From the NCBI RefSeq assembly GCF_024582835.1, contig NZ_CP102096.1, forward strand, positions 1,488,001 through 1,552,000: a DNA stretch of 64,000 nucleotides, read 5' to 3'. Shown here piece by piece: positions 1 to 64,000 of this stretch (position 1 is its first letter; each line of letters starts with the position of its first letter). The DNA comes from Vibrio japonicus. Lineage in GTDB: Bacteria > Pseudomonadota > Gammaproteobacteria > Enterobacterales > Vibrionaceae. The position numbers and the translations under genes were made by a program. The notes under the pieces are model-generated. The model saw nothing but the letters and a program-made list of their open reading frames with translations, was not told where the DNA came from and ran no database searches.

Positions 1-1
1 C

Positions 2-355
2 TGGTTCAACGGTGAAGTGTCGCAGGTATTGCTACGAAGCGGTGAGTTAGCGCCACAAGGCTTCCCCGTTGTCACTGTGATAGATACTCAAGACTCTTGG
101 GCGGTATTAAATGTGCGTGAAGACTACTTAAAACACTTTAAGAAGAACACCACATTTAGCGCCTACGTACCAGCGCTAGATAAAGATGTGGATTTTAAAG
201 TCACGCACATTGCCGCAATGGGAGATTTCGCCACTTGGCGCTCGACAGATGCTTCTCAGGGCTTCGATCTGCGTACTTTTGAAGTTGAAGCTCGCCCGAC
301 TCAAGCTATTAATGGATTGAGAATGGGTATGAGCTTAGCCGTTCAACTCAACTAG
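2..355 (+). CDS. HlyD-family periplasmic adaptor subunit, C-terminal part
   Basis: This is the end of a gene that begins before the window; the frame is open from base 2 (W-F-N-G-E-V-S-Q-V). The visible 117 residues read as the beta-barrel and membrane-proximal end of an HlyD/EmrA-type membrane fusion protein, including the PTQAINGLRMGMSLAVQL ending typical of such adaptors. These proteins bridge an inner-membrane exporter to an outer-membrane channel. Two ABC-2 type permease genes follow 11 bases later on the same strand, as in the YhiI-RbbA-YhhJ type of exporter, so the three are probably one operon. The ATPase, if any, is not in this window. The GTG at 17 is internal, not a start. Confidence 0.8.
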   Translation, partial: WFNGEVSQVLLRSGELAPQGFPVVTVIDTQDSWAVLNVREDYLKHFKKNTTFSAYVPALDKDVDFKVTHIAAMGDFATWRSTDASQGFDLRTFEVEARPTQAINGLRMGMSLAVQLN

Positions 356-366
356 TTGGCAGAGCG

Positions 367-1563
367 ATGCGTGAACTTATTACCTCACAGGTTGCGATAA
401 TCCGCCGCGATAAATGGTTACTCTCCTGCTTAACTTGGATACCGGTTACTTTGGCGATCATGATTTGGGCGATCTTTTCACAAGGGATTGCCCGAGACTT
501 GCCTATTGGCGTGGTCAACTTAACACCGGGAACACTCTCTCAGCAGTTGATCCGTTACTATGACGCCACATCAACCATGCGAGTGCACAAGCAATATTCA
601 GATGTCGCCCAAGCAAAAGGTGCACTCGTTCGCGGCGAGATTTACGCCTATGCGGTCATCCCATCTCAGTTTGACAAGTCAATCTATAAACAACTCGCAC
701 CGCAAGTGAGCGTATATTACAACAGCCAGATGATTTTGGTTGGTAAGCTGCTAAGCTCTGCTTTTACCCAAGCGCAAGGAACCTTTAACGCACAACTAAG
801 CACCTTAGGCCACCTTTCAAAAGGCGACGCCACACTACTGTCTGCCATGGGTAAAGCGGTGCCGGTTCGCACTCAAATCACGCCACTGTTTAACAAAAAC
901 TCCAACTACGCACAGTTTCTTGTGCCTGCCATTATTCCTGCTCTCTGGCAAATCGTTGTGGTAGTCAGCACTATTTTGGTGTTGGCCGCTAATCATAGAG
1001 ATAAAGGGCTGCAACCATGGCTTGGTTCATCCCCAGTAAAGTCAGTCGTACATACCCTGCTCCCGTACACAATTGTATTTGCTCTGCAAGGGTTTGCGTT
1101 TTTAGTGTGGTTTTACCTTGGGTTTAAATGGCCAATGAATGGCAGTTTTGCAGTCATTTTGTTTGCGCAGTGGATTACCCTAATCGCGTGTATGATCATG
1201 GGGAGTGCGTTCTTCTTCCTCACCTTAGATCCAGCGCGTGCAATGAGTTTTGCAGGTGCATTTACTGCTCCAAGCTTTGCATTCATGGGAATCACCTTCC
1301 CAGTTACCGATATGAGCAGTCTGGCGCAATGGTGGCGGAGTCTTTTACCCGCTAGCCACTATATAGAGGTTCAAGTGAGCCAAGTGAGTTATGGTCATAC
1401 TTGGGTTCAATCTCTCACTCATTTAGTTCCTATGCTGGGGTATATTCTTCCATTGGCAATCAGCGTGTTATTGATCCACAAGCATTTACAATCTAGCCAA
1501 CACTCTGCAGCCAGTAAGCACGTAAAAGCCAGCAAACAAGCAGCGCTGGAGGAGTCAGTATGA
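367..1563 (+). CDS. ABC-2 type transporter permease (YhhJ/DrrB-like), first of two
   Basis: A 398-residue inner-membrane protein. An N-terminal transmembrane helix (about residues 18-38) is followed by a large extracytoplasmic domain (about 45-175), then five or so hydrophobic segments from residue 185 to 375. This is the layout of ABC2_membrane_3 permeases such as YhhJ. The motif RRDKW near the N-terminus and the GE(I)YAYAVIP stretch of the periplasmic domain are family-like. The stop overlaps the start of the next permease by 4 bases (ATGA), so translation is probably coupled. With the HlyD adaptor upstream it should form an export complex; the substrate is unknown. No ATP-binding subunit is encoded next to it here. 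Confidence 0.85.
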   Translation: MRELITSQVAIIRRDKWLLSCLTWIPVTLAIMIWAIFSQGIARDLPIGVVNLTPGTLSQQLIRYYDATSTMRVHKQYSDVAQAKGALVRGEIYAYAVIPSQFDKSIYKQLAPQVSVYYNSQMILVGKLLSSAFTQAQGTFNAQLSTLGHLSKGDATLLSAMGKAVPVRTQITPLFNKNSNYAQFLVPAIIPALWQIVVVVSTILVLAANHRDKGLQPWLGSSPVKSVVHTLLPYTIVFALQGFAFLVWFYLGFKWPMNGSFAVILFAQWITLIACMIMGSAFFFLTLDPARAMSFAGAFTAPSFAFMGITFPVTDMSSLAQWWRSLLPASHYIEVQVSQVSYGHTWVQSLTHLVPMLGYILPLAISVLLIHKHLQSSQHSAASKHVKASKQAALEESV

Positions 1564-2711
1564 ACTTGCTTACATTGATAAAGTCAGAACTGAAAGCACT
1601 GCTGAGCAATCCTGTTGTGGTACTCACCGTGTTCGGTGGTGTGGTGTTTTATTCATTTCTCTACCCACTGCCGTACAGCAACCAAACGCCACGCGAACAA
1701 CCAATCAGTGTCGTTAACTTGGATATGAGCCAAACCAGCTTTAAACTGGAACGCATGGTAGATGCCACGCCACAAGTCAACGTTGTTCGGCGAGACCACT
1801 CACTCGAACAAGCCCGTAACGCATTCTTAAACGGTGAAATCAGCGGTATTTTGGTTATCCCAGAACACTTCTACAAAGACATTTTATTAGGTAAAAGCCC
1901 CACCCTTGCCTACGCAGGTGACGCTTCCTACTTCTTGGTTTACGGAACCATTGTTGAAGGGTTAGCGAAAGCAGGCGGTACGCTAGCCGCGCAAACCACT
2001 GTCTCCAAACTGCTTTTAGAAGGCCAACCTCTTTCACTGGCAGAAGAGCAATACGCCGCAACCAAACTCAACTTAAAACCGACATTTAACCCTCGCATGG
2101 GTTATGTGGATTACGTTGTTCCTGCGGTATTTGTGCTTATTCTGCAACAAACTATGGCGATGGCGGCAGGCTTGATGGTTGGCACACAAAAGCTCGGCAA
2201 AGGCTACTGGCGTAACGTACCACCAGCTCAATTGCTCGCCGTACGTTTTACTGTTTTGATCGTTATCTATTACCTACTCAGCATGTACTATTTTGGTGCA
2301 AGCTTTACCATGCAAGGCGTGAATCAGCTCGCGCATGCAGGCCAGTTATTAACGCTACTTCTGCCGTTTTTAATAGCATCGTGCGCGATCGGTATTTGGC
2401 TAGGCTCTGTCACCCCAAGGCGCGAGTTAGTCACGTTAGTGGTTTTGATTAGCTCCATGCCCCTTATCTTCAGCGCCGGGTTTATCTGGCCAGTCGAAAT
2501 GATCCCGTCACCTATCGTCTGGCTGTCTAAACTGTTCCCAAGCACGCCAGCAATACAGAGTTTTCTGGCTTTAAATCAAATGGGCGCTGACTGGACACAA
2601 ATCCGCGAAGGTTATCTTCAGATTTGGTTTTTGGCGGTTGTGTGGAGCGTATTTGCTTATCTCGCGTATCGAAGAAGTTTAAGGGAAGATTTTAGAGAGT
2701 ATCAGGGTTGA
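1560..2711 (+). CDS. ABC-2 type transporter permease, second of two
   Basis: A 383-residue paralogue of the preceding permease with the same architecture: one N-terminal transmembrane helix (about 17-37), a periplasmic domain (about 45-180) with the matching element GEISGILVIP, and a C-terminal block of five to six transmembrane segments. Two half-size permeases of this kind would make a heterodimeric membrane core. The start overlaps the upstream stop (ATGA). A Rho-independent terminator follows just after the stop, so this is the last gene of the exporter operon. Confidence 0.85.
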   Translation: MNLLTLIKSELKALLSNPVVVLTVFGGVVFYSFLYPLPYSNQTPREQPISVVNLDMSQTSFKLERMVDATPQVNVVRRDHSLEQARNAFLNGEISGILVIPEHFYKDILLGKSPTLAYAGDASYFLVYGTIVEGLAKAGGTLAAQTTVSKLLLEGQPLSLAEEQYAATKLNLKPTFNPRMGYVDYVVPAVFVLILQQTMAMAAGLMVGTQKLGKGYWRNVPPAQLLAVRFTVLIVIYYLLSMYYFGASFTMQGVNQLAHAGQLLTLLLPFLIASCAIGIWLGSVTPRRELVTLVVLISSMPLIFSAGFIWPVEMIPSPIVWLSKLFPSTPAIQSFLALNQMGADWTQIREGYLQIWFLAVVWSVFAYLAYRRSLREDFREYQG

Positions 2712-2714
2712 GTT

Positions 2715-2741
2715 GGGGGGCTGAAGTTTATGCCCCTTTTC
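2715..2741 (+). terminator. Rho-independent terminator after the permease operon
   Basis: A GGGGC stem (2717-2721) pairs with GCCCC (2732-2736) across a 10-base loop and is followed by TTTTC. It lies 4 bases after the second permease stop. Confidence 0.7.
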
Positions 2742-2894
2742 TTGCTAGAGCTATCACTTCCAATAAACGCACAAGTCATATTTTGGCTTAATTAATCTAA
2801 TACCACTAGTATGGAATGAAGTGTTTATCTTGCTGGTAGCTGTTCAAAACGATATGTCTCAATTAATTCTCTAAGCTGATTGGTATCTCGAGAG

Positions 2895-3278
2895 TTATTT
2901 ACTGGAATAAGCGAGATCAGAGTATTGGTAGTCAATGCTACTTTTGGTAGCCTCAAGTCCAATAAATTTCGTCGCTAACTGAAACGGGTTGAGAGATCCT
3001 GCTACAGCGGCACCTACAGCGACGCCTTGAGTAGCAGAAAGAAACATGTTGTGGTTTTGCTTGGTAAACGCATCAATGTTATTAGCGCTTGCTACAGCCC
3101 GTTGGGAGACAAGATGCATCACTTGCATAGCATCGCTATGGTTCGTTTCAGACAGATCATAATCGACAAATGATTGTTCATATTCCTGGGCCATTACTGC
3201 CGGTTCATTTGGTGTCATCGAGCAACCAGCCATCATCACGATAAGTGAAAATGCGATAGATTTTTTTAAAAATATCAT
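2895..3278 (-). CDS. Small putative lipoprotein of unknown function
   Basis: A 127-residue protein starting MIFLKKSIAF. I chose this start because an AGGAT ribosome-binding sequence sits about 9 bases upstream and because it exposes a lipoprotein signal peptide ending MMAGC (lipobox, Cys about residue 18); upstream in-frame start codons add residues that do not look like a signal. The mature part has no motif I recognise. It contains a Gly/Ala-rich stretch (about residues 80-95, VAVGAAVAGSLNP) that may insert in or lie on a membrane. It is a single gene facing away from the zinc-ribbon gene to its right. Function unknown. Confidence 0.65.
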   Translation of the reverse strand: MIFLKKSIAFSLIVMMAGCSMTPNEPAVMAQEYEQSFVDYDLSETNHSDAMQVMHLVSQRAVASANNIDAFTKQNHNMFLSATQGVAVGAAVAGSLNPFQLATKFIGLEATKSSIDYQYSDLAYSSK

Positions 3279-3524
3279 TGGATTTACTATCCTGTGAGAA
3301 TTACTTGTGGGAAAATAACAAATCACAGCTATATCATATGGTTAGCTTTTAGTCTGGCAGCATAATGTAGAATGCTACCGAAATAATATTTTCTATTTTC
3401 TTTTTGGAATATTCCTACAATAGAAGTCGCATTCAGTTGAATTATAATGACTTTTCAATTGTTGGATGTATGATTATTCCAAGTGATAAAATTAGGCTAC
3501 TGAAGTAGATTAAGGTTCGATTTT

Positions 3525-3857
3525 ATGACATGTAAACATTGTGGTTTACCAACATTACCAGGATGGGATAGTAACCCGATGGACATTTGTAACGTATGTT
3601 CAGACAAGAAAGCTCAGCAATGGCAAGAGGAAACTCAAGGTGGTCAGAATCCAAAAGGGGCTGATGGAACGGAGTATTTTACTCATGTTTGTAAATCTTG
3701 TTTTTCTCCTGCCTTTGAAAATAAAAGCGCCTTTTTTGGATTCGCCACGATGGCAACGGCAACATACTGTAAAAAGTGTGACCGAAAGGCTCTGATACCT
3801 ATTGATACTCCTAAAGGCAAAGAGATCATGAAAAGAAATGGGTATGTTAAAAGTTAA
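3525..3857 (+). CDS. Small protein with two predicted zinc ribbons
   Basis: A 110-residue protein with four CxxC pairs: Cys3/Cys6, Cys22/Cys25, Cys56/Cys59 and Cys82/Cys85. The first two pairs and the last two pairs each fit a zinc-ribbon fold. Nothing else is recognisable, and zinc ribbons of this size can bind nucleic acid, bind protein or be structural. It stands alone between an oppositely oriented lipoprotein gene and a terminator-rich gap. The alternative frame over the same bases lacks such motifs and is a shadow. Confidence 0.7.
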   Translation: MTCKHCGLPTLPGWDSNPMDICNVCSDKKAQQWQEETQGGQNPKGADGTEYFTHVCKSCFSPAFENKSAFFGFATMATATYCKKCDRKALIPIDTPKGKEIMKRNGYVKS

Positions 3858-3961
3858 GCTGAAACGGTACTTTTACGATTAGGTGCATACTGATGGTGGC
3901 TATAGTTTCTATGTATTGCAAGCTCAATCGGAGTTAGACGAAACCTTAAAAAACTTTAAAT

Positions 3962-3986
3962 GAGCCTTCAAATTGGAGGCTTTTTG
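3962..3986 (+). terminator. Probable Rho-independent terminator
   Basis: AGCCT (3963-3967) pairs with AGGCT (3977-3981), followed by TTTTTG. It would end transcripts coming from the zinc-ribbon gene. Confidence 0.55.
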
Positions 3987-4151
3987 ACATTTGAACGATA
4001 GTATTCGCTTCACAACGTGCGTGATCTACACCCTCAATATTGAACATTCATTAACCCCATTCTTCCATATCTGTAGTTATTAACAAACTGCCAATTTAGC
4101 AAAGTCGATAGCAAACTTTTATCCAAAACAATGCCTCAACCACCATCTTTC

Positions 4152-4180
4152 AAAAGGCTTAGAAACTCTCCAAGCCTTTT
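4152..4180. terminator. Bidirectional terminator hairpin
   Basis: AAAAGGCTT (4152-4160) and AAGCCTTTT (4172-4180) form a 9-bp stem with an 11-base loop and A/T flanks on both sides. It suits the minus-strand gene ending at 4243. Confidence 0.65.
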
Positions 4181-4242
4181 CACCTTCATTGCCCGTCAGA
4201 GAATAGCAAGCAAATAGAGCAATCTCCTTACCCTATCCCGCC

Positions 4243-4650
4243 CTATGCGTTTTCTTTGCTCTCGTTATCTTTTACGCGAGCAACCACCGTCGAGCCGGGA
4301 GCGATCTCTGGTTGGTTTGATGTGCTGAAGATCCGCACGTTGTTTCGAGCATCAACCACAAATAGCGGTAACAAATGCGAGTTTTTATATTGACTTTGGT
4401 AGTCATCAAAACTGAATGCGTCGCTGATCTTAGTGTGTTTTATTTCGGCACCTTGGTTGATTAGGCTTGCGAGCTTTTTGTAGCTGACAGGCTCTGAAAA
4501 CAGAATTTTTCCATAGTGTTCTTCCGCCGCAATATGCTTATCACTCTCGCTCACCGCATCGTTCAGGCTATAGACGTTTTGCTCGTCAAACTCATTAATA
4601 AAACGCATGCCTGCTGTCACATTCAGGTATTTATCTGGTGTCATCGTCAC
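4243..4650 (-). pseudogene. Probable C-terminal fragment of a Na+/H+ (CPA1-type) antiporter
   Basis: A 135-residue frame from a GTG. The sequence resembles the cytoplasmic tail that follows the membrane domain in some long CPA1 sodium/proton antiporters: a KLASLINQGAEI segment, then LLPLFVVDARNNVRIF, then an ending like PEIAPGSTVVARV. The frame stays open upstream of the GTG to about 4728 and encodes a hydrophobic stretch (SALQFVSIIRIIIAKL) that could be the remains of the last transmembrane helix. No antiporter body is present. I therefore read it as a decayed remnant, although a free-standing regulatory domain is possible. The family assignment is from memory. Confidence 0.45.
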
Positions 4651-4739
4651 ATCGAACTTCAGTTTTGCAATAATTATTCTAATGATGCTGACGAACTGAA
4701 GTGCACTAAAATTTACTTTTCACTAGAGCAATCCTGTTA

Positions 4740-4968
4740 ACTATTTGATTTAATAAAAAATAAAATTTAGTTGCGAAATACGTATCTATTATGTGTACAT
4801 AGTGTATAGTGGCGTCAGCTCTAGTAGTGAGCTATTGATAGAATATTTAGTTCAAGATCTTCTCAGTTTTTTTTCGATTAAATTCGTCATATCTATCCTG
4901 CGATACCTTTTTCTTCATTCCTTATTTAGTAGCTTTCTTTTTAATTTAATCAATGTATCGAGATATAT
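4740..4968 (+). promoter_or_regulatory. Long AT-rich leader of the cold-shock gene
   Basis: About 230 AT-rich bases precede the cold-shock gene with no reading frame of substance. Cold-shock genes of the CspA type usually carry a long structured 5' leader that controls translation by temperature. A small hairpin (AGCTC 4817-4821 with GAGCT 4829-4833) is visible. The promoter itself cannot be placed with confidence. Confidence 0.45.
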
Positions 4969-5181
4969 ATGTCAAATAAAACAACTGGTTCAGTAAAATG
5001 GTTTAATGAAACAAAAGGTTTTGGGTTTATCACACCTGATAACGGTGGTGCAGATCTATTTGTTCATTTCAAATCAATTGCTAGCGAAGGTTTCAAAACA
5101 TTAGCTGATGGGCAAAAAGTTTCATTCAATGTGGAACAAGGTAACAAAGGCCCACAAGCTGGCAACGTTACTTTAGTATAA
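4969..5181 (+). CDS. Cold-shock protein, CspA family
   Basis: A 70-residue single cold-shock (OB-fold) domain. RNP1 is visible as KGFGFI (about residues 16-21) and RNP2 as LFVHF (about 30-34), with the usual GxVKWFN opening. Such proteins bind single-stranded RNA and DNA and act as RNA chaperones at low temperature or in growth transitions. Full length for the family. A strong terminator follows at once, so it is monocistronic, and the leader is long as in cspA. Which csp paralogue it is cannot be said. Confidence 0.95.
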
Positions 5182-5189
5182 GAATCTCT

Positions 5190-5223
5190 AAAAAGATCTC
5201 TCCTCATTGGTGAGATCTTTTTA
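5190..5223 (+). terminator. Terminator of the cold-shock gene
   Basis: AAAAAGATCTC (5190-5200) is the perfect inverse of GAGATCTTTTT (5212-5222), with an 11-base loop and a T-rich end. Confidence 0.85.
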
Positions 5224-5247
5224 TTTAGATACTTACCAAGGAGTCAA

Positions 5248-5325
5248 ATGACTCGAAAAACCAATCGAAAGGTATATTGGTTGATGCCCTGCTTGTTCAG
5301 AGAACAATCAAAGGACAAAATTTAA
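5248..5325 (+). CDS. Possible 25-residue small protein
   Basis: A short frame (MTRKTNRKVYWLMPCLF...) with a strong ribosome-binding sequence, AAGGAG, 6 bases before the ATG. It is basic at the N-terminus and has one hydrophobic patch. I recognise no family. It is listed because the initiation signal is good; coding is unproven. The following bases, 5326-5552, show no other gene. Confidence 0.35.
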   Translation: MTRKTNRKVYWLMPCLFREQSKDKI

Positions 5326-5552
5326 TTGTTCACAATAAAATATTGCCTTCATCATAGTAAGACTTCTTGGTCTGCTACCATGCATCTGTTAAATAGCGAT
5401 GTATTAAGACGTCATATTCTACCTAGCATAAGCATCTATCTTTTTAATCTGATTTTTTCATTTTTCGAGTTGAGAAACACTAGTGAAATTAAAGATGGAT
5501 AAAGGAAGAATTTTTGGGGTTTTACTATCCAATGAAAGAAGGAAATTGAACT

Positions 5553-5702
5553 TTGAAAAAGCCATCAACTGGTTCTAAATCCAAGACTGTCAAAGTCAAA
5601 GATCCTAGTAAAGATGAAAGCTCTGATAGCATTCATAAGATAAGAAAAAAAATCGAAAACATTTTGTTAGAACGAGAACAAAAAAAACTTTGGGATCTAT
5701 AA
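5553..5702 (+). CDS. Small charged protein, TTG start, PA3496-like ending
   Basis: A 49-residue frame starting at TTG with AAGGA 10 bases upstream. The first half is Lys/Ser rich and disordered; the second half is a charged helix, IRKKIENILLEREQKKLWDL, of the sort found at the end of short PA3496-type proteins of gamma-proteobacteria. The function of that family is not known to me. It lies 13 bases before the next small gene and is probably co-transcribed with it. Confidence 0.5.
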   Translation: MKKPSTGSKSKTVKVKDPSKDESSDSIHKIRKKIENILLEREQKKLWDL

Positions 5703-5715
5703 AGTAGAGAACTAT

Positions 5716-5916
5716 ATGAGAAAGCCAGTAAGAAAATCGAGCAAAAAAACACAAAAAAACAACTTTGAAGAGCGATTTGCTCTGATGGTTGGAGAGTATC
5801 AAAAGGCGAAAGACGTTCTTGATTCTATGCCAGAAGGTACTTCAGAGTATCAAACTCAGAAAAAAGTATGTGACAAGCTATTTGCTAGTGCTGAACGATA
5901 TATTAATAAAAATTAA
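5716..5916 (+). CDS. Small hypothetical protein
   Basis: A 66-residue protein: a very basic first 15 residues (MRKPVRKSSKKTQKN), then a predicted helical hairpin (about 18-62) with a region like EYQKAKDVLDSMPEG. No cysteines, no signal peptide, no transmembrane segment. It follows the 49-residue gene by 13 bases. Both products are small and basic at one end, which would fit nucleic-acid or ribosome association, but that is only inference. Confidence 0.5.
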   Translation: MRKPVRKSSKKTQKNNFEERFALMVGEYQKAKDVLDSMPEGTSEYQTQKKVCDKLFASAERYINKN

Positions 5917-6129
5917 CGAGTCTCAATGGTATCCCTCTGCTTTGTATAACATTCTTATTTGAACTATTCCTAGGCAAGGGGGCACACCACAATCATTAGG
6001 TGCTCTATAAGTGTTAGCTAATGAAAACATCTGAATCCAGTTAACTTTAAAAATCCAAATACCGCTCATCAGTCAATGCTTTCGTCACTGACCGTGCTAC
6101 TCAGGATCATTACCGCTACTGCCATAGAG

Positions 6130-6393
6130 TTACTTGGTTAGAATAGAAGGCCCAAAACGAACTTCACGAAAGTGAGGATTATCAATCAGCACTTCCATCA
6201 CAGAAAGCTGACTTAACTCAACAAGCGTTTCCAGACCTTGTAGTTCGACTTTAATGCACTCCTCCCGATTCTGGTTTCGCGCGGTATCAAGCGCTTTACA
6301 TTCCATCACTTTTCCTGATTTCAACGTGAGCCGAATTGGGTATTGGTACATACAGACGATTTCAATATAATCGTATTCGCTGCAACTGATCAT
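6130..6393 (-). CDS. rof: Rho-binding antiterminator, Rof/YaeO family
   Basis: An 87-residue protein whose opening (ISCSEYDYIEIVCMYQYPIR) matches the start of Rof (I-x-C-x-x-Y-D-x-x-E-x-x-C), followed by a small beta-sandwich with LTLKSGKVMECKA. Rof binds the primary RNA-binding domain of the termination factor Rho and inhibits Rho-dependent termination. Length is normal. It is transcribed alone; an AGGAGA ribosome-binding sequence lies just upstream. Identification rests on the N-terminal pattern and the length. Confidence 0.8.
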   Translation of the reverse strand: MISCSEYDYIEIVCMYQYPIRLTLKSGKVMECKALDTARNQNREECIKVELQGLETLVELSQLSVMEVLIDNPHFREVRFGPSILTK

Positions 6394-6539
6394 GAGCGTC
6401 TCCTTTCTCTCCTATACATGGTATAGCCCTATCCGTAGTAAAGAGCACAACCGCTGCGTCAAAGATTCCTAACTACTATTCTTTATTTGACAGGTACGAA
6501 CTTATACAATGCTACAAAATTGATTAGTACGGAAATATC

Positions 6540-7061
6540 ATGGCAAAACTAACCCTTCAAGAGCAAATGCTAAAAGCTGGCCTAGTGAATGAGAAAAAAC
6601 TAAAAAAGGCGAAGAAAGGTTCAAAGAAATCTCGTGTACAAGCGCGTGAGGTAAAAGCAGCCGTTGAAGAAAACAAGCGTTTACAGCAAGAGCGTGACAA
6701 AGAGCTGAGCACACAGCAAAAAGAGCAGCGTTTGACGAAAGAAATCCAAGCGCAGATCAAACAGCTAATCGAAATGAACAAACTGGATCTCGCAGACGGC
6801 GATATTAAATACAATTTCACCGACGGTACGCTTGTTAAATCTCTCTATGTTCCTTCAATGGTTCGTGACCAGTTGGCAAAAGGCATATTGGCCATTGCTC
6901 GATATGAAGAAACTTACGTGGTTATTCCAAGCAGCGTAGCAAACAAAATAGCGCAACGTGATGAACAAACGATCATCGAGCAGAAAACAGCTGAAGCGGA
7001 TGTGGTCGCTGAAGATGATCCATACGCTGACTTTGTCGTGCCAGATGATTTAATGTGGTAA
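6540..7061 (+). CDS. yaiL: DUF2058 (YaiL-type) protein
   Basis: A 173-residue protein beginning MAKLTLQEQMLKAGLV, the family signature, followed by a Lys/Arg/Glu-rich coiled coil (about 18-80) and a compact C-terminal domain (LVVPSMVRDQL-like region, here about 105-135). YaiL has been described as a nucleoprotein or polynucleotide-associated enzyme; its biochemical role is poorly defined. Full length for the family, single gene with an acidic tail (EDDPYADFVVPDDLMW). Confidence 0.85.
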   Translation: MAKLTLQEQMLKAGLVNEKKLKKAKKGSKKSRVQAREVKAAVEENKRLQQERDKELSTQQKEQRLTKEIQAQIKQLIEMNKLDLADGDIKYNFTDGTLVKSLYVPSMVRDQLAKGILAIARYEETYVVIPSSVANKIAQRDEQTIIEQKTAEADVVAEDDPYADFVVPDDLMW

Positions 7062-7093
7062 TCGCCTAAAGCGTATTGCCCAAATACTGAGAG

Positions 7094-7123
7094 CTCCAGA
7101 AGCGTTAATGTTAGCTTCTGGAG
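7094..7123. terminator. Perfect hairpin after the YaiL gene
   Basis: CTCCAGAAGC (7094-7103) and GCTTCTGGAG (7114-7123) make a 10-bp stem. No run of T follows on either strand, so it may stop transcription only weakly or may stabilise the 3' end. Confidence 0.5.
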
Positions 7124-7195
7124 TTCATAATGAAAAATTGAACAATGTTCTACGGGCTTTCAAACATCAAGCATAGTGTTTGCGACAGTTTGGCT

Positions 7196-7816
7196 CTAAT
7201 TAAAATACCAAACTAAATTCGCGTTTATGCTATTTATCTCAAAATCCGCAGACAATTTTTCGCCACCAGCATAGCTATATGAAAATGTCTCATCCTGTAG
7301 CACTGCCCACTCTACTTGCAGTCTCACTTGGTTCCCATTTCCAATTTCCATACCCAGGCCGTAGGCAAAACCACTTTCAGTGTCACTCGCTCCTCCCAAT
7401 TCTGCAGTTGCTCTCCCATAACCAAGAAGACCATAAAGAGAAAAGTGCTCATGGAAAGGAAAAGTAGGACGAGCATATACACCAAAGTACTTGCTAATTT
7501 CCATAGACTCATCTAAAAAGTCGCCATCACTACTATTAAAAGCGCCTCGAGCCTCTACTGACAACCAAGGATTAAACCTGTAGCCCGCGAGTCCACCAAT
7601 CATTGATACATCGGAGATGTTCTCTTTAGTAGACATCAATGGATCGCCATTCGCGTCATAAAGCTTGGCGTCAGCATCGATATCTAGAAAGTAACCACCT
7701 ACACCAAAATAAAAGTCATTATACCCATCTGATTTTACATAGTGGTTATTCGCCAACGCGCTGCTCGACATGGCGAGTACGGATAAAAAAGTCCCAACTT
7801 TCACTGCTAACTTCAT
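7196..7816 (-). CDS. Outer-membrane beta-barrel protein (OmpA-like barrel, OmpW/porin-like)
   Basis: A 206-residue protein with a clear signal peptide (MKLAVKVGTFLSVLAMSSSALA, cleavage near residue 22-23) and alternating strands ending in aromatic-rich NLVWYFN, the C-terminal Phe/Asn signature region of outer-membrane barrels. Internal elements such as YFGVGGYFLDI, GLAGYRFNPWLSVEARG and LYGLLGYGRA are typical of the eight-stranded OMP_b-brl family. Probable surface or porin role; ligand unknown. Monocistronic. Confidence 0.8.
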   Translation of the reverse strand: MKLAVKVGTFLSVLAMSSSALANNHYVKSDGYNDFYFGVGGYFLDIDADAKLYDANGDPLMSTKENISDVSMIGGLAGYRFNPWLSVEARGAFNSSDGDFLDESMEISKYFGVYARPTFPFHEHFSLYGLLGYGRATAELGGASDTESGFAYGLGMEIGNGNQVRLQVEWAVLQDETFSYSYAGGEKLSADFEINSINANLVWYFN

Positions 7817-8023
7817 CGCATTTCCTTATTTCTTGTAGTAAAAAACCAATATGAAACTGGTAATTAAATATTAGTGCATTTCTCCTAACACTCACCCTTA
7901 AGGTCTAGAAACAAGAAGTACGTAATATTATTGATACAAATAGAAATAAAGACTTGATTTATGAGAAAAGTTGTATAATCATCGAGGTGCTTATTCACCT
8001 CTGAGCACTCGAACTCTGAATAC

Positions 8024-8461
8024 TCAAAACCCCCTACGCTTCCAAAATTCTCCTTCGTCGCGGGCATAGACATCGAACGTTTTATCTGCAATGACTGATC
8101 CATCCATTTTGACCGTCATACGCCATTTACCTATATTCGACTCATAGCCATTGATGGGGTCAAGTAGTTGGATTGTATCTCCTAAGTAAAAGTCCCAATC
8201 ATTGCTTCCTACGTGGATGTCACCGGTAAACGGTTCTAAAACTTGCCCTTTCTTTCCTAATACCCCGGGATGCGAAATGCAATACTCGATTACACGTCCT
8301 TTGGCTTTTTTAATATTTATGATGTAGCCAAATTCCACCTCTTCATCTGCTGGAACTTGTGTCGTGAACTCTTGAATTTTAGGTAAATGCCGAGAGTTAG
8401 AGTCCCAGTTTGAATAGATTCCATAAGAGGTCATTTCGACAATTGGGGAACGCTTTGCCAT
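8024..8461 (-). CDS. DUF3859 domain protein
   Basis: About 145 residues. Family features visible: GIYSNWDSNSRHLPKIQEFT near the start, VEFGYIINIKKAKG in the middle, then NDWDFYLGDT and GKWRMTVKMDG towards the end. The function of DUF3859 is unknown. Three starts are possible: GTG 8470, ATG 8461 (chosen; GGTGG lies 5 bases upstream) and ATG 8434, which overlaps the stop of the upstream P-loop gene as ATGA. Whichever is used, the gene overlaps or abuts that gene, so the two are translationally linked. Confidence 0.75.
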   Translation of the reverse strand: MAKRSPIVEMTSYGIYSNWDSNSRHLPKIQEFTTQVPADEEVEFGYIINIKKAKGRVIEYCISHPGVLGKKGQVLEPFTGDIHVGSNDWDFYLGDTIQLLDPINGYESNIGKWRMTVKMDGSVIADKTFDVYARDEGEFWKRRGF

Positions 8462-8841
8462 TCTTGCCACCGTTTTTTCATTTGTTGAATTGTTGCTGGC
8501 TCCACGCCATGGATATTGCCAAAATCATTTTTACATTCAATCACTTCAAATTTGGCTCCGTATCGGTTCGCCAACTTCAAGTAAGGAGTCATCTCCCAGC
8601 GTCGAACAAAAGTATTAGAAACAACAACACTCTGCTTTTTAGCTAGGCTTTTTGACGTCATCGTTTGACACCATTGATGAGCTTGAGCGATTTCATCTGA
8701 CTTAAAACAGTAGCTACCCGCTTCATCCATAAAATACATATCGGCTTCGTAGTGATTCACATTGAGTGATTTAGCAAGCGTACTTTTTCCTGAACCAGGC
8801 AATCCTCGTATTAGAGTCAATTTGAATGTCATTGTTGTCAT
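8431..8841 (-). CDS. P-loop nucleotide kinase-like ATPase (AAA_33 type)
   Basis: A 136-residue protein with a Walker A motif GLPGSGKST (about residues 13-21) immediately after the first strand, and a SVVVSNTFVRRWEM segment typical of the short polynucleotide-kinase-like P-loop family that includes the N4BP2-like proteins. A small NTP-dependent kinase or phosphate-transfer activity is likely; the substrate is unknown. It overlaps the downstream DUF3859 gene, so the pair probably acts together. There is no obvious ribosome-binding site before the ATG at 8841; a second ATG lies 3 codons on. Confidence 0.75.
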   Translation of the reverse strand: MTTMTFKLTLIRGLPGSGKSTLAKSLNVNHYEADMYFMDEAGSYCFKSDEIAQAHQWCQTMTSKSLAKKQSVVVSNTFVRRWEMTPYLKLANRYGAKFEVIECKNDFGNIHGVEPATIQQMKKRWQEWQSVPQLSK

Positions 8842-8922
8842 TATTTAGGGAGGTATGACGAGATCTTAATACGAAATGGCCCTAAATTGCTATCGACAAG
8901 CCAGTTAGATTGAGTTAAGTTT

Positions 8923-8938
8923 AGATGTATAGACGTCT
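8923..8938 (+). promoter_or_regulatory. Tandem met boxes (MetJ operator) of metA
   Basis: An exact met box AGACGTCT lies at 8931-8938, directly preceded by a degenerate copy AGATGTAT at 8923-8930. MetJ binds two or more adjacent 8-bp boxes with S-adenosylmethionine as corepressor. The site is 25 bases before the metA start, a position where it would overlap the promoter or early leader. Confidence 0.8.
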
Positions 8939-8963
8939 ATAAGAAATGCTTAGGGAGTAAGCC

Positions 8964-9905
8964 GTGCCAATTAAGATCCCCGATCAGTTACCTGCATCCG
9001 ACGTATTGCGACAGGAACATATCTTTGTGATGCCCGAGTCTCGCGCGTCAACTCAGGAGATCCGCCCACTAAAGGTACTGATCCTCAATCTGATGCCTAA
9101 AAAAATTGAGACGGAAACTCAGTTTTTGCGTCTATTGTCGAATAGCCCTCTACAAGTCGATATTGAGCTGCTAAGAATTGACGACAGGCCAAGTAAAAAC
9201 ACACCGACTGAGCACCTTGATAACTTTTATCGCCAATTCGAGATGGTAAAAAAGCGTAACTTCGACGGCCTGATTATCACTGGTGCACCACTTGGTTTGG
9301 TTCAATTTGAAGATGTGCTCTACTGGGATCACTTGCAGACCATCATGAATTGGGCGAAAGAACACGTTACCTCTACACTCTACGTTTGTTGGGCAGCTCA
9401 AGCCGGGCTAAAACTGCTTTACAATTTGCCAAAGCGAACGCGTAAAGAGAAATTATCTGGTGTATATCACCACCAAATTCACCACCAGTATCATCCTGTT
9501 TTACGAGGATTTGATGACACCTTCTTAGCACCGCATTCTAGGTATGCGGACTTTTCTCCTCAGTTCCTTGAAGAACATACGGATCTTGACATCTTAGCCA
9601 CATCTGATGTCGCTGGTGTCTACTTAGCCGCCACAAAAGATAAACGAAACGTATTTGTTACAGGCCACCCAGAGTACGATCCTCTTACATTACATCACGA
9701 GTATGTTCGTGACTTGAGTGAAGGAATGGAGCCTGCTATTCCCGTCAACTACTACCCAAACAACGATCCAGAGAATAAACCCGTGGCGAGTTGGCGTAGT
9801 CACGGTCACCTGCTTTTTGCAAATTGGCTCAATTACTGTGTTTACCAGCAAACGCCTTATGATCTTGAGCACTTTAGTGAAGCTAATTTCACCAAAGATG
9901 ATTAA
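8964..9905 (+). CDS. metA: Homoserine O-succinyltransferase
   Basis: A 313-residue enzyme that acylates homoserine in methionine synthesis, in the cytoplasm. The numbering matches E. coli MetA: catalytic Cys142 (in [10 protein letters not shown]) and the His235/Glu237 pair (TGHPEY). Residue 111 is Gly (TGAPLG), the form linked to succinyl-CoA; acetyl-CoA users have Glu there. The start is GTG with AGGGAG 6 bases upstream. Met boxes lie just upstream, so MetJ repression is expected. A terminator follows, so it is monocistronic. Confidence 0.97.
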
Positions 9906-9916
9906 GAAGTGTTTGA

Positions 9917-9947
9917 GAAAGGGTTCAATTTGAACCCTTTCGTTTTT
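9917..9947 (+). terminator. Terminator of metA
   Basis: GAAAGGGTTC (9917-9926) pairs perfectly with GAACCCTTTC (9932-9941) over a 5-base loop, followed by GTTTTT. Confidence 0.9.
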
Positions 9948-10066
9948 ATATCAAACGGGTCAAAAGTTATAATTGCCGACTCAGTCGCATTGTTTCTGGT
10001 TGCAACTCACCACCGCCCTTTCTTTACGTTATACATGCAGTCACGTTGTTCAATAAGAAAGATATT

Positions 10067-10777
10067 ATGCGCCGTCTATCCATACTTTTCGCTATTACGC
10101 TGACAGGTTGTGTTACCGTTGAATCTACGCAAAATCCAGGAAGCTCAGCGTCACCTAAGGAGCGAGCAGAAGCACGTATAGAGCTTGGGATTGGTTACCT
10201 AAATCAAGGCAACATGGTCAAAGCACGAGAGAATCTAGAGAAAGCGCTCACTCACTACCCGGGCTACTATCGCGCACAACTTTCCATGGCGCATTACTTC
10301 GAAAAAGTGGGAGAAAAAGACGCGGCTACCGAAATCTATGAAACGGCCCTAAAGCAACACCCGCAAAACGGAAATGTGTTAAACAACTACGGAACATTTC
10401 TTTGTAAACATGGGAATTATGAAAGAGCCGACAAGTTCTTCAATAAAGCCATTGATCAACCCTACTACTATCTCACTTCCGCTAGTTATGAGAATGCCGC
10501 TTTCTGTGCGCTAAAATCCGGTGATACTGCACAAGCGAAAACCTACTTCATGCGAACACTTGACCATGACCCGCACCGCGCGAGGGCACTTCTTCACCTT
10601 GCTAAGTTAGAAATTGAAGATGGCGATTTTGTTAAAGCAAGAATTCGCTTAATGAAATTCCACCAGCGTTACGGTGTTCAAAAAACTTCTCTTGAACTGC
10701 TTGCGGAACTTGAAGCCAAAGCTGGCAACGAGGCGTTAGAAGAAAAATATCGCCAAAAGATCAAACAAATGAGCTAA
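10067..10777 (+). CDS. TPR lipoprotein of the PilW/PilF type
   Basis: 236 residues from the ATG at 10067; an upstream TTG is less likely because this start gives a clean lipoprotein signal, MRRLSILFAITLTGC (lipobox LTGC, Cys15). Three to five TPR units follow (for example GIGYLNQGNMVKARENLEKAL and NYGTFLCKHGNYERADKFF). PilW/PilF is the outer-membrane lipoprotein that helps the PilQ secretin assemble. The usual pilW sits in an rlmN-pilW-rodZ-ispG cluster; this copy stands alone beside metA, so it may be a paralogue or a relocated gene. The role is inferred from the family. Confidence 0.75.
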   Translation: MRRLSILFAITLTGCVTVESTQNPGSSASPKERAEARIELGIGYLNQGNMVKARENLEKALTHYPGYYRAQLSMAHYFEKVGEKDAATEIYETALKQHPQNGNVLNNYGTFLCKHGNYERADKFFNKAIDQPYYYLTSASYENAAFCALKSGDTAQAKTYFMRTLDHDPHRARALLHLAKLEIEDGDFVKARIRLMKFHQRYGVQKTSLELLAELEAKAGNEALEEKYRQKIKQMS

Positions 10778-10860
10778 GCGTTTTTAACGTCAGCGCTTGT
10801 TTAAGTGTCTATGTTGCTAAGGCAAAACGGCTAAAACAAAGGGTGATCTGAGGAAGTTAG

Positions 10861-11289
10861 TTAGTCACTCTTTCGCAAGTTTTTATCCAACTCCAAACAC
10901 AACGCTCTTAACGCTTCAATACTCTCTGCTTTCATGCTGGATCGAGACTCCAATTTCGCTGTCAACTGTTGTGCTTCTTCCTGTAGTTGGCAGCCTTTAT
11001 CAGTCAACGAGATGACCTTTTTGCGCTCATCTAGCTCAGACACTTTTCTCGTCAACAAGTTTTTTGATTCCAGTCGCTTAACGATTGGCGTTAATGTCCC
11101 TGAGTCCAAGTGCGTATCATTAGATAACTCTTTTAAGCTCACATTGTTCTCACACCAAAGCGAATGCATCACGATGTACTGAGGATAGGTCAAATCATAC
11201 TCATCCAGAATAGGGCGGAACGCACGTACCAAGGAATTCGTCGCGGTATATAAAGCAAAGCACACGTTGTCAGAGAGTTTCTGGGTCAT
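10861..11289 (-). CDS. MarR-family regulator of the OhrR type
   Basis: A 142-residue winged-helix protein. The N-terminal LSDNVCFALYTA has the OhrR pattern with a redox-reactive Cys10; the DNA-binding region includes LKELSNDTHLDSGTLTPIVKRLE (about 57-79) and a wing with DERKKVISLT. OhrR-type repressors are released from DNA when the cysteine is oxidised by organic peroxides or modified by electrophiles. It is divergent from a CurA-like reductase, and the spacer holds palindromes that suit it as operator. I see no ohr gene here, so a target role in reactive-carbonyl or quinone stress is an inference. Confidence 0.85.
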   Translation of the reverse strand: MTQKLSDNVCFALYTATNSLVRAFRPILDEYDLTYPQYIVMHSLWCENNVSLKELSNDTHLDSGTLTPIVKRLESKNLLTRKVSELDERKKVISLTDKGCQLQEEAQQLTAKLESRSSMKAESIEALRALCLELDKNLRKSD

Positions 11290-11321
11290 GAGTTAGTCCA
11301 ATCTTTTATCGTCCCGCCATG

Positions 11322-11338
11322 TTATCAAATTTTGATAA
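11322..11338. promoter_or_regulatory. Palindrome in the MarR/reductase spacer
   Basis: TTATCAAATTTTGATAA: 8-bp arms around one base, 33 bases upstream of the regulator start. Size and position fit an autoregulatory operator for a MarR dimer. This is inferred from symmetry, not from a known consensus. Confidence 0.5.
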
Positions 11339-11349
11339 GTTTAAAATAC

Positions 11350-11433
11350 TTTGTGCGCAAAATATTTTTGAGCAAACCTATTGAATTCTCTTTTCATCCC
11401 AGTTAACTTATCTGCAAATTGTTTGTGCGCAAA
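11350..11433. repeat. Two identical TTTGTGCGCAAA elements
   Basis: The same 12 bases, TTTGTGCGCAAA, occur at 11350-11361 and 11422-11433, 72 bases apart centre to centre and each followed by an A/T stretch. Each is a near-palindrome (TTTG-N4-CAAA). The second lies 94 bases before the reductase start. They look like paired regulator-binding sites controlling the divergent promoters. Confidence 0.55.
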
Positions 11434-11526
11434 TTATTTGCCAGCTAATAATACCTAATTAAAATGCTGAGTCATCATTTAAGAGAGCTCAGCGTTAGTA
11501 GAAACAAAAGTCATAGAGAGCGAAAA

Positions 11527-12522
11527 ATGAAAAGCCATCAGATTCATCTTGCATCACGCCCAACGGGTATGCCTACACAAGAAAACTTCAAATCTGTTGA
11601 AGTTGAGTTACCAGCCCTAAAAGAGGGTGAAGTCCTAATTCAGAACACCTGGATGTCTGTTGACCCTTACATGCGCGGCCGCATGATCGTAAGCGACTCT
11701 TACATTCCACCATTTGAACTTAACGAAGTCATGGAAGGTGGTGCGATTGGTGAAGTGATTGAATCTAAGAATGATCAATTCCCTGTCGGCTCTAAAGTAA
11801 GCAACATCAGTGGTTGGCGCACAACCTTCATCAGTGATGGTGGCGATTTAGCCCTACTCCCGGCAGTTGGTGTGCCTGAGCAACACTTCTTGGGCGTTAT
11901 CGGTATGCCAGGTCTAACCGCTTGGGTTGGCTTATTTAACGTCGCTAAGCTAAAACCTACTGACACAGTATTTGTTTCAGCAGCTTCAGGTGCTGTAGGC
12001 AGCGTAGCGGTTCAAATCGCAAAACTTCACGGCTGTAAAGTGATCGGTTCTGTAGGTTCAGACGAGAAAGCGGAAGCAGTCAAAGCGATGGGGGCAGATG
12101 CGGTAATCAACTACAAAAAAGTCGAAAATCTTACAGACGCTCTGCGTGAAGCTGCACCAGAAGGTATCGACGTATACTTCGAAAACGTGGGTGGAGATCA
12201 CCTAGAAGCGGCGCTCAATGTGCTAAACCCGTACGGACGCATTCCTGTATGTGGAATGATCGCAGATTACAATGCAGAAACACCTCAACCAGGTCCAAAC
12301 AACCTACTACTTATCAACACGAAAAAACTCACTGTACAAGGTTACATTGTGATGGATTACTGGGATCAGTACGGTGAGTTCGTTGAGCAAATGGGTCAAT
12401 GGATCACAGAAGGCAAAGTCACGTCTGAAGAAACCGTCTACAATGGTCTAGACAATGCTGCAGAAGCGTTTATTGGTCTGTTTGAAGGTAAGAACAAAGG
12501 CAAGATGTTAGTTAAAATCTAA
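11527..12522 (+). CDS. NADP-dependent oxidoreductase, CurA/leukotriene B4 dehydrogenase-like
   Basis: 331 residues of the zinc-free medium-chain dehydrogenase/reductase family. The N-terminal domain includes PYMRGRM and the Rossmann part has AASGAVGSVAVQIAKLHGCKVIGS (about 145-168), the NADP-binding loop. CurA-type enzymes reduce alkenals, enones and curcumin-like compounds. I chose the ATG at 11527 because AGAGAG stands 8 bases upstream and MKSHQIHLASRP is the usual opening. It is divergent from an OhrR-type regulator with shared operators, so it is probably induced by electrophiles or peroxides. Confidence 0.9.
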   Translation: MKSHQIHLASRPTGMPTQENFKSVEVELPALKEGEVLIQNTWMSVDPYMRGRMIVSDSYIPPFELNEVMEGGAIGEVIESKNDQFPVGSKVSNISGWRTTFISDGGDLALLPAVGVPEQHFLGVIGMPGLTAWVGLFNVAKLKPTDTVFVSAASGAVGSVAVQIAKLHGCKVIGSVGSDEKAEAVKAMGADAVINYKKVENLTDALREAAPEGIDVYFENVGGDHLEAALNVLNPYGRIPVCGMIADYNAETPQPGPNNLLLINTKKLTVQGYIVMDYWDQYGEFVEQMGQWITEGKVTSEETVYNGLDNAAEAFIGLFEGKNKGKMLVKI

Positions 12523-12531
12523 GCTTTTAAA

Positions 12532-12567
12532 TAAAACCCAATAGCCACTCCAGGCTATTGGGTTTTA
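12532..12567. terminator. Bidirectional terminator between convergent genes
   Basis: TAAAACCCAATAGCC (12532-12546) and GGCTATTGGGTTTTA (12553-12567) form a perfect 15-bp stem with a 6-base loop and A/T tails on both strands. It serves the reductase gene and rlmF. Confidence 0.92.
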
Positions 12568-12582
12568 TTATTTAACCTAACT

Positions 12583-13644
12583 TCAGCTTTTCAGCTTTAA
12601 CCATTGTTGTCGCTGTTGCGGCGTTTTAAACGTCCACGCGATAAAACGGCTCACTTTTTGCCCTTGGCTCATTTCAACAATTTGAATTTCTTTCGCGCCT
12701 GCTTTATCAAGGTTTTTACGCATCCAACGTACATTGTCTTTTTTCGAAATCAGTGTTGAGAACCAGAGCACCTGCTCAGCAAAATCTCGACTTTCGAACG
12801 CCATATTTTTAATAAAAGCAGCTTCTCCACCCGGACACCAAAGCTCAGCGTTTTGGCCACCGAAGTTCAGTGTCGTTGATTCATTTGCCTTAGTATTGTG
12901 ACTGTCTTGGCCCCTTTTGGCTTTGTTGACCGACAAATTCTTCAGCTTGCGTTCAGTGCCCTGCTGCGCTTCTTGTAGCGACTTATGGAACGGCGGGTTG
13001 CAGGTTGTCACATCGTAGTGTTCACCAGGCTTGATTATGCCTTTGAAAAAATGTCGGCTTTGACTTTGCAAACGGCACTCAATCTTACCTTTGAGCCCGC
13101 TGTTATTCTCCGCAATCAAATTCGCATTTTTTACCGACACCGGATCAACATCTGACCCCACGTAAGTCCACCCGTATTGAGTGCTGCCTACAATCGGGTA
13201 AATGCAGTTCGCGCCAACGCCCACATCTAATGCACGCACTAATTTGTGTTTTAATGACTTAGATTCCTTGGTCAATAGTTCAGCCAAACGGTGAACATAA
13301 TCGGCACGACCCGGAATCGGCGGACAGAGATAACCCTCAGGAATATCCCAAAACGTGACACCGTAATGATGAGCCAGTAACGCTTTATTCAGTAACTTAA
13401 CCGATGTCGGATCCGAAAAGTTGATGCTCTGCTCACCCTTAGGGTTCTTAATTACATAACGCTTTAGCTCCGGTAATGCAGCGATTAATTTAGGAAAATC
13501 GTAACGGCCCTGATGAAGATTACGCGGATGCAACCCTGCTTTGCCCTTCACAGTGATGGCTTTCATCTCCGACTGCTTGACCGCTGGCTTTGATGGTTTA
13601 TTTGTTTGGGCTTTGGCTCTGCTTGGCTTATTAGCTTGATTCAT
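12583..13644 (-). CDS. rlmF: 23S rRNA (adenine-1618-N6)-methyltransferase
   Basis: 353 residues. A basic, Lys/Pro-rich N-terminal tail (1-35) precedes the domain. The SAM-binding motif is [13 protein letters not shown] (about 138-150) and the N6-adenine motif is NPPF (216-219). RlmF (YbiN) methylates A1618 of 23S rRNA. Length fits the family with a slightly longer tail. It lies 6 bases after a YgjP-type gene on the same strand and is probably co-transcribed with it. Confidence 0.95.
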
Positions 13645-13650
13645 GCGAGT

Positions 13651-14154
13651 TTAATTCTGTTTTGCGGTTTCAAGGTAGATCATAAACAAACGAGCATCCA
13701 GCTCTAACTGATGATAGTCCGGTTCCATATGACAACATAACTGGTAAAAAGATTTGTTGTGTTCTTTCTCTTTTAAATGCGCCAGCTCGTGCACAACTAA
13801 CATGCGCAGTAGTGCCTCGGGCGCGTTTCTAAACACGCTGGCGATTCGGATTTCATTCTTAGATTTAATTTTGCCGCCGTGCACTTTCGCCACATAGGTA
13901 TGTAAACCTAGTGCATTGTTGATTAGGTGAATTTTGCTGTCGTACACCACTTTACTCAGTGGTGCTGTTTTCTTCATATAACGATTTTTTATCGCCATGG
14001 TGTAATCAAACAGCGCTTTTTCACTCTTGATGATGTGATTTTCCGGGTAGCGTTTCTCGAACCAAGCTTTTAATCGACCTGATTCAACCAGCTGTGTGAC
14101 TGGCGTTGTAATATGCTCTGGATAACCCTGAATGTATCTAAGTGCCGGATTCAT
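13651..14154 (-). CDS. YgjP-type (SprT-like) zinc metallopeptidase domain protein
   Basis: 167 residues with the zinc motif HELAH (122-126) and a following His132 in KEKEHNKSFY, the pattern of the YgjP/M48-related DUF45 family. E. coli YgjP is a small cytoplasmic protein of uncertain role. No signal peptide. First gene of a two-gene operon with rlmF. Confidence 0.8.
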   Translation of the reverse strand: MNPALRYIQGYPEHITTPVTQLVESGRLKAWFEKRYPENHIIKSEKALFDYTMAIKNRYMKKTAPLSKVVYDSKIHLINNALGLHTYVAKVHGGKIKSKNEIRIASVFRNAPEALLRMLVVHELAHLKEKEHNKSFYQLCCHMEPDYHQLELDARLFMIYLETAKQN

Positions 14155-14279
14155 TGATCAATTCGTCAGCTATTAAATTTAAGAGGCGTAAGTCTACCCG
14201 AATCGGACTTGCCATTCACCGTCTTTTCATTACACTGCGCAGACTTAGTATTTGGGTCTGTTGGCCATAGGAACTCACA

Positions 14280-14510
14280 ATGAAACGACTTGTACTGTAC
14301 GTCAAAGACAAATGCCCACATTGCAAAGATGCTCAGCGCTATCTCGACTCCAAAGGTTATCAGTACCGTTTAACCAACGCGAAAATGCAGCGCGGACGCA
14401 AAGAATTGGATGCCATTGGCGCACGCTCTTTGCCTGTGTTAAAGATTGGCGACCGCTACATGATCGGATGGAACCCGAAAAACTTCGAGCGCATGTATAA
14501 AGATAGCTAG
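14280..14510 (+). CDS. Small glutaredoxin
   Basis: A 76-residue thioredoxin-fold protein with the redox motif CPHC at 12-15 and the cis-proline segment SLPVLKIGD (about 50-58). It is of the short glutaredoxin/NrdH type that reduces disulfides or glutathione adducts. AGGAA precedes the ATG by 6 bases. Monocistronic; it converges on modF. Confidence 0.9.
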   Translation: MKRLVLYVKDKCPHCKDAQRYLDSKGYQYRLTNAKMQRGRKELDAIGARSLPVLKIGDRYMIGWNPKNFERMYKDS

Positions 14511-14516
14511 TTGATT

Positions 14517-14537
14517 AAAAGGGGCAAGTCACGCCCC
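14517..14537 (-). terminator. Terminator of modF
   Basis: On the minus strand GGGGC-N7-GCCCC is followed by TTTTAATC. It lies 7 bases after the modF stop and also backs the glutaredoxin gene. Confidence 0.75.
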
Positions 14538-14543
14538 ATTAAC

Positions 14544-16004
14544 TTAGCCCACATCTGTATTGATGGTTGCTTTGTAACACTGCTCACTGTCGTCGAACAC
14601 AAATTCCAACTCGTTGTGAATGCTCTCTAGCTTGTCTTTTTGATAGTGAGAGACATAAAGCAACTGGCTTAGATTCTCGCGCGCAATCAGATCAAGTGCG
14701 TTCTTCACCAAGCGGCGACCAAGATAATCCAAGCCTTGGTATGGCTCGTCCAAAATCAGAAGTGCAGGCTGTTTGACAATCGCACGAGCAATCAGCAATA
14801 GGCGCTGTTGCCCGTATTCTAAAGAGCGAAATGACACATTGGCATACTCTGACATGTGTAAGATTTCGAGCCATTCGCGAGCAATTTGAATCTCTTTCTT
14901 CGATGGTTGCTGGTACAGGCCAATCGAGTCGTAAAACCCTGAGAGTATCACCTCTAACGCCTTACAACTCACTCTGTACTGGAGATGCAGCGCAGAAGAA
15001 ACCATCCCGATGTTCTTTTTGATCTCCCAAATCGTCTCACCACTGCCACGTTTTTTACCAAAAATATCAATATCATTGGAATAACACTGTGGATGATCAC
15101 CAAATATCATCCCGAGTAACGTGCTTTTACCACAGCCATTCGGGCCTTTGATTTGCCAGTGCTGCCCATTTTCAATGCGCCAATTTAAATCCGTAAAGAT
15201 GGTTTTATCTATGTACTCCACTCGCCCGTTACGAATTTCAAACACCGGACTGGAGAAGTATGGGTCGTGTTGGTGGCGATGAATCAGTGCCAGCATCTCT
15301 TCACTTTGTTGTTTGGACTGCGCTTTGATTTGGGTGATCACCGGGTGATTTTCCCACTCGCTTTTTCCCATAACACTCTCTAAGTGCCCATGATTAAACA
15401 GCGCAATGTGCTCCACCCACGTTGGCATGTCTTCTTCTCGGTTAAAAGTCACCAGCATTTGCGTGGTTTTGGCAAGCTCAGTCAAATACGTTGCCAACGT
15501 CTGTCGATGTGCGATGTCCAACCCTGTAAATGGGTTGTCCAAAACGAGAAGCTCTGGCTGAGTTGCCAATGCGCGAGCGATCATCACACGTCGAGTTTCT
15601 CCAGTAGAAAGTACACGAAAGCCACTCTGCTGGAGATGTTCCAAGTCCAAATCTTGAATCAACTGCCTAGTCAGCACTACATCTTCGCATTGCTCGAAGA
15701 TCAGTGAATAAACGGTGCTACCTTTATCAATACGGTCGAGAAAATCAGTATCGTCTTTGGCGATCTCTTCTTCTAACAAACGTTGTTGTTCAACCAGTGA
15801 GACTTGAGCGATTTTGCCCTTCCCCTTATTCACAACACCCGCTGTTACGCTGAGTTCATCACACAATAAACAGCCCAGCCCCGAGCCAATATCGCCTTCG
15901 GTGCTGAATACGCCCCAAGACTCGTTATCCGCGATGTTCCAGTTGTCGATGGTCAAGCGATTGGTTCCCGAGTCTACGCTCAGGTCTTTGATGTTGATTT
16001 GCAT
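14544..16004 (-). CDS. modF: Twin-domain ABC ATPase ModF (PhrA-like)
   Basis: 486 residues with two ABC domains, matching ModF throughout (for example CYSNDIDIFGKKRGSGETIWEIKK in the second domain). Domain 2 is intact: Walker A GPNGCGKST (287-295), LILDEP Walker B. Domain 1 is degenerate: the Walker A position reads GDIGSGLG (about 37-44) without the Lys-Ser/Thr, and Walker B reads LLVLDNPF (152-159) with Asn157 in place of the catalytic Glu, while the signature LSTGE (132-136) is kept. ModF has no membrane partner of its own; its role near molybdate metabolism is unclear. AAGGA stands 9 bases before the ATG. No mod genes are nearby. Confidence 0.92.
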   Translation of the reverse strand: MQINIKDLSVDSGTNRLTIDNWNIADNESWGVFSTEGDIGSGLGCLLCDELSVTAGVVNKGKGKIAQVSLVEQQRLLEEEIAKDDTDFLDRIDKGSTVYSLIFEQCEDVVLTRQLIQDLDLEHLQQSGFRVLSTGETRRVMIARALATQPELLVLDNPFTGLDIAHRQTLATYLTELAKTTQMLVTFNREEDMPTWVEHIALFNHGHLESVMGKSEWENHPVITQIKAQSKQQSEEMLALIHRHQHDPYFSSPVFEIRNGRVEYIDKTIFTDLNWRIENGQHWQIKGPNGCGKSTLLGMIFGDHPQCYSNDIDIFGKKRGSGETIWEIKKNIGMVSSALHLQYRVSCKALEVILSGFYDSIGLYQQPSKKEIQIAREWLEILHMSEYANVSFRSLEYGQQRLLLIARAIVKQPALLILDEPYQGLDYLGRRLVKNALDLIARENLSQLLYVSHYQKDKLESIHNELEFVFDDSEQCYKATINTDVG

Positions 16005-16141
16005 GGATAGATATCCTTACCTTCTTAATCGTTTTACTTTTATAGTTTTACTTTTGTGTAGACAAACTACTGTAATCAATCCGATGGTGCGATTGAGATT
16101 GTAAAAAACGTGATATTGACATCCATCTGTTTGTAGTACGC

Positions 16142-17020
16142 TTACTTGCAATCCGCATATTGCTTCACAAACTCGATGAAGGTGCGATCCGCAACCGACA
16201 AATAACCGTCCCTTCGCCAAGCCAAGGCAAGATTAAGTGTCACTCTCTCATCAAATGGAACGGCAACCACATCCGACTCGTGATCCGTAACTAATTCAAG
16301 CAGAGCGGTAATGGCGAATTCATGTTTGACGATGCTTAAGATGATAGGCAGTAGGTTTGTCTCAAACGAAAACTGCGTTTCAGTGCCATATTGACGCGCT
16401 TTTTTCTCGATGAAATCCCGGTGGAAATATCCGCGTTGGAACATCACCAATTCATGTTCAAAGAACTGTTCAAAACTGATGCTCTTTTGCTGTGCAATCG
16501 GATGATCTTTACCCACTACCGCGACCATTTCGCTGTCGAGCAATGGGTCTACTTCCAAGTCATCTGGGACATTCTCATTGTTGATCACGCCAATATCCAG
16601 TTCGCCATCAAGTAGCATTTGCTTGATTGAACCTGTACCCGCATCCACCAAGGTGATTTTTAGCTTGGGGTAGCGCATTTTGAAGGCCATCATAATTTCG
16701 GGGAAAAAATACGATCCCATCATACTTGGCGCACCCAAACGCACCTCGCCTTTCTCTAACCCTTTCAGCTCATCTATCGCCAATTGTGCATCTTCGATTT
16801 GCTGTAAAACACGTTTGGCGTGCTCGTATAGCACTTTTCCTTCGTCCGTCAGGGCAATTCTGCGCTCCTCACGACGAAACAGATCAACGCCTAACTGCTG
16901 CTCAAATTTCTTGATCGAAATACTGAGCGCTGGCTGAGCAATATGCAGGGCTTTGGCGGCAAGAGTAAAATGATTGTGCTCGGCCACAGCCACAAAATGG
17001 CGCAGGTGTTTAGAATCCAT
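16142..17020 (-). CDS. LysR-family transcriptional regulator
   Basis: 292 residues from the ATG at 17020 (MDSKHLRHFVAVAEHNHF, the canonical LysR opening). Helix-turn-helix at about 18-40 (TLAAKALHIAQPALSISIKKFE), then a type 2 periplasmic-binding-like effector domain (about 90-290). It is divergent from the MFS transporter at 17129 across a 108-base spacer, the usual arrangement for a LysR regulator and its target. Effector unknown. Confidence 0.92.
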   Translation of the reverse strand: MDSKHLRHFVAVAEHNHFTLAAKALHIAQPALSISIKKFEQQLGVDLFRREERRIALTDEGKVLYEHAKRVLQQIEDAQLAIDELKGLEKGEVRLGAPSMMGSYFFPEIMMAFKMRYPKLKITLVDAGTGSIKQMLLDGELDIGVINNENVPDDLEVDPLLDSEMVAVVGKDHPIAQQKSISFEQFFEHELVMFQRGYFHRDFIEKKARQYGTETQFSFETNLLPIILSIVKHEFAITALLELVTDHESDVVAVPFDERVTLNLALAWRRDGYLSVADRTFIEFVKQYADCK

Positions 17021-17128
17021 GATGAGATAATATAAAAAATATATGCGGATGATATTTTTAATATATTTTATCAATTCGCTACTCACTGATACATTGCTCA
17101 CATTATCCGCAGAAAAGCTAACGGCATC

Positions 17129-18376
17129 ATGATTGAATTAGGCACGAAAGAATATCGACAAGTCACCCTATGTTTAGCTCTGGGCTCTTTCCTTGTATTT
17201 TGTAACTTGTACTTGTTCCAGCCTATGCTGCCGTACATGGCGCAGCACTTCGCGGTTAGTGAAACACAGATCAACTGGATCTTCGCTTCATCCACACTTG
17301 CCCTATCCGTTTGTTTAGTACCTTGGGCGGTCGCTTCTGAGTCATTCGGACGCCGAAACGTCATGCTAATGGGATTGCTGGCTATGCCCGTGATTGGTAT
17401 CGCGATGCTGCTTAGCCAAACGTTAATCAGCATCATCATACTAAGAGCAGTCATGGGAATCGCGCTGGCAGCATTTGCTTCTGTCGCTGTAGCTTACATG
17501 GTAGAGGAATTATCAGAGCAAGCATTTGGCCGTGCAATCGGCGGATACATTGCCGCTAACTCCCTAGGCGGTATTGTTGGCCGAATCGCTGGCGGGACAT
17601 TAACGGATGCCTTTGGTTGGCAACAAGCGGTCGTCGTTATCGCGATTGTCACGCTCATTGCTGGCGTAGCCGTTGCGTACCTATTGCCAAAGCAGAAGCA
17701 TTTTACACCGCAACGCGGCATGCTCAGATACCACAACCGTGCTTTGGTAAAACACTTAAAAAATAAGACCATCCTTGTGGCAATGCTTATCGGAGGCGTA
17801 AACTTCGCTCTTTTCGTCAATTTGTACTCAGTAATGAGTTTCCGCATGGTAGCTGAGCCTCACTCACTGCCGATTGGCTTAGCATCACTTATCTTTATTT
17901 GCTATTTAGCCGGCACTCTGAGCTCAAAATGCACGTCAGTTTGGAATAAGTACTACGCACCAATCCCCGGCATGGTGGTTGGCTCAGTGATCAGCATGTC
18001 GGGCATGTTGATCGCCTATTTCGAAAGCATACCTGCGATGGTGTTAGGGCTGATATTGATAAGTTCCGGCGCGTTTTTTACTCACACTCTTGCTTACGCT
18101 TGGGTGAGCCAAAAAGCGACACACGCTAAAGCCACTGCAACAGCGTTGTATCTGGTGCACTATTACGTCGGTGGTAGCCTTGGTGGCTTCTTCTTGATCT
18201 ACTGCTGGCAGCACGGTGGTTGGGACACGGTTATTCAGGGTGGGCTTGCGCTCTATTTCGTCTTATTCCTGCTGTTCTTTAAACTGTCTAAAACGTACGC
18301 GAACGACACGCAAAACGCGCCACAATCCGGGGATTCTGCTATTCTTGCCGCAAATACCAATTTGGAACCAAAATGA
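17129..18376 (+). CDS. MFS transporter, YnfM-like
   Basis: 415 residues with 12 predicted transmembrane helices. The loop 2-3 motif is present as ESFGRRNVML (about 71-80). The overall pattern (LFQPMLPYMAQHFAVSETQINW, ARAVMGIALAAFASVAVAYM-like) is that of the YnfM/arabinose-efflux branch of drug exporters. It is probably controlled by the divergent LysR gene. The stop overlaps the start of the DUF1415 gene (ATGA). Confidence 0.88.
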   Translation: MIELGTKEYRQVTLCLALGSFLVFCNLYLFQPMLPYMAQHFAVSETQINWIFASSTLALSVCLVPWAVASESFGRRNVMLMGLLAMPVIGIAMLLSQTLISIIILRAVMGIALAAFASVAVAYMVEELSEQAFGRAIGGYIAANSLGGIVGRIAGGTLTDAFGWQQAVVVIAIVTLIAGVAVAYLLPKQKHFTPQRGMLRYHNRALVKHLKNKTILVAMLIGGVNFALFVNLYSVMSFRMVAEPHSLPIGLASLIFICYLAGTLSSKCTSVWNKYYAPIPGMVVGSVISMSGMLIAYFESIPAMVLGLILISSGAFFTHTLAYAWVSQKATHAKATATALYLVHYYVGGSLGGFFLIYCWQHGGWDTVIQGGLALYFVLFLLFFKLSKTYANDTQNAPQSGDSAILAANTNLEPK

Positions 18377-18933
18377 CAATGAATCGCTCAACAGCAGAGA
18401 TCGCTGAACAGGTGAACCAATGGCTCAACGATGTCGTTATCGGACTGAACTTATGCCCATTTGCAGCAAAACCTCAGCGCAACAAACAGATCAAAATCTA
18501 TGTGAGTGAGGCAAGCCAAGAAGAGGCACTTCTCGAAGACATCCTCTCGCAATTGATGGAGTTGGACGCAACTCCGGCTGAAGAGTTAGAAACCACGCTG
18601 GTGGTTGTGCCTAATATGCTGAGCGACTTTTACGACTACAACCTATTTATTGACTGGGTTGAAGCGCTAATTCGTCAACAAAATTGGGAAGGCGTTTTCC
18701 AGCTAGCCACCTTCCATCCTGATTACTGTTTTGGTGGCACAGAACCAGGAGACGATGAAAACTTAACCAACCGCTCCCCGTATCCGGTGTTTCACCTGAT
18801 CCGCGAAGAGAGCATGGAAAAAGTACTCAAACATTACCCAAATCCAGAAGCGATTCCAGATACCAATATCGCTCGCGTGGAGTCTCTGACCAACGAAGAA
18901 AAAAGAAAACTATTTCCGTACCTTTTTCGCTAA
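18373..18933 (+). CDS. DUF1415 family protein
   Basis: 186 residues. Family features: NQWLNDVVIGLNLCPFA (about 15-31), a central DFYDYNLFIDWVEAL segment, and FQLATFHPDYCFGG (about 108-121) with ENLTNRSPYPVFHLIRE. The function of DUF1415 is unknown; the conserved Cys and His residues could bind metal. Start overlaps the MFS stop by 4 bases, so the two are coupled. An alternative ATG lies two codons on. Confidence 0.9.
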   Translation: MTMNRSTAEIAEQVNQWLNDVVIGLNLCPFAAKPQRNKQIKIYVSEASQEEALLEDILSQLMELDATPAEELETTLVVVPNMLSDFYDYNLFIDWVEALIRQQNWEGVFQLATFHPDYCFGGTEPGDDENLTNRSPYPVFHLIREESMEKVLKHYPNPEAIPDTNIARVESLTNEEKRKLFPYLFR

Positions 18934-18946
18934 GCATCAAAGCCTA

Positions 18947-18973
18947 AAGAGCACGTGACGAGTGCTCTTTTAT
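18947..18973 (+). terminator. Terminator after the DUF1415 gene
   Basis: AAAGAGCAC (18947-18955) pairs with GTGCTCTTT (18962-18970) over a 6-base loop, followed by TATC. Confidence 0.8.
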
Positions 18974-19110
18974 CTCCAAACTCAATGAGTTCATGTTGGC
19001 CATAATCTCTACACGCAACACCCCCGCATAAAACGCACCCGCATAAAAATGGCAGCTTTCCCCCAGCTTTGGTAGTATTGCGCCACCATAAATTATTCCA
19101 GGTTCAAGAC

Positions 19111-19686
19111 ATGCACCTATCAAAACTAACCAACGAAATCTTTGAGCATCTATACCGCGATATCACTGAGTTCCGTAGCACTTTCGACCTTCCTGTTGCT
19201 TTTCCACAAAGCTTGGATGAGAAAGCCGACACGCTACACACGTCTTTAGCGATCGAGGAGCTGACTGAACTCGCGGAAGCAGATTGTAAAACAGAGCAAG
19301 CAGATGCGATCGTTGATAGTGTTTATGTCTTAATGGGTCGTCTGGTTCACTTAGGCCACGATAAAATCGAAGACAATCTTGCGATTAACTACCTGATCGA
19401 CCTACTGCTGAATGTTGCGGTTAACCGCGATATCGACTTTGTACCGTGCTGGGACGAAGTACATTCAAGCAACATGAGCAAAGTGTGTCGTAACGAGAAA
19501 GAATACGCCGATACAGAAGCACACTACGCAGAGCAAGGCATCAAATTGATGGCGGTACAGAAAGGCGACTACATTATCGCGAAATGCGCGGAAGATTTTG
19601 TCTCTGAAGGCAAAACGATTCGCCAAGGTAAAGTTCTTAAATCGGTTTACTACCGCCCTGCAGACTTATCGGCACTAACGGCTTAA
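19111..19686 (+). CDS. All-alpha NTP pyrophosphohydrolase (MazG/DR2231-like)
   Basis: 191 residues from the ATG at 19111. The catalytic metal-binding pattern is visible as IEELTELAEADCKTEQADAIVD (about 46-67), i.e. EExxE followed by ExxD. The C-terminal half (YIIAKCAEDFVSEGKTIRQGK) is found in the DR2231-type family that hydrolyses non-canonical or dUTP-like nucleotides to monophosphates. Substrate not assignable from sequence. Single gene; it converges on the btuD strand. Confidence 0.85.
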   Translation: MHLSKLTNEIFEHLYRDITEFRSTFDLPVAFPQSLDEKADTLHTSLAIEELTELAEADCKTEQADAIVDSVYVLMGRLVHLGHDKIEDNLAINYLIDLLLNVAVNRDIDFVPCWDEVHSSNMSKVCRNEKEYADTEAHYAEQGIKLMAVQKGDYIIAKCAEDFVSEGKTIRQGKVLKSVYYRPADLSALTA

Positions 19687-19715
19687 AAACGTTAACAGCC
19701 TAAAAAGTAGCAGAT

Positions 19716-19751
19716 AAAAAGCCGCCACCTTGGGCAAACCATCGGTGGCGG
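19716..19751 (-). terminator. Rho-independent terminator, minus strand
   Basis: On the minus strand CCGCCACC (plus 19744-19751) pairs with GGTGGCGG (plus 19722-19729) and is followed by CTTTTT. It would end the proposed small RNA, or read-through from btuD 250 bases upstream. Confidence 0.8.
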
Positions 19752-19841
19752 AAGCTGCCATGAAGCAACAAGGCTCAACGTTCACCAATCCGCAGATTTC
19801 CCTTTGCATTGGCTTAGCCTAACAAGAACGAGAATGTATCA
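19716..19841 (-). ncRNA. Candidate sigma-54-dependent small RNA
   Basis: A transcript of about 126 bases is predicted from the sigma-54-type promoter at 19850-19868 to the terminator at 19716-19751. Its first bases form a perfect small hairpin (GAATG-ATA-CATTC). A middle stem is possible (CCAAT with ATTGG), and the 3' end is a strong stem plus T5. There is no plausible reading frame. It does not contain the conserved core I know from Qrr RNAs, although promoter and enhancer are organised in the same way. The existence of the RNA is inference from signals. Confidence 0.45.
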
Positions 19842-19849
19842 TTCTTAAC

Positions 19850-19868
19850 TAAGCGATTTGCATGCCAG
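19850..19868 (-). promoter_or_regulatory. Sigma-54-type promoter (-24/-12)
   Basis: The minus strand reads CTGGCATGCAAATCGCTTA. GG (19866-19865) and GC (19854-19853) are exactly 10 bases apart, and the -24 part TGGCATG differs from the consensus TGGCACG at one base. The -12 part TCGCT is weaker. The promoter points towards the terminator, away from any coding start. Confidence 0.55.
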
Positions 19869-19951
19869 CTTTTCCATTTCTTTAAGTTATTGATTTACAA
19901 AAACTTAGCCATTCTTGGAATTTCTTTACCAAAACTTGATGAGCTTAAAAC

Positions 19952-19964
19952 GTGCAATATGCAC
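19952..19964. promoter_or_regulatory. LuxO-like palindromic enhancer site
   Basis: GTGCA-ATA-TGCAC, a perfect inverted repeat. It contains TGCA-W3-TGCA, 11 of the 13 positions of the LuxO site TTGCA-W3-TGCAA. It lies about 85-100 bases upstream of the -24 element, a typical enhancer distance for a sigma-54 activator. Confidence 0.45.
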
Positions 19965-20000
19965 CAAAGTGAGCGTCTTTGCCGTGTTAATTGGGTGGTA

Positions 20001-20756
20001 TTAGTCAAAAATCAGTACGGGTTTTGATGCGACCATTGCTTTCGTCACCTGAGTTTTGAATACTCTTGCAAGTTCTGCTTCTGAAAGGACATCTTCAGGC
20101 TCTCCGAACCGCTGCATAACACCATTATCCAGCAACAGCACTTTATCCGCATTGTGGAGCGTCCGATTCAGATCATGATTGGACATGACCACGGTAATTC
20201 CCATCCCAGAGACTTTACGAATCAACTGATAAAGCAGACCTTCTTGGCCAATATCAAGCGGTGCAGCAGGTTCATCAAGAATCAATAATTTGGCGTTTGG
20301 ATTTAATGTCGGCCAAATCTGCAAGCAAATCGCACATAGCCGAACTCTCTGCCATTCACCGCCAGAAAGATGATGAATCGGCCTTAACAATTTGTCGTTC
20401 AGCTCCAAAAGCCCCGCCAGTTCTCGAACCGTCGCATCCACTTGCGTTGTGTTTTTTTGTGCACTTGAAGGCACAGACAGCATCAAATACTGCGCAACAA
20501 TCAAGTTAAACGCGGGGCGATCACTCTGGCTTAGAAAAGCGCGATAACTTGCCAATGTTTCAATAGATGACTTCCCCACTTCGACATCGTCAATAAACGT
20601 TTCTCCAACGCATTCTAAAAGACCTGACAGCGCGGATAAAAAGGTGCTTTTTCCGCTGCCATTGGGGCCAATAACATGAAGCACCTCACCTGTTTCTACG
20701 CTCAAAGAAAGCGGGAGAAGTCTTGAACCAACAGACAGACTCTTAACGTGAATCAT
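20001..20756 (-). CDS. btuD: Vitamin B12 import ATP-binding protein
   Basis: 251-residue ABC ATPase: Walker [10 protein letters not shown] (30-38), signature LSGGEWQR (about 133-140), Walker [13 protein letters not shown]. It energises cobalamin import through the BtuC permease. Its start overlaps the end of btuC by 14 bases on the same strand, so they are one transcript. The periplasmic BtuF is not in this window. Family assignment rests on the pairing with btuC and on similarity. Confidence 0.93.
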
Positions 20757-21738
20757 GATTCTTCACCAACATCCAAATAAATACAGGCGCACCAATCGTG
20801 GTGGTTACCACGCCTAATGGCAGCTCTGCCGATTCAAGAGAAGTACGAGCGATAATATCCGCAAACACTAACAGCGTTGCGCCGCTTAAAGCGGATAAAG
20901 GTAATAGATAACGGTTTTCGCTGCCTAATGCTAGCCTCAGCAGATGCGGGACAACCAAGCCAACAAAGCCAATAACACCACCAAGCGCAACCGCCCCCCC
21001 GACTAACACAGAAACCGCGAGTATGAGTTTCCACCTGACCGCTTCAACGTCGATGCCAAGCTGTTTAGCATGAAGTTCGCCCATCATGAGTTTATCCAGC
21101 ACCGCCCCTTTAAAGCAGAGCCAAACCAATACCGGCACAAGGAACAAGGTTAAAATGTGATGGTGCCAGCTTGCGCCTCCGACACTTCCCATCAACCAGT
21201 ACATCAACTGGCGTAAACTCAGTTCATCACTGAAATAGAACGCCCACGTAACCACAGCGCCGCTCAAGATTCCTAAAGCCACACCGACGAGCAATAAACG
21301 CGTTGTGGTTAACTTAGCTGAACGCGCAAAAGAAACTAATAGCAAGGTAAAGAGCAGCGCCCCAATAACAGCGGAAACCATAAACCCGATCGGCGTTGCA
21401 AGCACAGGAATAAAAAACAGCACCAATACCATCATGACACTGGCCCCGCCAGATATGCCAAGCACGCCAGGTTCAGCGAGCACATTCCCCAACAGCACTT
21501 GTAAAACAGCGCCAGATACAGCGAGCGCCGCGCCGATGGCAATGGCAGTCAGCAATCTTGGTAAACGGAGTTGGAGAACCAGCTTCTCCATCAAAGGCGT
21601 AATGTCGGAAAACGGGGATATCATCACTTCCCCTACCATCAGGTAGATTAAGCTAAGAATAAGTAGGATCAGGCTGGCTGAAATAGCAAAAATATTCCAG
21701 CGTCGCTGCTTGCGATAGATTAGCTGACTAAATTCCAT
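20743..21738 (-). CDS. btuC: Vitamin B12 import permease
   Basis: 331 residues from the ATG at 21738 (an in-frame TTG lies 5 codons earlier). About ten transmembrane helices of the FecCD/BtuC family; family motifs include [20 protein letters not shown] near the N-terminus and [19 protein letters not shown] (about 240-258), the loop that couples to the ATPase. It imports corrinoids from the periplasm. No cobalamin riboswitch is evident upstream. Confidence 0.93.
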
Positions 21739-21786
21739 GAATGCTCGATACAATTGCGTTTGTTGTTTGAATTGGGCACAACAAAT

Positions 21787-21814
21787 AATGGCTTAACGAT
21801 ACCGCTAAGCCATT
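21787..21814. terminator. Hairpin downstream of astE
   Basis: AATGGCTTA (21787-21795) and TAAGCCATT (21806-21814) form a 9-bp stem. It lies 40 bases after the astE stop on the minus strand with a T-rich but broken tail; probably a weak terminator before btuC. Confidence 0.5.
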
Positions 21815-21855
21815 GAAATAGGAAGTCTGAATACTGAATTTAGGCAGTGAAAGTC

Positions 21856-22884
21856 TTAATCGTAAACGATCTGACCGTCTTCGTAACGCGTTTTAACAGG
21901 GCAAACCATCAGTGCTGCACGCTGGCCAATAACAACGTTTCTGTTCGGGAAGACGATCGCTTCACCTTCGTTCTTGGCCATTAATGGTTTATCACCATCG
22001 TGACCAAAGACTTCGCCATGCTTAAACGCGGTGAAGTTTTCGACATCATCATCAAACAAGAAATCGAAATCATCATGCAGACGAACAATAGTACGACTTA
22101 CTCTGTACATCGTCGGTTTGCGCGGTAAATGCTCTGCCTCAGTTGAAGCCACCAGATCACGTAGCGCCAGATCAAAGGCAACCAGTTTCTCGAGATCGTT
22201 TTCACCGATACGAGCCACACGGCCAAGTTCAACAGTTAATGCCTGTGCACCGTAGTTTTCTGCACTAAACCAGCTAAATGTGCTTGATGGTGCGTTGGAA
22301 AACATAATCGCTTCGATGTGTGCGCTCGCAATAAACTCCATCAAGGCTCTGCTTCTTACAGGGTGACGAGTTTTAGGGCTCACAACGAACGAGTAATGTT
22401 TCGACAAACGGATGGCACAGTGTAAATCTAGGTGCCAACGCTGTTGTTGCTCTGTCCCTTGGTAGAAGTCAGCCACGATCTGTTTTAAGTTCGCCGCGAT
22501 ATCCAACTCTTTAGATGGCTCGTACTCTTTTTCATCAAAGAGACGATTTAAGTTCATTTCTAAGAAACGAGTGTGAGCGTTTGTTGCTTCAGGGTGAGCA
22601 ATAATGAAAAGCAGTCGTTCAGTGACTGTCTGAAAACCAGACTGAATATCTGAGATAATTTTGTCGACAATTTCCATCGGTGAAGTTTCGTCACCATGAA
22701 TGCCACAAGATACAATAATATGTTTGCTGTCAGACGATAAATGCTTTGGAATGACTTCCAGAACACCACGTTGATGCAATTTAAAGATGGTTCCACCAGC
22801 TACTGTCATTTCTGCAGCGGGCATTTCTTGTTCTAAATCTAAGCTGTCAAAAAGAAAAGATTGGCGAAAGAGGTTGTTCGTCAT
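21856..22884 (-). CDS. astE: Succinylglutamate desuccinylase
   Basis: 342-residue zinc carboxypeptidase-like (M14-related) enzyme. Zinc ligands: His63 and Glu66 in GIHGDET, and a His in WHLDLHCAIR. AstE removes succinate from N-succinylglutamate, the last step of the arginine succinyltransferase (AST) pathway. The other ast genes are not adjacent; astE stands alone here. Length normal. Confidence 0.93.
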   Translation of the reverse strand: MTNNLFRQSFLFDSLDLEQEMPAAEMTVAGGTIFKLHQRGVLEVIPKHLSSDSKHIIVSCGIHGDETSPMEIVDKIISDIQSGFQTVTERLLFIIAHPEATNAHTRFLEMNLNRLFDEKEYEPSKELDIAANLKQIVADFYQGTEQQQRWHLDLHCAIRLSKHYSFVVSPKTRHPVRSRALMEFIASAHIEAIMFSNAPSSTFSWFSAENYGAQALTVELGRVARIGENDLEKLVAFDLALRDLVASTEAEHLPRKPTMYRVSRTIVRLHDDFDFLFDDDVENFTAFKHGEVFGHDGDKPLMAKNEGEAIVFPNRNVVIGQRAALMVCPVKTRYEDGQIVYD

Positions 22885-23040
22885 GCGCTACTCCTTTAAT
22901 GCACAGCGAGTATGTTAATGAATTGTATTCGCAAATTATGTTGATAGGATCTCACTTATAAACACTCATTAGTGTCTAGTATGATAATTTGCTCAGTTTA
23001 CGCACAGTTTGGTGCGTTTGATTTACTCGCGAATGCAAAA

Positions 23041-23064
23041 TAGCCGGGTGAACAGACCCGGCTA
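23041..23064 (-). terminator. Terminator of the cob-pepF operon
   Basis: TAGCCGGGT (23041-23049) and ACCCGGCTA (23056-23064) form a 9-bp GC-rich stem; on the minus strand it is followed by TTTTG. It lies 27 bases after the pepF stop. Confidence 0.82.
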
Positions 23065-23091
23065 CGCAATAATACCACAAACATTGAATTA

Positions 23092-24882
23092 CTATCGTTG
23101 ATCTAGTAAAGATTCAAACTCGTCAATTTTGCTTGCCACACGATCAATGCTCTGTTGCCAGAACGCGTGACCAGACAAATCCATACCAAGATGTTTTTGT
23201 ACTACGTCTTCAGCCATCATAGAGCCTGTATCGCGAAGTAAATTAACGTAATCTTGATAAAATTGCGGACCTTTACTTTCACGTTGTGCATACACACCGA
23301 TACTGAATAAGTAGCCAAACAGGTATGGGTAGTTGTAGAAACTCACTTGAGAAATCGAGAAATGAAGCTTGCTCGCCCAGAAATACGGATCGGGTTCAGA
23401 CATCGAATCCCCGTACCACTCTTTCCAAGTCTCACTCATTAGTTCACACAGCTGAGAAGCCTCAAGCTCGCCTTCAGCACGTTTTTCATAGAAGGATTTT
23501 TCAAATTCGTAACGGACAGGGATGTTGACCATCAACGCGTAACAGCTCGATAGCTCTTCCCACAACATTTCCAGCTTCTCTTCACGCGTTTCAACCTGCT
23601 CAAGCAAGTAGTCCCGGACGATATTTTCCGCGAAGATAGAAGCCGTTTCTGCCAATGTCATTGGGTAGCGAGTTTTACACAATGGCATATCGCGCATAAC
23701 CCAGTTATGGAACGCGTGACCAATTTCATGGGCTAAAGTCAGCAAGTCAGAGCGACTGCCACCCCATGTCATAAATACCAGTGGTGTTCTCGTCGCAGCC
23801 AATTTTGTGCAGTATGCGCCTAAACGACGGTTTTCAGTTGGTTCCGCATCAATCCAGCCATTTTCCACCATCAACGTCACGAATTCTGCCATCTCTGTAT
23901 CAACGCTAGAGAAGGCTGAATGGATGATATTGATCGCTTCGTCAAATTCGTAAACCTTTGGTTCCGCATCAGTCAGGCTTGGCATACCCGCCAAATGGTT
24001 CCATGGTTTCATTTGCTCCAAACCGTGAACGCGAGCCATCAACTTCCCGGCTTTTTGACCAACGTGACGGTTAGCTTTCGCCGTACCAATCATGGCTTCG
24101 AGCGTCTCAAGTTCGATACGACTGTCGTGTAGACTCGGCTCTAAAAAGTGAACATCACGTACTTTTGAACGCTTTTGATATTCCGTTAACCTCCATCCAG
24201 ACAAGGCATTGAGAATCGCTGAGAATGACTCTTGATTCTGTCGCATCGCATTCTGAATTCCCAACCAAGCGGGTTTTTGGGCTTCGAAATCCGTGCCATA
24301 CAAGGTGCTAGCCGCTTGAGACAATCCGACCTTGGTTTTTGCCTCATTTTCCAACGTTACCTGCATTGAGCCCGTGATGTTGTCATACAACCTACCCCAT
24401 GCATCTTTTCCATCCACTTCCAGTGCGGAAAGCAGTTGTTCTTCTGCAATGCTGAGTTTGGTATCTGCCAACTTTCTTTCAGAATGGATTTGGAAAGATT
24501 GACCAGAGATGTCTTCACTTTCATGCTCAAGCACTTGTTGGATAAAGGCTTCTGGCTCAGAGACTAACGCATCTTGATAAGGCGTAAAGGCCTGACTCAG
24601 TTCTGAGCTTAACTTCGCGAGTCGACCCACTAAGCTTTTCGCTTCGCCATTGCTGGCATCGACAGATGCGTAGCACATAGCGAATGTGTTGATCGTAGCA
24701 AGCAGTTTTCCAGCCGCTTCGCGAGTTTGAATCGCATTTTGCATCACGGAAACAGAGGTTCTTGATTCCGCGTGAAGATTCAGTGTGTCAATGCACTGTT
24801 GGATGAGTTCGATATCTTGACCGATTTTGCTGTCGCCTAAACTTTGGTAAGCGATCGTGAGGTCCCATTTTGGTGTGGTCAT
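23092..24882 (-). CDS. pepF: M3-family oligoendopeptidase (PepF type)
   Basis: 596 residues. Zinc motif HEIGH (385-389) with a downstream Glu in MTLAETASIFAE. A cytoplasmic metallopeptidase that cleaves short peptides. It starts 24 bases after the cobC stop on the same strand, so it may ride on the cobalamin transcript although its function is unrelated. Full length for PepF. Confidence 0.93.
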   Translation of the reverse strand: MTTPKWDLTIAYQSLGDSKIGQDIELIQQCIDTLNLHAESRTSVSVMQNAIQTREAAGKLLATINTFAMCYASVDASNGEAKSLVGRLAKLSSELSQAFTPYQDALVSEPEAFIQQVLEHESEDISGQSFQIHSERKLADTKLSIAEEQLLSALEVDGKDAWGRLYDNITGSMQVTLENEAKTKVGLSQAASTLYGTDFEAQKPAWLGIQNAMRQNQESFSAILNALSGWRLTEYQKRSKVRDVHFLEPSLHDSRIELETLEAMIGTAKANRHVGQKAGKLMARVHGLEQMKPWNHLAGMPSLTDAEPKVYEFDEAINIIHSAFSSVDTEMAEFVTLMVENGWIDAEPTENRRLGAYCTKLAATRTPLVFMTWGGSRSDLLTLAHEIGHAFHNWVMRDMPLCKTRYPMTLAETASIFAENIVRDYLLEQVETREEKLEMLWEELSSCYALMVNIPVRYEFEKSFYEKRAEGELEASQLCELMSETWKEWYGDSMSEPDPYFWASKLHFSISQVSFYNYPYLFGYLFSIGVYAQRESKGPQFYQDYVNLLRDTGSMMAEDVVQKHLGMDLSGHAFWQQSIDRVASKIDEFESLLDQR

Positions 24883-24906
24883 CGTTTGTGTTCCTTGCTG
24901 GACGAC

Positions 24907-25521
24907 TTAACTAAGCGGAGCTGACACAGAGCAAACCCGCTTATAGGTCGTATCTGCTTTAATGATCTGAATGTGACTGATAGATTGGTGATTTATTTGT
25001 AACACCGAATAGAGTTCACTGCTTCGCCAATCTAAATGTAATAGTGTCGCTAATATCATTCTAATCGTACCACCATGACAAATAATCAATGTATCTTCTG
25101 CGACGCTATCTACAAATTGCTCCCAATATACTGATACTCTTGAGTTAAATAACTTCAAACTTTCCGCGTTTGGCAATGTGTTTGATGCCGGATCTTGCCA
25201 GAATTGTTCTAATTCCTGCCAACGGTGTCCGATGGTGTCAAAAGGCATTCCATCGAGATCACCAAAGTCCATTTCTTTAATGTCTTCGCAAATCTCAAGC
25301 GTCAGTTCAGGGCGAGCTTCAACCAACCTCTCCGCTAAGTGTCGACATCTTTTTAATGGCGAGCTGACGACCTTTTGTATCGCCCAATCTTTTTCCAGCA
25401 GTTGCGTACATATTTGGCATTGAACCTTATCGTCCACCACAATATCTGTTCGGCCATAGAGTGCAGGCTCACCGACTGTTTTCCCGTGCCGCAACAAATA
25501 GATATTCACTGTTTTAGTCAT
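24907..25521 (-). CDS. cobC: Histidine phosphatase, probable alpha-ribazole phosphatase
   Basis: 204 residues of the phosphoglycerate mutase-like superfamily: catalytic LLRHGKT (residues 9-15, His12) and a second His in IICHGGTIRM. In the cob context it would dephosphorylate alpha-ribazole phosphate or cobalamin 5'-phosphate. It lies 35 bases after cobU. Phosphatases of this fold are hard to tell apart by sequence; the assignment leans on the neighbours. Confidence 0.85.
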   Translation of the reverse strand: MTKTVNIYLLRHGKTVGEPALYGRTDIVVDDKVQCQICTQLLEKDWAIQKVVSSPLKRCRHLAERLVEARPELTLEICEDIKEMDFGDLDGMPFDTIGHRWQELEQFWQDPASNTLPNAESLKLFNSRVSVYWEQFVDSVAEDTLIICHGGTIRMILATLLHLDWRSSELYSVLQINHQSISHIQIIKADTTYKRVCSVSAPLS

Positions 25522-25556
25522 GCAACCCCTTCAACCGCACGCGTTAACTTCATTGT

Positions 25557-26105
25557 TTAATCGCATTCTTTAACTACATTTTTTAACTGCATAGGCAAGC
25601 CAGCCGCGACAAATGTGACCTGTTGCGCCACTTTCGCAATGGCTTGGTTCATCCATCCGGCGTGGTCGACAAACAATCTTGTCACTTCTCCCATAGGGAC
25701 AATACCTAAGCCCACTTCGTTAGAGACAAGTACCACCGCAGCAGGTGAGCGTTGCAACGCAGAGACTAATTCCGTAACTTGCGATTGAATCTCGGACTCA
25801 GAAGCCGTCTCGCCATGATTAAAAATAATGTTGTTCATCCAGAGTGTAAGACAATCCACCAGCACAACATCGTTTTCGGTAAATCGGGAAATAAGAGCAG
25901 GCAATTGTGTAGGGCATTCGTGCTCTGTCCAACGATCGTCTCGCCTTTGCTGATGATGCTGAATTCGACTTTGCATTTCTTCATCGCATGCTTGGGCGGT
26001 CGCAACATAGTGGCGAGGACGTTGTTCACTGAGCTCTGTTACCACGGATTCTGCAAAACTGGACTTGCCTGAACGCGCGCCACCTAAAATCAGATGTACT
26101 GGCAT
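25557..26105 (-). CDS. cobU: Adenosylcobinamide kinase / guanylyltransferase
   Basis: 182 residues from the ATG at 26105, which gives MPVHLILGGARSGKS, the normal CobU opening with the P-loop GGARSGKS (8-15). The guanylylation His is probably in IQHHQQRRDDRW, and ALVDCLTLWM-type (here VLVDCLTLWMNN) is a family motif. It phosphorylates adenosylcobinamide and then transfers GMP. Five bases after cobS. The longer frame reaching into cobS is not used. Confidence 0.95.
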   Translation of the reverse strand: MPVHLILGGARSGKSSFAESVVTELSEQRPRHYVATAQACDEEMQSRIQHHQQRRDDRWTEHECPTQLPALISRFTENDVVLVDCLTLWMNNIIFNHGETASESEIQSQVTELVSALQRSPAAVVLVSNEVGLGIVPMGEVTRLFVDHAGWMNQAIAKVAQQVTFVAAGLPMQLKNVVKECD

Positions 26106-26110
26106 AATTT

Positions 26111-26884
26111 CTATACTCCAAACCAAATAAGCATCACTAGATAGCTCAATAGCTCCATCAGTTGCTGAGCGGCTCCAAGACAATCTCCCGTAAATCCCCC
26201 TAACCTTAGGGTTAACCAACGGCGGAACACAAAACGAAAGCCTATCGCAACAATGATCAGAAATAGCATTAAGCCCGTATCTAACCAAAGTCCGGGGATA
26301 AGGCTTGTACCCATTAAGACAGAGAGCTCTAATTTGGATTGCTTATTGGCTAATGGTTTGCTCTTGCTTGTATCGGCCTCTGAGACATACGGCATGTCGT
26401 AGATGAGCGATGCCGCCACGCCTCGGCTAAGTACGTAAGCCGCAATGAGCGCACCCGCTAAATGGGTAAGCTGTGCTAGCTCGGACAAAAATAAAAACTT
26501 GCCGAGTAAGGCCATAACCAACGCACTTGCGCCATACGTCCCGATACGGCTGTCTTTCATTATGGCGAGGCGCTTTTCTACCGTCATGCCCCCGCCGATA
26601 CCATCAGCCATGTCCGTCAGGCCGTCTTCATGGAACGCTCCCGTCAACATCAGGCTAAAGCACATGGTTAGAAAAACCGCCACATCTGTACTGAACGCCA
26701 TACCCAGCGTCCGGTACGCCAGTGCACATATGGCACCGAGAACCAGCCCCACCAAAGCGAAATAGCGCCCTGCTTGATTCATTCGTTGTTCTGAATAAGG
26801 CGTATTGGCGGGAATTGGTATACGAGAGAAGAACCCCAATGCGAGCCAAAACAGCTCGAATTGATACTTAACCTTGGCCGGCAT
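26111..26884 (-). CDS. cobS: Adenosylcobinamide-GDP ribazoletransferase
   Basis: 257-residue integral membrane enzyme with six or so hydrophobic segments. The metal-binding motif [16 protein letters not shown] (about 84-99) is clear. CobS joins adenosylcobinamide-GDP and alpha-ribazole(-phosphate) to make cobalamin(-phosphate). Its start overlaps the cobT stop as TAATG, so translation is coupled. Confidence 0.95.
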
Positions 26885-27918
26885 TACACCTTAACCCCAG
26901 CTTGTTCAAAACTCGCCATTGTGTTGTAAAACTCTGCCGCGGCTTGGATCAACGGTACCGCGAGCACTGCGCCAGTCCCTTCGCCCAGTCTGAGCGAGAG
27001 ATCCAGCAATGGCTCTGCATTCATTTCTTCCAGCATGTACTTGTGCCCGGACTCGTGCGATTGGTGAGCAAAGATGAGATAGTCACGACATGTTGGATTG
27101 ATTTTCGTAGCGACGAATGCGGCTGCGGTCGAGATAAAGCCATCCACCAAGACGGGCGTTTGACAATCGGCAGATTCAAGGTATGCGCCCACCATCTGCA
27201 CAATTTCGAATCCACCCACTTCAGCCAGTACCTGCAATACGTCGTTCGAGTTGCATCGCGATACACCCTGTGCAACCAAGCGTGTTTTGAGCTCGAATTG
27301 CTCATCGCTAATGCCCGTTCCTCGTCCAACACATTGTTCGACTGGTCGATCTGTGATAGCCGCCAGAATCGCCGACGCGCTTGACGTGTTACCGATGCCC
27401 ATTTCCCCGAACATTAACAAGTTACAGCCAGAATCCATCACCTGCTTGGCGATCTTTCTTCCAAGTGCGATGCCTTCTTCCACTTGCTCATGAGTCATTG
27501 CGGCTTGTTTCGCTAGGTTGTGGGTACGCTCACCAAGACGTTGGACAATAAAATCATCGCTGTCATGTTGCACAGGGATGAGTATTCCGCAGTCAACGAC
27601 TTTGATAGCCACATTGTGACTGCGGCAAAAGCAGTTAACCGCCGCGCCTCCAGCAAGAAAATTCAGCACCATTTGTTGCGTCACAGCACTTGGTGCAATG
27701 CTGACACCCTCATCGGCAATACCGTGGTCACCAGCAAACACAATCACTGTAGGCTGATTTAGGGTAATTTGAGAGACCAACTTTCCCTGCTGATTGCTTT
27801 GAATCAGCGCCAGTTGATGGGCGATATTTTCAAGTTGCCCAAGTGCGCCCAGAGGTTTGGTTTTTTGATTGATACGATGCCAGATCGCGTCTGAATAGGA
27901 TTGACTTAACATGGTCAT
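26884..27918 (-). CDS. cobT: Nicotinate-nucleotide-dimethylbenzimidazole phosphoribosyltransferase
   Basis: 344 residues. The active-site segment [16 protein letters not shown] (about 313-328) carries the catalytic Glu. CobT activates the lower-ligand base 5,6-dimethylbenzimidazole to alpha-ribazole phosphate. Its ATG overlaps the flavin reductase stop as TAATG, and its own stop overlaps the cobS start. The operon encodes only the nucleotide-loop assembly steps, so cobinamide or other corrinoids must be salvaged. Confidence 0.96.
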
Positions 27919-28529
27919 TACTTAGGCCTTGCCACTGAAAAGGTTTTTTCTAACACCGCAAATTGGCTTCCGCCCAAGCGTGCCAAAGGGTTCACTTTTA
28001 ATGCGTCAACAACCACACGATCGGAGCGTTCACCAATCACTGAAGGATCGATGTACAGTTCTTCAATCTGAGCAAAAATGAGCGTCTGAGGTGTCTCGCC
28101 GATTTCTTGCACTTCAAACAGCTTACAACCGAACGCAATCGGGCAATCTTTAATACGGGGCAGATCAAAGCCGTCAAAATCAACCAGTTCGATACCAGAC
28201 GCCAGAACTTCAGATTCTCCGTGTTCCAATGTCGCGGCACTCTGTGTGACCACGTCAGCCAACGCTTCATTCGCGATGTGGATAACCATCTGACCCGTTT
28301 CTAGTACATTGCGTGTTGTATCTTTCACCTCTCCCGACGGCTTCTTACCCACTGATATCATCATCAAAGGAGGGTTGCTCGATACCGCAGTAAAGTAAGA
28401 AAACGGGGCTAAATTGTAGTTCTGCTCACCCGAATCAGTCAGCACCCATGCTATGGGGCGTGGAATAATGGTCTGAGTCATGAGGTGATAAATTTGCGTA
28501 GGCGCGAGTGTGCTGAGGTCGATATTCAT
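27918..28529 (-). CDS. Flavin reductase-like FMN-binding split-barrel protein
   Basis: 203 residues of the flavin reductase domain family, with [27 protein letters not shown] near the N-terminus, the typical FMN-contact region. First gene of the cob operon, coupled to cobT by a 1-base overlap. Members reduce FMN or hold FMN as cofactor. In this setting it could supply reduced flavin for cob(II)yrinic/cobinamide reduction before adenosylation or for a BluB-type reaction; neither is shown by the sequence. Confidence 0.88.
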
Positions 28530-28808
28530 TGCAAATCCTTTTTCTGACGATAAATCCGTTGGCTAAGTCTATCTTGAAATCAGAGGGTTAACACCTGCTT
28601 TATTCCAATCAGCAATAGTGGAATTGTCGAGTCTTACTTGAATTTGAGACAAAAAAGAGAAATGTGAAATTTTTCCCGTGCTCAGCCTATCCTTATTATT
28701 GAACACCTTTTTTTATTTTAACTCACTGATAAGGAGGGGCTCTTTTAAATTGAATCTGAAACACATCATTCTAACGATAGCGCTAAGTCGTAGTGAAGGA
28801 GGGTTGCT

Positions 28809-28916
28809 ATGTTCGCTAACCAACAACCTATGAAGAAAAAGCAACAAGCTAGAAAGAAAAAACAACAAAAACCAAGTCAAAAAACACAAAAGCGTGTACC
28901 TTTATCTCTTACCTAA
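28809..28916 (+). CDS. Small, very basic 35-residue protein
   Basis: Starts at ATG 28809 behind a near-perfect ribosome-binding sequence AAGGAGGG (28797-28804), 5 bases before the start. The peptide has roughly a dozen Lys plus several Arg and Gln (MKKKQQARKKKQQKP) and no hydrophobic core. Such a charge suggests RNA, ribosome or polyanion binding, by inference only. It precedes the next gene by 33 bases and could be co-transcribed with it. Confidence 0.55.
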   Translation: MFANQQPMKKKQQARKKKQQKPSQKTQKRVPLSLT

Positions 28917-28949
28917 CCTCAAACATGTAACAATCATTGGATATTTATA

Positions 28950-29636
28950 GTGACTAACAAGGGAAGTCTTGTCGTTATTACCGCTGGTGGTTCGGGCCTC
29001 ATTGGTAACGAACTGATTAAACAGATGCTCGATGAAGCGCCTATTGAGCTTATATACGCGCTCAGCCGTCAAGATCTCCCTTTCAATCACACTAAATTGC
29101 AAGTCATTAAAGATGCGAAGCTAGAAATTAAACACTGGGATGAAGAGGCACTGACGCCCGAATATGGGTTCATTTCTCTCGGTACAACCAAAAAACAAGC
29201 AGGAAGTAATCAGGCTCTTGAGAAGGTCGATTTCGAGCTAGTCAGTCGAGTTGCCCAGCAAATGAAGGTCATTGGGGTTAAGAAGTTATGTGTCGTATCC
29301 AGTTTGGGAGCATCAGCCCACTCTCCTTCTCATTACCTACGCTGTAAAGGTAAAATGGAACTCGCGCTCGAACAAATGGGATTTGATAAACTCGTTTTTG
29401 TACGCCCCGGTCCTCTTGTTGGGATCAGAGACAATCCTCGTTCGGATGAGCAAATGGTACAGTCAGTACTTAGTGTCTTAAAGCCTTTAATGATAGGCTC
29501 ACTGGCCAATTTTATCCCTATCCACGCTTCGGACGTCGCCAAAGCGATGCAATACAGTCTATTTCAAAACGGTAAGCAACGCGTCGTTATACTCAACAGC
29601 ATCAACATGCGTGCTCTGCTGAAAAAATATCAATAA
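28950..29636 (+). CDS. NAD(P)-binding atypical SDR, HTATIP2/TIP30-like
   Basis: 228 residues from a GTG. N-terminal Rossmann motif TAGGSGLIG (about 11-19), a SSLGAS segment after strand 5, and Y-x3-K as HYLRCKGK (about 130-137). These are features of the NmrA/HTATIP2-like atypical short-chain dehydrogenases; the substrate is unknown. The ribosome-binding site is poor, so the start is uncertain. Confidence 0.8.
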   Translation: MTNKGSLVVITAGGSGLIGNELIKQMLDEAPIELIYALSRQDLPFNHTKLQVIKDAKLEIKHWDEEALTPEYGFISLGTTKKQAGSNQALEKVDFELVSRVAQQMKVIGVKKLCVVSSLGASAHSPSHYLRCKGKMELALEQMGFDKLVFVRPGPLVGIRDNPRSDEQMVQSVLSVLKPLMIGSLANFIPIHASDVAKAMQYSLFQNGKQRVVILNSINMRALLKKYQ

Positions 29637-29820
29637 ATAGAACACAAAAAATACCATTCGAGCACTATTTAACCGACAGAGGCCATTGATAACTTTTAGG
29701 AATAAGAAATTACTTTTAATCACTTCATAGTTCTATCAGTAATCATTATCTTCAGTTACCGAATTCAATTCTATTCAGCATTATTCCCTTAATGCGCCTA
29801 TTTATTTTAAGGACTCCCAC

Positions 29821-31194
29821 ATGTCAGTCGCTGCTGTTGTATCGTTAGCGGTATTCGCAGGCATTCTCTTCTTGCTGTTCGGGCAACAACGAAAAGAGAA
29901 TACGTTATCTCGCTTAGTACTCTTTGGTCTAGTGCTAGGTAGTGCTTTTGGTTTCGCTCTTCAGCTTATCTTCGGTGAAGGCAGCCCAGTTATTAACGAA
30001 ACTCTAGAATGGGTGAACGTTGTTGGTCGCGGATACGTTGGCCTACTAAAAATGGTTATCATGCCATTAGTTCTTGTTTCTATGATCGCAGCGGTTGTGA
30101 AACTGGAAAAAGGCGGTTCACTTGGCAAGATTTCAGCACTGACCATTTCGATCTTACTTATCACGACTGCAATCTCAGCTATTGTCGCTATTTTTGTTAC
30201 CCAAATGTTTGGTCTAACCGCAGAGGGACTAACCGAAGGTGCGCGTGAAACGGCACGTATCGCGGTACTAGAAAGCCGCGCAGGTACCGTTAGCGACCTA
30301 ACAATCCCACAAATGCTGGTGAGCTTTATTCCAACGAACCCATTTGCAGATCTAACAGGCGCTCGTTCAACTTCGATTATTGCTGTTGTTATCTTTGGTG
30401 TTCTAACCGGTATTGCTGCTCGTAAAGTAATGGCTGAGAAAGAAGAACTAGAGAGTCCGATTCGCACATTTGTAGAAGCTGCTCAGTCTATCGTGATGCG
30501 CCTGGTTAAAATGATCATGGCACTGACGCCGTATGGTATTGCAGCGCTGATGGCAAAAGTTGTAGCAACATCAAGCGCAAGTGACATCCTGAATCTACTT
30601 GGTTTTATCGTCGCTTCATACGTAGCGATTGCACTTATGTTCGTTGTACACGGCGTTCTAGTGGCATTCTTCGGTGTTAACCCGAAAGAGTTCTTCCAAA
30701 AAATTATGCCAGTACTGACATTTGCCTTTACCTCTCGTAGCTCAGCGGCGTCTATTCCACTAAACGTTGAAGCACAAATCGAGAAGCTGAATGTTCCACC
30801 TGCTATTGCAAACCTATCTGCCTCTTTCGGTGCGACAATCGGCCAAAACGGTTGTGCAGGTATCTACCCTGCAATGCTAGCGGTCATGGTTGCGCCAATG
30901 GTTGGCATTGATCCAATGGAGATCAACTTTATCCTTTCACTTGTAGCCATCATCGTTGTGAGCTCATTTGGTATCGCTGGTGTAGGTGGCGGCGCAACAT
31001 TCGCAGCGCTTATCGTACTCCCTGCGATGGGCTTACCTGTGACGATCGCAGCACTGCTTATCTCGATTGAACCACTTATCGACATGGCGCGCACGGCGTT
31101 GAACGTATCAGGCTCAATGACAGCAGGTATGATCACAAGCCGCATCATGGGCAAGAAAGCAACGGAAGAAGAGCTAGAAACGCAAAAAGCGTAA
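29821..31194 (+). CDS. tcyP: Sodium:dicarboxylate-family symporter, probable L-cystine transporter TcyP
   Basis: 457 residues, about eight transmembrane helices plus two re-entrant hairpins (the AFTSRSSAASIPLNVE region, about 303-318, with serine-rich HP1, and the GQNGCAGIYPAMLAVM region). The layout is that of the DAACS family; the closest type I recall in Vibrio and E. coli (YdjN) is the L-cystine transporter TcyP. AAGGA precedes the ATG. Monocistronic with its own terminator. Confidence 0.88.
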   Translation: MSVAAVVSLAVFAGILFLLFGQQRKENTLSRLVLFGLVLGSAFGFALQLIFGEGSPVINETLEWVNVVGRGYVGLLKMVIMPLVLVSMIAAVVKLEKGGSLGKISALTISILLITTAISAIVAIFVTQMFGLTAEGLTEGARETARIAVLESRAGTVSDLTIPQMLVSFIPTNPFADLTGARSTSIIAVVIFGVLTGIAARKVMAEKEELESPIRTFVEAAQSIVMRLVKMIMALTPYGIAALMAKVVATSSASDILNLLGFIVASYVAIALMFVVHGVLVAFFGVNPKEFFQKIMPVLTFAFTSRSSAASIPLNVEAQIEKLNVPPAIANLSASFGATIGQNGCAGIYPAMLAVMVAPMVGIDPMEINFILSLVAIIVVSSFGIAGVGGGATFAALIVLPAMGLPVTIAALLISIEPLIDMARTALNVSGSMTAGMITSRIMGKKATEEELETQKA

Positions 31195-31210
31195 AAGCCT
31201 CACTCTTAGG

Positions 31211-31239
31211 AATGGTCGACGTCATGTCGGCCATTTTTT
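31211..31239 (+). terminator. Terminator of tcyP
   Basis: AATGGTCGAC (31211-31220) pairs with GTCGGCCATT (31226-31235) with one mismatch, then TTTTT. Confidence 0.85.
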
Positions 31240-31333
31240 TATCACTCGGGCGAAGAATATTCCTTGTCGATTGCCTTGATGCAGCGGCAGTGGTCTAATA
31301 CCTGAGTGAATTTCAAATACTTGGTAATAGAAA

Positions 31334-32758
31334 ATGCTACAAGAGCACCAACCCACGTTTTTCTTTTTTGACTATGAAACTTGGGGAGTAAGCCCTGCTA
31401 AAGATCGTCCGTGTCAGTTTGCGGGTGTTCGCACCGATATGGACTTCAACATCATCGGCGAACCTCTTGTTATCTACTGCCAACCACCTTCGGATTATTT
31501 ACCGTCTCCAGAAGCGGCACTGATCACCGGAATTACGCCTCAAACCGCAATCAGCAAAGGTCTATCCGAGCCAGAATTTATCGCAAAAATTCACGAGCAA
31601 CTCGCGACACCCAATACCACTAGCCTTGGTTACAACAGCATCCGATTTGATGATGAAGTCACGCGCTACACCTGCTACCGCAACTTTATTGATCCGTATG
31701 CGTGGAGCTGGCAAAACGGAAATTCTCGTTGGGATTTGCTTGATGTTATGCGCGCTTGCCACGCATTGCGCCCAGACGGAGTCAACTGGCCTGAAAACGA
31801 TGAAGGCTTCATTAGCTTTAAGCTAGAGCACCTTTCGGTTGCCAACGGCATTGAACACGAAAATGCGCACGACGCGATGGCCGATGTTATTGCAACAATC
31901 GAGATGGCAAAGAAGATCAAAGCGGCGCAACCTAAGCTGTTCGATTACTTCCTTAGCATGCGTCATAAACGCAAGTTGAATGAACTGATCGATATCGTCA
32001 ATATGACACCGCTAATGCATGTTTCAGGCATGCTGGGAAGAGAGTGCAATTACACCAGTTGGATTGTGCCTGTTGCGTGGCACCCAACCAACAAGAATGC
32101 AGTCATTACCGTCGATCTTGCGAAAAACCCGCAACCTCTACTCGATTTAACAACGGAACAGATCCACGAGCGCCTATACACCAAGCACAGCGATCTGGAC
32201 GAAGGTGAATTGCCTGTACCTGTTAAACTGGTTCACTTAAACAAGTGCCCTATTCTTGCCCCAGCTAAAACCCTGACCGCTGAGAATGCCGAGAAAATCG
32301 GTATCGATCGTGAGCAGTGCTTGAAGAACCTAGCAATACTGCGCCAGAACCCAGAGATTCGAGAGAAGCTAATCGGTCTCTACAGCATCGAACGCGAATA
32401 CGAAAGCAACGATGATGTCGATACGCAGCTATATGACGGCTTTTTCTCCCCAGCAGACAAAGCGTCTATGGATATTATTCGCGAAACTGATCCAAACAAT
32501 CTGGCGGCGCTAGATATTTCATTCAATGATCAGCGAATAGCACCACTCTTGTTCCGCTACCGTGCGCGACATTTCCCGCTCACACTAGATGAACATGAAC
32601 AACAAAAATGGGCGAACCACTGCCGTGAATACTTCGAAAGTCGTATTGAAGATTACATGCTTAATTTGGAAAACTTAGTTCACGATTATGAGAGTGATGA
32701 AAAGAAGCTCGCTATTTTAAAATCGGTGTACCAATACGTACAAAAGCTAGTATCTTAA
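31334..32758 (+). CDS. sbcB: Exodeoxyribonuclease I
   Basis: 474 residues. DnaQ-like 3'-5' exonuclease motifs: FFDYETWG (Exo I, about 11-18), LGYNSIRFDDEVTR (Exo II) and HDAMADV (Exo III, about 177-183). The C-terminal SH3-like and helical domains follow. It degrades single-stranded DNA from 3' ends in repair and recombination and interacts with SSB. Full length. Confidence 0.96.
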   Translation: MLQEHQPTFFFFDYETWGVSPAKDRPCQFAGVRTDMDFNIIGEPLVIYCQPPSDYLPSPEAALITGITPQTAISKGLSEPEFIAKIHEQLATPNTTSLGYNSIRFDDEVTRYTCYRNFIDPYAWSWQNGNSRWDLLDVMRACHALRPDGVNWPENDEGFISFKLEHLSVANGIEHENAHDAMADVIATIEMAKKIKAAQPKLFDYFLSMRHKRKLNELIDIVNMTPLMHVSGMLGRECNYTSWIVPVAWHPTNKNAVITVDLAKNPQPLLDLTTEQIHERLYTKHSDLDEGELPVPVKLVHLNKCPILAPAKTLTAENAEKIGIDREQCLKNLAILRQNPEIREKLIGLYSIEREYESNDDVDTQLYDGFFSPADKASMDIIRETDPNNLAALDISFNDQRIAPLLFRYRARHFPLTLDEHEQQKWANHCREYFESRIEDYMLNLENLVHDYESDEKKLAILKSVYQYVQKLVS

Positions 32759-32892
32759 TCATCAAACGCCTGCAGCCTACTGAGCCTTAACTCATTAAAT
32801 AAACAAAAAGAGAGTAAGGCTCTAAACACCCTCAATTGGACCTTACGTTGTGAAAAATCAACGTATTTTTAATATTTGGACGACAACAACCT

Positions 32893-33258
32893 ATGGCTAA
32901 AACTCTGCTTAAATACGTCGTATCTTTGGGGCTCATTGTCTTGTGCCTCATAGCAGGCATCAACTTACAACACCTTTTAGATACCTCAATCCCTGGAAGC
33001 ATCATCGGTATGCTGATTCTATTTGCTTTAATGGTCAGTGGACTCGTTTCATCTGAATGGGTGAAAAGTGGCGCGACGCTACTCATCCGCTATATGGTGC
33101 TTTTATTTGTACCCATCAGTGTCGGTTTAATGGATCACTTTGATCTTCTCTTTGCTAATGCTCTCCCTATCTTAGCCAGTGCGATTGGCGGCACCTTATT
33201 GGTACTCGTCGCGCTAGGTCTGGTTTTGGATAGAATCTTAAAAGGAGGTGTAAAATAA
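32893..33258 (+). CDS. LrgA/CidA-family holin-like membrane protein
   Basis: 121 residues, four transmembrane helices; family motif [14 protein letters not shown] (about 36-49). Paired with an LrgB-type protein whose ATG overlaps its stop (TAATG) and has AAAGGAGGTG upstream. In Gram-positives LrgAB modulates murein hydrolase export; in other bacteria related pairs have been linked to pyruvate or glycolate movement. The role in Vibrio is not settled. Confidence 0.88.
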
Positions 33259-33935
33259 TGTGGTTACTAACGACTGTTGCTGTGTTTCTTGCCGCCCGCT
33301 GGTTATGCCAAAGGTTCAACTCTCCGCTAATGAATCCGCTCATCATCAGCCTACTAGTATTAATCCCTCTTTTAACCTATCTAAAGGTTCCTTTTGAAAC
33401 TTACTATGCCGCAAACCAATGGCTAAACTACCTGTTGCAACCCGCCGTTGTGGCACTCGCCTATCCACTTTATGAGCAGTTCCCGCAGATACGAGCCAAC
33501 TGGCGTATTATTGCCTTAGCTTGCGGTGTGGGAAGCGCAATGTCGATGCTCACCTCCAGTGTTATTGCCGTTTATATGCAGGCCGACATTACTCTGGTCG
33601 CCAGTTTATTAGGTAAATCGGTAACAACACCGATCGCCATGGAAGTCTCTAGTCATCTTGGTGGTGAGCCAGCCATCGCAGCCATTTTGGTTCTAACTGT
33701 GGGTTTGTTTGGCGCGATTGTCGCTTACCCTATCTACAATCTACTGAATATTACTCACCCAATCGCGAAAGGATTAACGATGGGGACGGTGTCCCATGCA
33801 CTCGGTACAGCCGCTTGTGCAGAGCGAGACGGGCAAGACGCCGCATTCAGTTCGTTGGCGCTCGTTTTATGTGGTGTTATTACCTCTATCTTGGCACCAT
33901 CATTCTTTGCTTTTGCTGTTTGGTTATCCGCTTAA
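33258..33935 (+). CDS. LrgB-family membrane protein
   Basis: 225 residues, about seven transmembrane segments. Family features: KSVTTPIAMEVSSHLGG (about 116-132) and MGTVSHALGTAAC (about 175-187). Translationally coupled to the LrgA-type gene; the two products are expected to work as one membrane complex. It is followed by the cdd regulatory region. Confidence 0.9.
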   Translation: MWLLTTVAVFLAARWLCQRFNSPLMNPLIISLLVLIPLLTYLKVPFETYYAANQWLNYLLQPAVVALAYPLYEQFPQIRANWRIIALACGVGSAMSMLTSSVIAVYMQADITLVASLLGKSVTTPIAMEVSSHLGGEPAIAAILVLTVGLFGAIVAYPIYNLLNITHPIAKGLTMGTVSHALGTAACAERDGQDAAFSSLALVLCGVITSILAPSFFAFAVWLSA

Positions 33936-34070
33936 AGACACAAAACAAGTGGCTATCGCCGTTAGACGAATTACGTTATTCGGCGTAGCTCACTCTATTT
34001 GATTATGTAATCGATATCATGTGTGAGCTCACTCTAACTATGAAATATGAAATTTAATTGCATTATTTAA

Positions 34071-34086
34071 TGTGATCAAAGCCACA
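34071..34086 (+). promoter_or_regulatory. CRP-binding site upstream of cdd
   Basis: TGTGATCAAAGCCACA fits TGTGA-N6-TCACA with one mismatch. It lies 110 bases before the cdd start. cdd is a CRP/CytR target in enteric bacteria, so control by cAMP is expected. The spacer also has a 10-bp palindrome GTGAGCTCAC at 34022-34031 and an 11-bp direct repeat AGCTCACTCTA (33987-33997 and 34026-34036) of unknown meaning. Confidence 0.75.
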
Positions 34087-34195
34087 GTATTGTTTTGTGC
34101 TTACCATAAAATGAAATACCAGTATCGAGGTGGATTCACAGAAACTGTCAAGGATTCGCCAACGGTATCACTACATGTTTACACAAGGATCCAAC

Positions 34196-35083
34196 ATGAG
34201 AAGCCGCATTGAACAAGCGCTATCAGAAACGCCAAGCAACCTTGCAGAGTACTTATCGCCTATTTTGCTTGCCGACGACTTTGACGCGACTCTTTCTCCT
34301 GAGCAATTTAAAGAGTTACTCTCTATTTCTGGTCTACCGGATGATGAATTGCGCGTAGCACTGCTGCCTTTTGCTGCCGCCTATTCTTACGCACCAATAT
34401 CCAACTTTTATGTAGGCGCGATTGTTCGTGGTTTATCTGGCCGACTTTACTTCGGTGCAAATGTCGAAATTTTGGGCGCGCAACTTGGGCAAACGGTCCA
34501 CGCAGAGCAATCCGCCATTAGTCATGCATGGATGAAGGGTGAAGAAGGCATTTCAGATATCACCATTAACTTCAGCCCTTGTGGTCACTGCCGCCAGTTT
34601 ATGAATGAGCTAACCACAGCACAAAGTCTGATCGTTCAATTGCCGCAACGCGATGAAATGACGCTACAAGAGTATTTACCGGAGTCCTTTGGTCCTGCTG
34701 ATTTGGGTATCGAGTCTGGTTTAATGACACACGTGGATCATGGCAAAACCACTGAAGAATCCGATCAACTCGTCTTAGATGCACTGAAAGGCTTAAACAA
34801 AAGCCACGCACCGTACACGCACAATTTAAGCGGTGTAAGCATCAAAACCAAACAAGGCAAAGTGTATTTAGGCGCGTATGCAGAAAACGCGGCCTTCAAC
34901 CCAAGCCTTCCTCCACTGCAAGTCGCACTCATTCAACTGCTTATGGATGGGAAGTCTTTAGATGCGATAGACACTGTTGCTCTGGCAGAAATGGCCGACG
35001 GTAGCATCAGCCACCTTGCGGACACTCAGGCCACCCTTGAAGCAATCAATCCAGACATTCCACTTGCTTATTTAGCCGTCTAA
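34196..35083 (+). CDS. cdd: Cytidine deaminase
   Basis: 295 residues from the ATG at 34196 (AAGGA 8 bases upstream). Zinc site: His-Ala-Glu in VHAEQSA (about residues 101-107) and CGHC (about 128-131). It belongs to the long, dimeric enterobacterial type with an inactive C-terminal repeat. Converts (deoxy)cytidine to (deoxy)uridine in pyrimidine salvage. In-frame codons before this ATG lack a ribosome-binding site. Confidence 0.95.
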
Positions 35084-35108
35084 GATTCAAACCAGCGAGA
35101 TTATTACG

Positions 35109-35141
35109 AAAAGTCCTGTTGAACAACGGGACTTTTTCTTA
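35109..35141 (+). terminator. Terminator of cdd
   Basis: AAAAGTCC (35109-35116) pairs with GGACTTTT (about 35129-35136), extended by GTT/AAC inside, and is followed by TTCTT. Confidence 0.82.
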
Positions 35142-35234
35142 TCAACATCAACTCATATATCAGCAATCCCCTTGCAAAAAATACGCTTATTTACATCCCG
35201 ATGTTCTAAGCGACACATTTGCATTTCTAATTTT

Positions 35235-35250
35235 GCGCAAACGTTTGCTT
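35235..35250. promoter_or_regulatory. PurR box upstream of purT
   Basis: GCGCAAACGTTTGCTT matches the PurR consensus ACGCAAACGTTTGCGT at 14 of 16 positions, centred about 71 bases before the purT start. Repression by purines (hypoxanthine or guanine) is expected. Confidence 0.85.
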
Positions 35251-35313
35251 TTGCCGTTTTAATCAGTATGATCTGGCCCGTATTCAATATCTGCGCTAAT
35301 GAAAAGGTAAAAT

Positions 35314-36489
35314 ATGTTTGGTTCGGCTACTCGTAAAAATGCAACACGTGTTCTGCTTCTGGGCTCTGGTGAATTGGGTAAAGAAGTGGCTATAGAATGT
35401 CAACGCCTTGGCTTAGAAGTCATCGCGTGTGATAGATATGACTTCGCGCCTGCCATGCAAGTGGCGCACCGCAGCTACACATTAGACATGTTGGATGGTG
35501 ACGCGCTGCAAGCAATCATCGAAAAAGAACAACCCGATTATGTCGTACCTGAAATCGAAGCCATTGCTACAGACAAGCTGGTTGAGCTTGAAGCACAAGG
35601 TTTAAATGTTGTTCCAACAGCGAAAGCGACCAAACTCACCATGAACCGTGAAGGTATTCGTAGACTGGCAGCAGAAGAGTTGCAACTTACTACCTCACCT
35701 TACCGCTTTGCAGACAACTACGCTGACTTTACCTCTGCAATCGAAGAAGTAGGCATCCCTTGCGTTTGTAAGCCTGTCATGAGTTCTTCAGGCAAAGGCC
35801 AAAGCGTCATTAAAACTGCAGATGATGTCGAAAAAGCATGGAATTATGCGCAAGAAGGCGGCAGAACTGGCGCAGGTCGCGTTATCGTAGAAGGCTTTAT
35901 CGACTTTGACTACGAAATTACGCTGCTAACGGTTCGAGCTGTTGACGGCATTCATTTCTGTGCGCCGATTGGGCATCGTCAAGAAGATGGTGACTACCGT
36001 GAGTCTTGGCAGCCACAAGTAATGTCAGATGCGGCACTACAAGCGGCTCAGGATGCAGCAGGTAAAGTGGTTAACGCACTAGGCGGTTACGGTATCTTTG
36101 GTGTGGAACTGTTCGTAAAAGGCGATACTGTTATCTTCAACGAAGTATCCCCTCGCCCGCACGATACTGGTTTAGTCACTCTGATGTCGCAAGATAGCTC
36201 TGAATTCGCGCTGCATGTCCGCGCATTTACTGGCTTGCCAATATCTGGAATTACTCAATACGGCCCAGCCGCTTCTGCTGTGATTCTTGGTCAAGGGACG
36301 TCAGAAGATATTCGTTTTGAAGGGATGGAACTGGCATTGGCGCAGCCGCAGACTCAGTTACGTTTGTTTGGTAAGCCGGATATCGACGGTCGCCGCCGAC
36401 TTGGCGTTGCCATTACTCGCCGTGAATCCATCGAACAAGCAGTAGCTGACGCAGTCAATAGCGCTGGAAAAGTAAAAGTGCTCTACTGA
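35314..36489 (+). CDS. purT: Phosphoribosylglycinamide formyltransferase 2 (formate-dependent)
   Basis: 391-residue ATP-grasp enzyme. N-terminal [14 protein letters not shown] (about 14-27), ATP-grasp core with [12 protein letters not shown] (about 154-165) and the metal-binding [12 protein letters not shown] (about 271-282). It makes formyl-GAR from GAR, formate and ATP in purine synthesis. A PurR box lies upstream and a terminator follows. Full length. Confidence 0.97.
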
Positions 36490-36506
36490 TCGCCAAACTG
36501 CCGCAC

Positions 36507-36536
36507 AAAAAAGGCTTGGTCATTCCAAGCCTTTTT
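36507..36536. terminator. Bidirectional terminator, purT / tpm
   Basis: AAAAAGGCTTGG (36508-36519) and CCAAGCCTTTTT (36525-36536) form a perfect stem with a 5-base loop; usable from both convergent genes. Confidence 0.9.
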
Positions 36537-36549
36537 CATCGTCAGCGGA

Positions 36550-37197
36550 TTATGATTCAATGAGATACACTTCTTCAGCGAATCGCGATAATCCTTTTTT
36601 GGCTATTTTCGGATGTTGTTCATCCGCTTCATCTCGATTCAGCCTAGTGATTTTAAACTCACCAAACAGACGATTCACTTCCTGCTCTGTAACAGCAAAT
36701 GGAGGACCAGACATCTCTTCCTGAATATAATCCAGCGTGACCAAAAGAATTCGGCCTCCCGGTTTCAGCAACGACTTAATGCGAAATGCATATTCCTCAC
36801 GCATCACTTCAGGCAACGCAACCAAAGCAGCGCGATCATAAATAATATCGGCGGACTGAACTGGCGCGGTAAAGAAATCACCCGCATAAATCGATAGCTC
36901 ATCAAACTGATAGAGTTCATGTTGCCCATTAATCGATGTCACCATTGGCGTATAAAAATGCTCAGCAAAGAAGGCTCGTACAGCAATTTTACTCAGCTCT
37001 ACGCCTTGCACCTCTTCGTGTTTGGTGGCTAGCCAAATTAAGTCTTCAGATTTCCCGCAAAGCGGAACAAGCACTTTGTCTTCGTAGCTAGGATTGGTTT
37101 CTTTCCAATACTCGATGAGCAGAGGGTTCACATCCTCAAGGTGAAAACCAATCTGATTGCTTGCCCACTTTCCGTGCCAAAATTCTGGATCTCTCAT
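36550..37197 (-). CDS. tpm: Thiopurine S-methyltransferase
   Basis: 215-residue SAM-dependent methyltransferase. Family features: [15 protein letters not shown] (about 6-20), [16 protein letters not shown] (SAM motif I, about 43-58) and [11 protein letters not shown]. The bacterial enzymes methylate thiopurines and also tellurite and selenium oxyanions. Single gene, convergent with purT. Confidence 0.94.
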
Positions 37198-37538
37198 ACT
37201 ATTCTCAGGTCTAACTTTAATATGCCATAGACTATACGAAAGCGGCGCTTATTGGTATCCCACGGCCATAACCAACTATTTTCACCTCAACGATATACCT
37301 TAACTCGCTATTCATAACGGGTTCAGATTGGCTCGCTATACTCATGAACATACGCCAAATAAGGATTCACGAAATACGATATTCGTTGATTGGGAGCTTG
37401 ATCCAAGATTTGAAAAGTATGGGGAAAATCAAATTGGAATCTGACATTTAGCCCCCACTATCTAGTAAAGATAAGTAGGACTTAGTTGAAACCTTTTTCG
37501 ACACCTTTTCTAAGTCACTGCGAATCTAAGGAGAGTGA
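37198..37538. other. tpm/relV spacer with a possible gene remnant
   Basis: A 38-codon frame from TTG 37328 to TGA 37444 encodes a protein-like peptide including TIFVDWELDPRFEKYGENQI, but has no ribosome-binding site and no family I know; it may be a decayed gene end or chance. The rest should hold the divergent promoters of tpm and relV. No operator is recognisable. Confidence 0.3.
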
Positions 37539-38312
37539 ATGAGCGTATTCCTAAGAACAACGGCACTCATGCTATTGATGCTCAGCCGTGCACCGGCTTT
37601 TGCCGCGATTCCAACTGCACCAGGTAGTGAGCAAAGCCGTTCCTCCAATCAAAATGAAGTCAGTTCTCAAGCGTTTAAGCACAACTTAAGTGGCTTATAC
37701 GGAATAAAATCCACTTCCGCGACTCCAATTCAACCCTATTCTGACTTCGATATTCTCTACACTAAAGCACACCAAGCGCAGGCTGAACTAGAGACGCTAT
37801 GCCAAAGTACCGCGCTTCTCACTTCAACCAATGCCTACTTTGCAGGTATAAAATCTGCAGACCGCGCAAGAGAAAAAATTACCCACAAGTTAAACGGTCA
37901 GCCTGAACGAATCACTGACTTAGCCAGAGCAACAATTGTTGCCAACGACATTGAAAGCCTGATGACGGTATACGAAGTACTTAGTCGAGAGACCACCATA
38001 GTGAACGTAAAAAATCGCTTCAAAAGCCCTAAAGCATCGGGGTACCGAGATCTTAACCTCCTCGTCCAACTTCCTAAAACGAAGCTCGTTGCTGAAGTTC
38101 AGATACATTTAAAAGCCATTGCAGATGTCAAAAATGGCGCAGAGCACGATTTTTATGAAAAGATCCAAACCATTGAAAGACGAGCAGCTTCGCAAAGCAG
38201 AGAGATGTCTGAGTTTGAAGTCGCCCAAATTCAGCAAATGCGCAACCAATCTAAAGCATTGTATCAAAAAGCCTGGCAGCCTTACTTAACCACGCACTTG
38301 AGTGCCGCTTAA
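37539..38312 (+). CDS. relV: Small alarmone synthetase RelV (RelA/SpoT domain)
   Basis: 257 residues. A single (p)ppGpp synthetase domain (about 68-230) with all key elements: Lys105, Arg109 and Lys113 in KSADRAREK, Asp127/Arg130 in TDLARA, Tyr169-Arg170-Asp171, and Glu186-Val-Gln188. No hydrolase, TGS or ACT domain. These line up, two residues lower, with the residues I recall as essential in V. cholerae RelV (K107, D129, R132, E188), and the position near tpm is the same. Odd: the N-terminus is a good signal peptide (hydrophobic 8-16, AFA at 20-22). Ribosome-binding sequence AAGGAG, 5 bases before the ATG. Confidence 0.92.
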   Translation: MSVFLRTTALMLLMLSRAPAFAAIPTAPGSEQSRSSNQNEVSSQAFKHNLSGLYGIKSTSATPIQPYSDFDILYTKAHQAQAELETLCQSTALLTSTNAYFAGIKSADRAREKITHKLNGQPERITDLARATIVANDIESLMTVYEVLSRETTIVNVKNRFKSPKASGYRDLNLLVQLPKTKLVAEVQIHLKAIADVKNGAEHDFYEKIQTIERRAASQSREMSEFEVAQIQQMRNQSKALYQKAWQPYLTTHLSAA

Positions 38313-38337
38313 TTCTTTGGCTTCCAAACACAAAAAA

Positions 38338-38360
38338 GCGCCACAGGATCTAAGTGGCGC
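38338..38360 (-). terminator. Terminator of the Spo0M-like gene
   Basis: On the minus strand GCGCCAC-N9-GTGGCGC is followed by TTTTTTG; it also separates the convergent relV gene. Confidence 0.85.
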
Positions 38361-38395
38361 TCATTAATAGCTAATTATTCCAAACCGAGTTTAAA

Positions 38396-39139
38396 CTACA
38401 CAGATAGCACGCGATTCGCTGCGTTGCTGATTTCAGAGTCACTCGCGCCTAACGGAAGCGTGAAAGAAACGTATTGGTCACCACGCATGCTCATCGCGCG
38501 ATCAACTTCCGCCAAACAATGCATTACCCCACCTTCAAGGATGAATGAAAGTTCGATTTCTTTCTTGTTTACAAAACCATTGTTGCGAAATTCAATTTCC
38601 TGATAACAACCAGATTTCGATGAGAAATTGCCACCACGAAGATAACCTTTTTCTACATCGGCTTTAACCATAGAAAAGCCAGCATTCTCTATTGCTGCGA
38701 TCACTTTAGCCGCAACAGGCAGAGGCTTAACTTCAATAAAGTCTCGGTCTTTTGGATCAATAGCGAACTCAATATCCAGAGACGTTTCTATCCAAACATG
38801 GCACAGGTTTTTTAGCGCTTTAAGTGCGGTAATTGGCGTTTCATCATCCAGCTTTATTTCAAACGGTACTTGTTTATTCTCATTAGGCTGGATAGTGAAT
38901 GGTTGAACGGCTTGTAACTTTCCAATAACAAAGTTTTGATAGCTCACACCGTTGTCGTTTTCTACCTTCATCTCTGTGCAGAGTTTCAAGTTGATCGCAT
39001 CAATCTGTTGCGCTACATCGCCACCTTGAATATGAACAATCCCTTTAAGAGTCTCACCTTGAAACAGTGACATACTTTCTAATACAGTATCCACCTTCGC
39101 AGCACCAATTCCTAAAGAAGCCTTTAACTTACCAAACAT
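38396..39139 (-). CDS. Spo0M/SpoM-family (arrestin-like) protein
   Basis: 247 residues. Opening MFGKLKASLGIGAAKVDTVL and the GGDVAQQIDAINLKLCTE segment are characteristic of the Spo0M family, which has an arrestin-like beta-sandwich fold. In Bacillus it influences sporulation and cell-envelope functions; in Vibrio the role is unknown. Cytoplasmic, no signal peptide, monocistronic. Confidence 0.88.
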   Translation of the reverse strand: MFGKLKASLGIGAAKVDTVLESMSLFQGETLKGIVHIQGGDVAQQIDAINLKLCTEMKVENDNGVSYQNFVIGKLQAVQPFTIQPNENKQVPFEIKLDDETPITALKALKNLCHVWIETSLDIEFAIDPKDRDFIEVKPLPVAAKVIAAIENAGFSMVKADVEKGYLRGGNFSSKSGCYQEIEFRNNGFVNKKEIELSFILEGGVMHCLAEVDRAMSMRGDQYVSFTLPLGASDSEISNAANRVLSV

Positions 39140-39289
39140 TTTGTTTCCTTGTGACTAGGTTATTAGCACTCATCATTTAACGCGCTCAACACGAGATAGC
39201 AAGCCATTTCTCTATTTCGCTCGTTGAAATGTGGCGGACTCTCATATTCGGGTTATCTATGTTACCCGTACTTGAAAAATGGGAGTAAA

Positions 39290-39311
39290 TGTATAACCAT
39301 TTGTATAGTCA
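39290..39311 (+). promoter_or_regulatory. HutC operator half-sites upstream of hutC
   Basis: Two copies of TGTATANNCA, TGTATAACCA (39290-39299) and TGTATAGTCA (39302-39311), lie 24-45 bases before hutC. The same pattern, as TGTATATACA, occurs before hutI. Autoregulation by HutC is the natural reading. Confidence 0.65.
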
Positions 39312-39334
39312 AATGTATTTTTTAGTTGAAAGCG

Positions 39335-40045
39335 ATGAGTAACTCCCCTTTATATCTGCAAATAAAACAGTTCATTAACAAAAAAATTGAATCTGGCCAG
39401 TGGCCGGTAGGTCAACAGATCACAACAGAACTGGAGCTAACCAAGCAGTTTAATGTGAGTAGAATGACGGTCAACAAAGCAATTCGCGATTTGGTTTCAG
39501 AAGGCAAACTACAGCGAAAGCCACGGTTAGGCACGTTTGTATGTGCGCCTGAAGAAAAGGCCGAGTCCCCTCTTCTTGATATCCGCAACATTGCCGAAGA
39601 AGTATCCCAACGAGGTAAGAACTACTCGAGCAAAGTGGTGAAACAACTTGCTCTGCCAGCCGATGAGCGTATTGCAACGAAACTCGGGGTGATGCTCAAC
39701 ACACCTGTTTTCTATAGTGAAATCATCCACTTTGAAGACAAGTCACCGATTCAACTTGAGTTGCGATGGGTCAATTCCGCTTATGCTCCGAATTACCTAG
39801 AGCAAGATTTCACTCAGATTACGCCAAACCAATACCTATCCCAGAACTGCCCGTTGAGTGCCATTGAACATACTGTCGAGGCCATTATTGCAGATGCTCA
39901 TATTCGTTCTTCCCTAGAGCTCAACGCAAATGAACCCTGCTTACTGCTAAACCGTAGAACATGGAGTCAAGATAAGCTGGTGAGTTCCGCATTACTCTAC
40001 CATCCTGGCACTAAATACAAATTAAGCTCTAAGATTTTGCTCTGA
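39335..40045 (+). CDS. hutC: Histidine utilisation repressor
   Basis: 236 residues from the ATG at 39335. GntR/HutC family: winged helix with TELELTKQFNVSRMTVNKAIRDL (about 27-49) and an UTRA effector domain (about 90-232) with SALLYHPGTKY near the end. HutC represses hut genes and is released by urocanate. First gene of the hut cluster, with TGTATA-type operators before itself and before hutI. Confidence 0.95.
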   Translation: MSNSPLYLQIKQFINKKIESGQWPVGQQITTELELTKQFNVSRMTVNKAIRDLVSEGKLQRKPRLGTFVCAPEEKAESPLLDIRNIAEEVSQRGKNYSSKVVKQLALPADERIATKLGVMLNTPVFYSEIIHFEDKSPIQLELRWVNSAYAPNYLEQDFTQITPNQYLSQNCPLSAIEHTVEAIIADAHIRSSLELNANEPCLLLNRRTWSQDKLVSSALLYHPGTKYKLSSKILL

Positions 40046-40123
40046 CTTAGAGCTTCACACTTCACAGCTGATCACATTTTTGCAACATCACGCTTGCACA
40101 TTTGACTAACCTAAACCAATATT

Positions 40124-40133
40124 TGTATATACA
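40124..40133. promoter_or_regulatory. HutC operator upstream of hutI
   Basis: TGTATATACA, a perfect 10-bp palindrome, 26 bases before the hutI ATG. It is the symmetric form of the half-sites seen before hutC. Confidence 0.75.
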
Positions 40134-40159
40134 TTTAAACCTTTGTGGATTTAGACAGA

Positions 40160-41401
40160 ATGAGTGACCCGAACAACACCCTAAAACCTTCCAACCAAGA
40201 CATTGATTTGGTGCTGACAAACGCGCGCATCGTATCGATGACCAGCGGTGGTGAGGGCTATCAGGTATCTGAACCCACTCATATTCAAATCCATGAAGGG
40301 AAGATTGTTAAGATCTCTGGTGATGTTCCTGTCGATACAAATGTATACGACTGCAAGAACCAACTCGTCACACCGGGGTTTATCGATTGCCACACTCATC
40401 TGATTTACGCCGGAAACCGCGCCAATGAGTTCGAAATGAGATTGAATGGCGTCCCTTATCAGGAGATCGCGAATCAAGGTGGCGGTATTCTATCTACGGT
40501 ACGAGCAACGCGTGAAGCAAGTGAAGAACAACTTATTGAGTTAGCACTTCCCCGTTTGGACGGTCTGATTCGCACTGGTGTTACGACCGTAGAAGTAAAA
40601 TCCGGTTATGGTCTCACGCTTAATGACGAAGTAAAAATGCTCCGCGCAGCAAAAGCGCTAGAAGATCACCGAAAAATTCGTGTATCAACAACCTTACTTG
40701 CCGCACATGCACTCCCTCCAGAGTATGCAGGCAGAGCAGATGACTACATTGATTATGTTTGCCAAGAAATCATCCCGCTTGTCGCTGAAGAGCAGCTTGC
40801 CACCAGCGTTGATGTTTTTTGTGAATCAATTGGTTTCAACCTAGCTCAAACTGAGAAAGTTTTCCGCGCCGCGCAGCAACATGGCTTGACGGTCAAAGGC
40901 CATACAGAACAGTTATCAAATTTGGGTGGTACTGAACTAACCGCACGTTACTCTGGCCTATCTGCGGATCACATTGAATTTTTGGATGAGCACGGCGTTA
41001 TCGCTATGGCAAAATCCGGCACGGTCGCCACGTTACTTCCAGGTGCGTTTTACTTCCTTCGCGAAACCCAATTGCCGCCGATTGAGTTACTACGTAAACA
41101 CAACGTTCCTATGGCAATCGCGACAGATTTGAATCCTGGCACATCACCTTTCGCAGATTTGACTATGATGATGAACATGGGCTGTACGTTGTTTGGTTTG
41201 ACTCCAGAAGAAACGTTACGCGGAGTAACATGCAACGCGGCAAAAGCATTGGGCTATGGCGAAAGCAGGGGGCAAATTCAATCTGGTTTTGATGCCGACC
41301 TTGCCATTTGGGATATAACACATCCTGCTGATTTTAGTTATCAACAAGGTATCTCTCGCCTGTCCGCACGTCTTGTCAATGGAGAGCTAAATCATGTCTG
41401 A
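40160..41401 (+). CDS. hutI: Imidazolonepropionase
   Basis: 413 residues from the ATG at 40160 (a GTG 15 bases earlier is in frame). Amidohydrolase superfamily: metal-binding DCHTH (about 75-79), the [15 protein letters not shown] segment typical of HutI, KGHTEQ and a late ATDLNPG. It hydrolyses 4-imidazolone-5-propanoate to N-formimino-glutamate. Its end overlaps hutG by 8 bases. Confidence 0.96.
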
Positions 41402-42407
41402 ATCAATGAAATCTATCCTACCCACTACCAATCAAGAGTTTCATTGGCAAGGTAGACATGACGCAGAAGACGGCAACTTAGGCAAACGCGTCCATCATGT
41501 CATCAAGAAAGTCTCTGTTCAGGATTTAGAGTCCTACCGAAATGCCGTAAGTATTCTTGGCTTTGCATGTGACGCTGGTGTAGCGCGCAACAAAGGACGC
41601 GTTGGGGCTCGCAAAGCGCCTGACCTTATCCGCCGCGCTTTGGCTAACATGGCTTGGCACAACAAAACGACGCTGATTGATTTGGGCAACATTAGCTGCG
41701 AAGACGATTTACTTGAGCAAGCGCAGTCTGATTGTGCCGCTGTGATTGGGCACGCTTTGCACTATACACCTGTGATCACATTGGGCGGTGGTCATGAAGT
41801 GGCTTGGGCTTCGTTTCAAGGACTCGCGCGTTACTTTGAGTCAATTAGCCCAGCGAAACCACCTAAGATTGGCATCATTAATTTTGACGCTCACTTTGAT
41901 TTACGTGCATTTGAAAGCATGAACGCAGAGGTGATGCCAAGCTCGGGCACACCATTCAACCAAATACAACGATACTGTCAGGAAAACAACTGGCCGTTCC
42001 ACTACGCTTGCTTGGGAGTTAGTCGTGCCAGCAATACAGAAGCACTCTTTAAGCGCGCTGATGAGCTAAACGTGTGGTACGTAGAAGACAAAGATCTTTC
42101 TCATTTAAACCACATTTATCACCTAACGCAGCTACAGCATTTTATCGACAATTGTGACTACATCTACCTCACTATCGATTTAGACGTATTCCCAGCGGCA
42201 TCGGCGCCAGGCGTAAGCGCTCCAGCAGCGCGTGGCGTAAGTATGGATACATTATCGATCTTTTTAGACAGAATTTTGCATTACAAACAGAAGTTAGTCA
42301 TCGCAGACATTGCCGAGTATAACCCGACTTATGACGTAGACAGTCAAACAGCCCGGTTAGCAGCAAGGCTTTGTTGGGATATGGCCAACGCATTTTCAGA
42401 TAAATAA
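41394..42407 (+). CDS. hutG: Formimidoylglutamase
   Basis: 337-residue ureohydrolase (arginase family). Binuclear manganese ligands: GGGHEVAWA (about 125-133), NFDAHFDLR (about 161-169) and [20 protein letters not shown]. It converts N-formimino-glutamate to glutamate and formamide. Translation is coupled to hutI through the 8-base overlap. Confidence 0.96.
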
Positions 42408-42495
42408 TAAAAACCAGTGAGCAGTGAAGCTAGGTCTGAAAAGGCTTGGCCGGATCAATGCAAGCTGAATTTAGTGAAACACAAGGAGTCTTACC

Positions 42496-44193
42496 ATGAC
42501 GGAACGCCAAGTAGAAGATAAGCGTCTCGATACTACTCGTACAATTCGTGCTCCACACGGCACCACTTTGAGAGCGAAATCTTGGCTGACGGAAGCCCCA
42601 CTTCGCATGTTAATGAACAACCTAGACCCAGATGTGGCAGAACACCCGCACTCTCTGGTTGTTTACGGCGGTATCGGCCGAGCAGCTCGTAACTGGGAAT
42701 GCTATGACAAGATTGTGGAAGTGCTTGAGCGCCTAGAAGACGACCAAACGCTTTTGGTTCAGTCTGGTAAGCCTGTTGCGGTTTTCCCTACGCATAAAAA
42801 TGCGCCTCGCGTTCTGATTGCAAACTCTAACCTTGTTCCACACTGGGCAAACTGGGAACACTTTAACGAACTCGATAAGCAAGGCCTGATGATGTATGGC
42901 CAGATGACAGCAGGTAGCTGGATTTATATCGGTTCTCAAGGCATTGTTCAGGGGACTTACGAAACATTTGTTTCAGTCGCGAAGAAACACTTTGATGGTA
43001 ACCCTAAAGGTCGCTGGATTTTAACTGGCGGTCTTGGCGGTATGGGTGGCGCTCAGCCTCTTGCAGCGACAATGGCTGGATTCTCTATGATCGCTGTCGA
43101 GTGTGATGAGTCACGAATCGACTACCGTCTACGTACAGGCTACGTCGATAAAAAAGCAACAAGTCTGGATGAAGCACTGTCTATCGTTTATGAATCTGAC
43201 ACACCAGTTTCTGTTGGCCTACTTGCAAACGCAGCGGACGTGTTCCCAGAACTTGTTGAACGCAACATTACGCCAGACGTTGTTACCGACCAAACCTCTG
43301 CACACGATCCACTTAACGGCTACCTACCGCTAGGTTGGTCTATGCAGCACGCAGCGGAAATGCGCCTGAAAGACGAAGCGGCGGTTGTTAAAGCGGCGAA
43401 AGAGTCAATGGCAGTGCAAGTCAAAGCAATGCTAGACCTACAATCTCGCGGCGCGGCAACACTTGATTATGGTAATAACATCCGTCAGATGGCTCTGGAA
43501 GAAGGCGTAGAAAACGCGTTTGATTTCCCAGGATTTGTACCGGCTTACATTCGCCCACTTTTCTGTGAAGGCATTGGTCCTTTCCGTTGGGCTGCGCTGT
43601 CTGGTGACCCAGAAGACATTTACAAAACAGACCAAAAAGTTAAAGAGCTGATTCCAGATAACCCACATCTACACAACTGGTTAGATATGGCACGCGAGCG
43701 TATCCAGTTCCAAGGACTTCCTGCACGTATCTGTTGGGTTGGCTTGAAAGACCGTAAACGTCTTGGCGAAGCATTTAACGAAATGGTGAAAAACGGTGAA
43801 CTGAAAGCCCCTATCGTTATCGGCCGTGACCACCTAGATTCTGGTTCTGTTGCAAGCCCGAACCGTGAAACGGAAGGTATGATGGATGGTTCGGATGCGG
43901 TATCAGACTGGCCGCTACTTAACGCACTGCTAAACACTGCTGGCGGCGCAACTTGGGTATCGCTGCACCATGGTGGTGGCGTTGGTATGGGCTTCTCTCA
44001 GCACTCAGGCATGGTTATCTGTTGTGATGGTAGCGATGATGCGGCAGAACGTATTGCTCGCGTACTACACAATGACCCAGGTACTGGTGTTATGCGACAT
44101 GCAGACGCTGGCTACGACATCGCTAAGAAATGCGCCGCTGAGCAAGGCTTAGACCTGCCAATGCTCAACGAAGAACTCAAGAACCTTAAATAA
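42496..44193 (+). CDS. hutU: Urocanate hydratase
   Basis: 565 residues, normal length. The NAD-binding region contains [20 protein letters not shown] (about 176-195), and [10 protein letters not shown] carries the conserved active-site Cys region. HutU hydrates urocanate to imidazolonepropionate with tightly bound NAD+. An 88-base gap with AAGGAG before the ATG separates it from hutG; no terminator is seen there. Confidence 0.97.
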
Positions 44194-44219
44194 TCAGACC
44201 TGAATTAAGGAAAATGAAA

Positions 44220-45752
44220 ATGTTAAATTTAATGCTAAAGCCGGGACATGTTAGCTTAAAAGAACTTCGTCAAGTCAGCCGTTCACCTGTGAACTTATCA
44301 CTTGACCCAGCAGCATTTCCTGCGATTGAAGAAAGCACTCAGGTCGTTGAACAAGTTATCGCTGAAGATCGCACTGTTTACGGTATTAACACAGGTTTCG
44401 GCCTACTAGCCAATACTCGTATTGCGCCAGAAGATCTTGAAACACTGCAGAAAAGTATTGTGCTGTCACACGCGGCGGGTATTGGCAAGTTTATGTCCGA
44501 TGAGACGGTTCGCCTAATGATGGTACTTAAGATCAACAGCTTGTCTCGCGGTTATTCAGGTATCCGTCTGAAAGTTATTCAAGCATTGATTCAACTGGTG
44601 AATTCACAAGTCTACCCATGCGTACCGCAAAAAGGTTCTGTGGGTGCGTCTGGCGACTTAGCACCGCTTGCGCATATGAGCACCGTCCTTTTGGGTGAAG
44701 GTCAAGCGCGACACAATGGCAAAATCATTTCGGGCCTAGAGGCACTAAAAATTGCAGGTCTAGACCCAATCACTCTCGCGCCAAAAGAAGGGTTAGCACT
44801 TCTAAACGGTACTCAGGCTTCCACTGCGTTTGCCCTTGAAGGTCTATTCGCCGCAGAAGACTTGTTTGCCTCTGCTACCGTATGTGGTGCGATGTCGGTT
44901 GAAGCAGCACTCGGTAGTCGCCGCCCGTTTGACCCACGTATTCACCGTGTACGCGGCCATCGTGGTCAAATGGATGCTGCACTGGCATATCGCCATATGT
45001 TGGACGTCAGCAGTGAGATCGGTGATTCACACACAAGCTGTGAAAAAGTACAAGATCCATACTCACTACGCTGTCAGCCTCAGGTGATGGGCGCGTGTTT
45101 ACAGCAAATTCGCAATTCCGCTGATATTTTGGAAGTCGAATCGAACTCAGTCTCGGATAACCCGCTTGTATTCGCTGATGATGGCGACATTATCTCAGGT
45201 GGTAACTTCCATGCAGAACCCGTCGCAATGGCAGCAGATAACCTTGCTTTGGCAATTGCAGAGATTGGTAGCCTGTCTGAACGTCGTATGGCTTTGCTTA
45301 TCGACAGCGCGCTCAGTAAGTTGCCTCCATTCTTGGTGGATAACGGCGGCGTAAACTCTGGCTTTATGATTGCTCAGGTAACATCTGCAGCACTAGCAAG
45401 TGAGAATAAAACACTAGCTCACCCTGCTTCTGTGGATAGCTTGCCTACATCTGCAAACCAAGAAGATCACGTATCAATGGCAACATTCGCAGGTCGTCGC
45501 TTGCGCGATATGGCGGAGAACACACGTGGCATTTTGGCGGTAGAGTACCTGTCAGCTGCTCAAGGCCTTGATTTCCGTGCGCCAAACAAGTCTTCAGCTC
45601 GTGTAGAGGAAGCAAAGCAAATTCTTCGTGAACGTGTCTCTTTCTATGATAAAGACCGTTACTTTGCGCCAGATATTGAACAAGCGAACGCTCTGCTAAA
45701 ACTGGCTGTGCACAACCATATGATGCCAGAAGCAATACTGCCAAGCATCTAA
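44220..45752 (+). CDS. hutH: Histidine ammonia-lyase
   Basis: 510 residues from the ATG at 44220; an ATG 6 bases earlier is too close to AAGGA. The MIO-forming Ala-Ser-Gly is residues 143-145 in [12 protein letters not shown]. Active-site Tyr is in VYGINTGFG. It removes ammonia from histidine to give urocanate, the inducer of the operon. Last hut gene; followed by a terminator. Confidence 0.97.
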
Positions 45753-45777
45753 CAACAGCGCTATTCACTAATCAAAG

Positions 45778-45805
45778 ACCCCCACTCGCGAGTGGGGATC
45801 TTTAT
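45778..45805. terminator. Terminator shared by hutH and the vesB-like gene
   Basis: CCCCACTCGCGAGTGGGG (45780-45797) is a perfect palindrome, followed on the plus strand by ATCTTTATTTTT. Confidence 0.85.
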
Positions 45806-45807
45806 TT

Positions 45808-47412
45808 TTACTTGTTGCGTCTTAGTAGTGGTAACAAGACAAGCAAGGACAACCAGCCAAAACTTCCTCCGCCACCTTCGATTCTCTTAAGGCCAGACGT
45901 CGCACTCGGATTTGCCACTTTTCGGAAGCTTAAGAGATACGCAGCATCTTCCCCTTCGTCAATCGATCCATCCTTGTGATATTCAAACTTAATGCGGTTT
46001 CTCACCGCAGGTAAATAGACTTGGACTTCATCCGTAAACTGTCCCCCAACACCATAATATTCGACACCATTGATATAAATTGATAACGGATCAGCAGACT
46101 CGGAAGAGACTCTTACCTTCAATTCGTAGTGACCTGGCGACAGATCATCAAAGATCACCGTTGATCGCTCATTGTGTGTGATAGGCGCAGTTCGAATCCC
46201 ACTTGAAGCAGCTTGCCATGGCTTATCATTGGTATAAACCGTCACACCTTCTAAAGAAAAGACCTCTGAAAGTTCCGAGCTTGCCTGCATAGCAACTTCA
46301 TATCTGGCACCGGAATCTACGCTACGGCTCTGCCCATTTTGCTGATAGTTAAATGTGATACCTAAGTACTCAGCTCCATACATTTGCGCGTTAAAGCTAA
46401 CTCGGACAACACAGCTTTCACCTTTGTTTAGTGTTCCTTTTGTCGCACAGCTGTTCTCTGTAATAAATGTATTATCAAACCAAGGCTGAGCACTCGTATA
46501 GGTGAGTGCGTCAGCAGAAAGATTCGTAAACGTGAAGTCGTGACTACTTGAACCTAGCCCTGTATAACCAGCAAAGCTGTATTGGCTATAGCTTAAACCA
46601 GATGTGATTTGATCAATCCATTCAACGTACTTGCTTATGTTGGTATACACACCATAAGAGCTCGCGTCACCGCATCGCATAGAACCAAAACTTACGATGC
46701 CTAATTGAGTTCCGCTGTTGCCTAGAACAAGCGGCCCCCCGCTATCACCACGGCAGGAGTCATGTCCTTCGAAGCTGTTGCCGGCGCAAAAGTTCTCAGA
46801 GTCAACATCGCTAGATACGCCTCTAAAGGCAGTCGCACACGTGCCTTGATCGACCATAGGTACTGTCACTTCAAGCAATTGAGCCGACGTTGTATGGTTG
46901 CCATATTCAGGCGTCGTAGAACCCCAGCCAGCAACAGTCATACTGGCTCCGACTGGTGTAGCAGCACGAGTATTAGCATCAGCTAACTGAACAGGAATGG
47001 CTTCATTAGTGGTTAACACTCTCGGTAACTCAATGATAGCAATATCGTTTACTAACGAATCACTATCGTAGTCAGGATGAATATAGAATTGCTGGGCAGG
47101 TAGCCTTACCCCTTCATTAAGCTCATTGTTGAGGTTGTTGATGCCGACAATCACGTCAAAGTCGTCTTTAGAAACATTTTCGACACAGTGCGCTGCAGTC
47201 AAAATGTAGTGATCACCAATGTAGCTAGCGCCGCAAAACTGCCCTTCATAGGCAGAGGCACCTTTAGCCACTAAAGCTGTCATGTAAGGCCAGTCATTAC
47301 TTGTTGCGGTTGTTCCGTCAATAATTCGTGGGGAAATGTCTTGGGCAACACTTGTCGCAGTTAACAGGCAAGTCGCTGAGGCAATAAATGGAGAAATGGG
47401 CCAACGTATCAT
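45808..47412 (-). CDS. vesB: Secreted trypsin-like serine protease with GlyGly-CTERM tail (VesB type)
   Basis: 534 residues: signal peptide (1-23), short propeptide with activation site SPR29-IIDG, chymotrypsin-fold domain with His75 (LTAAHC), Asp123 (NDIAII) and Ser224 (GDSGGP). Asp218 is in the primary specificity pocket, hence trypsin-like cleavage after Arg/Lys. A beta-rich C-terminal domain follows, then a GGGGSFGWL motif, a hydrophobic helix and RRNK: the GlyGly-CTERM signal processed by rhombosortase on type II secretion substrates. In V. cholerae VesB lies beside the hut genes, as here. Confidence 0.9.
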   Translation of the reverse strand: MIRWPISPFIASATCLLTATSVAQDISPRIIDGTTATSNDWPYMTALVAKGASAYEGQFCGASYIGDHYILTAAHCVENVSKDDFDVIVGINNLNNELNEGVRLPAQQFYIHPDYDSDSLVNDIAIIELPRVLTTNEAIPVQLADANTRAATPVGASMTVAGWGSTTPEYGNHTTSAQLLEVTVPMVDQGTCATAFRGVSSDVDSENFCAGNSFEGHDSCRGDSGGPLVLGNSGTQLGIVSFGSMRCGDASSYGVYTNISKYVEWIDQITSGLSYSQYSFAGYTGLGSSSHDFTFTNLSADALTYTSAQPWFDNTFITENSCATKGTLNKGESCVVRVSFNAQMYGAEYLGITFNYQQNGQSRSVDSGARYEVAMQASSELSEVFSLEGVTVYTNDKPWQAASSGIRTAPITHNERSTVIFDDLSPGHYELKVRVSSESADPLSIYINGVEYYGVGGQFTDEVQVYLPAVRNRIKFEYHKDGSIDEGEDAAYLLSFRKVANPSATSGLKRIEGGGGSFGWLSLLVLLPLLRRNK

Positions 47413-47529
47413 GCATTCAGTTTCCTATTGGTCATATACACTGGCGACCAATCATACCGCTGAATACCAAATCGAAATACCTCTACCGGAGCTTATTAAT
47501 AAAAACTCATTAAGAATTGGGATCCAACG

Positions 47530-47991
47530 CTAAATCCAACGCCTAACTCGCTGTTTATATTGACGGTACTCCTCACCAAACAGCTTTTCCAATGCGCGCT
47601 CTTCTGGTTTGATCTGAAACCGAGTCATATAAGGAATGAATGTAAACGCAAGTGCAATCGCGAGCACGTTTTGGTGCCAATAGGCATACCCAACAAGCAG
47701 CAAAAATAGCGCCAGATACATAGGATTACGTGTATAGGCGAATATTCCCGTCTGCACCACTGTCGATGCATCTTCTACTTTGACCGGATGAATAGTGGTA
47801 TTCGCACGGTGAAACTGGAATACCCCTGCCACACCAATCACACCGGATAAAATAAAGCACGCCGCGAATACCAAAGCATTGAGTGGAAGAGGCAATGTCA
47901 GCGCGGTAAATTCGTGAGAAACGCGATTAATGATCACGATTAAAATAATAAACACGACTACGGGTGGAATTTTGCGTTCTAATTTTTCCAT
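47530..47991 (-). CDS. ICMT/PEMT-like membrane methyltransferase family protein
   Basis: 153 residues from the ATG at 47991. Four hydrophobic segments and the family ending: YTRNPMYLALFLLLVGY (about 86-102) and EERALEKLFGEEYRQYKQRVRRW. These are the SAM-binding features of isoprenylcysteine/phospholipid methyltransferase-like proteins. Substrate unknown; bacteria lack prenylated CaaX proteins, so lipid or small-molecule methylation is likelier. The upstream in-frame TTG is less likely. Confidence 0.82.
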   Translation of the reverse strand: MEKLERKIPPVVVFIILIVIINRVSHEFTALTLPLPLNALVFAACFILSGVIGVAGVFQFHRANTTIHPVKVEDASTVVQTGIFAYTRNPMYLALFLLLVGYAYWHQNVLAIALAFTFIPYMTRFQIKPEERALEKLFGEEYRQYKQRVRRWI

Positions 47992-48024
47992 AAGGCCAAC
48001 ACCCAAATACGGATAGTTAAAAAA

Positions 48025-48049
48025 TAGCCCAGCATGAAATACTGGGCTA
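48025..48049 (-). terminator. Terminator of ydiJ
   Basis: TAGCCCAG (48025-48032) and CTGGGCTA (48042-48049) form an 8-bp stem; on the minus strand TTTTTT follows directly. Confidence 0.88.
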
Positions 48050-48057
48050 CTCGCGGA

Positions 48058-51000
48058 TCAGATGAACTGTAATAACGCCTGAACGGGATGTTGGACATTA
48101 ACCCCTTCAAAGCGCTTCACTTGGCTTCGACAAGAATAGCCCGTGATTAAGCAGCGCTCTTTTGGCAAAGTGTCCAAATTAGGCTTCCAGCTTAATCCGT
48201 AAATGTCTTTGGACATCTGCAACTTATCAACTTCATGGCCAAAAGTACCCGCCATGCCACAACAGCCCACTGGAACTGTGTTTAATTGGCCGCCAAAATG
48301 AGCAAAGATTTCTCCCCACTCTTTTTCTGCATTCGGCATTTTGGTCTTTTCTGTGCAGTGAGCAAGCAAATACCAAGGCTCTTGGGCCGTTTGGGATGAA
48401 ACGTCAAATTCGCTTAAACGTGGAAGTAACCACTCGTGCGAAGTCAGTACTTGGAAGTCACCGCGTTTTTCGCCGAGCACTTCCTGATACTCATCTCGGT
48501 AACACAGAACCAACGCAGGATCGACACCGACTAACGGAATACCCAGATCCGCCACTTTTTGTAGGAATGCCGCTGTTGAGCTGGCATTTTTAGCAAATTG
48601 CTTGAGGAAGCCCTTAATATGCTGCGCTTTGCCGTTTGGCTTAAACGGGAGCAGAACTGGCGTTTTACCAAGTTTTACCGCGAGTTTCGCGAAGTCTTCT
48701 ACCACACTGGCATCGTAATAACTGGTGAACGGGTCTTGAACAATAACAAGGTGGTTCTGTTTTTCCTGCTCAGACAACGATGCCAAATGAGTAAGATCGA
48801 ACGCCTTAAAGGATTTCATTCTCTCTTCAAGTGTTGGTACGGACAGTAAAGGCGCATCAACATAACCGATCGACGACGCGGTTATTTTCTGTACCCACTT
48901 CTGTTTGATTGCACTGTTAACCAACTTAGGCGCTTTCGCCATTACTGGCAGCATCGTCTCAATGTTGGCAACTAAGTAATCTTTCGCTGGTCGCTGATAA
49001 CGTGAGTAGTAAATGTTTAAGAAACGCGAACGAAAGCTTGGTACATCGACTTTGATCGGGCACTGGCTGGCACATGCTTTACAGGCTAAGCATCCGTTCA
49101 TCGCTTCATACACTTCGTGAGAGAAGTCGTACTCATGACGCTTGTTAAACGAGTTTCTTACGCGGTCAATCATAGTTTTGACAGGCGTATTGTTTTCTAG
49201 CGTTTTTTGTTCCAAATCGAGAATATCAACGCCTTGCTCGGTTAACTGTCTCAACCATTCACGAACCAAACCTGCGCGGCCTTTGGGCGAGTGGCGGCGG
49301 TCCGCTGTCACCTTCATAGAAGGACACATTGGAGACGAGGTATCGTAGTTAAAACACAAACCGTTCCCGTTACACTCCATCGCTTGTTTAAAGCTGTCAC
49401 GGACTTGTACGTCGATTTGGCGGTCAAAATAGCCACGCTTGGTATCGGTTACTTTAACTAACTCTGCATCACTCTCTAGCGGTGTACAGATCTTACCCGG
49501 GTTCATTTTATTGTGCGGATCGAACGCCGCTTTAACTCGTCTTAATTCAGTGAAGAGTTCATCACCAAAAAACTCTGGCCCATATTCAGAACGATACCCT
49601 TTGCCGTGCTCACCCCACATTAAGCCGCCATACTTGGCAACTAACTTAACCACTTCATCCGATATTTCATGCATCAGAGCTTCTTGCTTAGGATCGCACA
49701 GGTCTAACGCGGGGCGCACATGCAACACACCAGCGTCAACGTGACCAAACATACCGTAGCTAAGCTGTTTCGCATCCAGTAGCTCTCTAAATTCGACGAT
49801 AAAGTCCGCTAAGTTTTCTGGCGGTACGCAAGTATCTTCCGCAAAGGCGACCGGTTTTGCGCGGCCTTTTGCAGCGCCGAGCAGCCCAACCGCTTTTTTG
49901 CGCATGTTGTAAATACGGCCGATGCTAGCAAGATCATCACACACCTGATAACCAATGATGCCTGCTTCTCCTTGCTCTAGCATCTTATCCAAGCGAGCGG
50001 TCAATTCTGCAACTTGCAGGGTGACTTCCTCTTCGTTCTGGCCTGCGTATTCGACCATATTAATGCCCTGCATGTCTTTGCCCGGAACATCAGCAAGTAG
50101 GTCACTTACGGTATGCCACACGATGTCTTCTTTCGCTAGGTTAAGCACTTTTGAATCTACGGTTTCAACCGACAGTGCTTTAGCCTCTACCATCAATGGC
50201 GCATTTCGCAATGCCGAATCAAAGCTGTCGTACTTAACGTTAACCAAAGTACGCGCTTTAGGAATTGGCGTAAGGTTTAGCTTCGCTTCAGTGATAAATG
50301 CCAATGAGCCTTCCGCACCACACAAAACACGAGTTAAATTGAACTCATCGCTACTTTCATCCAGCGCATTTTTTAGATCGTAACCGGTAAGAAATCGATT
50401 TAGAGGAGGGAATTTCGCCTTGATATGTTCTCTTTTGTCACGGCAAACCTGCTCTGTCACTTTAAGAGCGGTCGCAGCGTATTGACCGTCATCCGGACGA
50501 CCTTTTGAGAGATCAGATTCAAGCACAGAACCATCAGCAAAAACCGCCTGCAATGACAATACGTGATCGGACGTTTTACCGTATTTCAGTGAGCCCTGAC
50601 CAGACGCATCGGTATTGACCATACCACCGATTGTGGCGCGATTGCTGGTAGAAAGATCGGGAGAAAAGAAGTAACCATAAGGTCGCACTGCATCGTTCAG
50701 TTGGTCTTTCACCACCCCTGTTTGTACACGTACCCAACCCTCGTCTTCGTTGATTTCCAGCACTTTATTCATGTGACGTGATAAATCAACCACAATCCCT
50801 TTTGTCAAAGATTGTCCGTTAGTGCCTGTACCACCGCCACGTGGAGAAAAAGTGATTCTTTCATAGTCAGGCTTAACGCTTAATTTACCGATAAGTGCTA
50901 CATCTTGTGTTGATTTGGGATGCACAACGGCTTGAGGTAGTTGCTGATAGACGCTGTTATCCGTTGCAACCGCTAATCGGCTTGAATATTGGCTTTCAAT

Positions 51001-51090
51001 ATCTCCGGAAAAGCCTGATTTTTTAAGTTCTTCCAGAAAAATGAGGACGACGGGATCCACGTCAGATTGAGAGTGTAATCTTGGTAACAT
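48058..51090 (-). CDS. ydiJ: YdiJ-type FAD / iron-sulfur 2-hydroxyacid dehydrogenase
   Basis: 1010 residues, the size of E. coli YdiJ. N-terminal FAD-binding PCMH domain with SPRGGGTGTNGQSL (about 80-93), FAD-linked oxidase C-terminal domain (with FGHVDAGVLHVRP), then ferredoxin-like CLACKACASQCPIKVD (about 675-690), and a CCG-type C-terminal domain (VGCCGMAGTFGHE). E. coli YdiJ has been assigned as a D-2-hydroxyglutarate dehydrogenase feeding the quinone pool; D-lactate is an older guess. Single gene, divergent from the DUF3334 gene. Confidence 0.92.
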   Translation of the reverse strand: MLPRLHSQSDVDPVVLIFLEELKKSGFSGDIESQYSSRLAVATDNSVYQQLPQAVVHPKSTQDVALIGKLSVKPDYERITFSPRGGGTGTNGQSLTKGIVVDLSRHMNKVLEINEDEGWVRVQTGVVKDQLNDAVRPYGYFFSPDLSTSNRATIGGMVNTDASGQGSLKYGKTSDHVLSLQAVFADGSVLESDLSKGRPDDGQYAATALKVTEQVCRDKREHIKAKFPPLNRFLTGYDLKNALDESSDEFNLTRVLCGAEGSLAFITEAKLNLTPIPKARTLVNVKYDSFDSALRNAPLMVEAKALSVETVDSKVLNLAKEDIVWHTVSDLLADVPGKDMQGINMVEYAGQNEEEVTLQVAELTARLDKMLEQGEAGIIGYQVCDDLASIGRIYNMRKKAVGLLGAAKGRAKPVAFAEDTCVPPENLADFIVEFRELLDAKQLSYGMFGHVDAGVLHVRPALDLCDPKQEALMHEISDEVVKLVAKYGGLMWGEHGKGYRSEYGPEFFGDELFTELRRVKAAFDPHNKMNPGKICTPLESDAELVKVTDTKRGYFDRQIDVQVRDSFKQAMECNGNGLCFNYDTSSPMCPSMKVTADRRHSPKGRAGLVREWLRQLTEQGVDILDLEQKTLENNTPVKTMIDRVRNSFNKRHEYDFSHEVYEAMNGCLACKACASQCPIKVDVPSFRSRFLNIYYSRYQRPAKDYLVANIETMLPVMAKAPKLVNSAIKQKWVQKITASSIGYVDAPLLSVPTLEERMKSFKAFDLTHLASLSEQEKQNHLVIVQDPFTSYYDASVVEDFAKLAVKLGKTPVLLPFKPNGKAQHIKGFLKQFAKNASSTAAFLQKVADLGIPLVGVDPALVLCYRDEYQEVLGEKRGDFQVLTSHEWLLPRLSEFDVSSQTAQEPWYLLAHCTEKTKMPNAEKEWGEIFAHFGGQLNTVPVGCCGMAGTFGHEVDKLQMSKDIYGLSWKPNLDTLPKERCLITGYSCRSQVKRFEGVNVQHPVQALLQFI

Positions 51091-51292
51091 TTGCTTCCTG
51101 CCCCTACTGCGCTGATCCAGTCAGCATTGGGTTCTGTGTGATATGGTTTTAATTTTTGAATTATGTCACTTTACAACATTTAAAAGGGTGATCAAAACAG
51201 AAATGCAGTGTCAAATTAGCACTTCGCGCAATTCTTTCTCACTCTTTAAAATCATGGACTTGATTTAAAGTGCCTTTACGAGCAAATCACCG

Positions 51293-51973
51293 ATGAAAAA
51301 AACAAAAATTATTACAACAGAAGATATATTGCTAACACTTTGCCAATCTGTTTCAGGCGTTTTAACCTCTGCTACTGGCTCTCAAGTCAACTACTCTCCA
51401 ATGGTTCAGAAAATCACCAAAACTAGCCTCAAGCCTGATTTCGGCTGCTTTGTGTTGTTCGATGGTGGATTCTCTGGCCTAGTCGTGATCAATTTTACGG
51501 CGAAAGCGGCATTAGAACTTTACTCCAACTACATGCGTAACATGGGAATACCTGAAGAAGAGCTCGCAATCCTTCATACATCTGATGAGGTGGGCGACGT
51601 TTTGGGTGAGTTGATGAACCAACTGGTTGGAGACTTTACCAATCAAGTGCGCAAAACACTGCACACTCACATTACCCAGAACCAACCGAAGATGCTGGCT
51701 CTAAACAAACAAGTGATTCTATCGGTTGATACGAACTTAGATCGTCCTCAAGCTCGCCGTGTCACCTTCTCCACGGCAAACGGCAACATTTTTTACTTAG
51801 AGCTTGCGATGGATAAAACAGAATTTATCCAACTCGAAGAATTTGAAACCCCAGAAGATGAATGCCCTGATTCGATCTTGGAACAAGCACGCCAACAGAT
51901 GCAGACTAAAACAACACCAGCCGCCAATTCAGATATTGACCCAAATACGCTTTTGGATGAACTCGGCATTTAA
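51293..51973 (+). CDS. DUF3334 (CheX/CheC-like) protein
   Basis: 226 residues. The central part (FDGGFSGLVVINFTAKAALEL, then DEVGDVLGELMNQLVGDFTNQVRK, about 97-122) has the ExxN-like helix arrangement of CheC/CheX phosphatases: Glu...Asn in GELMNQLVGD. The C-terminal 40 residues look disordered and end LLDELGI. A role in chemotaxis-type signalling is possible but unproven. Monocistronic. Confidence 0.8.
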   Translation: MKKTKIITTEDILLTLCQSVSGVLTSATGSQVNYSPMVQKITKTSLKPDFGCFVLFDGGFSGLVVINFTAKAALELYSNYMRNMGIPEEELAILHTSDEVGDVLGELMNQLVGDFTNQVRKTLHTHITQNQPKMLALNKQVILSVDTNLDRPQARRVTFSTANGNIFYLELAMDKTEFIQLEEFETPEDECPDSILEQARQQMQTKTTPAANSDIDPNTLLDELGI

Positions 51974-51985
51974 CAACACCCGCTC

Positions 51986-52013
51986 GCGCTGCACCTCACA
52001 TGCAGCGCTTTTT
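51986..52013 (+). terminator. Terminator of the DUF3334 gene
   Basis: GCGCTGCA (51986-51993) pairs with TGCAGCGC (52001-52008) and is followed by TTTTT. Confidence 0.9.
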
Positions 52014-52134
52014 CTAACCGAAATTTGCCGATTAAATCAAATTTGGCTAACGCTTTTTCCACTCTTGTTTCCGTTTTTGTCCAGAACACGTTAAAATGGC
52101 CGACTTTCCAAAATAAGTTACTGTTGTTGTGTCG

Positions 52135-52818
52135 ATGGATAAACAAAAAGCCCTTAAAAAAATTGCGAAATGCCTAGAGCTTGGTAATTCAGCTAACGTT
52201 AATGAAGCTGCCAACGCGATTAAAATGGCGCACCGTTTGATGATGAAATATGGTCTAGATAAAGATGATATTGAATTTATCAAGATGGGAAAAACTCAAT
52301 CGACACACCTACTCCCTGCAAATGTTGGCTCACATTTACTTCGCATTATTCGTGGGATCAATACCAAATTTGGTGTCGAAGCCGTTCTCCTTAACCACAA
52401 AGGACTGAAACGCGTTGAGTTTATTGGTGAAGCAGACCGCGCCATTTTTGCCGCGTTTGCCTTCGACATCATCTACCGCGAAATGAATGAACAGACTGGT
52501 AAGTTTCGTAACAGCTTTGCTGGGTCAGGAACCCCGTCTGGTGAAGTCACTCGCCGCGTGAACTCTTTTCTCTCTGGCTGGGTAGAAGGCGCACTAGAAA
52601 AGTTGCCAATTATCAGCCCAGATGAAGAATCTGCTAAAAAAATTGACGATTACATCGACAAAGAATTTAAAAATATCGATAGAGAAACGTTTAAACAACA
52701 ACTTAGAGAAGCGATGAAAAACCTGACTGCTGATTACGAAGTCGGGTTGAAAAAAGGCAGAACGGTTTCGGTCAATCGTCCGATTGATGGTGCTCAAGCG
52801 CCTAAGATGTTGCGCTAA
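52135..52818 (+). CDS. DUF2786 domain protein
   Basis: About 227 residues; GTG 52129 in the same frame is an alternative start. The N-terminal DUF2786 segment reads DKQKALKKIAKCLELGNSAN followed by ANEAAIKMAHRLM-like residues (here EAANAIKMAHRLMMKYGLD, about 26-44). The rest is helical and basic. No function is known for the family; phage and bacterial members suggest nucleic-acid-related roles, but that is weak. Single gene. Confidence 0.82.
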   Translation: MDKQKALKKIAKCLELGNSANVNEAANAIKMAHRLMMKYGLDKDDIEFIKMGKTQSTHLLPANVGSHLLRIIRGINTKFGVEAVLLNHKGLKRVEFIGEADRAIFAAFAFDIIYREMNEQTGKFRNSFAGSGTPSGEVTRRVNSFLSGWVEGALEKLPIISPDEESAKKIDDYIDKEFKNIDRETFKQQLREAMKNLTADYEVGLKKGRTVSVNRPIDGAQAPKMLR

Positions 52819-52956
52819 TATTCGTTAAGGTTTCGTTAAGGTTCAGTCAATTAGAATAGTTTCTGTTGACTTGTCTCGCTTTTTCGGGATGATTCCTTTC
52901 CCAGAACTTCTAACAAACGATTCTGAAAACAATTCAGAAAATACGGAGATGTACTT

Positions 52957-53625
52957 GTGAAAAAAATAACGCTTGCCCTAGCAGTGGCTATCGCGCTTAC
53001 TGGTTGTCAGGCTACTCAACGTCAGAACGCTACAACAGGTGAAATGGAAACTAACTCTGCAACAACAGGTGCGCTTATTGGTGCTATTGCTGGTGCAGCA
53101 GCTGGTCTAGCAACTGGTGATGACGCGAAAGAACGTCGTCAGCGCGCGCTAATCGGCGCAGCAGGCGGTGCAGCAGTGGGTGGCGGCGTAGGCTACTACT
53201 TTGACCAACAAGAAGCAGCGCTACGTAAAGAGCTTCTAAACTCTGGTGTACAGGTTGAGCGTGTAGGTGAAAACCAGCTTCTTCTACGTTTGGAAAACGG
53301 CATTGGCTTTACATCTAGCTCATACCAACTAGACGCAAGCATCCACAACACGCTTCGCGGTGTTGCTCGTATTCTTGTTGAGTACCCAGACACGAGCCTT
53401 GTGATTGATGGTCACACGGACAGTACTGGCGGCGACAATCTAAACCAAGTACTTTCTGAGCGTCGTGCTGAATCAGTGCGTTCTTACCTGATTTCTCAAG
53501 GTGTCGCTTCAGGCCGTGCAATTGCACGCGGTAACGGTGAACGTTACCCACTATGTACAAATGACACAACCGCTGGTCGCGCATGTAACCGTCGCGTTGA
53601 AATTCAGATCCTACCTCTTAAATAA
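52957..53625 (+). CDS. OmpA-family lipoprotein (YiaD-like)
   Basis: 222 residues. Lipoprotein signal with lipobox LTGC (Cys17), a Gly/Ala-rich glycine-zipper segment (about 36-80: GALIGAIAGAAAGLATG and GAAGGAAVGGGVGYYF), and an OmpA peptidoglycan-binding domain (about 105-220) with DGHTDSTGGDNLNQVLSERRAESV. It likely tethers the outer membrane to peptidoglycan. Followed by a UUCG-loop terminator. Confidence 0.93.
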   Translation: MKKITLALAVAIALTGCQATQRQNATTGEMETNSATTGALIGAIAGAAAGLATGDDAKERRQRALIGAAGGAAVGGGVGYYFDQQEAALRKELLNSGVQVERVGENQLLLRLENGIGFTSSSYQLDASIHNTLRGVARILVEYPDTSLVIDGHTDSTGGDNLNQVLSERRAESVRSYLISQGVASGRAIARGNGERYPLCTNDTTAGRACNRRVEIQILPLK

Positions 53626-53652
53626 CCTTTTCGAGCGGAACAATTGTGATGT

Positions 53653-53680
53653 AAATGGCTTCTTCGGAAGCCATTTTTTA
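53653..53680 (+). terminator. Terminator with UUCG tetraloop
   Basis: AAATGGCTTC (53653-53662), loop TTCG, GAAGCCATTT (53667-53676), then TTTA. Confidence 0.93.
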
Positions 53681-53739
53681 TTTGCGGAAGAATTGCATTA
53701 CACTACACGTTCCTAGATACACACCTCTAAGGGTTTGGC

Positions 53740-54762
53740 TTGAAACTGTTCGCATTTGTCTTTCTTCTCATTTCTCCCCTATACTTCGCTGGCTCTGTTG
53801 AAGACTTAACCGCCAAAGCGCAATCCCAAGACACCCTAGCCCAATATCAGCTAGGTCAACGTTATCTTCATGGTGAAGGGGTTGACGTATCAGTTAATGA
53901 GGCAATCTATTGGCTGGAACAAGCCGCAATTTCCGGTAATCCAGAAGCGGCATTTTCTCTTGCTAACATCTATCTAGAACATCCTGCTAACAGTGAACAA
54001 ACTGACCGCGCACTTTACTGGCTCACCACACTTTCCGTTTCGGGCGATACTGAGGCACAGGTCAAAATCGGCCATGTTTATGAAAGACTAAACCGACTCG
54101 ATTTAGCCAAAATTTGGTATCAAGTAGCCGCGAAAAAGAGTGAGAAGGCTCAAAATGGGTATGAGCGCATTTTACAGAAACAATTTAATGCCCAGCGCGC
54201 TAAGCAAATCTCATCCATTGATCACTTAGAAGAGACGGTGGAACACTCCAGCCCAGAAACAAAACGCCTACCTGAAACAGCATCAAAGCTCGGTGACAAT
54301 AATGATGATGAGTTTCTTTATGTCTCCCTTCTGCTGACATGTTTGCTTGTTTCCGGATCTGTCTGGCACAAAAAGAAAATCAAGAAGTTAAACCAGCAAT
54401 CAAACGCTTTGGACTCTCACGCGCATAAGGAGAGTCTGTCTCTGAAACATCAAGTGCAAGACCAAGAAAAAACGATCCAGCAGCAGAAGCGCCAACTCGA
54501 AACGTTGTATCGCCAATTCAAAAAATTGCAAGCCAGTAAAGGGGCGCCCTCCAGACCGCAATCCTCTCCACAAGAACACAATATTGCGCTGGCCTGTGCC
54601 TTATTTGGATTTGATCCATCAAACGTGCCCGACAGTAAGGAGATCAAAGTAAGGTACAAGCAATTGTGCAAGATCTACCACCCTGATCGACAAGGAACGC
54701 AAGAGGAAATGAAGCGTTTAAACACTGCACTGAAAGTCATACTTAGCAATGTTAATAAATAG
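53740..54762 (+). CDS. Sel1-repeat / transmembrane / J-domain protein
   Basis: 340 residues from a TTG (TAAGGG upstream). Signal peptide (1-18); Sel1-like repeats (about 22-150, e.g. AQYQLGQRYLHGEGVDVSVNEAIYWLEQAA); a transmembrane helix (193-209); a Lys-rich start and long coiled coil (211-266); and a C-terminal J domain (about 282-338) with the HPD motif at 314-316. The order implies periplasmic repeats joined across the inner membrane to a cytoplasmic DnaJ module that could recruit DnaK. Partners unknown. Confidence 0.85.
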   Translation: MKLFAFVFLLISPLYFAGSVEDLTAKAQSQDTLAQYQLGQRYLHGEGVDVSVNEAIYWLEQAAISGNPEAAFSLANIYLEHPANSEQTDRALYWLTTLSVSGDTEAQVKIGHVYERLNRLDLAKIWYQVAAKKSEKAQNGYERILQKQFNAQRAKQISSIDHLEETVEHSSPETKRLPETASKLGDNNDDEFLYVSLLLTCLLVSGSVWHKKKIKKLNQQSNALDSHAHKESLSLKHQVQDQEKTIQQQKRQLETLYRQFKKLQASKGAPSRPQSSPQEHNIALACALFGFDPSNVPDSKEIKVRYKQLCKIYHPDRQGTQEEMKRLNTALKVILSNVNK

Positions 54763-54933
54763 TTACAAACGATATCGCTTTTGGCTGAATTTTTTCGACA
54801 CACTCGGAAAATTCTAAGCTGCGCAATCGATCCCTCTCCCATAAACAATAACAAATAGTTAACCTGAATAGGTTCTCCATGTCATAATTTTCCTCGAAAT
54901 TATCACCTAAGTGTTTAAGGTGGGGAGAAAAGC

Positions 54934-55116
54934 ATGTTTACTATCGAAGGTATCTGTGACTGGTGTAAAAAGCCAAGCTTGTTAACAAAACACGAATACA
55001 TTGACGGAAAATGTCACCACTCATGTGCAGAGTGCAATGACTTAGCCGCATTGGATGTGCGTCAATTCAATGTCGCTGAACGCCAACAGCGTGAGCGACA
55101 GCAAGTACTGCGTTAA
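54934..55116 (+). CDS. Small zinc-finger-like protein
   Basis: 60 residues with Cys8/Cys11 (CDWC) and Cys31/Cys34 (CAEC) plus Cys27 and His28-29: a single predicted zinc site, followed by an Arg/Gln-rich helix (NVAERQQRERQQVLR). Function unknown; the pattern suits nucleic-acid or protein binding. Own terminator follows. Confidence 0.7.
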   Translation: MFTIEGICDWCKKPSLLTKHEYIDGKCHHSCAECNDLAALDVRQFNVAERQQRERQQVLR

Positions 55117-55143
55117 ATCACACATAGTCTCCAGAATGAAGTG

Positions 55144-55165
55144 GGCCACCAAGAGGTGGCCTTTT
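55144..55165 (+). terminator. Terminator after the small zinc-finger gene
   Basis: GGCCACC (55144-55150) and GGTGGCC (55155-55161) with a 4-base loop, then TTTTG. Confidence 0.85.
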
Positions 55166-55214
55166 GATTTTCTAGCCTAAAATTTCTTACGAGCACCCAA
55201 AATAACTGGGGAGA

Positions 55215-55871
55215 TTATTTTGGTAAAACGGCATCAGGTTGTGCTTCTGGCGCTGCTTGAGAAAATGCCGCAATCTCTCTAAGTGACGCGGTCACTTTTC
55301 TGATAACAGGAAAAGGAGACAAATCCACATTAAAGCGTTCTGCGTTGTAAACCTGCGGGACGAGGCAGACATCAACCAAGGTAATGTTATCCCCTACGCA
55401 GTACTTCCCACTTGTCCGTTCAAGCTTTTTCTCTAAGCTTTGAAAGCCCACTTCAATCCAATGTTGATACCACTGGTTTTTCATTTCGTCAGAAAAGCTT
55501 CCATGACTCGACAGAAACTGCAGAACGCGCAAATTATTGAGAGGGTGAATATCAACCGCAATATCCTGTGCCAAGGCTTTCACCAAATAGCGTGTTTCAC
55601 GCTCCTTTGGAACCATCAGCACGTCAGGGTACTGCTCATCCAGATAATCGATAATCGCAAGCGACTGATTAAGACGAATATCCCCATCCACCAGCACAGG
55701 CACCAGTTCACTCGGATTAAGCTGTTTAAAAGCATCAGAGTGTTGCTCGCCACCGTCTTTGATCAAATGGATTGATTTCTGTTGGTATTCTATCCCTTTC
55801 AAATTCAGCGCAATTCTCACTCGATACGCTGCAGACGAACGCCAATACCCATAGAGCGTGATATCTGACAT
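55215..55871 (-). CDS. maiA: Maleylacetoacetate isomerase
   Basis: 218-residue GST-fold (zeta class) enzyme. N-terminal GYWRSSAAYRVRIALNLKG (about 8-26) includes the catalytic SSxxxR motif; NPSELVPVLVDGD follows. It isomerises maleylacetoacetate to fumarylacetoacetate with glutathione. Last gene of the homogentisate operon; its ATG overlaps the fahA stop (TGATG). Confidence 0.95.
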   Translation of the reverse strand: MSDITLYGYWRSSAAYRVRIALNLKGIEYQQKSIHLIKDGGEQHSDAFKQLNPSELVPVLVDGDIRLNQSLAIIDYLDEQYPDVLMVPKERETRYLVKALAQDIAVDIHPLNNLRVLQFLSSHGSFSDEMKNQWYQHWIEVGFQSLEKKLERTSGKYCVGDNITLVDVCLVPQVYNAERFNVDLSPFPVIRKVTASLREIAAFSQAAPEAQPDAVLPK

Positions 55872-56881
55872 CAGTATTTCACCACTTGCTGATCGATCGC
55901 GCCAAATATCGAATTACCTGCTTCATCCTGCATATCGATTTTAATTCTGTCGCCAAACTTCATGAAGCTTGTTGAAGGTTTGCCATCGCGAATCGTCTCT
56001 ATCATTCGCACTTCAGCAATACATGAGTAGCCTACCCCACCTTCAGAAATGGCAGTACCAAAGTCTGTACCCTGTTTATTGGAAACCGTACCTGAACCGA
56101 TAATTGCTCCTGCCGATAACGGACGTGTCTTCGCTGCATGCGCCACCAGCTCAGGAAACTCAAACGTCATATCAACACCCGCATTTGGGCAGCCAAATGG
56201 CGCGCCGTTGTAATAAGAGAGCAAAGGTAAATTCACCTTACTGCCATCCCACGCATCGCCCAATTCATCTGGCGTAACCGCAACGGGAGAGAACACCGAT
56301 GACGGTTTCGATTGGAAAAAGCCAAAGCCTTTCGCCAGTTCATTAGGGATTAATCCGCGCAGCGACACATCGTTAACCAACATGATCAGTTTGATCTTTG
56401 ACGCCGCCTCTTGAGGTGACGCGCCCATAGGAACATCGTCCGTTATGACGGCAACTTCACCTTCAAAATCGATGCCCCAATCTTCGCTGCCGACCGGGAT
56501 GTCGTCACATGGGCCAATAAATGCGTCTGAACCGCCTTGGTACATGAGCGGATCTGTCCAAAAACTTGGCGGCATTTCGGCTCCACGCGCTTTACGAACC
56601 AACTCTACGTGGTTAACGTATGCGCTGCCATCCGCCCATTGATAAGCACGTGGTAATGGCGACTCACAAAGCGCTTGGTCAAAGTCCATTTCATTAACCA
56701 ACTCACCTTCATTTAACGCGACATACACTTCGTTAAGCTGAGGCTCTACGCGTTGCCAGTGATCGAGCGCTTGTTGCAAGTTTTCCGCGATTTCTGGTAC
56801 CGCAACACATTTGGTCAACGCTTTATTCACCACCACTAGGAGTCCATCGCGGGTACTGTTTTTCAGGGTCGCTAACTTCAT
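55871..56881 (-). CDS. fahA: Fumarylacetoacetate hydrolase family protein
   Basis: 336 residues of the FAH fold. Metal-binding segment DWGIDFEGEVAVITDDV (about 132-148) and a C-terminal GSGTVSNKQGTDFG. In this operon it should cleave fumarylacetoacetate to fumarate and acetoacetate. Sequence alone would allow other FAH-family reactions; the position between hmgA and maiA decides it. Confidence 0.92.
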   Translation of the reverse strand: MKLATLKNSTRDGLLVVVNKALTKCVAVPEIAENLQQALDHWQRVEPQLNEVYVALNEGELVNEMDFDQALCESPLPRAYQWADGSAYVNHVELVRKARGAEMPPSFWTDPLMYQGGSDAFIGPCDDIPVGSEDWGIDFEGEVAVITDDVPMGASPQEAASKIKLIMLVNDVSLRGLIPNELAKGFGFFQSKPSSVFSPVAVTPDELGDAWDGSKVNLPLLSYYNGAPFGCPNAGVDMTFEFPELVAHAAKTRPLSAGAIIGSGTVSNKQGTDFGTAISEGGVGYSCIAEVRMIETIRDGKPSTSFMKFGDRIKIDMQDEAGNSIFGAIDQQVVKY

Positions 56882-56906
56882 TTTTTAATTCCCTTAATAC
56901 TAAGCT

Positions 56907-58034
56907 CTACACTTTCCAACTGTAGACATATTCTTTATTTTCTACACTTTTCGCCTCGTCACTGAACGTCAAAGCATGGCGAGTATCGATCATGACTGCC
57001 ACTTCGTCCGTGAACTTCTTCTTGTATTCTTGACCCGCTTTAAAGGCTTTCGGGTGTGGTCCATGAGTAAAACCGGCTGGATGGAAAGTCACCATCCCTG
57101 CTTCGATATTATCTCGGCTGAAAAAGTCACCTGCGTGATAAAACAGCACTTCATCGTAATCATCATTATTGTGATAGAAAGGTACTTTGAGTGCGCCCGG
57201 ATCGCTCTCAATCGGGCGAGGTACAAACGTACAAATGACGAACCCTGATCCAACAAATGTCGTATGCGCTGATGGTGGTAAATGGTAGCGGTGCGACATG
57301 AGTGGCCTGATATCTCGCCAATTCACTTTCACTACCGCTAAATCACCGTGCCAGCCAATGGCGTCTAACGGGTTAAATGGGTAAGTAATTGTGCTGACTT
57401 TTTCATGGCGCTTCACCTGAACCTGAGTTTGCTGCTCAGAATACTGCGCTTGGAATTGTTCGTTGATTGATGGCACTTCCAACACTGCTGGATCAAACAC
57501 TGCGTGGTTACCCACCATCCCTTTATCAGGCAAAGTGTAGGCAGCATCGGTGTTTTCAACCATTAGAATGAACATCGGCTCAGACGGTTCTAATCGCCAG
57601 TTAGTCGAACGAGGGATGACCACGTAGTCGCCTTCCGTCACTTCAATATGGCCATAATCGCAGTAGAGATCCGCTTTACCTTGGTGGATGAACAGCAGCT
57701 CGTCGCCGTCTGCATTGCGCACCAAGAAATCCATCTTCTCATCCATCTTCCAAACACGGATTTTGCAATCCGCATTGTGGAGCAAATGAGGCACACTCCA
57801 TGGAGAAATTTGGCTCGCTTTCTCAACGAAATTGAAATTGAACGCGCGAGGACGCAACTCCCCTTCCCACTCTGTCCAACCAGTCGGAGCATGTTGGTGG
57901 TGGAAGTGAGCCGCTGGGCCGAAGAATCCACTTCGACCGGCTTCTCTTTCGTAAATTGCCTCTTCCGGGAAGTCTGCATGTGCCTGTTTAGAGCACACTC
58001 CCTCCCGATGAGGGAATGTGATCCATTTATGCAT
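56907..58034 (-). CDS. hmgA: Homogentisate 1,2-dioxygenase
   Basis: 375 residues of the cupin-fold dioxygenase. Iron ligands lie in the C-terminal part: FHPAGFTHGPHPK region and a Glu in DDYDEVLFYH. It opens the homogentisate ring to maleylacetoacetate. Loss of this enzyme makes vibrios accumulate pyomelanin. Its start overlaps the hppD stop by 8 bases. Shorter than human HGO (445) but normal for this bacterial branch. Confidence 0.94.
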   Translation of the reverse strand: MHKWITFPHREGVCSKQAHADFPEEAIYEREAGRSGFFGPAAHFHHQHAPTGWTEWEGELRPRAFNFNFVEKASQISPWSVPHLLHNADCKIRVWKMDEKMDFLVRNADGDELLFIHQGKADLYCDYGHIEVTEGDYVVIPRSTNWRLEPSEPMFILMVENTDAAYTLPDKGMVGNHAVFDPAVLEVPSINEQFQAQYSEQQTQVQVKRHEKVSTITYPFNPLDAIGWHGDLAVVKVNWRDIRPLMSHRYHLPPSAHTTFVGSGFVICTFVPRPIESDPGALKVPFYHNNDDYDEVLFYHAGDFFSRDNIEAGMVTFHPAGFTHGPHPKAFKAGQEYKKKFTDEVAVMIDTRHALTFSDEAKSVENKEYVYSWKV

Positions 58035-59100
58035 CGCTCAGTACTCCTCGGCGAATTTGATCTTCTTCGATAGATTCAAACAGCGCTTTGAAGTTACCTT
58101 CTCCAAACCCTTCATTCCCTTTACGCTGGATAATCTCAAAGAAAACCGGCCCAATCACTGTTTGCGTAAAGATTTGTAGCAAGATGCCATCTTTCATTGG
58201 TGCGCCATCAATAAGAATTTGTAGCTCGCGCAGCTTGTCGATATCTTCTTCGTGGCCTTCGACACGCTCATTCACTTTCTCGTAATACGTGTCCGGTGTT
58301 GGCATGAAGTTCATACCGCGGTCGCGTAGTGTCTGTACAGTTTGGTAGATATCATCGGTACTAAGCGCGATATGCTGAATGCCTTCGCCGTTGTATTCGC
58401 GGATAAACTCTTCGATCTGAGACTTGTCGTCTGACGATTCGTTAATCGGGATACGGATTTTGCCGCACGGTGCAGTCATAGCACGGCTCACAAGACCAGT
58501 CAGTTTGCCTTCAATATCAAAGTAACGAATCTCACGGAAGTTACCGATACGCTCGTAGAACCCAGCCCAAGTATCCATGTTGCCTTGCTTAACGTTGTGT
58601 GTGAGGTGATCGATCTCATACATTCCAACGTCCATTTTTTTCAATCGTTCTTCGGCATCTGGGTAGAATTTGAAATCAACATCGTAGATGCTCTGTTTGC
58701 CGTAACGGTCAACGAAGTAAAGCAGACTCTGACCAATGCCATATATGGCTGGGATGCTAAGCTCCATTGGGCCTATTTCTGTTTTGTACTCTTCTCCGCC
58801 ATTGTTAAGCGCATGCTCAAGTGCTGCCGAAGCATCATGAACGCGGAAAGCCATACCACAAACCGATGGGCCATGGATTTTAGCAAACTCTTCAGCCTGG
58901 CTATGAGGCTGAGCATTGACGATAAAGCTGATGTCGCCTTGACGATATAACCAAGCTTCTTTTGAGCGATGCTTAGCAATTTCGGCAAAGCCTAGTGAAT
59001 TAAACAGGTCTTTAAGTGCCTGTATCCCTTTCTCGTCCGCAGCCGTGTATTCCACAAACTCAAAACCATCAGTGCCTAGTGGGTTAAACGCCTCGTTCAT
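58027..59100 (-). CDS. hppD: 4-hydroxyphenylpyruvate dioxygenase
   Basis: 357 residues, two VOC-type domains. Iron ligands: His in DHLTHNV (about 163), His in GIQHIALSTDD (about 241) and Glu in VFFEIIQRKGNEGFGEGNF (about 320). It converts 4-hydroxyphenylpyruvate to homogentisate. First gene of the four-gene tyrosine/phenylalanine operon hppD-hmgA-fahA-maiA. Confidence 0.96.
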   Translation of the reverse strand: MNEAFNPLGTDGFEFVEYTAADEKGIQALKDLFNSLGFAEIAKHRSKEAWLYRQGDISFIVNAQPHSQAEEFAKIHGPSVCGMAFRVHDASAALEHALNNGGEEYKTEIGPMELSIPAIYGIGQSLLYFVDRYGKQSIYDVDFKFYPDAEERLKKMDVGMYEIDHLTHNVKQGNMDTWAGFYERIGNFREIRYFDIEGKLTGLVSRAMTAPCGKIRIPINESSDDKSQIEEFIREYNGEGIQHIALSTDDIYQTVQTLRDRGMNFMPTPDTYYEKVNERVEGHEEDIDKLRELQILIDGAPMKDGILLQIFTQTVIGPVFFEIIQRKGNEGFGEGNFKALFESIEEDQIRRGVLSDA

Positions 59101-59616
59101 TTTTGATCCCTCTTGTCATGTTTCAGCGTGTCTATACTTCTAAGTTTGCTGAATTGCGTCGTAAAGGGAACCTTTTGACCACAAGTCGTGTGTTTACATA
59201 CAGTTAACCAATAGGTGTAAACGGCCACTTTACACACAGACAAAGACTAGAAAAAACAATTAGATAACAACAAACGAAAGTAACACTTTGTTTACATTTG
59301 CATGTCAAATGGCTAACTTTTCGTACGGCTAATGAGGTGTATTTTCCACTCGATAGAGACACTTAAAGGTCTCCCTACCAACGCAAGTTTAGCTCCAAAA
59401 CAAGGCATTAGTGCAATTCACGTCGCTGCTGACGCACTCGCGTAAATGAAACTTCCGCCTACTGACGAAGAAACCACCGCAAATATCGTCAACATACAAA
59501 GTGACCGAGTTTGTTAAGCGCTAATTAACGCACTAAGAAACACATCCAATAACAACAGCCGCACGATTCTCCGGCTCTTTTGTTACTCGGATAGCTTAAA
59601 GAAACAATGACTAGCT
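59101..59616. other. hppD upstream region and gene-free stretch
   Basis: Bases 59101-59340 should hold the hppD promoter and carry TTTACA/TGTAAA elements. From 59340 to 59616 I find no reading frame with coding character; a small hairpin GAGAC-N8-GTCTC (59356-59373) and an AGCCG/CGGCT hairpin (59557-59576) are present. The latter could be the old terminator of the LysR gene whose tail follows. Confidence 0.5.
59215..59235. promoter_or_regulatory. TyrR-like palindrome upstream of hppD
   Basis: GTGTAAA-N7-TTTACAC, perfect 7-bp arms, 115-135 bases before hppD. The TyrR/PhhR box is TGTAAA-N6-TTTACA; here the spacer is one base longer. A further TTTACA half-site lies at about 59193-59198. Control by an aromatic amino acid regulator is plausible. 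Confidence 0.5.
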
Positions 59617-59769
59617 TTAGCCCGGCTGGCAAACCGACAACCTTTTAACAAGCCACTGAAGAAATTCAGACTCATCGGCTAAAAGAGGCTCACTACTACT
59701 AAGCAACACATAGTTATGCCCTGATGGTACAAAACCAAAAGGCGCTACTAACCGCCCTTCTTTGTTTAA
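59617..59769 (-). pseudogene. C-terminal remnant of a LysR (GcvA-type) regulator
   Basis: The minus strand encodes about 50 residues, NKEGRLVAPFGFVPSG then NYVLL...FLQWLVKRL, ending at TAA 59617-59619. G-x-LV-x-PF followed by a F-x-x-WL helix is the standard end of GcvA-type LysR effector domains. There is no N-terminal part, no start and no helix-turn-helix. The frame ends abruptly where the LysE-type remnant begins on the other strand. Confidence 0.75.
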
Positions 59770-60160
59770 TGTTGTTAAATATGCGGGTGCGGGATACTTA
59801 ATTTACTTAGGTATTTCGGGATTACGTAGCACGAAGTTTCGTTTAAAGGCACAAGACTCATCACCGAAAACCCAGCAAAGAACCTTCTTGATTCAAGGAT
59901 TTCTATGCAACCTGCTTAATCCCAAAACCATGTTGTTCTTTCTAAGTATCTTTAGTCAGCTCATTGAGTCGGATAACAACACATTCGCGATTGGCTATGG
60001 CGTTTACATCGCCGCTCTGCATTGCTTGTGGTTCGCTCTACTATCGTATTTGCTGACATCTACGAAAGCTCGCCACTTTCTTGAGCGTTTTGGTCAACGA
60101 ATAAATCAGCTTTGTGGCGTTGGATTGGTCGGCTTTGGTGCTTCTCTACTAACTGCGTAG
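59762..60160 (+). pseudogene. LysE/RhtB-family exporter lacking its N-terminus
   Basis: About 132 residues reading FNVVKYAGAGYLIYLGI, then FLCNLLNPKTMLFFLSIF and a final GVGLVGFGASLLTA. These are the third to sixth transmembrane segments of a LysE-type amino acid exporter, normally about 205 residues. The first 60-70 residues, including the conserved PGP region, are missing. The only start is a TTG with no ribosome-binding site. It abuts the LysR remnant on the opposite strand. Confidence 0.75.
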
Positions 60161-60519
60161 AGTCAGAATATAAGAGAGTTAGGTTCGGTGGCAAACAAGC
60201 TACTGAACCTAAATTGAAAGGAATTAAATGTATCGACTCATACTCGACCTGACAGTTTTAATTAGACAATGTGACTTAATCGCACACCTACATTCGACAT
60301 CCACACTGACTCACTTTTGGACAGAACCGACTTGAGGAGTTTAGGCATCTTCCAGCGAACGGATAACTTTTTGGATTCCAAAAAGCAAAAACGGCACCAC
60401 CTTGGAAGGTATCATTTGTTAAAAATTTTGGACAAAATTGAGTTTAAGTGTCTAATCTATATGAGGAAACAAAATAAATTTCTATCAGTTCGATACTGAT
60501 ACACATCAGGGGCATCAAT
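60161..60519. other. Gap before the Sel1 gene
   Basis: A hairpin TTAGGTTC/GAACCTAA (60179-60186, 60205-60212) may end transcription of the LysE remnant. A 35-codon frame at 60228-60335 has a fair ribosome-binding sequence (AAAGGA) but no recognisable product. Nothing else is supported. Confidence 0.3.
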
Positions 60520-61293
60520 ATGTTGGCGCGTATTTTAATTACTTGGTTAATTTTTACTTACCCACTTTTTTCACAAGCGGAAGATTCTTACAAAGAGATG
60601 AGTATTCAAAAATTAAATGTCATGGCAGAACAAGGAGATAAATTAGCTCAGTATTATGCTGGCTATTATTATTATGACAATTATGAGTATAAAAAGGCTG
60701 CTAACTATTTTCTTAAAGCAGGTGAACAAGGGCACGCTCATTCATACTATGTTTTAGGAGTTATGCTCTTAACCACATCAGACAATGATGAGTTAGCAAT
60801 AGAATACTATACAAAAGCTGCCGAATTAGACCATGATTATGCGACTGTATATTTAGCTAATTTTTATTACGTTGGCGATTATGTAAAACAAGATAAAAGA
60901 AAGGCGTTCTATTGGTATAAAAAACTAGCCGATAGAAAACATGTAGTAACAGCTTGGGCATATCTTGCCCAGATGTACTACGATGGTGAAGGGACTATAC
61001 AAGATTATAAAAAAGCGGCGAACTATGCTCATAGAGCTGCAATTTGGAAAAATGAGCGTGCACAGAAGATCTTGGGGGATCTCTATTGGTATGGCTATGG
61101 CTCTTTAAATCAAGACCGTGTCTACTCTTACATGTGGTATTTATTATCCAAATATAATGGTAATAAAACAATAACCCTACCAAAGTTGTCGGCTGAGCAA
61201 GTTGAAAAGGCACAGGATTTTGCTGAAGAGTGTATATCCAGCAACTATAAGAATTGCGGTGAAAACATAACTACGGATGTTCTACCTATGTAA
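60520..61293 (+). CDS. Secreted Sel1-repeat protein
   Basis: 257 residues with a signal peptide (about 1-20, ending SQA) and five or six Sel1-like repeats from about 30 to 215 (for example [22 protein letters not shown] and [24 protein letters not shown]). It is rich in Tyr, Lys and Asn and clearly more AT-rich than the neighbouring metabolic genes, suggesting later acquisition. Sel1 proteins are usually adaptor or scaffold proteins; periplasmic ones occur in contact-dependent and host-interaction systems. Partner unknown. The TM/J-domain protein at 53.7 kb has the same repeat type but different sequence. Confidence 0.75.
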
Positions 61294-61418
61294 GGGAGTG
61301 CATGTGGTGGTTCAATACCATTGGACACTGAATCAGGTGAGTGGACTAATCGGGTGTTACAAAATTTGGGGTAAATCTGAAGCGGCTAAACATGCATGGC
61401 TATACTTCGTGAAGGCTT
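61294..61418. other. Spacer before the intron 3' end
   Basis: Unassigned DNA. A frame near 61361-61420 encodes a peptide like SEAAKHAWLYFVKA and stops just before domain V of the intron relic. By position it may be the remains of an intron-encoded protein or of the sequence around it, but I cannot identify it. Confidence 0.3.
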
Positions 61419-61490
61419 GAGCCTAGTGCGGTGAAAGTTGTACGCTGGGTTCTTAGAGGGACGACACTTGGTAACAGGTGTCGTCTACTC
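61419..61490 (+). mobile_element. Group II intron 3' end (domains V and VI), truncated
   Basis: Bases 61419-61452 form a 34-base domain V: it begins GAGCC, has the GGTGAAAGTT tetraloop region, and ends GGGTTC. Domain VI follows (TTAGAGGG, stem ACGACAC 61461-61467 with GTGTCGT 61478-61484). The conserved AGC triad is present. No reverse transcriptase gene and no 5' part lie upstream, so this is a relic. It differs at several positions from the copy on the minus strand at 63.7 kb. Confidence 0.75.
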
Positions 61491-61509
61491 GACATAACCG
61501 AGCTAGAGC

Positions 61510-61554
61510 AATCTGTCAGATCTGGTTATGCCGTAATTTGAGAACTGACAGATT
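61510..61554. repeat. Inverted repeat next to the intron end
   Basis: AATCTGTCAG (61510-61519) and CTGACAGATT (61545-61554) are perfect 10-bp arms around a 25-base loop. They lie 20 bases beyond the intron end. Some group II introns insert beside stem-loops, so this may be part of the original target; that is inference. Confidence 0.5.
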
Positions 61555-61653
61555 GAGTCCGTCAGTCTCCCTCGGTAATCAAACTAATCCAATTAAAGCT
61601 AGCGGCTTTTTAACATCTGAGTCCCACTGAACAACGTCACCAGCGCAAGCAAC

Positions 61654-61837
61654 ATGCTCAATAAAAAAATTATCGATTATCATCGCTATTTCAATTTTGC
61701 CCTTGATAGCCTTTGGGATTTTGATTGGAAATTATGAAGAAAGTACTTATGCTACAAACCTCTTATTCTACATTAGCGTTAGCTTGGAATGTCTATCAAT
61801 CTTGGGCAAAAACAAAAACTTCAGAAAAATTCCATGA
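61654..61837 (+). pseudogene. Possible small membrane protein broken at a run of seven A
   Basis: ATG 61654 opens MLNKK and then runs into A7 (61663-61669). If one A is dropped the frame continues as LSIIIAISILPLIAFGILIG, a transmembrane-like segment, and ends at TGA 61837. As it stands the frame is broken after about 28 codons. No ribosome-binding site is evident. Could be a decayed gene, a slippage site or chance. The remaining bases to 61866 show nothing. Confidence 0.25.
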
Positions 61838-61866
61838 TTCAATATTCACACTTACAATAAACCTAA

Positions 61867-62745
61867 CTAATTAGCGGTTTCATAGATAATATCTTCAAGT
61901 CTACCCCTGATATCACTCATGTTAAATGCTACATCTTCGTCTTCAATGTTGGGGATGACTTCATCTAACACCAGCAGCATTCTCTTTATCCCAAGCGGGT
62001 GAGTCATAGACTCTTCATCCTCAAGTGACTGACCGTTGGTTAGACTCAGGTGTAACATTAAAGGCAATGCAAGCCCAGGGTCATCATAGAATAAGGGCAA
62101 ACGCTCAAGTGCCCATTTATCTGCCTGAGCTTCTTGTACCCTAGATTGCTGTGTACTGACATTTCCTGAATGTTGGTACTTTATATGGGCTAGTTCATGC
62201 AGGAAGAGCATCATCAAAGAAGCTTCAACGAATTCTCTATATAGCAAGCCATGTTCTCTAGGCATTTGCATTAGAAATCTACCGGCATCACGACACCCAG
62301 GAAAATTTCCAAAGAAGCCAGGTGGCGTTTGAGCATTATTTACCTTTAAGCCCCGCACTGATCGGCCTGTGTTTTTAAAATACTCCTTATACATATATGA
62401 GAGATATGCTCGAGCACAATCAGGGTACTCTTGAGATAAAACAGCTATTTGGGATAGAAGATCAATGGTTAAAACAATGCCATTGTAGAGTGTGATCTGC
62501 TTTCGCCCTAAAGCGTTAGTTCCTGCACTTGCGTTTACTAAATTCCTTCTATCCACCTTGATTTTCAGGCCGTCTACCAGATGGCGTTCACTTTTTGGCA
62601 AACGTTCTTTAGCAAAATATTTTAGATTTGGAGCAATAGCTTTTATCCGCGCATATACAATTTGATCATAAGTCTGCGAATTCGCTTGACTGCAACAGGC
62701 GAGTATCACAGTAGATAACAAGAATTTACTTAAAATCCATTTCAT
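61867..62745 (-). CDS. Secreted zinc metalloprotease-like protein (HExxH)
   Basis: 292 residues. Signal peptide with a possible lipobox (VILAC, Cys17) and then a mature domain with HELAH (183-187) and a downstream EAQAD (205-209) that supplies the third zinc ligand in gluzincin (M48-like) enzymes. Overall similarity to any named family is not evident to me. Its ATG overlaps the stop of the upstream membrane-protein gene (TGATG), so the two are made together. A periplasmic or lipid-anchored peptidase is the best reading. Confidence 0.7.
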   Translation of the reverse strand: MKWILSKFLLSTVILACCSQANSQTYDQIVYARIKAIAPNLKYFAKERLPKSERHLVDGLKIKVDRRNLVNASAGTNALGRKQITLYNGIVLTIDLLSQIAVLSQEYPDCARAYLSYMYKEYFKNTGRSVRGLKVNNAQTPPGFFGNFPGCRDAGRFLMQMPREHGLLYREFVEASLMMLFLHELAHIKYQHSGNVSTQQSRVQEAQADKWALERLPLFYDDPGLALPLMLHLSLTNGQSLEDEESMTHPLGIKRMLLVLDEVIPNIEDEDVAFNMSDIRGRLEDIIYETAN

Positions 62746-63434
62746 CAGTCATCTCCATTTAGTAGCGTTTTAACTTGCTCAATGATTTCCAGACGCTCTT
62801 TACTCAGTCTGTTTTCATAATTTGGATCACTGCTTATTTTTTGCTGCCAATTCAAAAATTCTTCATATGAGCCTTGCCCAATTAAGTCATCGATCAACAC
62901 CGACTTTATGTTTCTAGTCGCTTCTAGGGATAGTCTCAGTCTTTCCCTAGCTTCATCTGTAGTTAACTCAAGATCAGAGGTGACGTATGTATCAATAAAA
63001 TCTAAAGATCTTACATTTAGTATCTTAGTCAATTTGTCCGCATCTAAGAGCGGGGTTGCACCGCCTAAAACCAAGCCTCCCCCCTTATCATTCCTAGATG
63101 TTTCATTCAGTGAGACTTTTATTTCTGAAGACATGACATATGTGAGTAAAACTGTCCCAAATAGAGCAAAAAACACCCCTGGACCGACCTTATTTAATTG
63201 AAGTTTGATGTTATTTGGAAGTTCAGCATCTAAACTTCCTAGATCTTGAATAGTTGTGAATAATCGGTAACCAAGATACAAAAGCAGGACACCCGAAGCG
63301 GCAACAATATACCGTTCAATAAAACGCATTATGACTATCGTGCGGTCATAATCCATCTGCTCTTGTGCATAAGCTGGGAGACAAAACAAAAACATGAAAA
63401 CTACAATTAGCTGAAACCGAAAGGTAAGGATCAT
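62745..63434 (-). CDS. Membrane protein of unknown function, partner of the metalloprotease
   Basis: 229 residues. Signal sequence or first helix (about 8-23), a second helix (about 42-58) and a third (about 85-103), then a soluble C-terminal domain (about 105-229), charged and largely helical (TTDEARERLRLSLEATRNIKSVL). AAGGAGAG stands upstream of the ATG. Coupled to the metalloprotease gene by a 1-base overlap. No family recognised. It could anchor, activate or restrain the protease. Confidence 0.65.
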   Translation of the reverse strand: MILTFRFQLIVVFMFLFCLPAYAQEQMDYDRTIVIMRFIERYIVAASGVLLLYLGYRLFTTIQDLGSLDAELPNNIKLQLNKVGPGVFFALFGTVLLTYVMSSEIKVSLNETSRNDKGGGLVLGGATPLLDADKLTKILNVRSLDFIDTYVTSDLELTTDEARERLRLSLEATRNIKSVLIDDLIGQGSYEEFLNWQQKISSDPNYENRLSKERLEIIEQVKTLLNGDD

Positions 63435-63690
63435 CTAAATTGCTCTCCTTTATATTTTGCTCTAACAAATCGTCTTCAGACGGAATTAAAAGCTAATATT
63501 TAGCCTCGCTTATGACCAAACCGTCCAAAAGGCTGGCGTTAACAAACTTACAGTCTTTTCAGATGCAAGTGCAACTATTTACCTATGCCACTCAATGTAT
63601 CCGCACTCACAAGGCTTGGTCCCAATCACTGTTCCAGTAAACATCCATAACTTTAAGATAAAGTATAGTAATGATTCTAACCAACAAAGG
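63435..63690. other. Spacer between the protease operon and the second intron
   Basis: Should contain the promoter of the two-gene operon on the minus strand. No gene is supported. A short stretch around 63531-63545 (GGCTGGCGTTAACAAAC) recalls the edge of an integron attC site but lacks a complementary arm. Confidence 0.4.
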
Positions 63691-63764
63691 TCGGATAGGC
63701 GACACCCGTTACCGAGTGCCGCCCTCCTAAGAACCGTACGTGCAACTTTCACTGCATACGGCTC
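63691..63764 (-). mobile_element. Group II intron 3' end (domains V and VI), minus strand
   Basis: Minus-strand domain V occupies 63764-63731 (34 bases, GAGCCGTATGCAGTGAAAGT... ending CGGTTC), nearly the textbook sequence, with an intact AGC triad. Domain VI follows (GGCGGCACTCGGTAACGGGTGTCGCC) and the intron ends near 63691. The maturase reading frame stops 36 bases before domain V. The intron continues beyond the right edge of the window. Confidence 0.85.
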
Positions 63765-63800
63765 AAGCCTCCTCTAAGGCGTATTACGTTACCCAGCAGC

Positions 63801-63998
63801 CTAGATAGCAGTTAAAGCAGGATCAAACCATGAGTGACGGCTTTCCTTTTTCGGTTTCCTCTTAGCCAAGTAATCTTGGTATTGAGGATCGAACGGTGTC
63901 GCTGCACTTCGGATCTTCACATGCCTTTTGATCGGCGTTTTTGCTATTTGAATAAGGTTGTAGTGACAGTCCATATTGGCGATTTTCTGCCAACCATG
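63801..63998 (-). CDS. ltrA: Group II intron reverse transcriptase/maturase, C-terminal part
   Basis: About 65 residues run in from the right edge to a TAG at 63801-63803. The segment IAKTPIKRHVKIRSAATPFDPQYQDYL is characteristic of the C-terminal end of group II intron maturases of the type that often continue into an HNH endonuclease; here the protein stops about 20 residues later, so no HNH domain is present at this end. Together with domains V/VI it marks a possibly complete intron extending out of the window. Confidence 0.8.
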   Translation of the reverse strand, partial: HGWQKIANMDCHYNLIQIAKTPIKRHVKIRSAATPFDPQYQDYLAKRKPKKESRHSWFDPALTAI

Positions 63999-64000
63999 AA

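Follow-up and report, generated by a model that had tools for sequence, protein, structure and literature searches.

The question raised by the 314-base gap between a MazG-like gene (plus strand, ending at 19686) and btuD (minus strand, ending at 20001) of Vibrio japonicus is whether it holds a small RNA (sRNA) gene of its own and, if so, which activator controls it. The window, i.e., the whole stretch of 64,000 nucleotides that was analysed, was originally predicted to carry a sigma-54 promoter, a palindrome and a terminator at this locus, and all three are present on the minus strand at the predicted positions when both strands are read (Table 1). Taken singly, these parts occur at the level of chance, as the dyad GTGCRNNNYGCAC has seven sites in the 4.24-Mb genome, against ten for the reversed pattern, and a terminator scan of positions 19000–21000 returned three sites, against a shuffle mean of 2.9. 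Among the seven genomic dyads, only that of the sRNA locus has a promoter-like site scoring 10/12 within 400 bases downstream, one other being followed by a site that scores 9, and the locus stands above chance because it is conserved in relatives.

Table 1. Features of the sRNA locus and its neighbours in the V. japonicus window
Feature	Positions	Strand	Basis or remarks
MazG-like gene, convergent neighbour	19111–19686	+	Name assigned in the present analysis
Small RNA (long form of variant A)	19715–19841	-	Predicted, ~126 nt; start (19841/19840) from promoter distance, end from terminator
Intrinsic terminator	19716–19751	-	Sequence read, fold, conservation in kind, paired changes in short-form relatives; stem 19751–19744 pairs with 19729–19722, then T5 at 19720–19716
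Presumed seed, near-invariant 5' block GATACATTCTCGTTCT	19825–19840	-	Alignments; unpaired in predicted fold
Sigma-54 promoter TGGCATGCAAATCGCT	19852–19867	-	GG 19866–19865, N10, GC 19854–19853
IHF-type site AATCAATAACTTA	19883–19895	-	Sequence read; consensus count in relatives
Enhancer, two tandem NtrC-type dyads (predicted)	19940–19975	-	Half-site alignment, glnA comparison
Enhancer half-sites		-	h0 19975–19972, h1 19964–19961, h2 19955–19952, h3 19944–19941
Palindrome GTGCA-N3-TGCAC	19952–19964	-	h1 and h2, where the two dyads join
btuD	20001–20756	-	Over curated BtuD cut-off; same-strand upstream neighbour
astE-like gene (succinylglutamate desuccinylase family)	21856–22884	-	Above NF003706 cut-off, below TIGR03242 cut-off

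The intergenic DNA is matched in 56 of the 196 genomes of the genus, many of these matches covering only the promoter and the first bases of the RNA. An exact 20-mer of the 5' block was found in 39 stretches of the GTDB collection, of which 37 are from Vibrio and two are unrelated and lack the promoter. A sequence model of the promoter and 5' end, built from the 37 copies, was positive in 79 of the 329 genomes of the family, all in one of its 13 genera (Vibrio), and the gene is missing by this model from the other 250, a count that weak copies may have escaped because the filters of the model search are stricter. Conservation in related species, which the original prediction had named as its own test, is borne out. 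The invariance of the 20-mer in the 37-row alignment is a selection effect, given that it was the search key, and the promoter core (TGGCA and GC), which lies outside the key, is invariant in 37/37 aligned copies. The rows of two non-Vibrio stretches with no promoter (L048, L063) and of one copy with only 22 bases upstream (L056) were dropped before counting. For the promoter and enhancer counts, copies with fewer than 230 bases upstream (e.g., L044 and L059) were also dropped and identical upstream regions were counted once, and the regions of close relatives enter these counts though they are not independent.

The copies were sorted into three variants. Variant A consists of GATACATTCTCGTTCTTGTTAGGCT and its relatives, with a length of about 70 nt, or of about 126–150 nt when it has an insert, as in the window copy, while variant B consists of ...TTCTACTTTCGTTAGGC and its relatives, with a terminator that is mostly of the GCGCC type, and variant C of ...TCGTCCT. 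Three copies (L158, L159, L160) deviate inside the 5' block and could not be fitted to the core pattern, and the 67 upstream regions counted below do not include them. The RNA would be about 60–150 nt long overall, lengths that are rough because some copies were scored on an upstream hairpin in the terminator scan. Two genomes with variant C, G069 and G041, are Vibrio genomes of 3.4 and 3.6 Mb that are 99–100% complete.

The start of the RNA was placed by its distance from the promoter: from the promoter GC to the G of GATACA downstream there are 12 nt in 66 of the 67 distinct upstream regions and 13 nt in the remaining one. As 12 nt is the usual sigma-54 start distance, the RNA would start where the conservation starts. 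A sigma-54 promoter at this distance is a feature of the NtrC/sigma-54 regulon, and the Qrr sRNAs have a sigma-54 promoter as well. Between the enhancer and the promoter, near -55, there is also an IHF-type site, the strict consensus being present in 35 of the 67 regions (0.35 expected) and the relaxed consensus in 57 (3.25 expected).

The palindrome had been taken for a site standing on its own, and proved to be the junction of two tandem dyads of the GCAC-N7-GTGC type. On the half-sites, 60 of 62 upstream regions align well as tandem dyads (L154 and L155 scored too low in this alignment and are not among its 60), with h1 (GTGCA) and h2 (GCAC) being the strongest. At a fixed step of 11 bases after h2, h3 keeps its G in 59/60 regions and its C in 59/60, and h0, which lies 11 bases before h1, keeps its G in 42/60; a T is found two bases ahead of h1 in 56 of these 60 regions and ahead of h3 in 50. 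The enhancer thus reads as two tandem 15-base GCAC-N7-GTGC sites placed 20 bases apart, of which the outer half-sites, h0 and h3, are degenerate in the window copy; in L011, L025 and L026, the first dyad is complete and the second has a single mismatch in h3. The inner half-sites are better kept than the outer ones, a bias not accounted for by two NtrC dyads alone. The position of the enhancer is -123 to -126 in 32 of the 67 regions, -135 to -138 in 14 and -146 in three, classes that differ by about one helical turn, and the h1–h2 junction motif is absent from the range scanned in 18/67.

Given this arrangement, the comparison with NtrC-controlled promoters is informative. The upstream regions of glnA from 20 genomes have GCAC-N7-GTGC dyads and sites such as GGATCATTTTGGTGCA, and GATTAATTTTGGTGCA is typical of many of the sRNA enhancers. 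Like the sRNA locus, NtrC/sigma-54 promoters such as that of glnA are preceded by GCAC-N7-GTGC sites and TTTTGGTGCA half-sites; the sRNA locus differs in that its enhancer serves an RNA, not a protein gene, and is composed of two dyads with degenerate outer half-sites. An NtrC matrix was made from 17 glnA dyads and a LuxO matrix from 24 qrr-promoter dyads, each with its threshold at the 99% shuffle level, these being the activators compared out of the 19 strong activator domains in the genome, where both NtrC and LuxO are over the curated cut-offs. The glnA matrix passes 35 of the 67 sRNA regions, 19/20 glnA regions and 0/30 qrr regions, while the LuxO matrix passes 0/67, 0/20 and 24/30, respectively, the scores of glnA and qrr on their own matrices being circular and those of the sRNA regions not. 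By variant, the glnA matrix passes 25/51 regions of A, 9/9 of B, all of which have a full GCAC-N7-GTGC dyad, and 1/7 of C, the 32 failures (of 67) being 26 of variant A and six of variant C. The sRNA is probably activated by NtrC, the failures among variants A and C and the degenerate outer half-sites of the window copy weighing against a firmer statement.

It is possible, if unlikely, that a different activator is in charge of this sigma-54 sRNA, such as an orphan or DctD-like protein recognising the inner dyad, GTGCR-N3-YGCAC. Such a protein would account for the better conservation of h1 and h2 and for the poor fit of variant C to the glnA matrix, and the number of activator domains in the genome leaves room for it. 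On the other hand, it is at odds with the retention of the G and C of h3 at its 11-base step and of the G of h0, with the full dyads of variant B, and with the inner-type dyads elsewhere in the genome, none of which is followed by a good promoter.

Very improbable, by comparison, is activation by LuxO of a Qrr-like RNA, as the original prediction had proposed. The promoter class is identical and the inner dyad shares the TGCA-N3-TGCA spacing of the LuxO sites, yet LuxO sites (TTGCA-N3-TGCAA) were not detected by the LuxO matrix upstream of any sRNA copy, and the Rfam model of Qrr (RF00378), which finds these RNAs at four other places in the V. japonicus genome, has no match in the window at the gathering score and none at the sRNA stretch at E values up to 5. 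Qrr was found in 18 of the 20 genomes searched for it (18 carrying the sRNA and two, G143 and G152, without it), and in that search, which was for Qrr only, the two genomes with no Qrr were G069 and G041, which carry the sRNA. The matrix scores, the geometry of the tandem NtrC-type sites and these Qrr-less genomes together argue strongly against LuxO, which is rejected here as the activator, and in favour of NtrC.

The Qrr sRNAs nonetheless resemble this one in that their genes, too, are short, intergenic and served by a sigma-54 promoter and an activator site at a distance, and differ from it in their Rfam match, their LuxO-type sites and the stem-loop that Qrr sRNAs have at the 5' end. The sRNA had also been expected to begin with a hairpin of this kind, an expectation that fails, given that the GAATG arm, which shows no conservation, precedes the predicted start, and that the first 21 nt of the window RNA are unpaired in the predicted fold. 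The sigma-54 sRNAs of the GlmY/GlmZ type have Rfam models too, and the sRNA matches none of them; the only families that reach the gathering score in the window are the cspA thermoregulator and the group II intron. The cspA match lies at 4814–5223 (plus strand), and the two group II intron matches lie on opposite strands near the end of the window, at 61417–61493 (plus) and 63690–63766 (minus).

Other sRNAs described in the literature were compared with this one. GlnZ, which is released from the 3' end of the glnA mRNA in the Enterobacteriaceae, is likewise tied to nitrogen limitation (a tie that for the Vibrio sRNA is inferred), and differs in that the Vibrio sRNA has its own promoter and another locus (PMC9731577). 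The sponge RNA QrrX of V. cholerae is also a conserved Vibrio sRNA, and differs in its activator, which is of the LysR type, and its locus, between vca0830 and vca0832 on chromosome 2 (PMC9732341). The conserved srvg23535 of V. alginolyticus, of about 107 nt, has a sigma-70 promoter and lies downstream of rctB (PMC6186989). Vcr043 was considered as a possible identity and set aside, as its locus is the interval from VC1045 to VC1046, next to a sigma-factor gene (PMC8545128). A description of the sRNA was not found in the literature searched, which included PMC9817140, PMC7398697, PMC7695739 and PMC9438474, and a search with the sRNA sequence itself returned no paper; the RNA may already bear a number in some transcriptome list, given that subscription papers and supplementary tables lay outside the search. 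The locus thus appears to represent an undescribed family of Vibrio sRNA genes under putative sigma-54 control that is distinct from Qrr. The core of the original prediction, a stand-alone, enhancer-controlled sRNA gene of the sigma-54 type that is not Qrr, is in this respect backed by the conservation, the promoter spacing, the terminators and the lack of an Rfam match.

The sRNA typically has astE-btuCD and the MazG-like gene as its neighbours. In 33 of the 37 named loci, btuD is the upstream neighbour in the same orientation, the other four being cut by the end of the stretch, and the MazG-like gene, which has no NCBIfam match, is convergent in 29, two of the eight loci without it (L035 and L066) being cut short. 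The ast operon of E. coli is controlled by NtrC, and the astE-like neighbour counts among the points in favour of a nitrogen-responsive sRNA. Six of the nine variant-B copies (L141, L142, L143, both copies of L145, and L148) lie between the astE-like and MazG-like genes with no BtuC or BtuD match in a stretch of about 4.6 kb, while in L144 and L146 the astE-like gene lies on the opposite side and the opposite strand, and around L152 none of the five genes used as queries was matched. Of 30 genomes chosen from the non-matching ones, 29 have the MazG-like gene, and in all 29 the 5' block is absent from the 900 bases read after it (about 400 in L174), six of them having a promoter-like match without the block; where btuD adjoins the MazG-like gene in the non-matching genomes, a plain short gap follows btuD. 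Given the neighbourhoods of variant B and these MazG-like loci that lack the block, this is probably an old gene of Vibrio that has undergone several losses or moves, and it has no fixed tie to btuCD, so that the caution with which a link to cobalamin uptake had been offered, by position only, was right.

Two arrangements of variant B may be mentioned here. In L145 (genome G138), the unit of enhancer, promoter and RNA is found twice in tandem, 351 bases apart, with a full NtrC-type dyad in each, and genome G100 has the unit twice as well, the first copy (L148) in the usual place and the second (L152) away from the usual neighbours.

The same neighbourhoods bear on the idea that the locus makes no RNA of its own and holds just the terminator and 3' end of the btuD transcript. 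The sRNA does follow btuD in the same orientation, and one terminator could serve both; however, conservation at the locus is highest in the promoter and 5' block, six of the nine variant-B copies have no btuD match nearby, and the MazG-like gene is kept in the 29 genomes that lack the block, the gap after an adjacent btuD being plain and short, which makes this idea very improbable too.

A hairpin of the terminator type, with a T run after it, is present in 68 of the 69 distinct copies, a count that includes any such hairpin, at least five copies (L005, L018, L024, L028, L061) having been scored on an upstream one; the sole exception is L030, a MAG copy that was also fetched as L066. In the 14 distinct short forms, 97.6% of the terminator stem cells pair, which none of 500 shuffles reaches, and changes on both sides are found at three of the nine stem pairs, a count reached by 13 of 500 shuffles. 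The whole fold of the window RNA is only modestly better than that of shuffles (z -1.47). The conserved unpaired seed and the U-tailed terminator are traits of Hfq-type sRNAs, the binding of Hfq being a prediction. In the long forms, the TATGGCAGCTTMCGCCACC motif before the terminator (19761–19743, minus strand, in the window) is kept in 16 of 17 aligned copies, L035 differing, and could be a second pairing element.

The window copy departs from the prediction that no reading frame lies within the RNA, as it has an ATG frame, at least 31 codons long, that continues beyond the end of the RNA; this frame is not common to the relatives. A small protein gene or dual-function RNA, as little credible as the btuD reading, could be proposed from the ATG frame ATGGCAGCTTMCGCCACC, kept in 16/17 long forms with a stop after six codons in 13, but this frame runs into the terminator stem and is missing in L035, and the short forms of about 70 nt lack the ATGGCAGCTTMCGCCACC motif.

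The search for targets produced no convincing mRNA above control, either in antisense searches of eight and 12 genomes or in pairing against shuffled seeds. With a 17-base antisense and up to three mismatches, 108 matches were found in eight genomes, against 95 for the reversed control, eight of the 108 being the sRNA itself, and with an exact 11-base antisense, 34 were found in 12 genomes, against 20 for the control, 11 of the 34 being the sRNA itself. Pairing of the glnA starts with the seed does not surpass that with shuffled seeds (50 of 60 shuffles giving values at least as low), and the same is true of the Qrr RNAs (22 of 60). The sequence AACGAGAATGT at the start codon of pntB (L294/L301, G147) is perfectly complementary to the 5' block; pntB was rejected as a target, as the perfect match is present in G147 only and not kept in the other sRNA-bearing genomes compared. 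A candidate near a thiolase-like gene, presumably fadI, common to three genomes, was also discarded, the match being on the opposite strand. A ranking of 180 reading-frame starts, from the window and ten stretches of its own genome, was not counted as evidence.

In summary, the anatomy read at this locus comprises a sigma-54 promoter, an unpaired 5' block, a terminator, an IHF-type site and a tandem-dyad enhancer, and from it we infer the expression of the sRNA, the binding of NtrC and IHF, the role of Hfq, and the function. The explanation that we favour, and regard as reasonably likely, is a stand-alone Vibrio sRNA gene that is activated by NtrC, IHF and sigma-54, acts in trans, and is induced by nitrogen shortage. 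When nitrogen is short, phosphorylated NtrC would bind the tandem enhancer sites, IHF would bend the DNA between the enhancer and the promoter, and the sigma-54 RNA polymerase would make the sRNA, which, probably with Hfq, would pair through its first ~16 bases with several mRNAs, most likely blocking their translation, as a post-transcriptional arm of the nitrogen response.

A broader reading may be advanced more tentatively, in which this is an ancient Vibrio sRNA, lost in several lineages, and the counterpart of Qrr for nitrogen: through a seed of 16 frozen bases it would reset many mRNAs when nitrogen is short, and it would be driven by two fused NtrC sites in which the inner half-sites matter most. 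The frozen 5' block makes the sRNA a good candidate for target capture, and the anatomy of its promoter opens the way to direct genetic tests. If this interpretation is true, Vibrio would have a dedicated nitrogen-response sRNA, built on a plan similar to that of Qrr and responding to a different signal, and the RpoN regulon would gain a part that has been overlooked by the annotation of protein genes.
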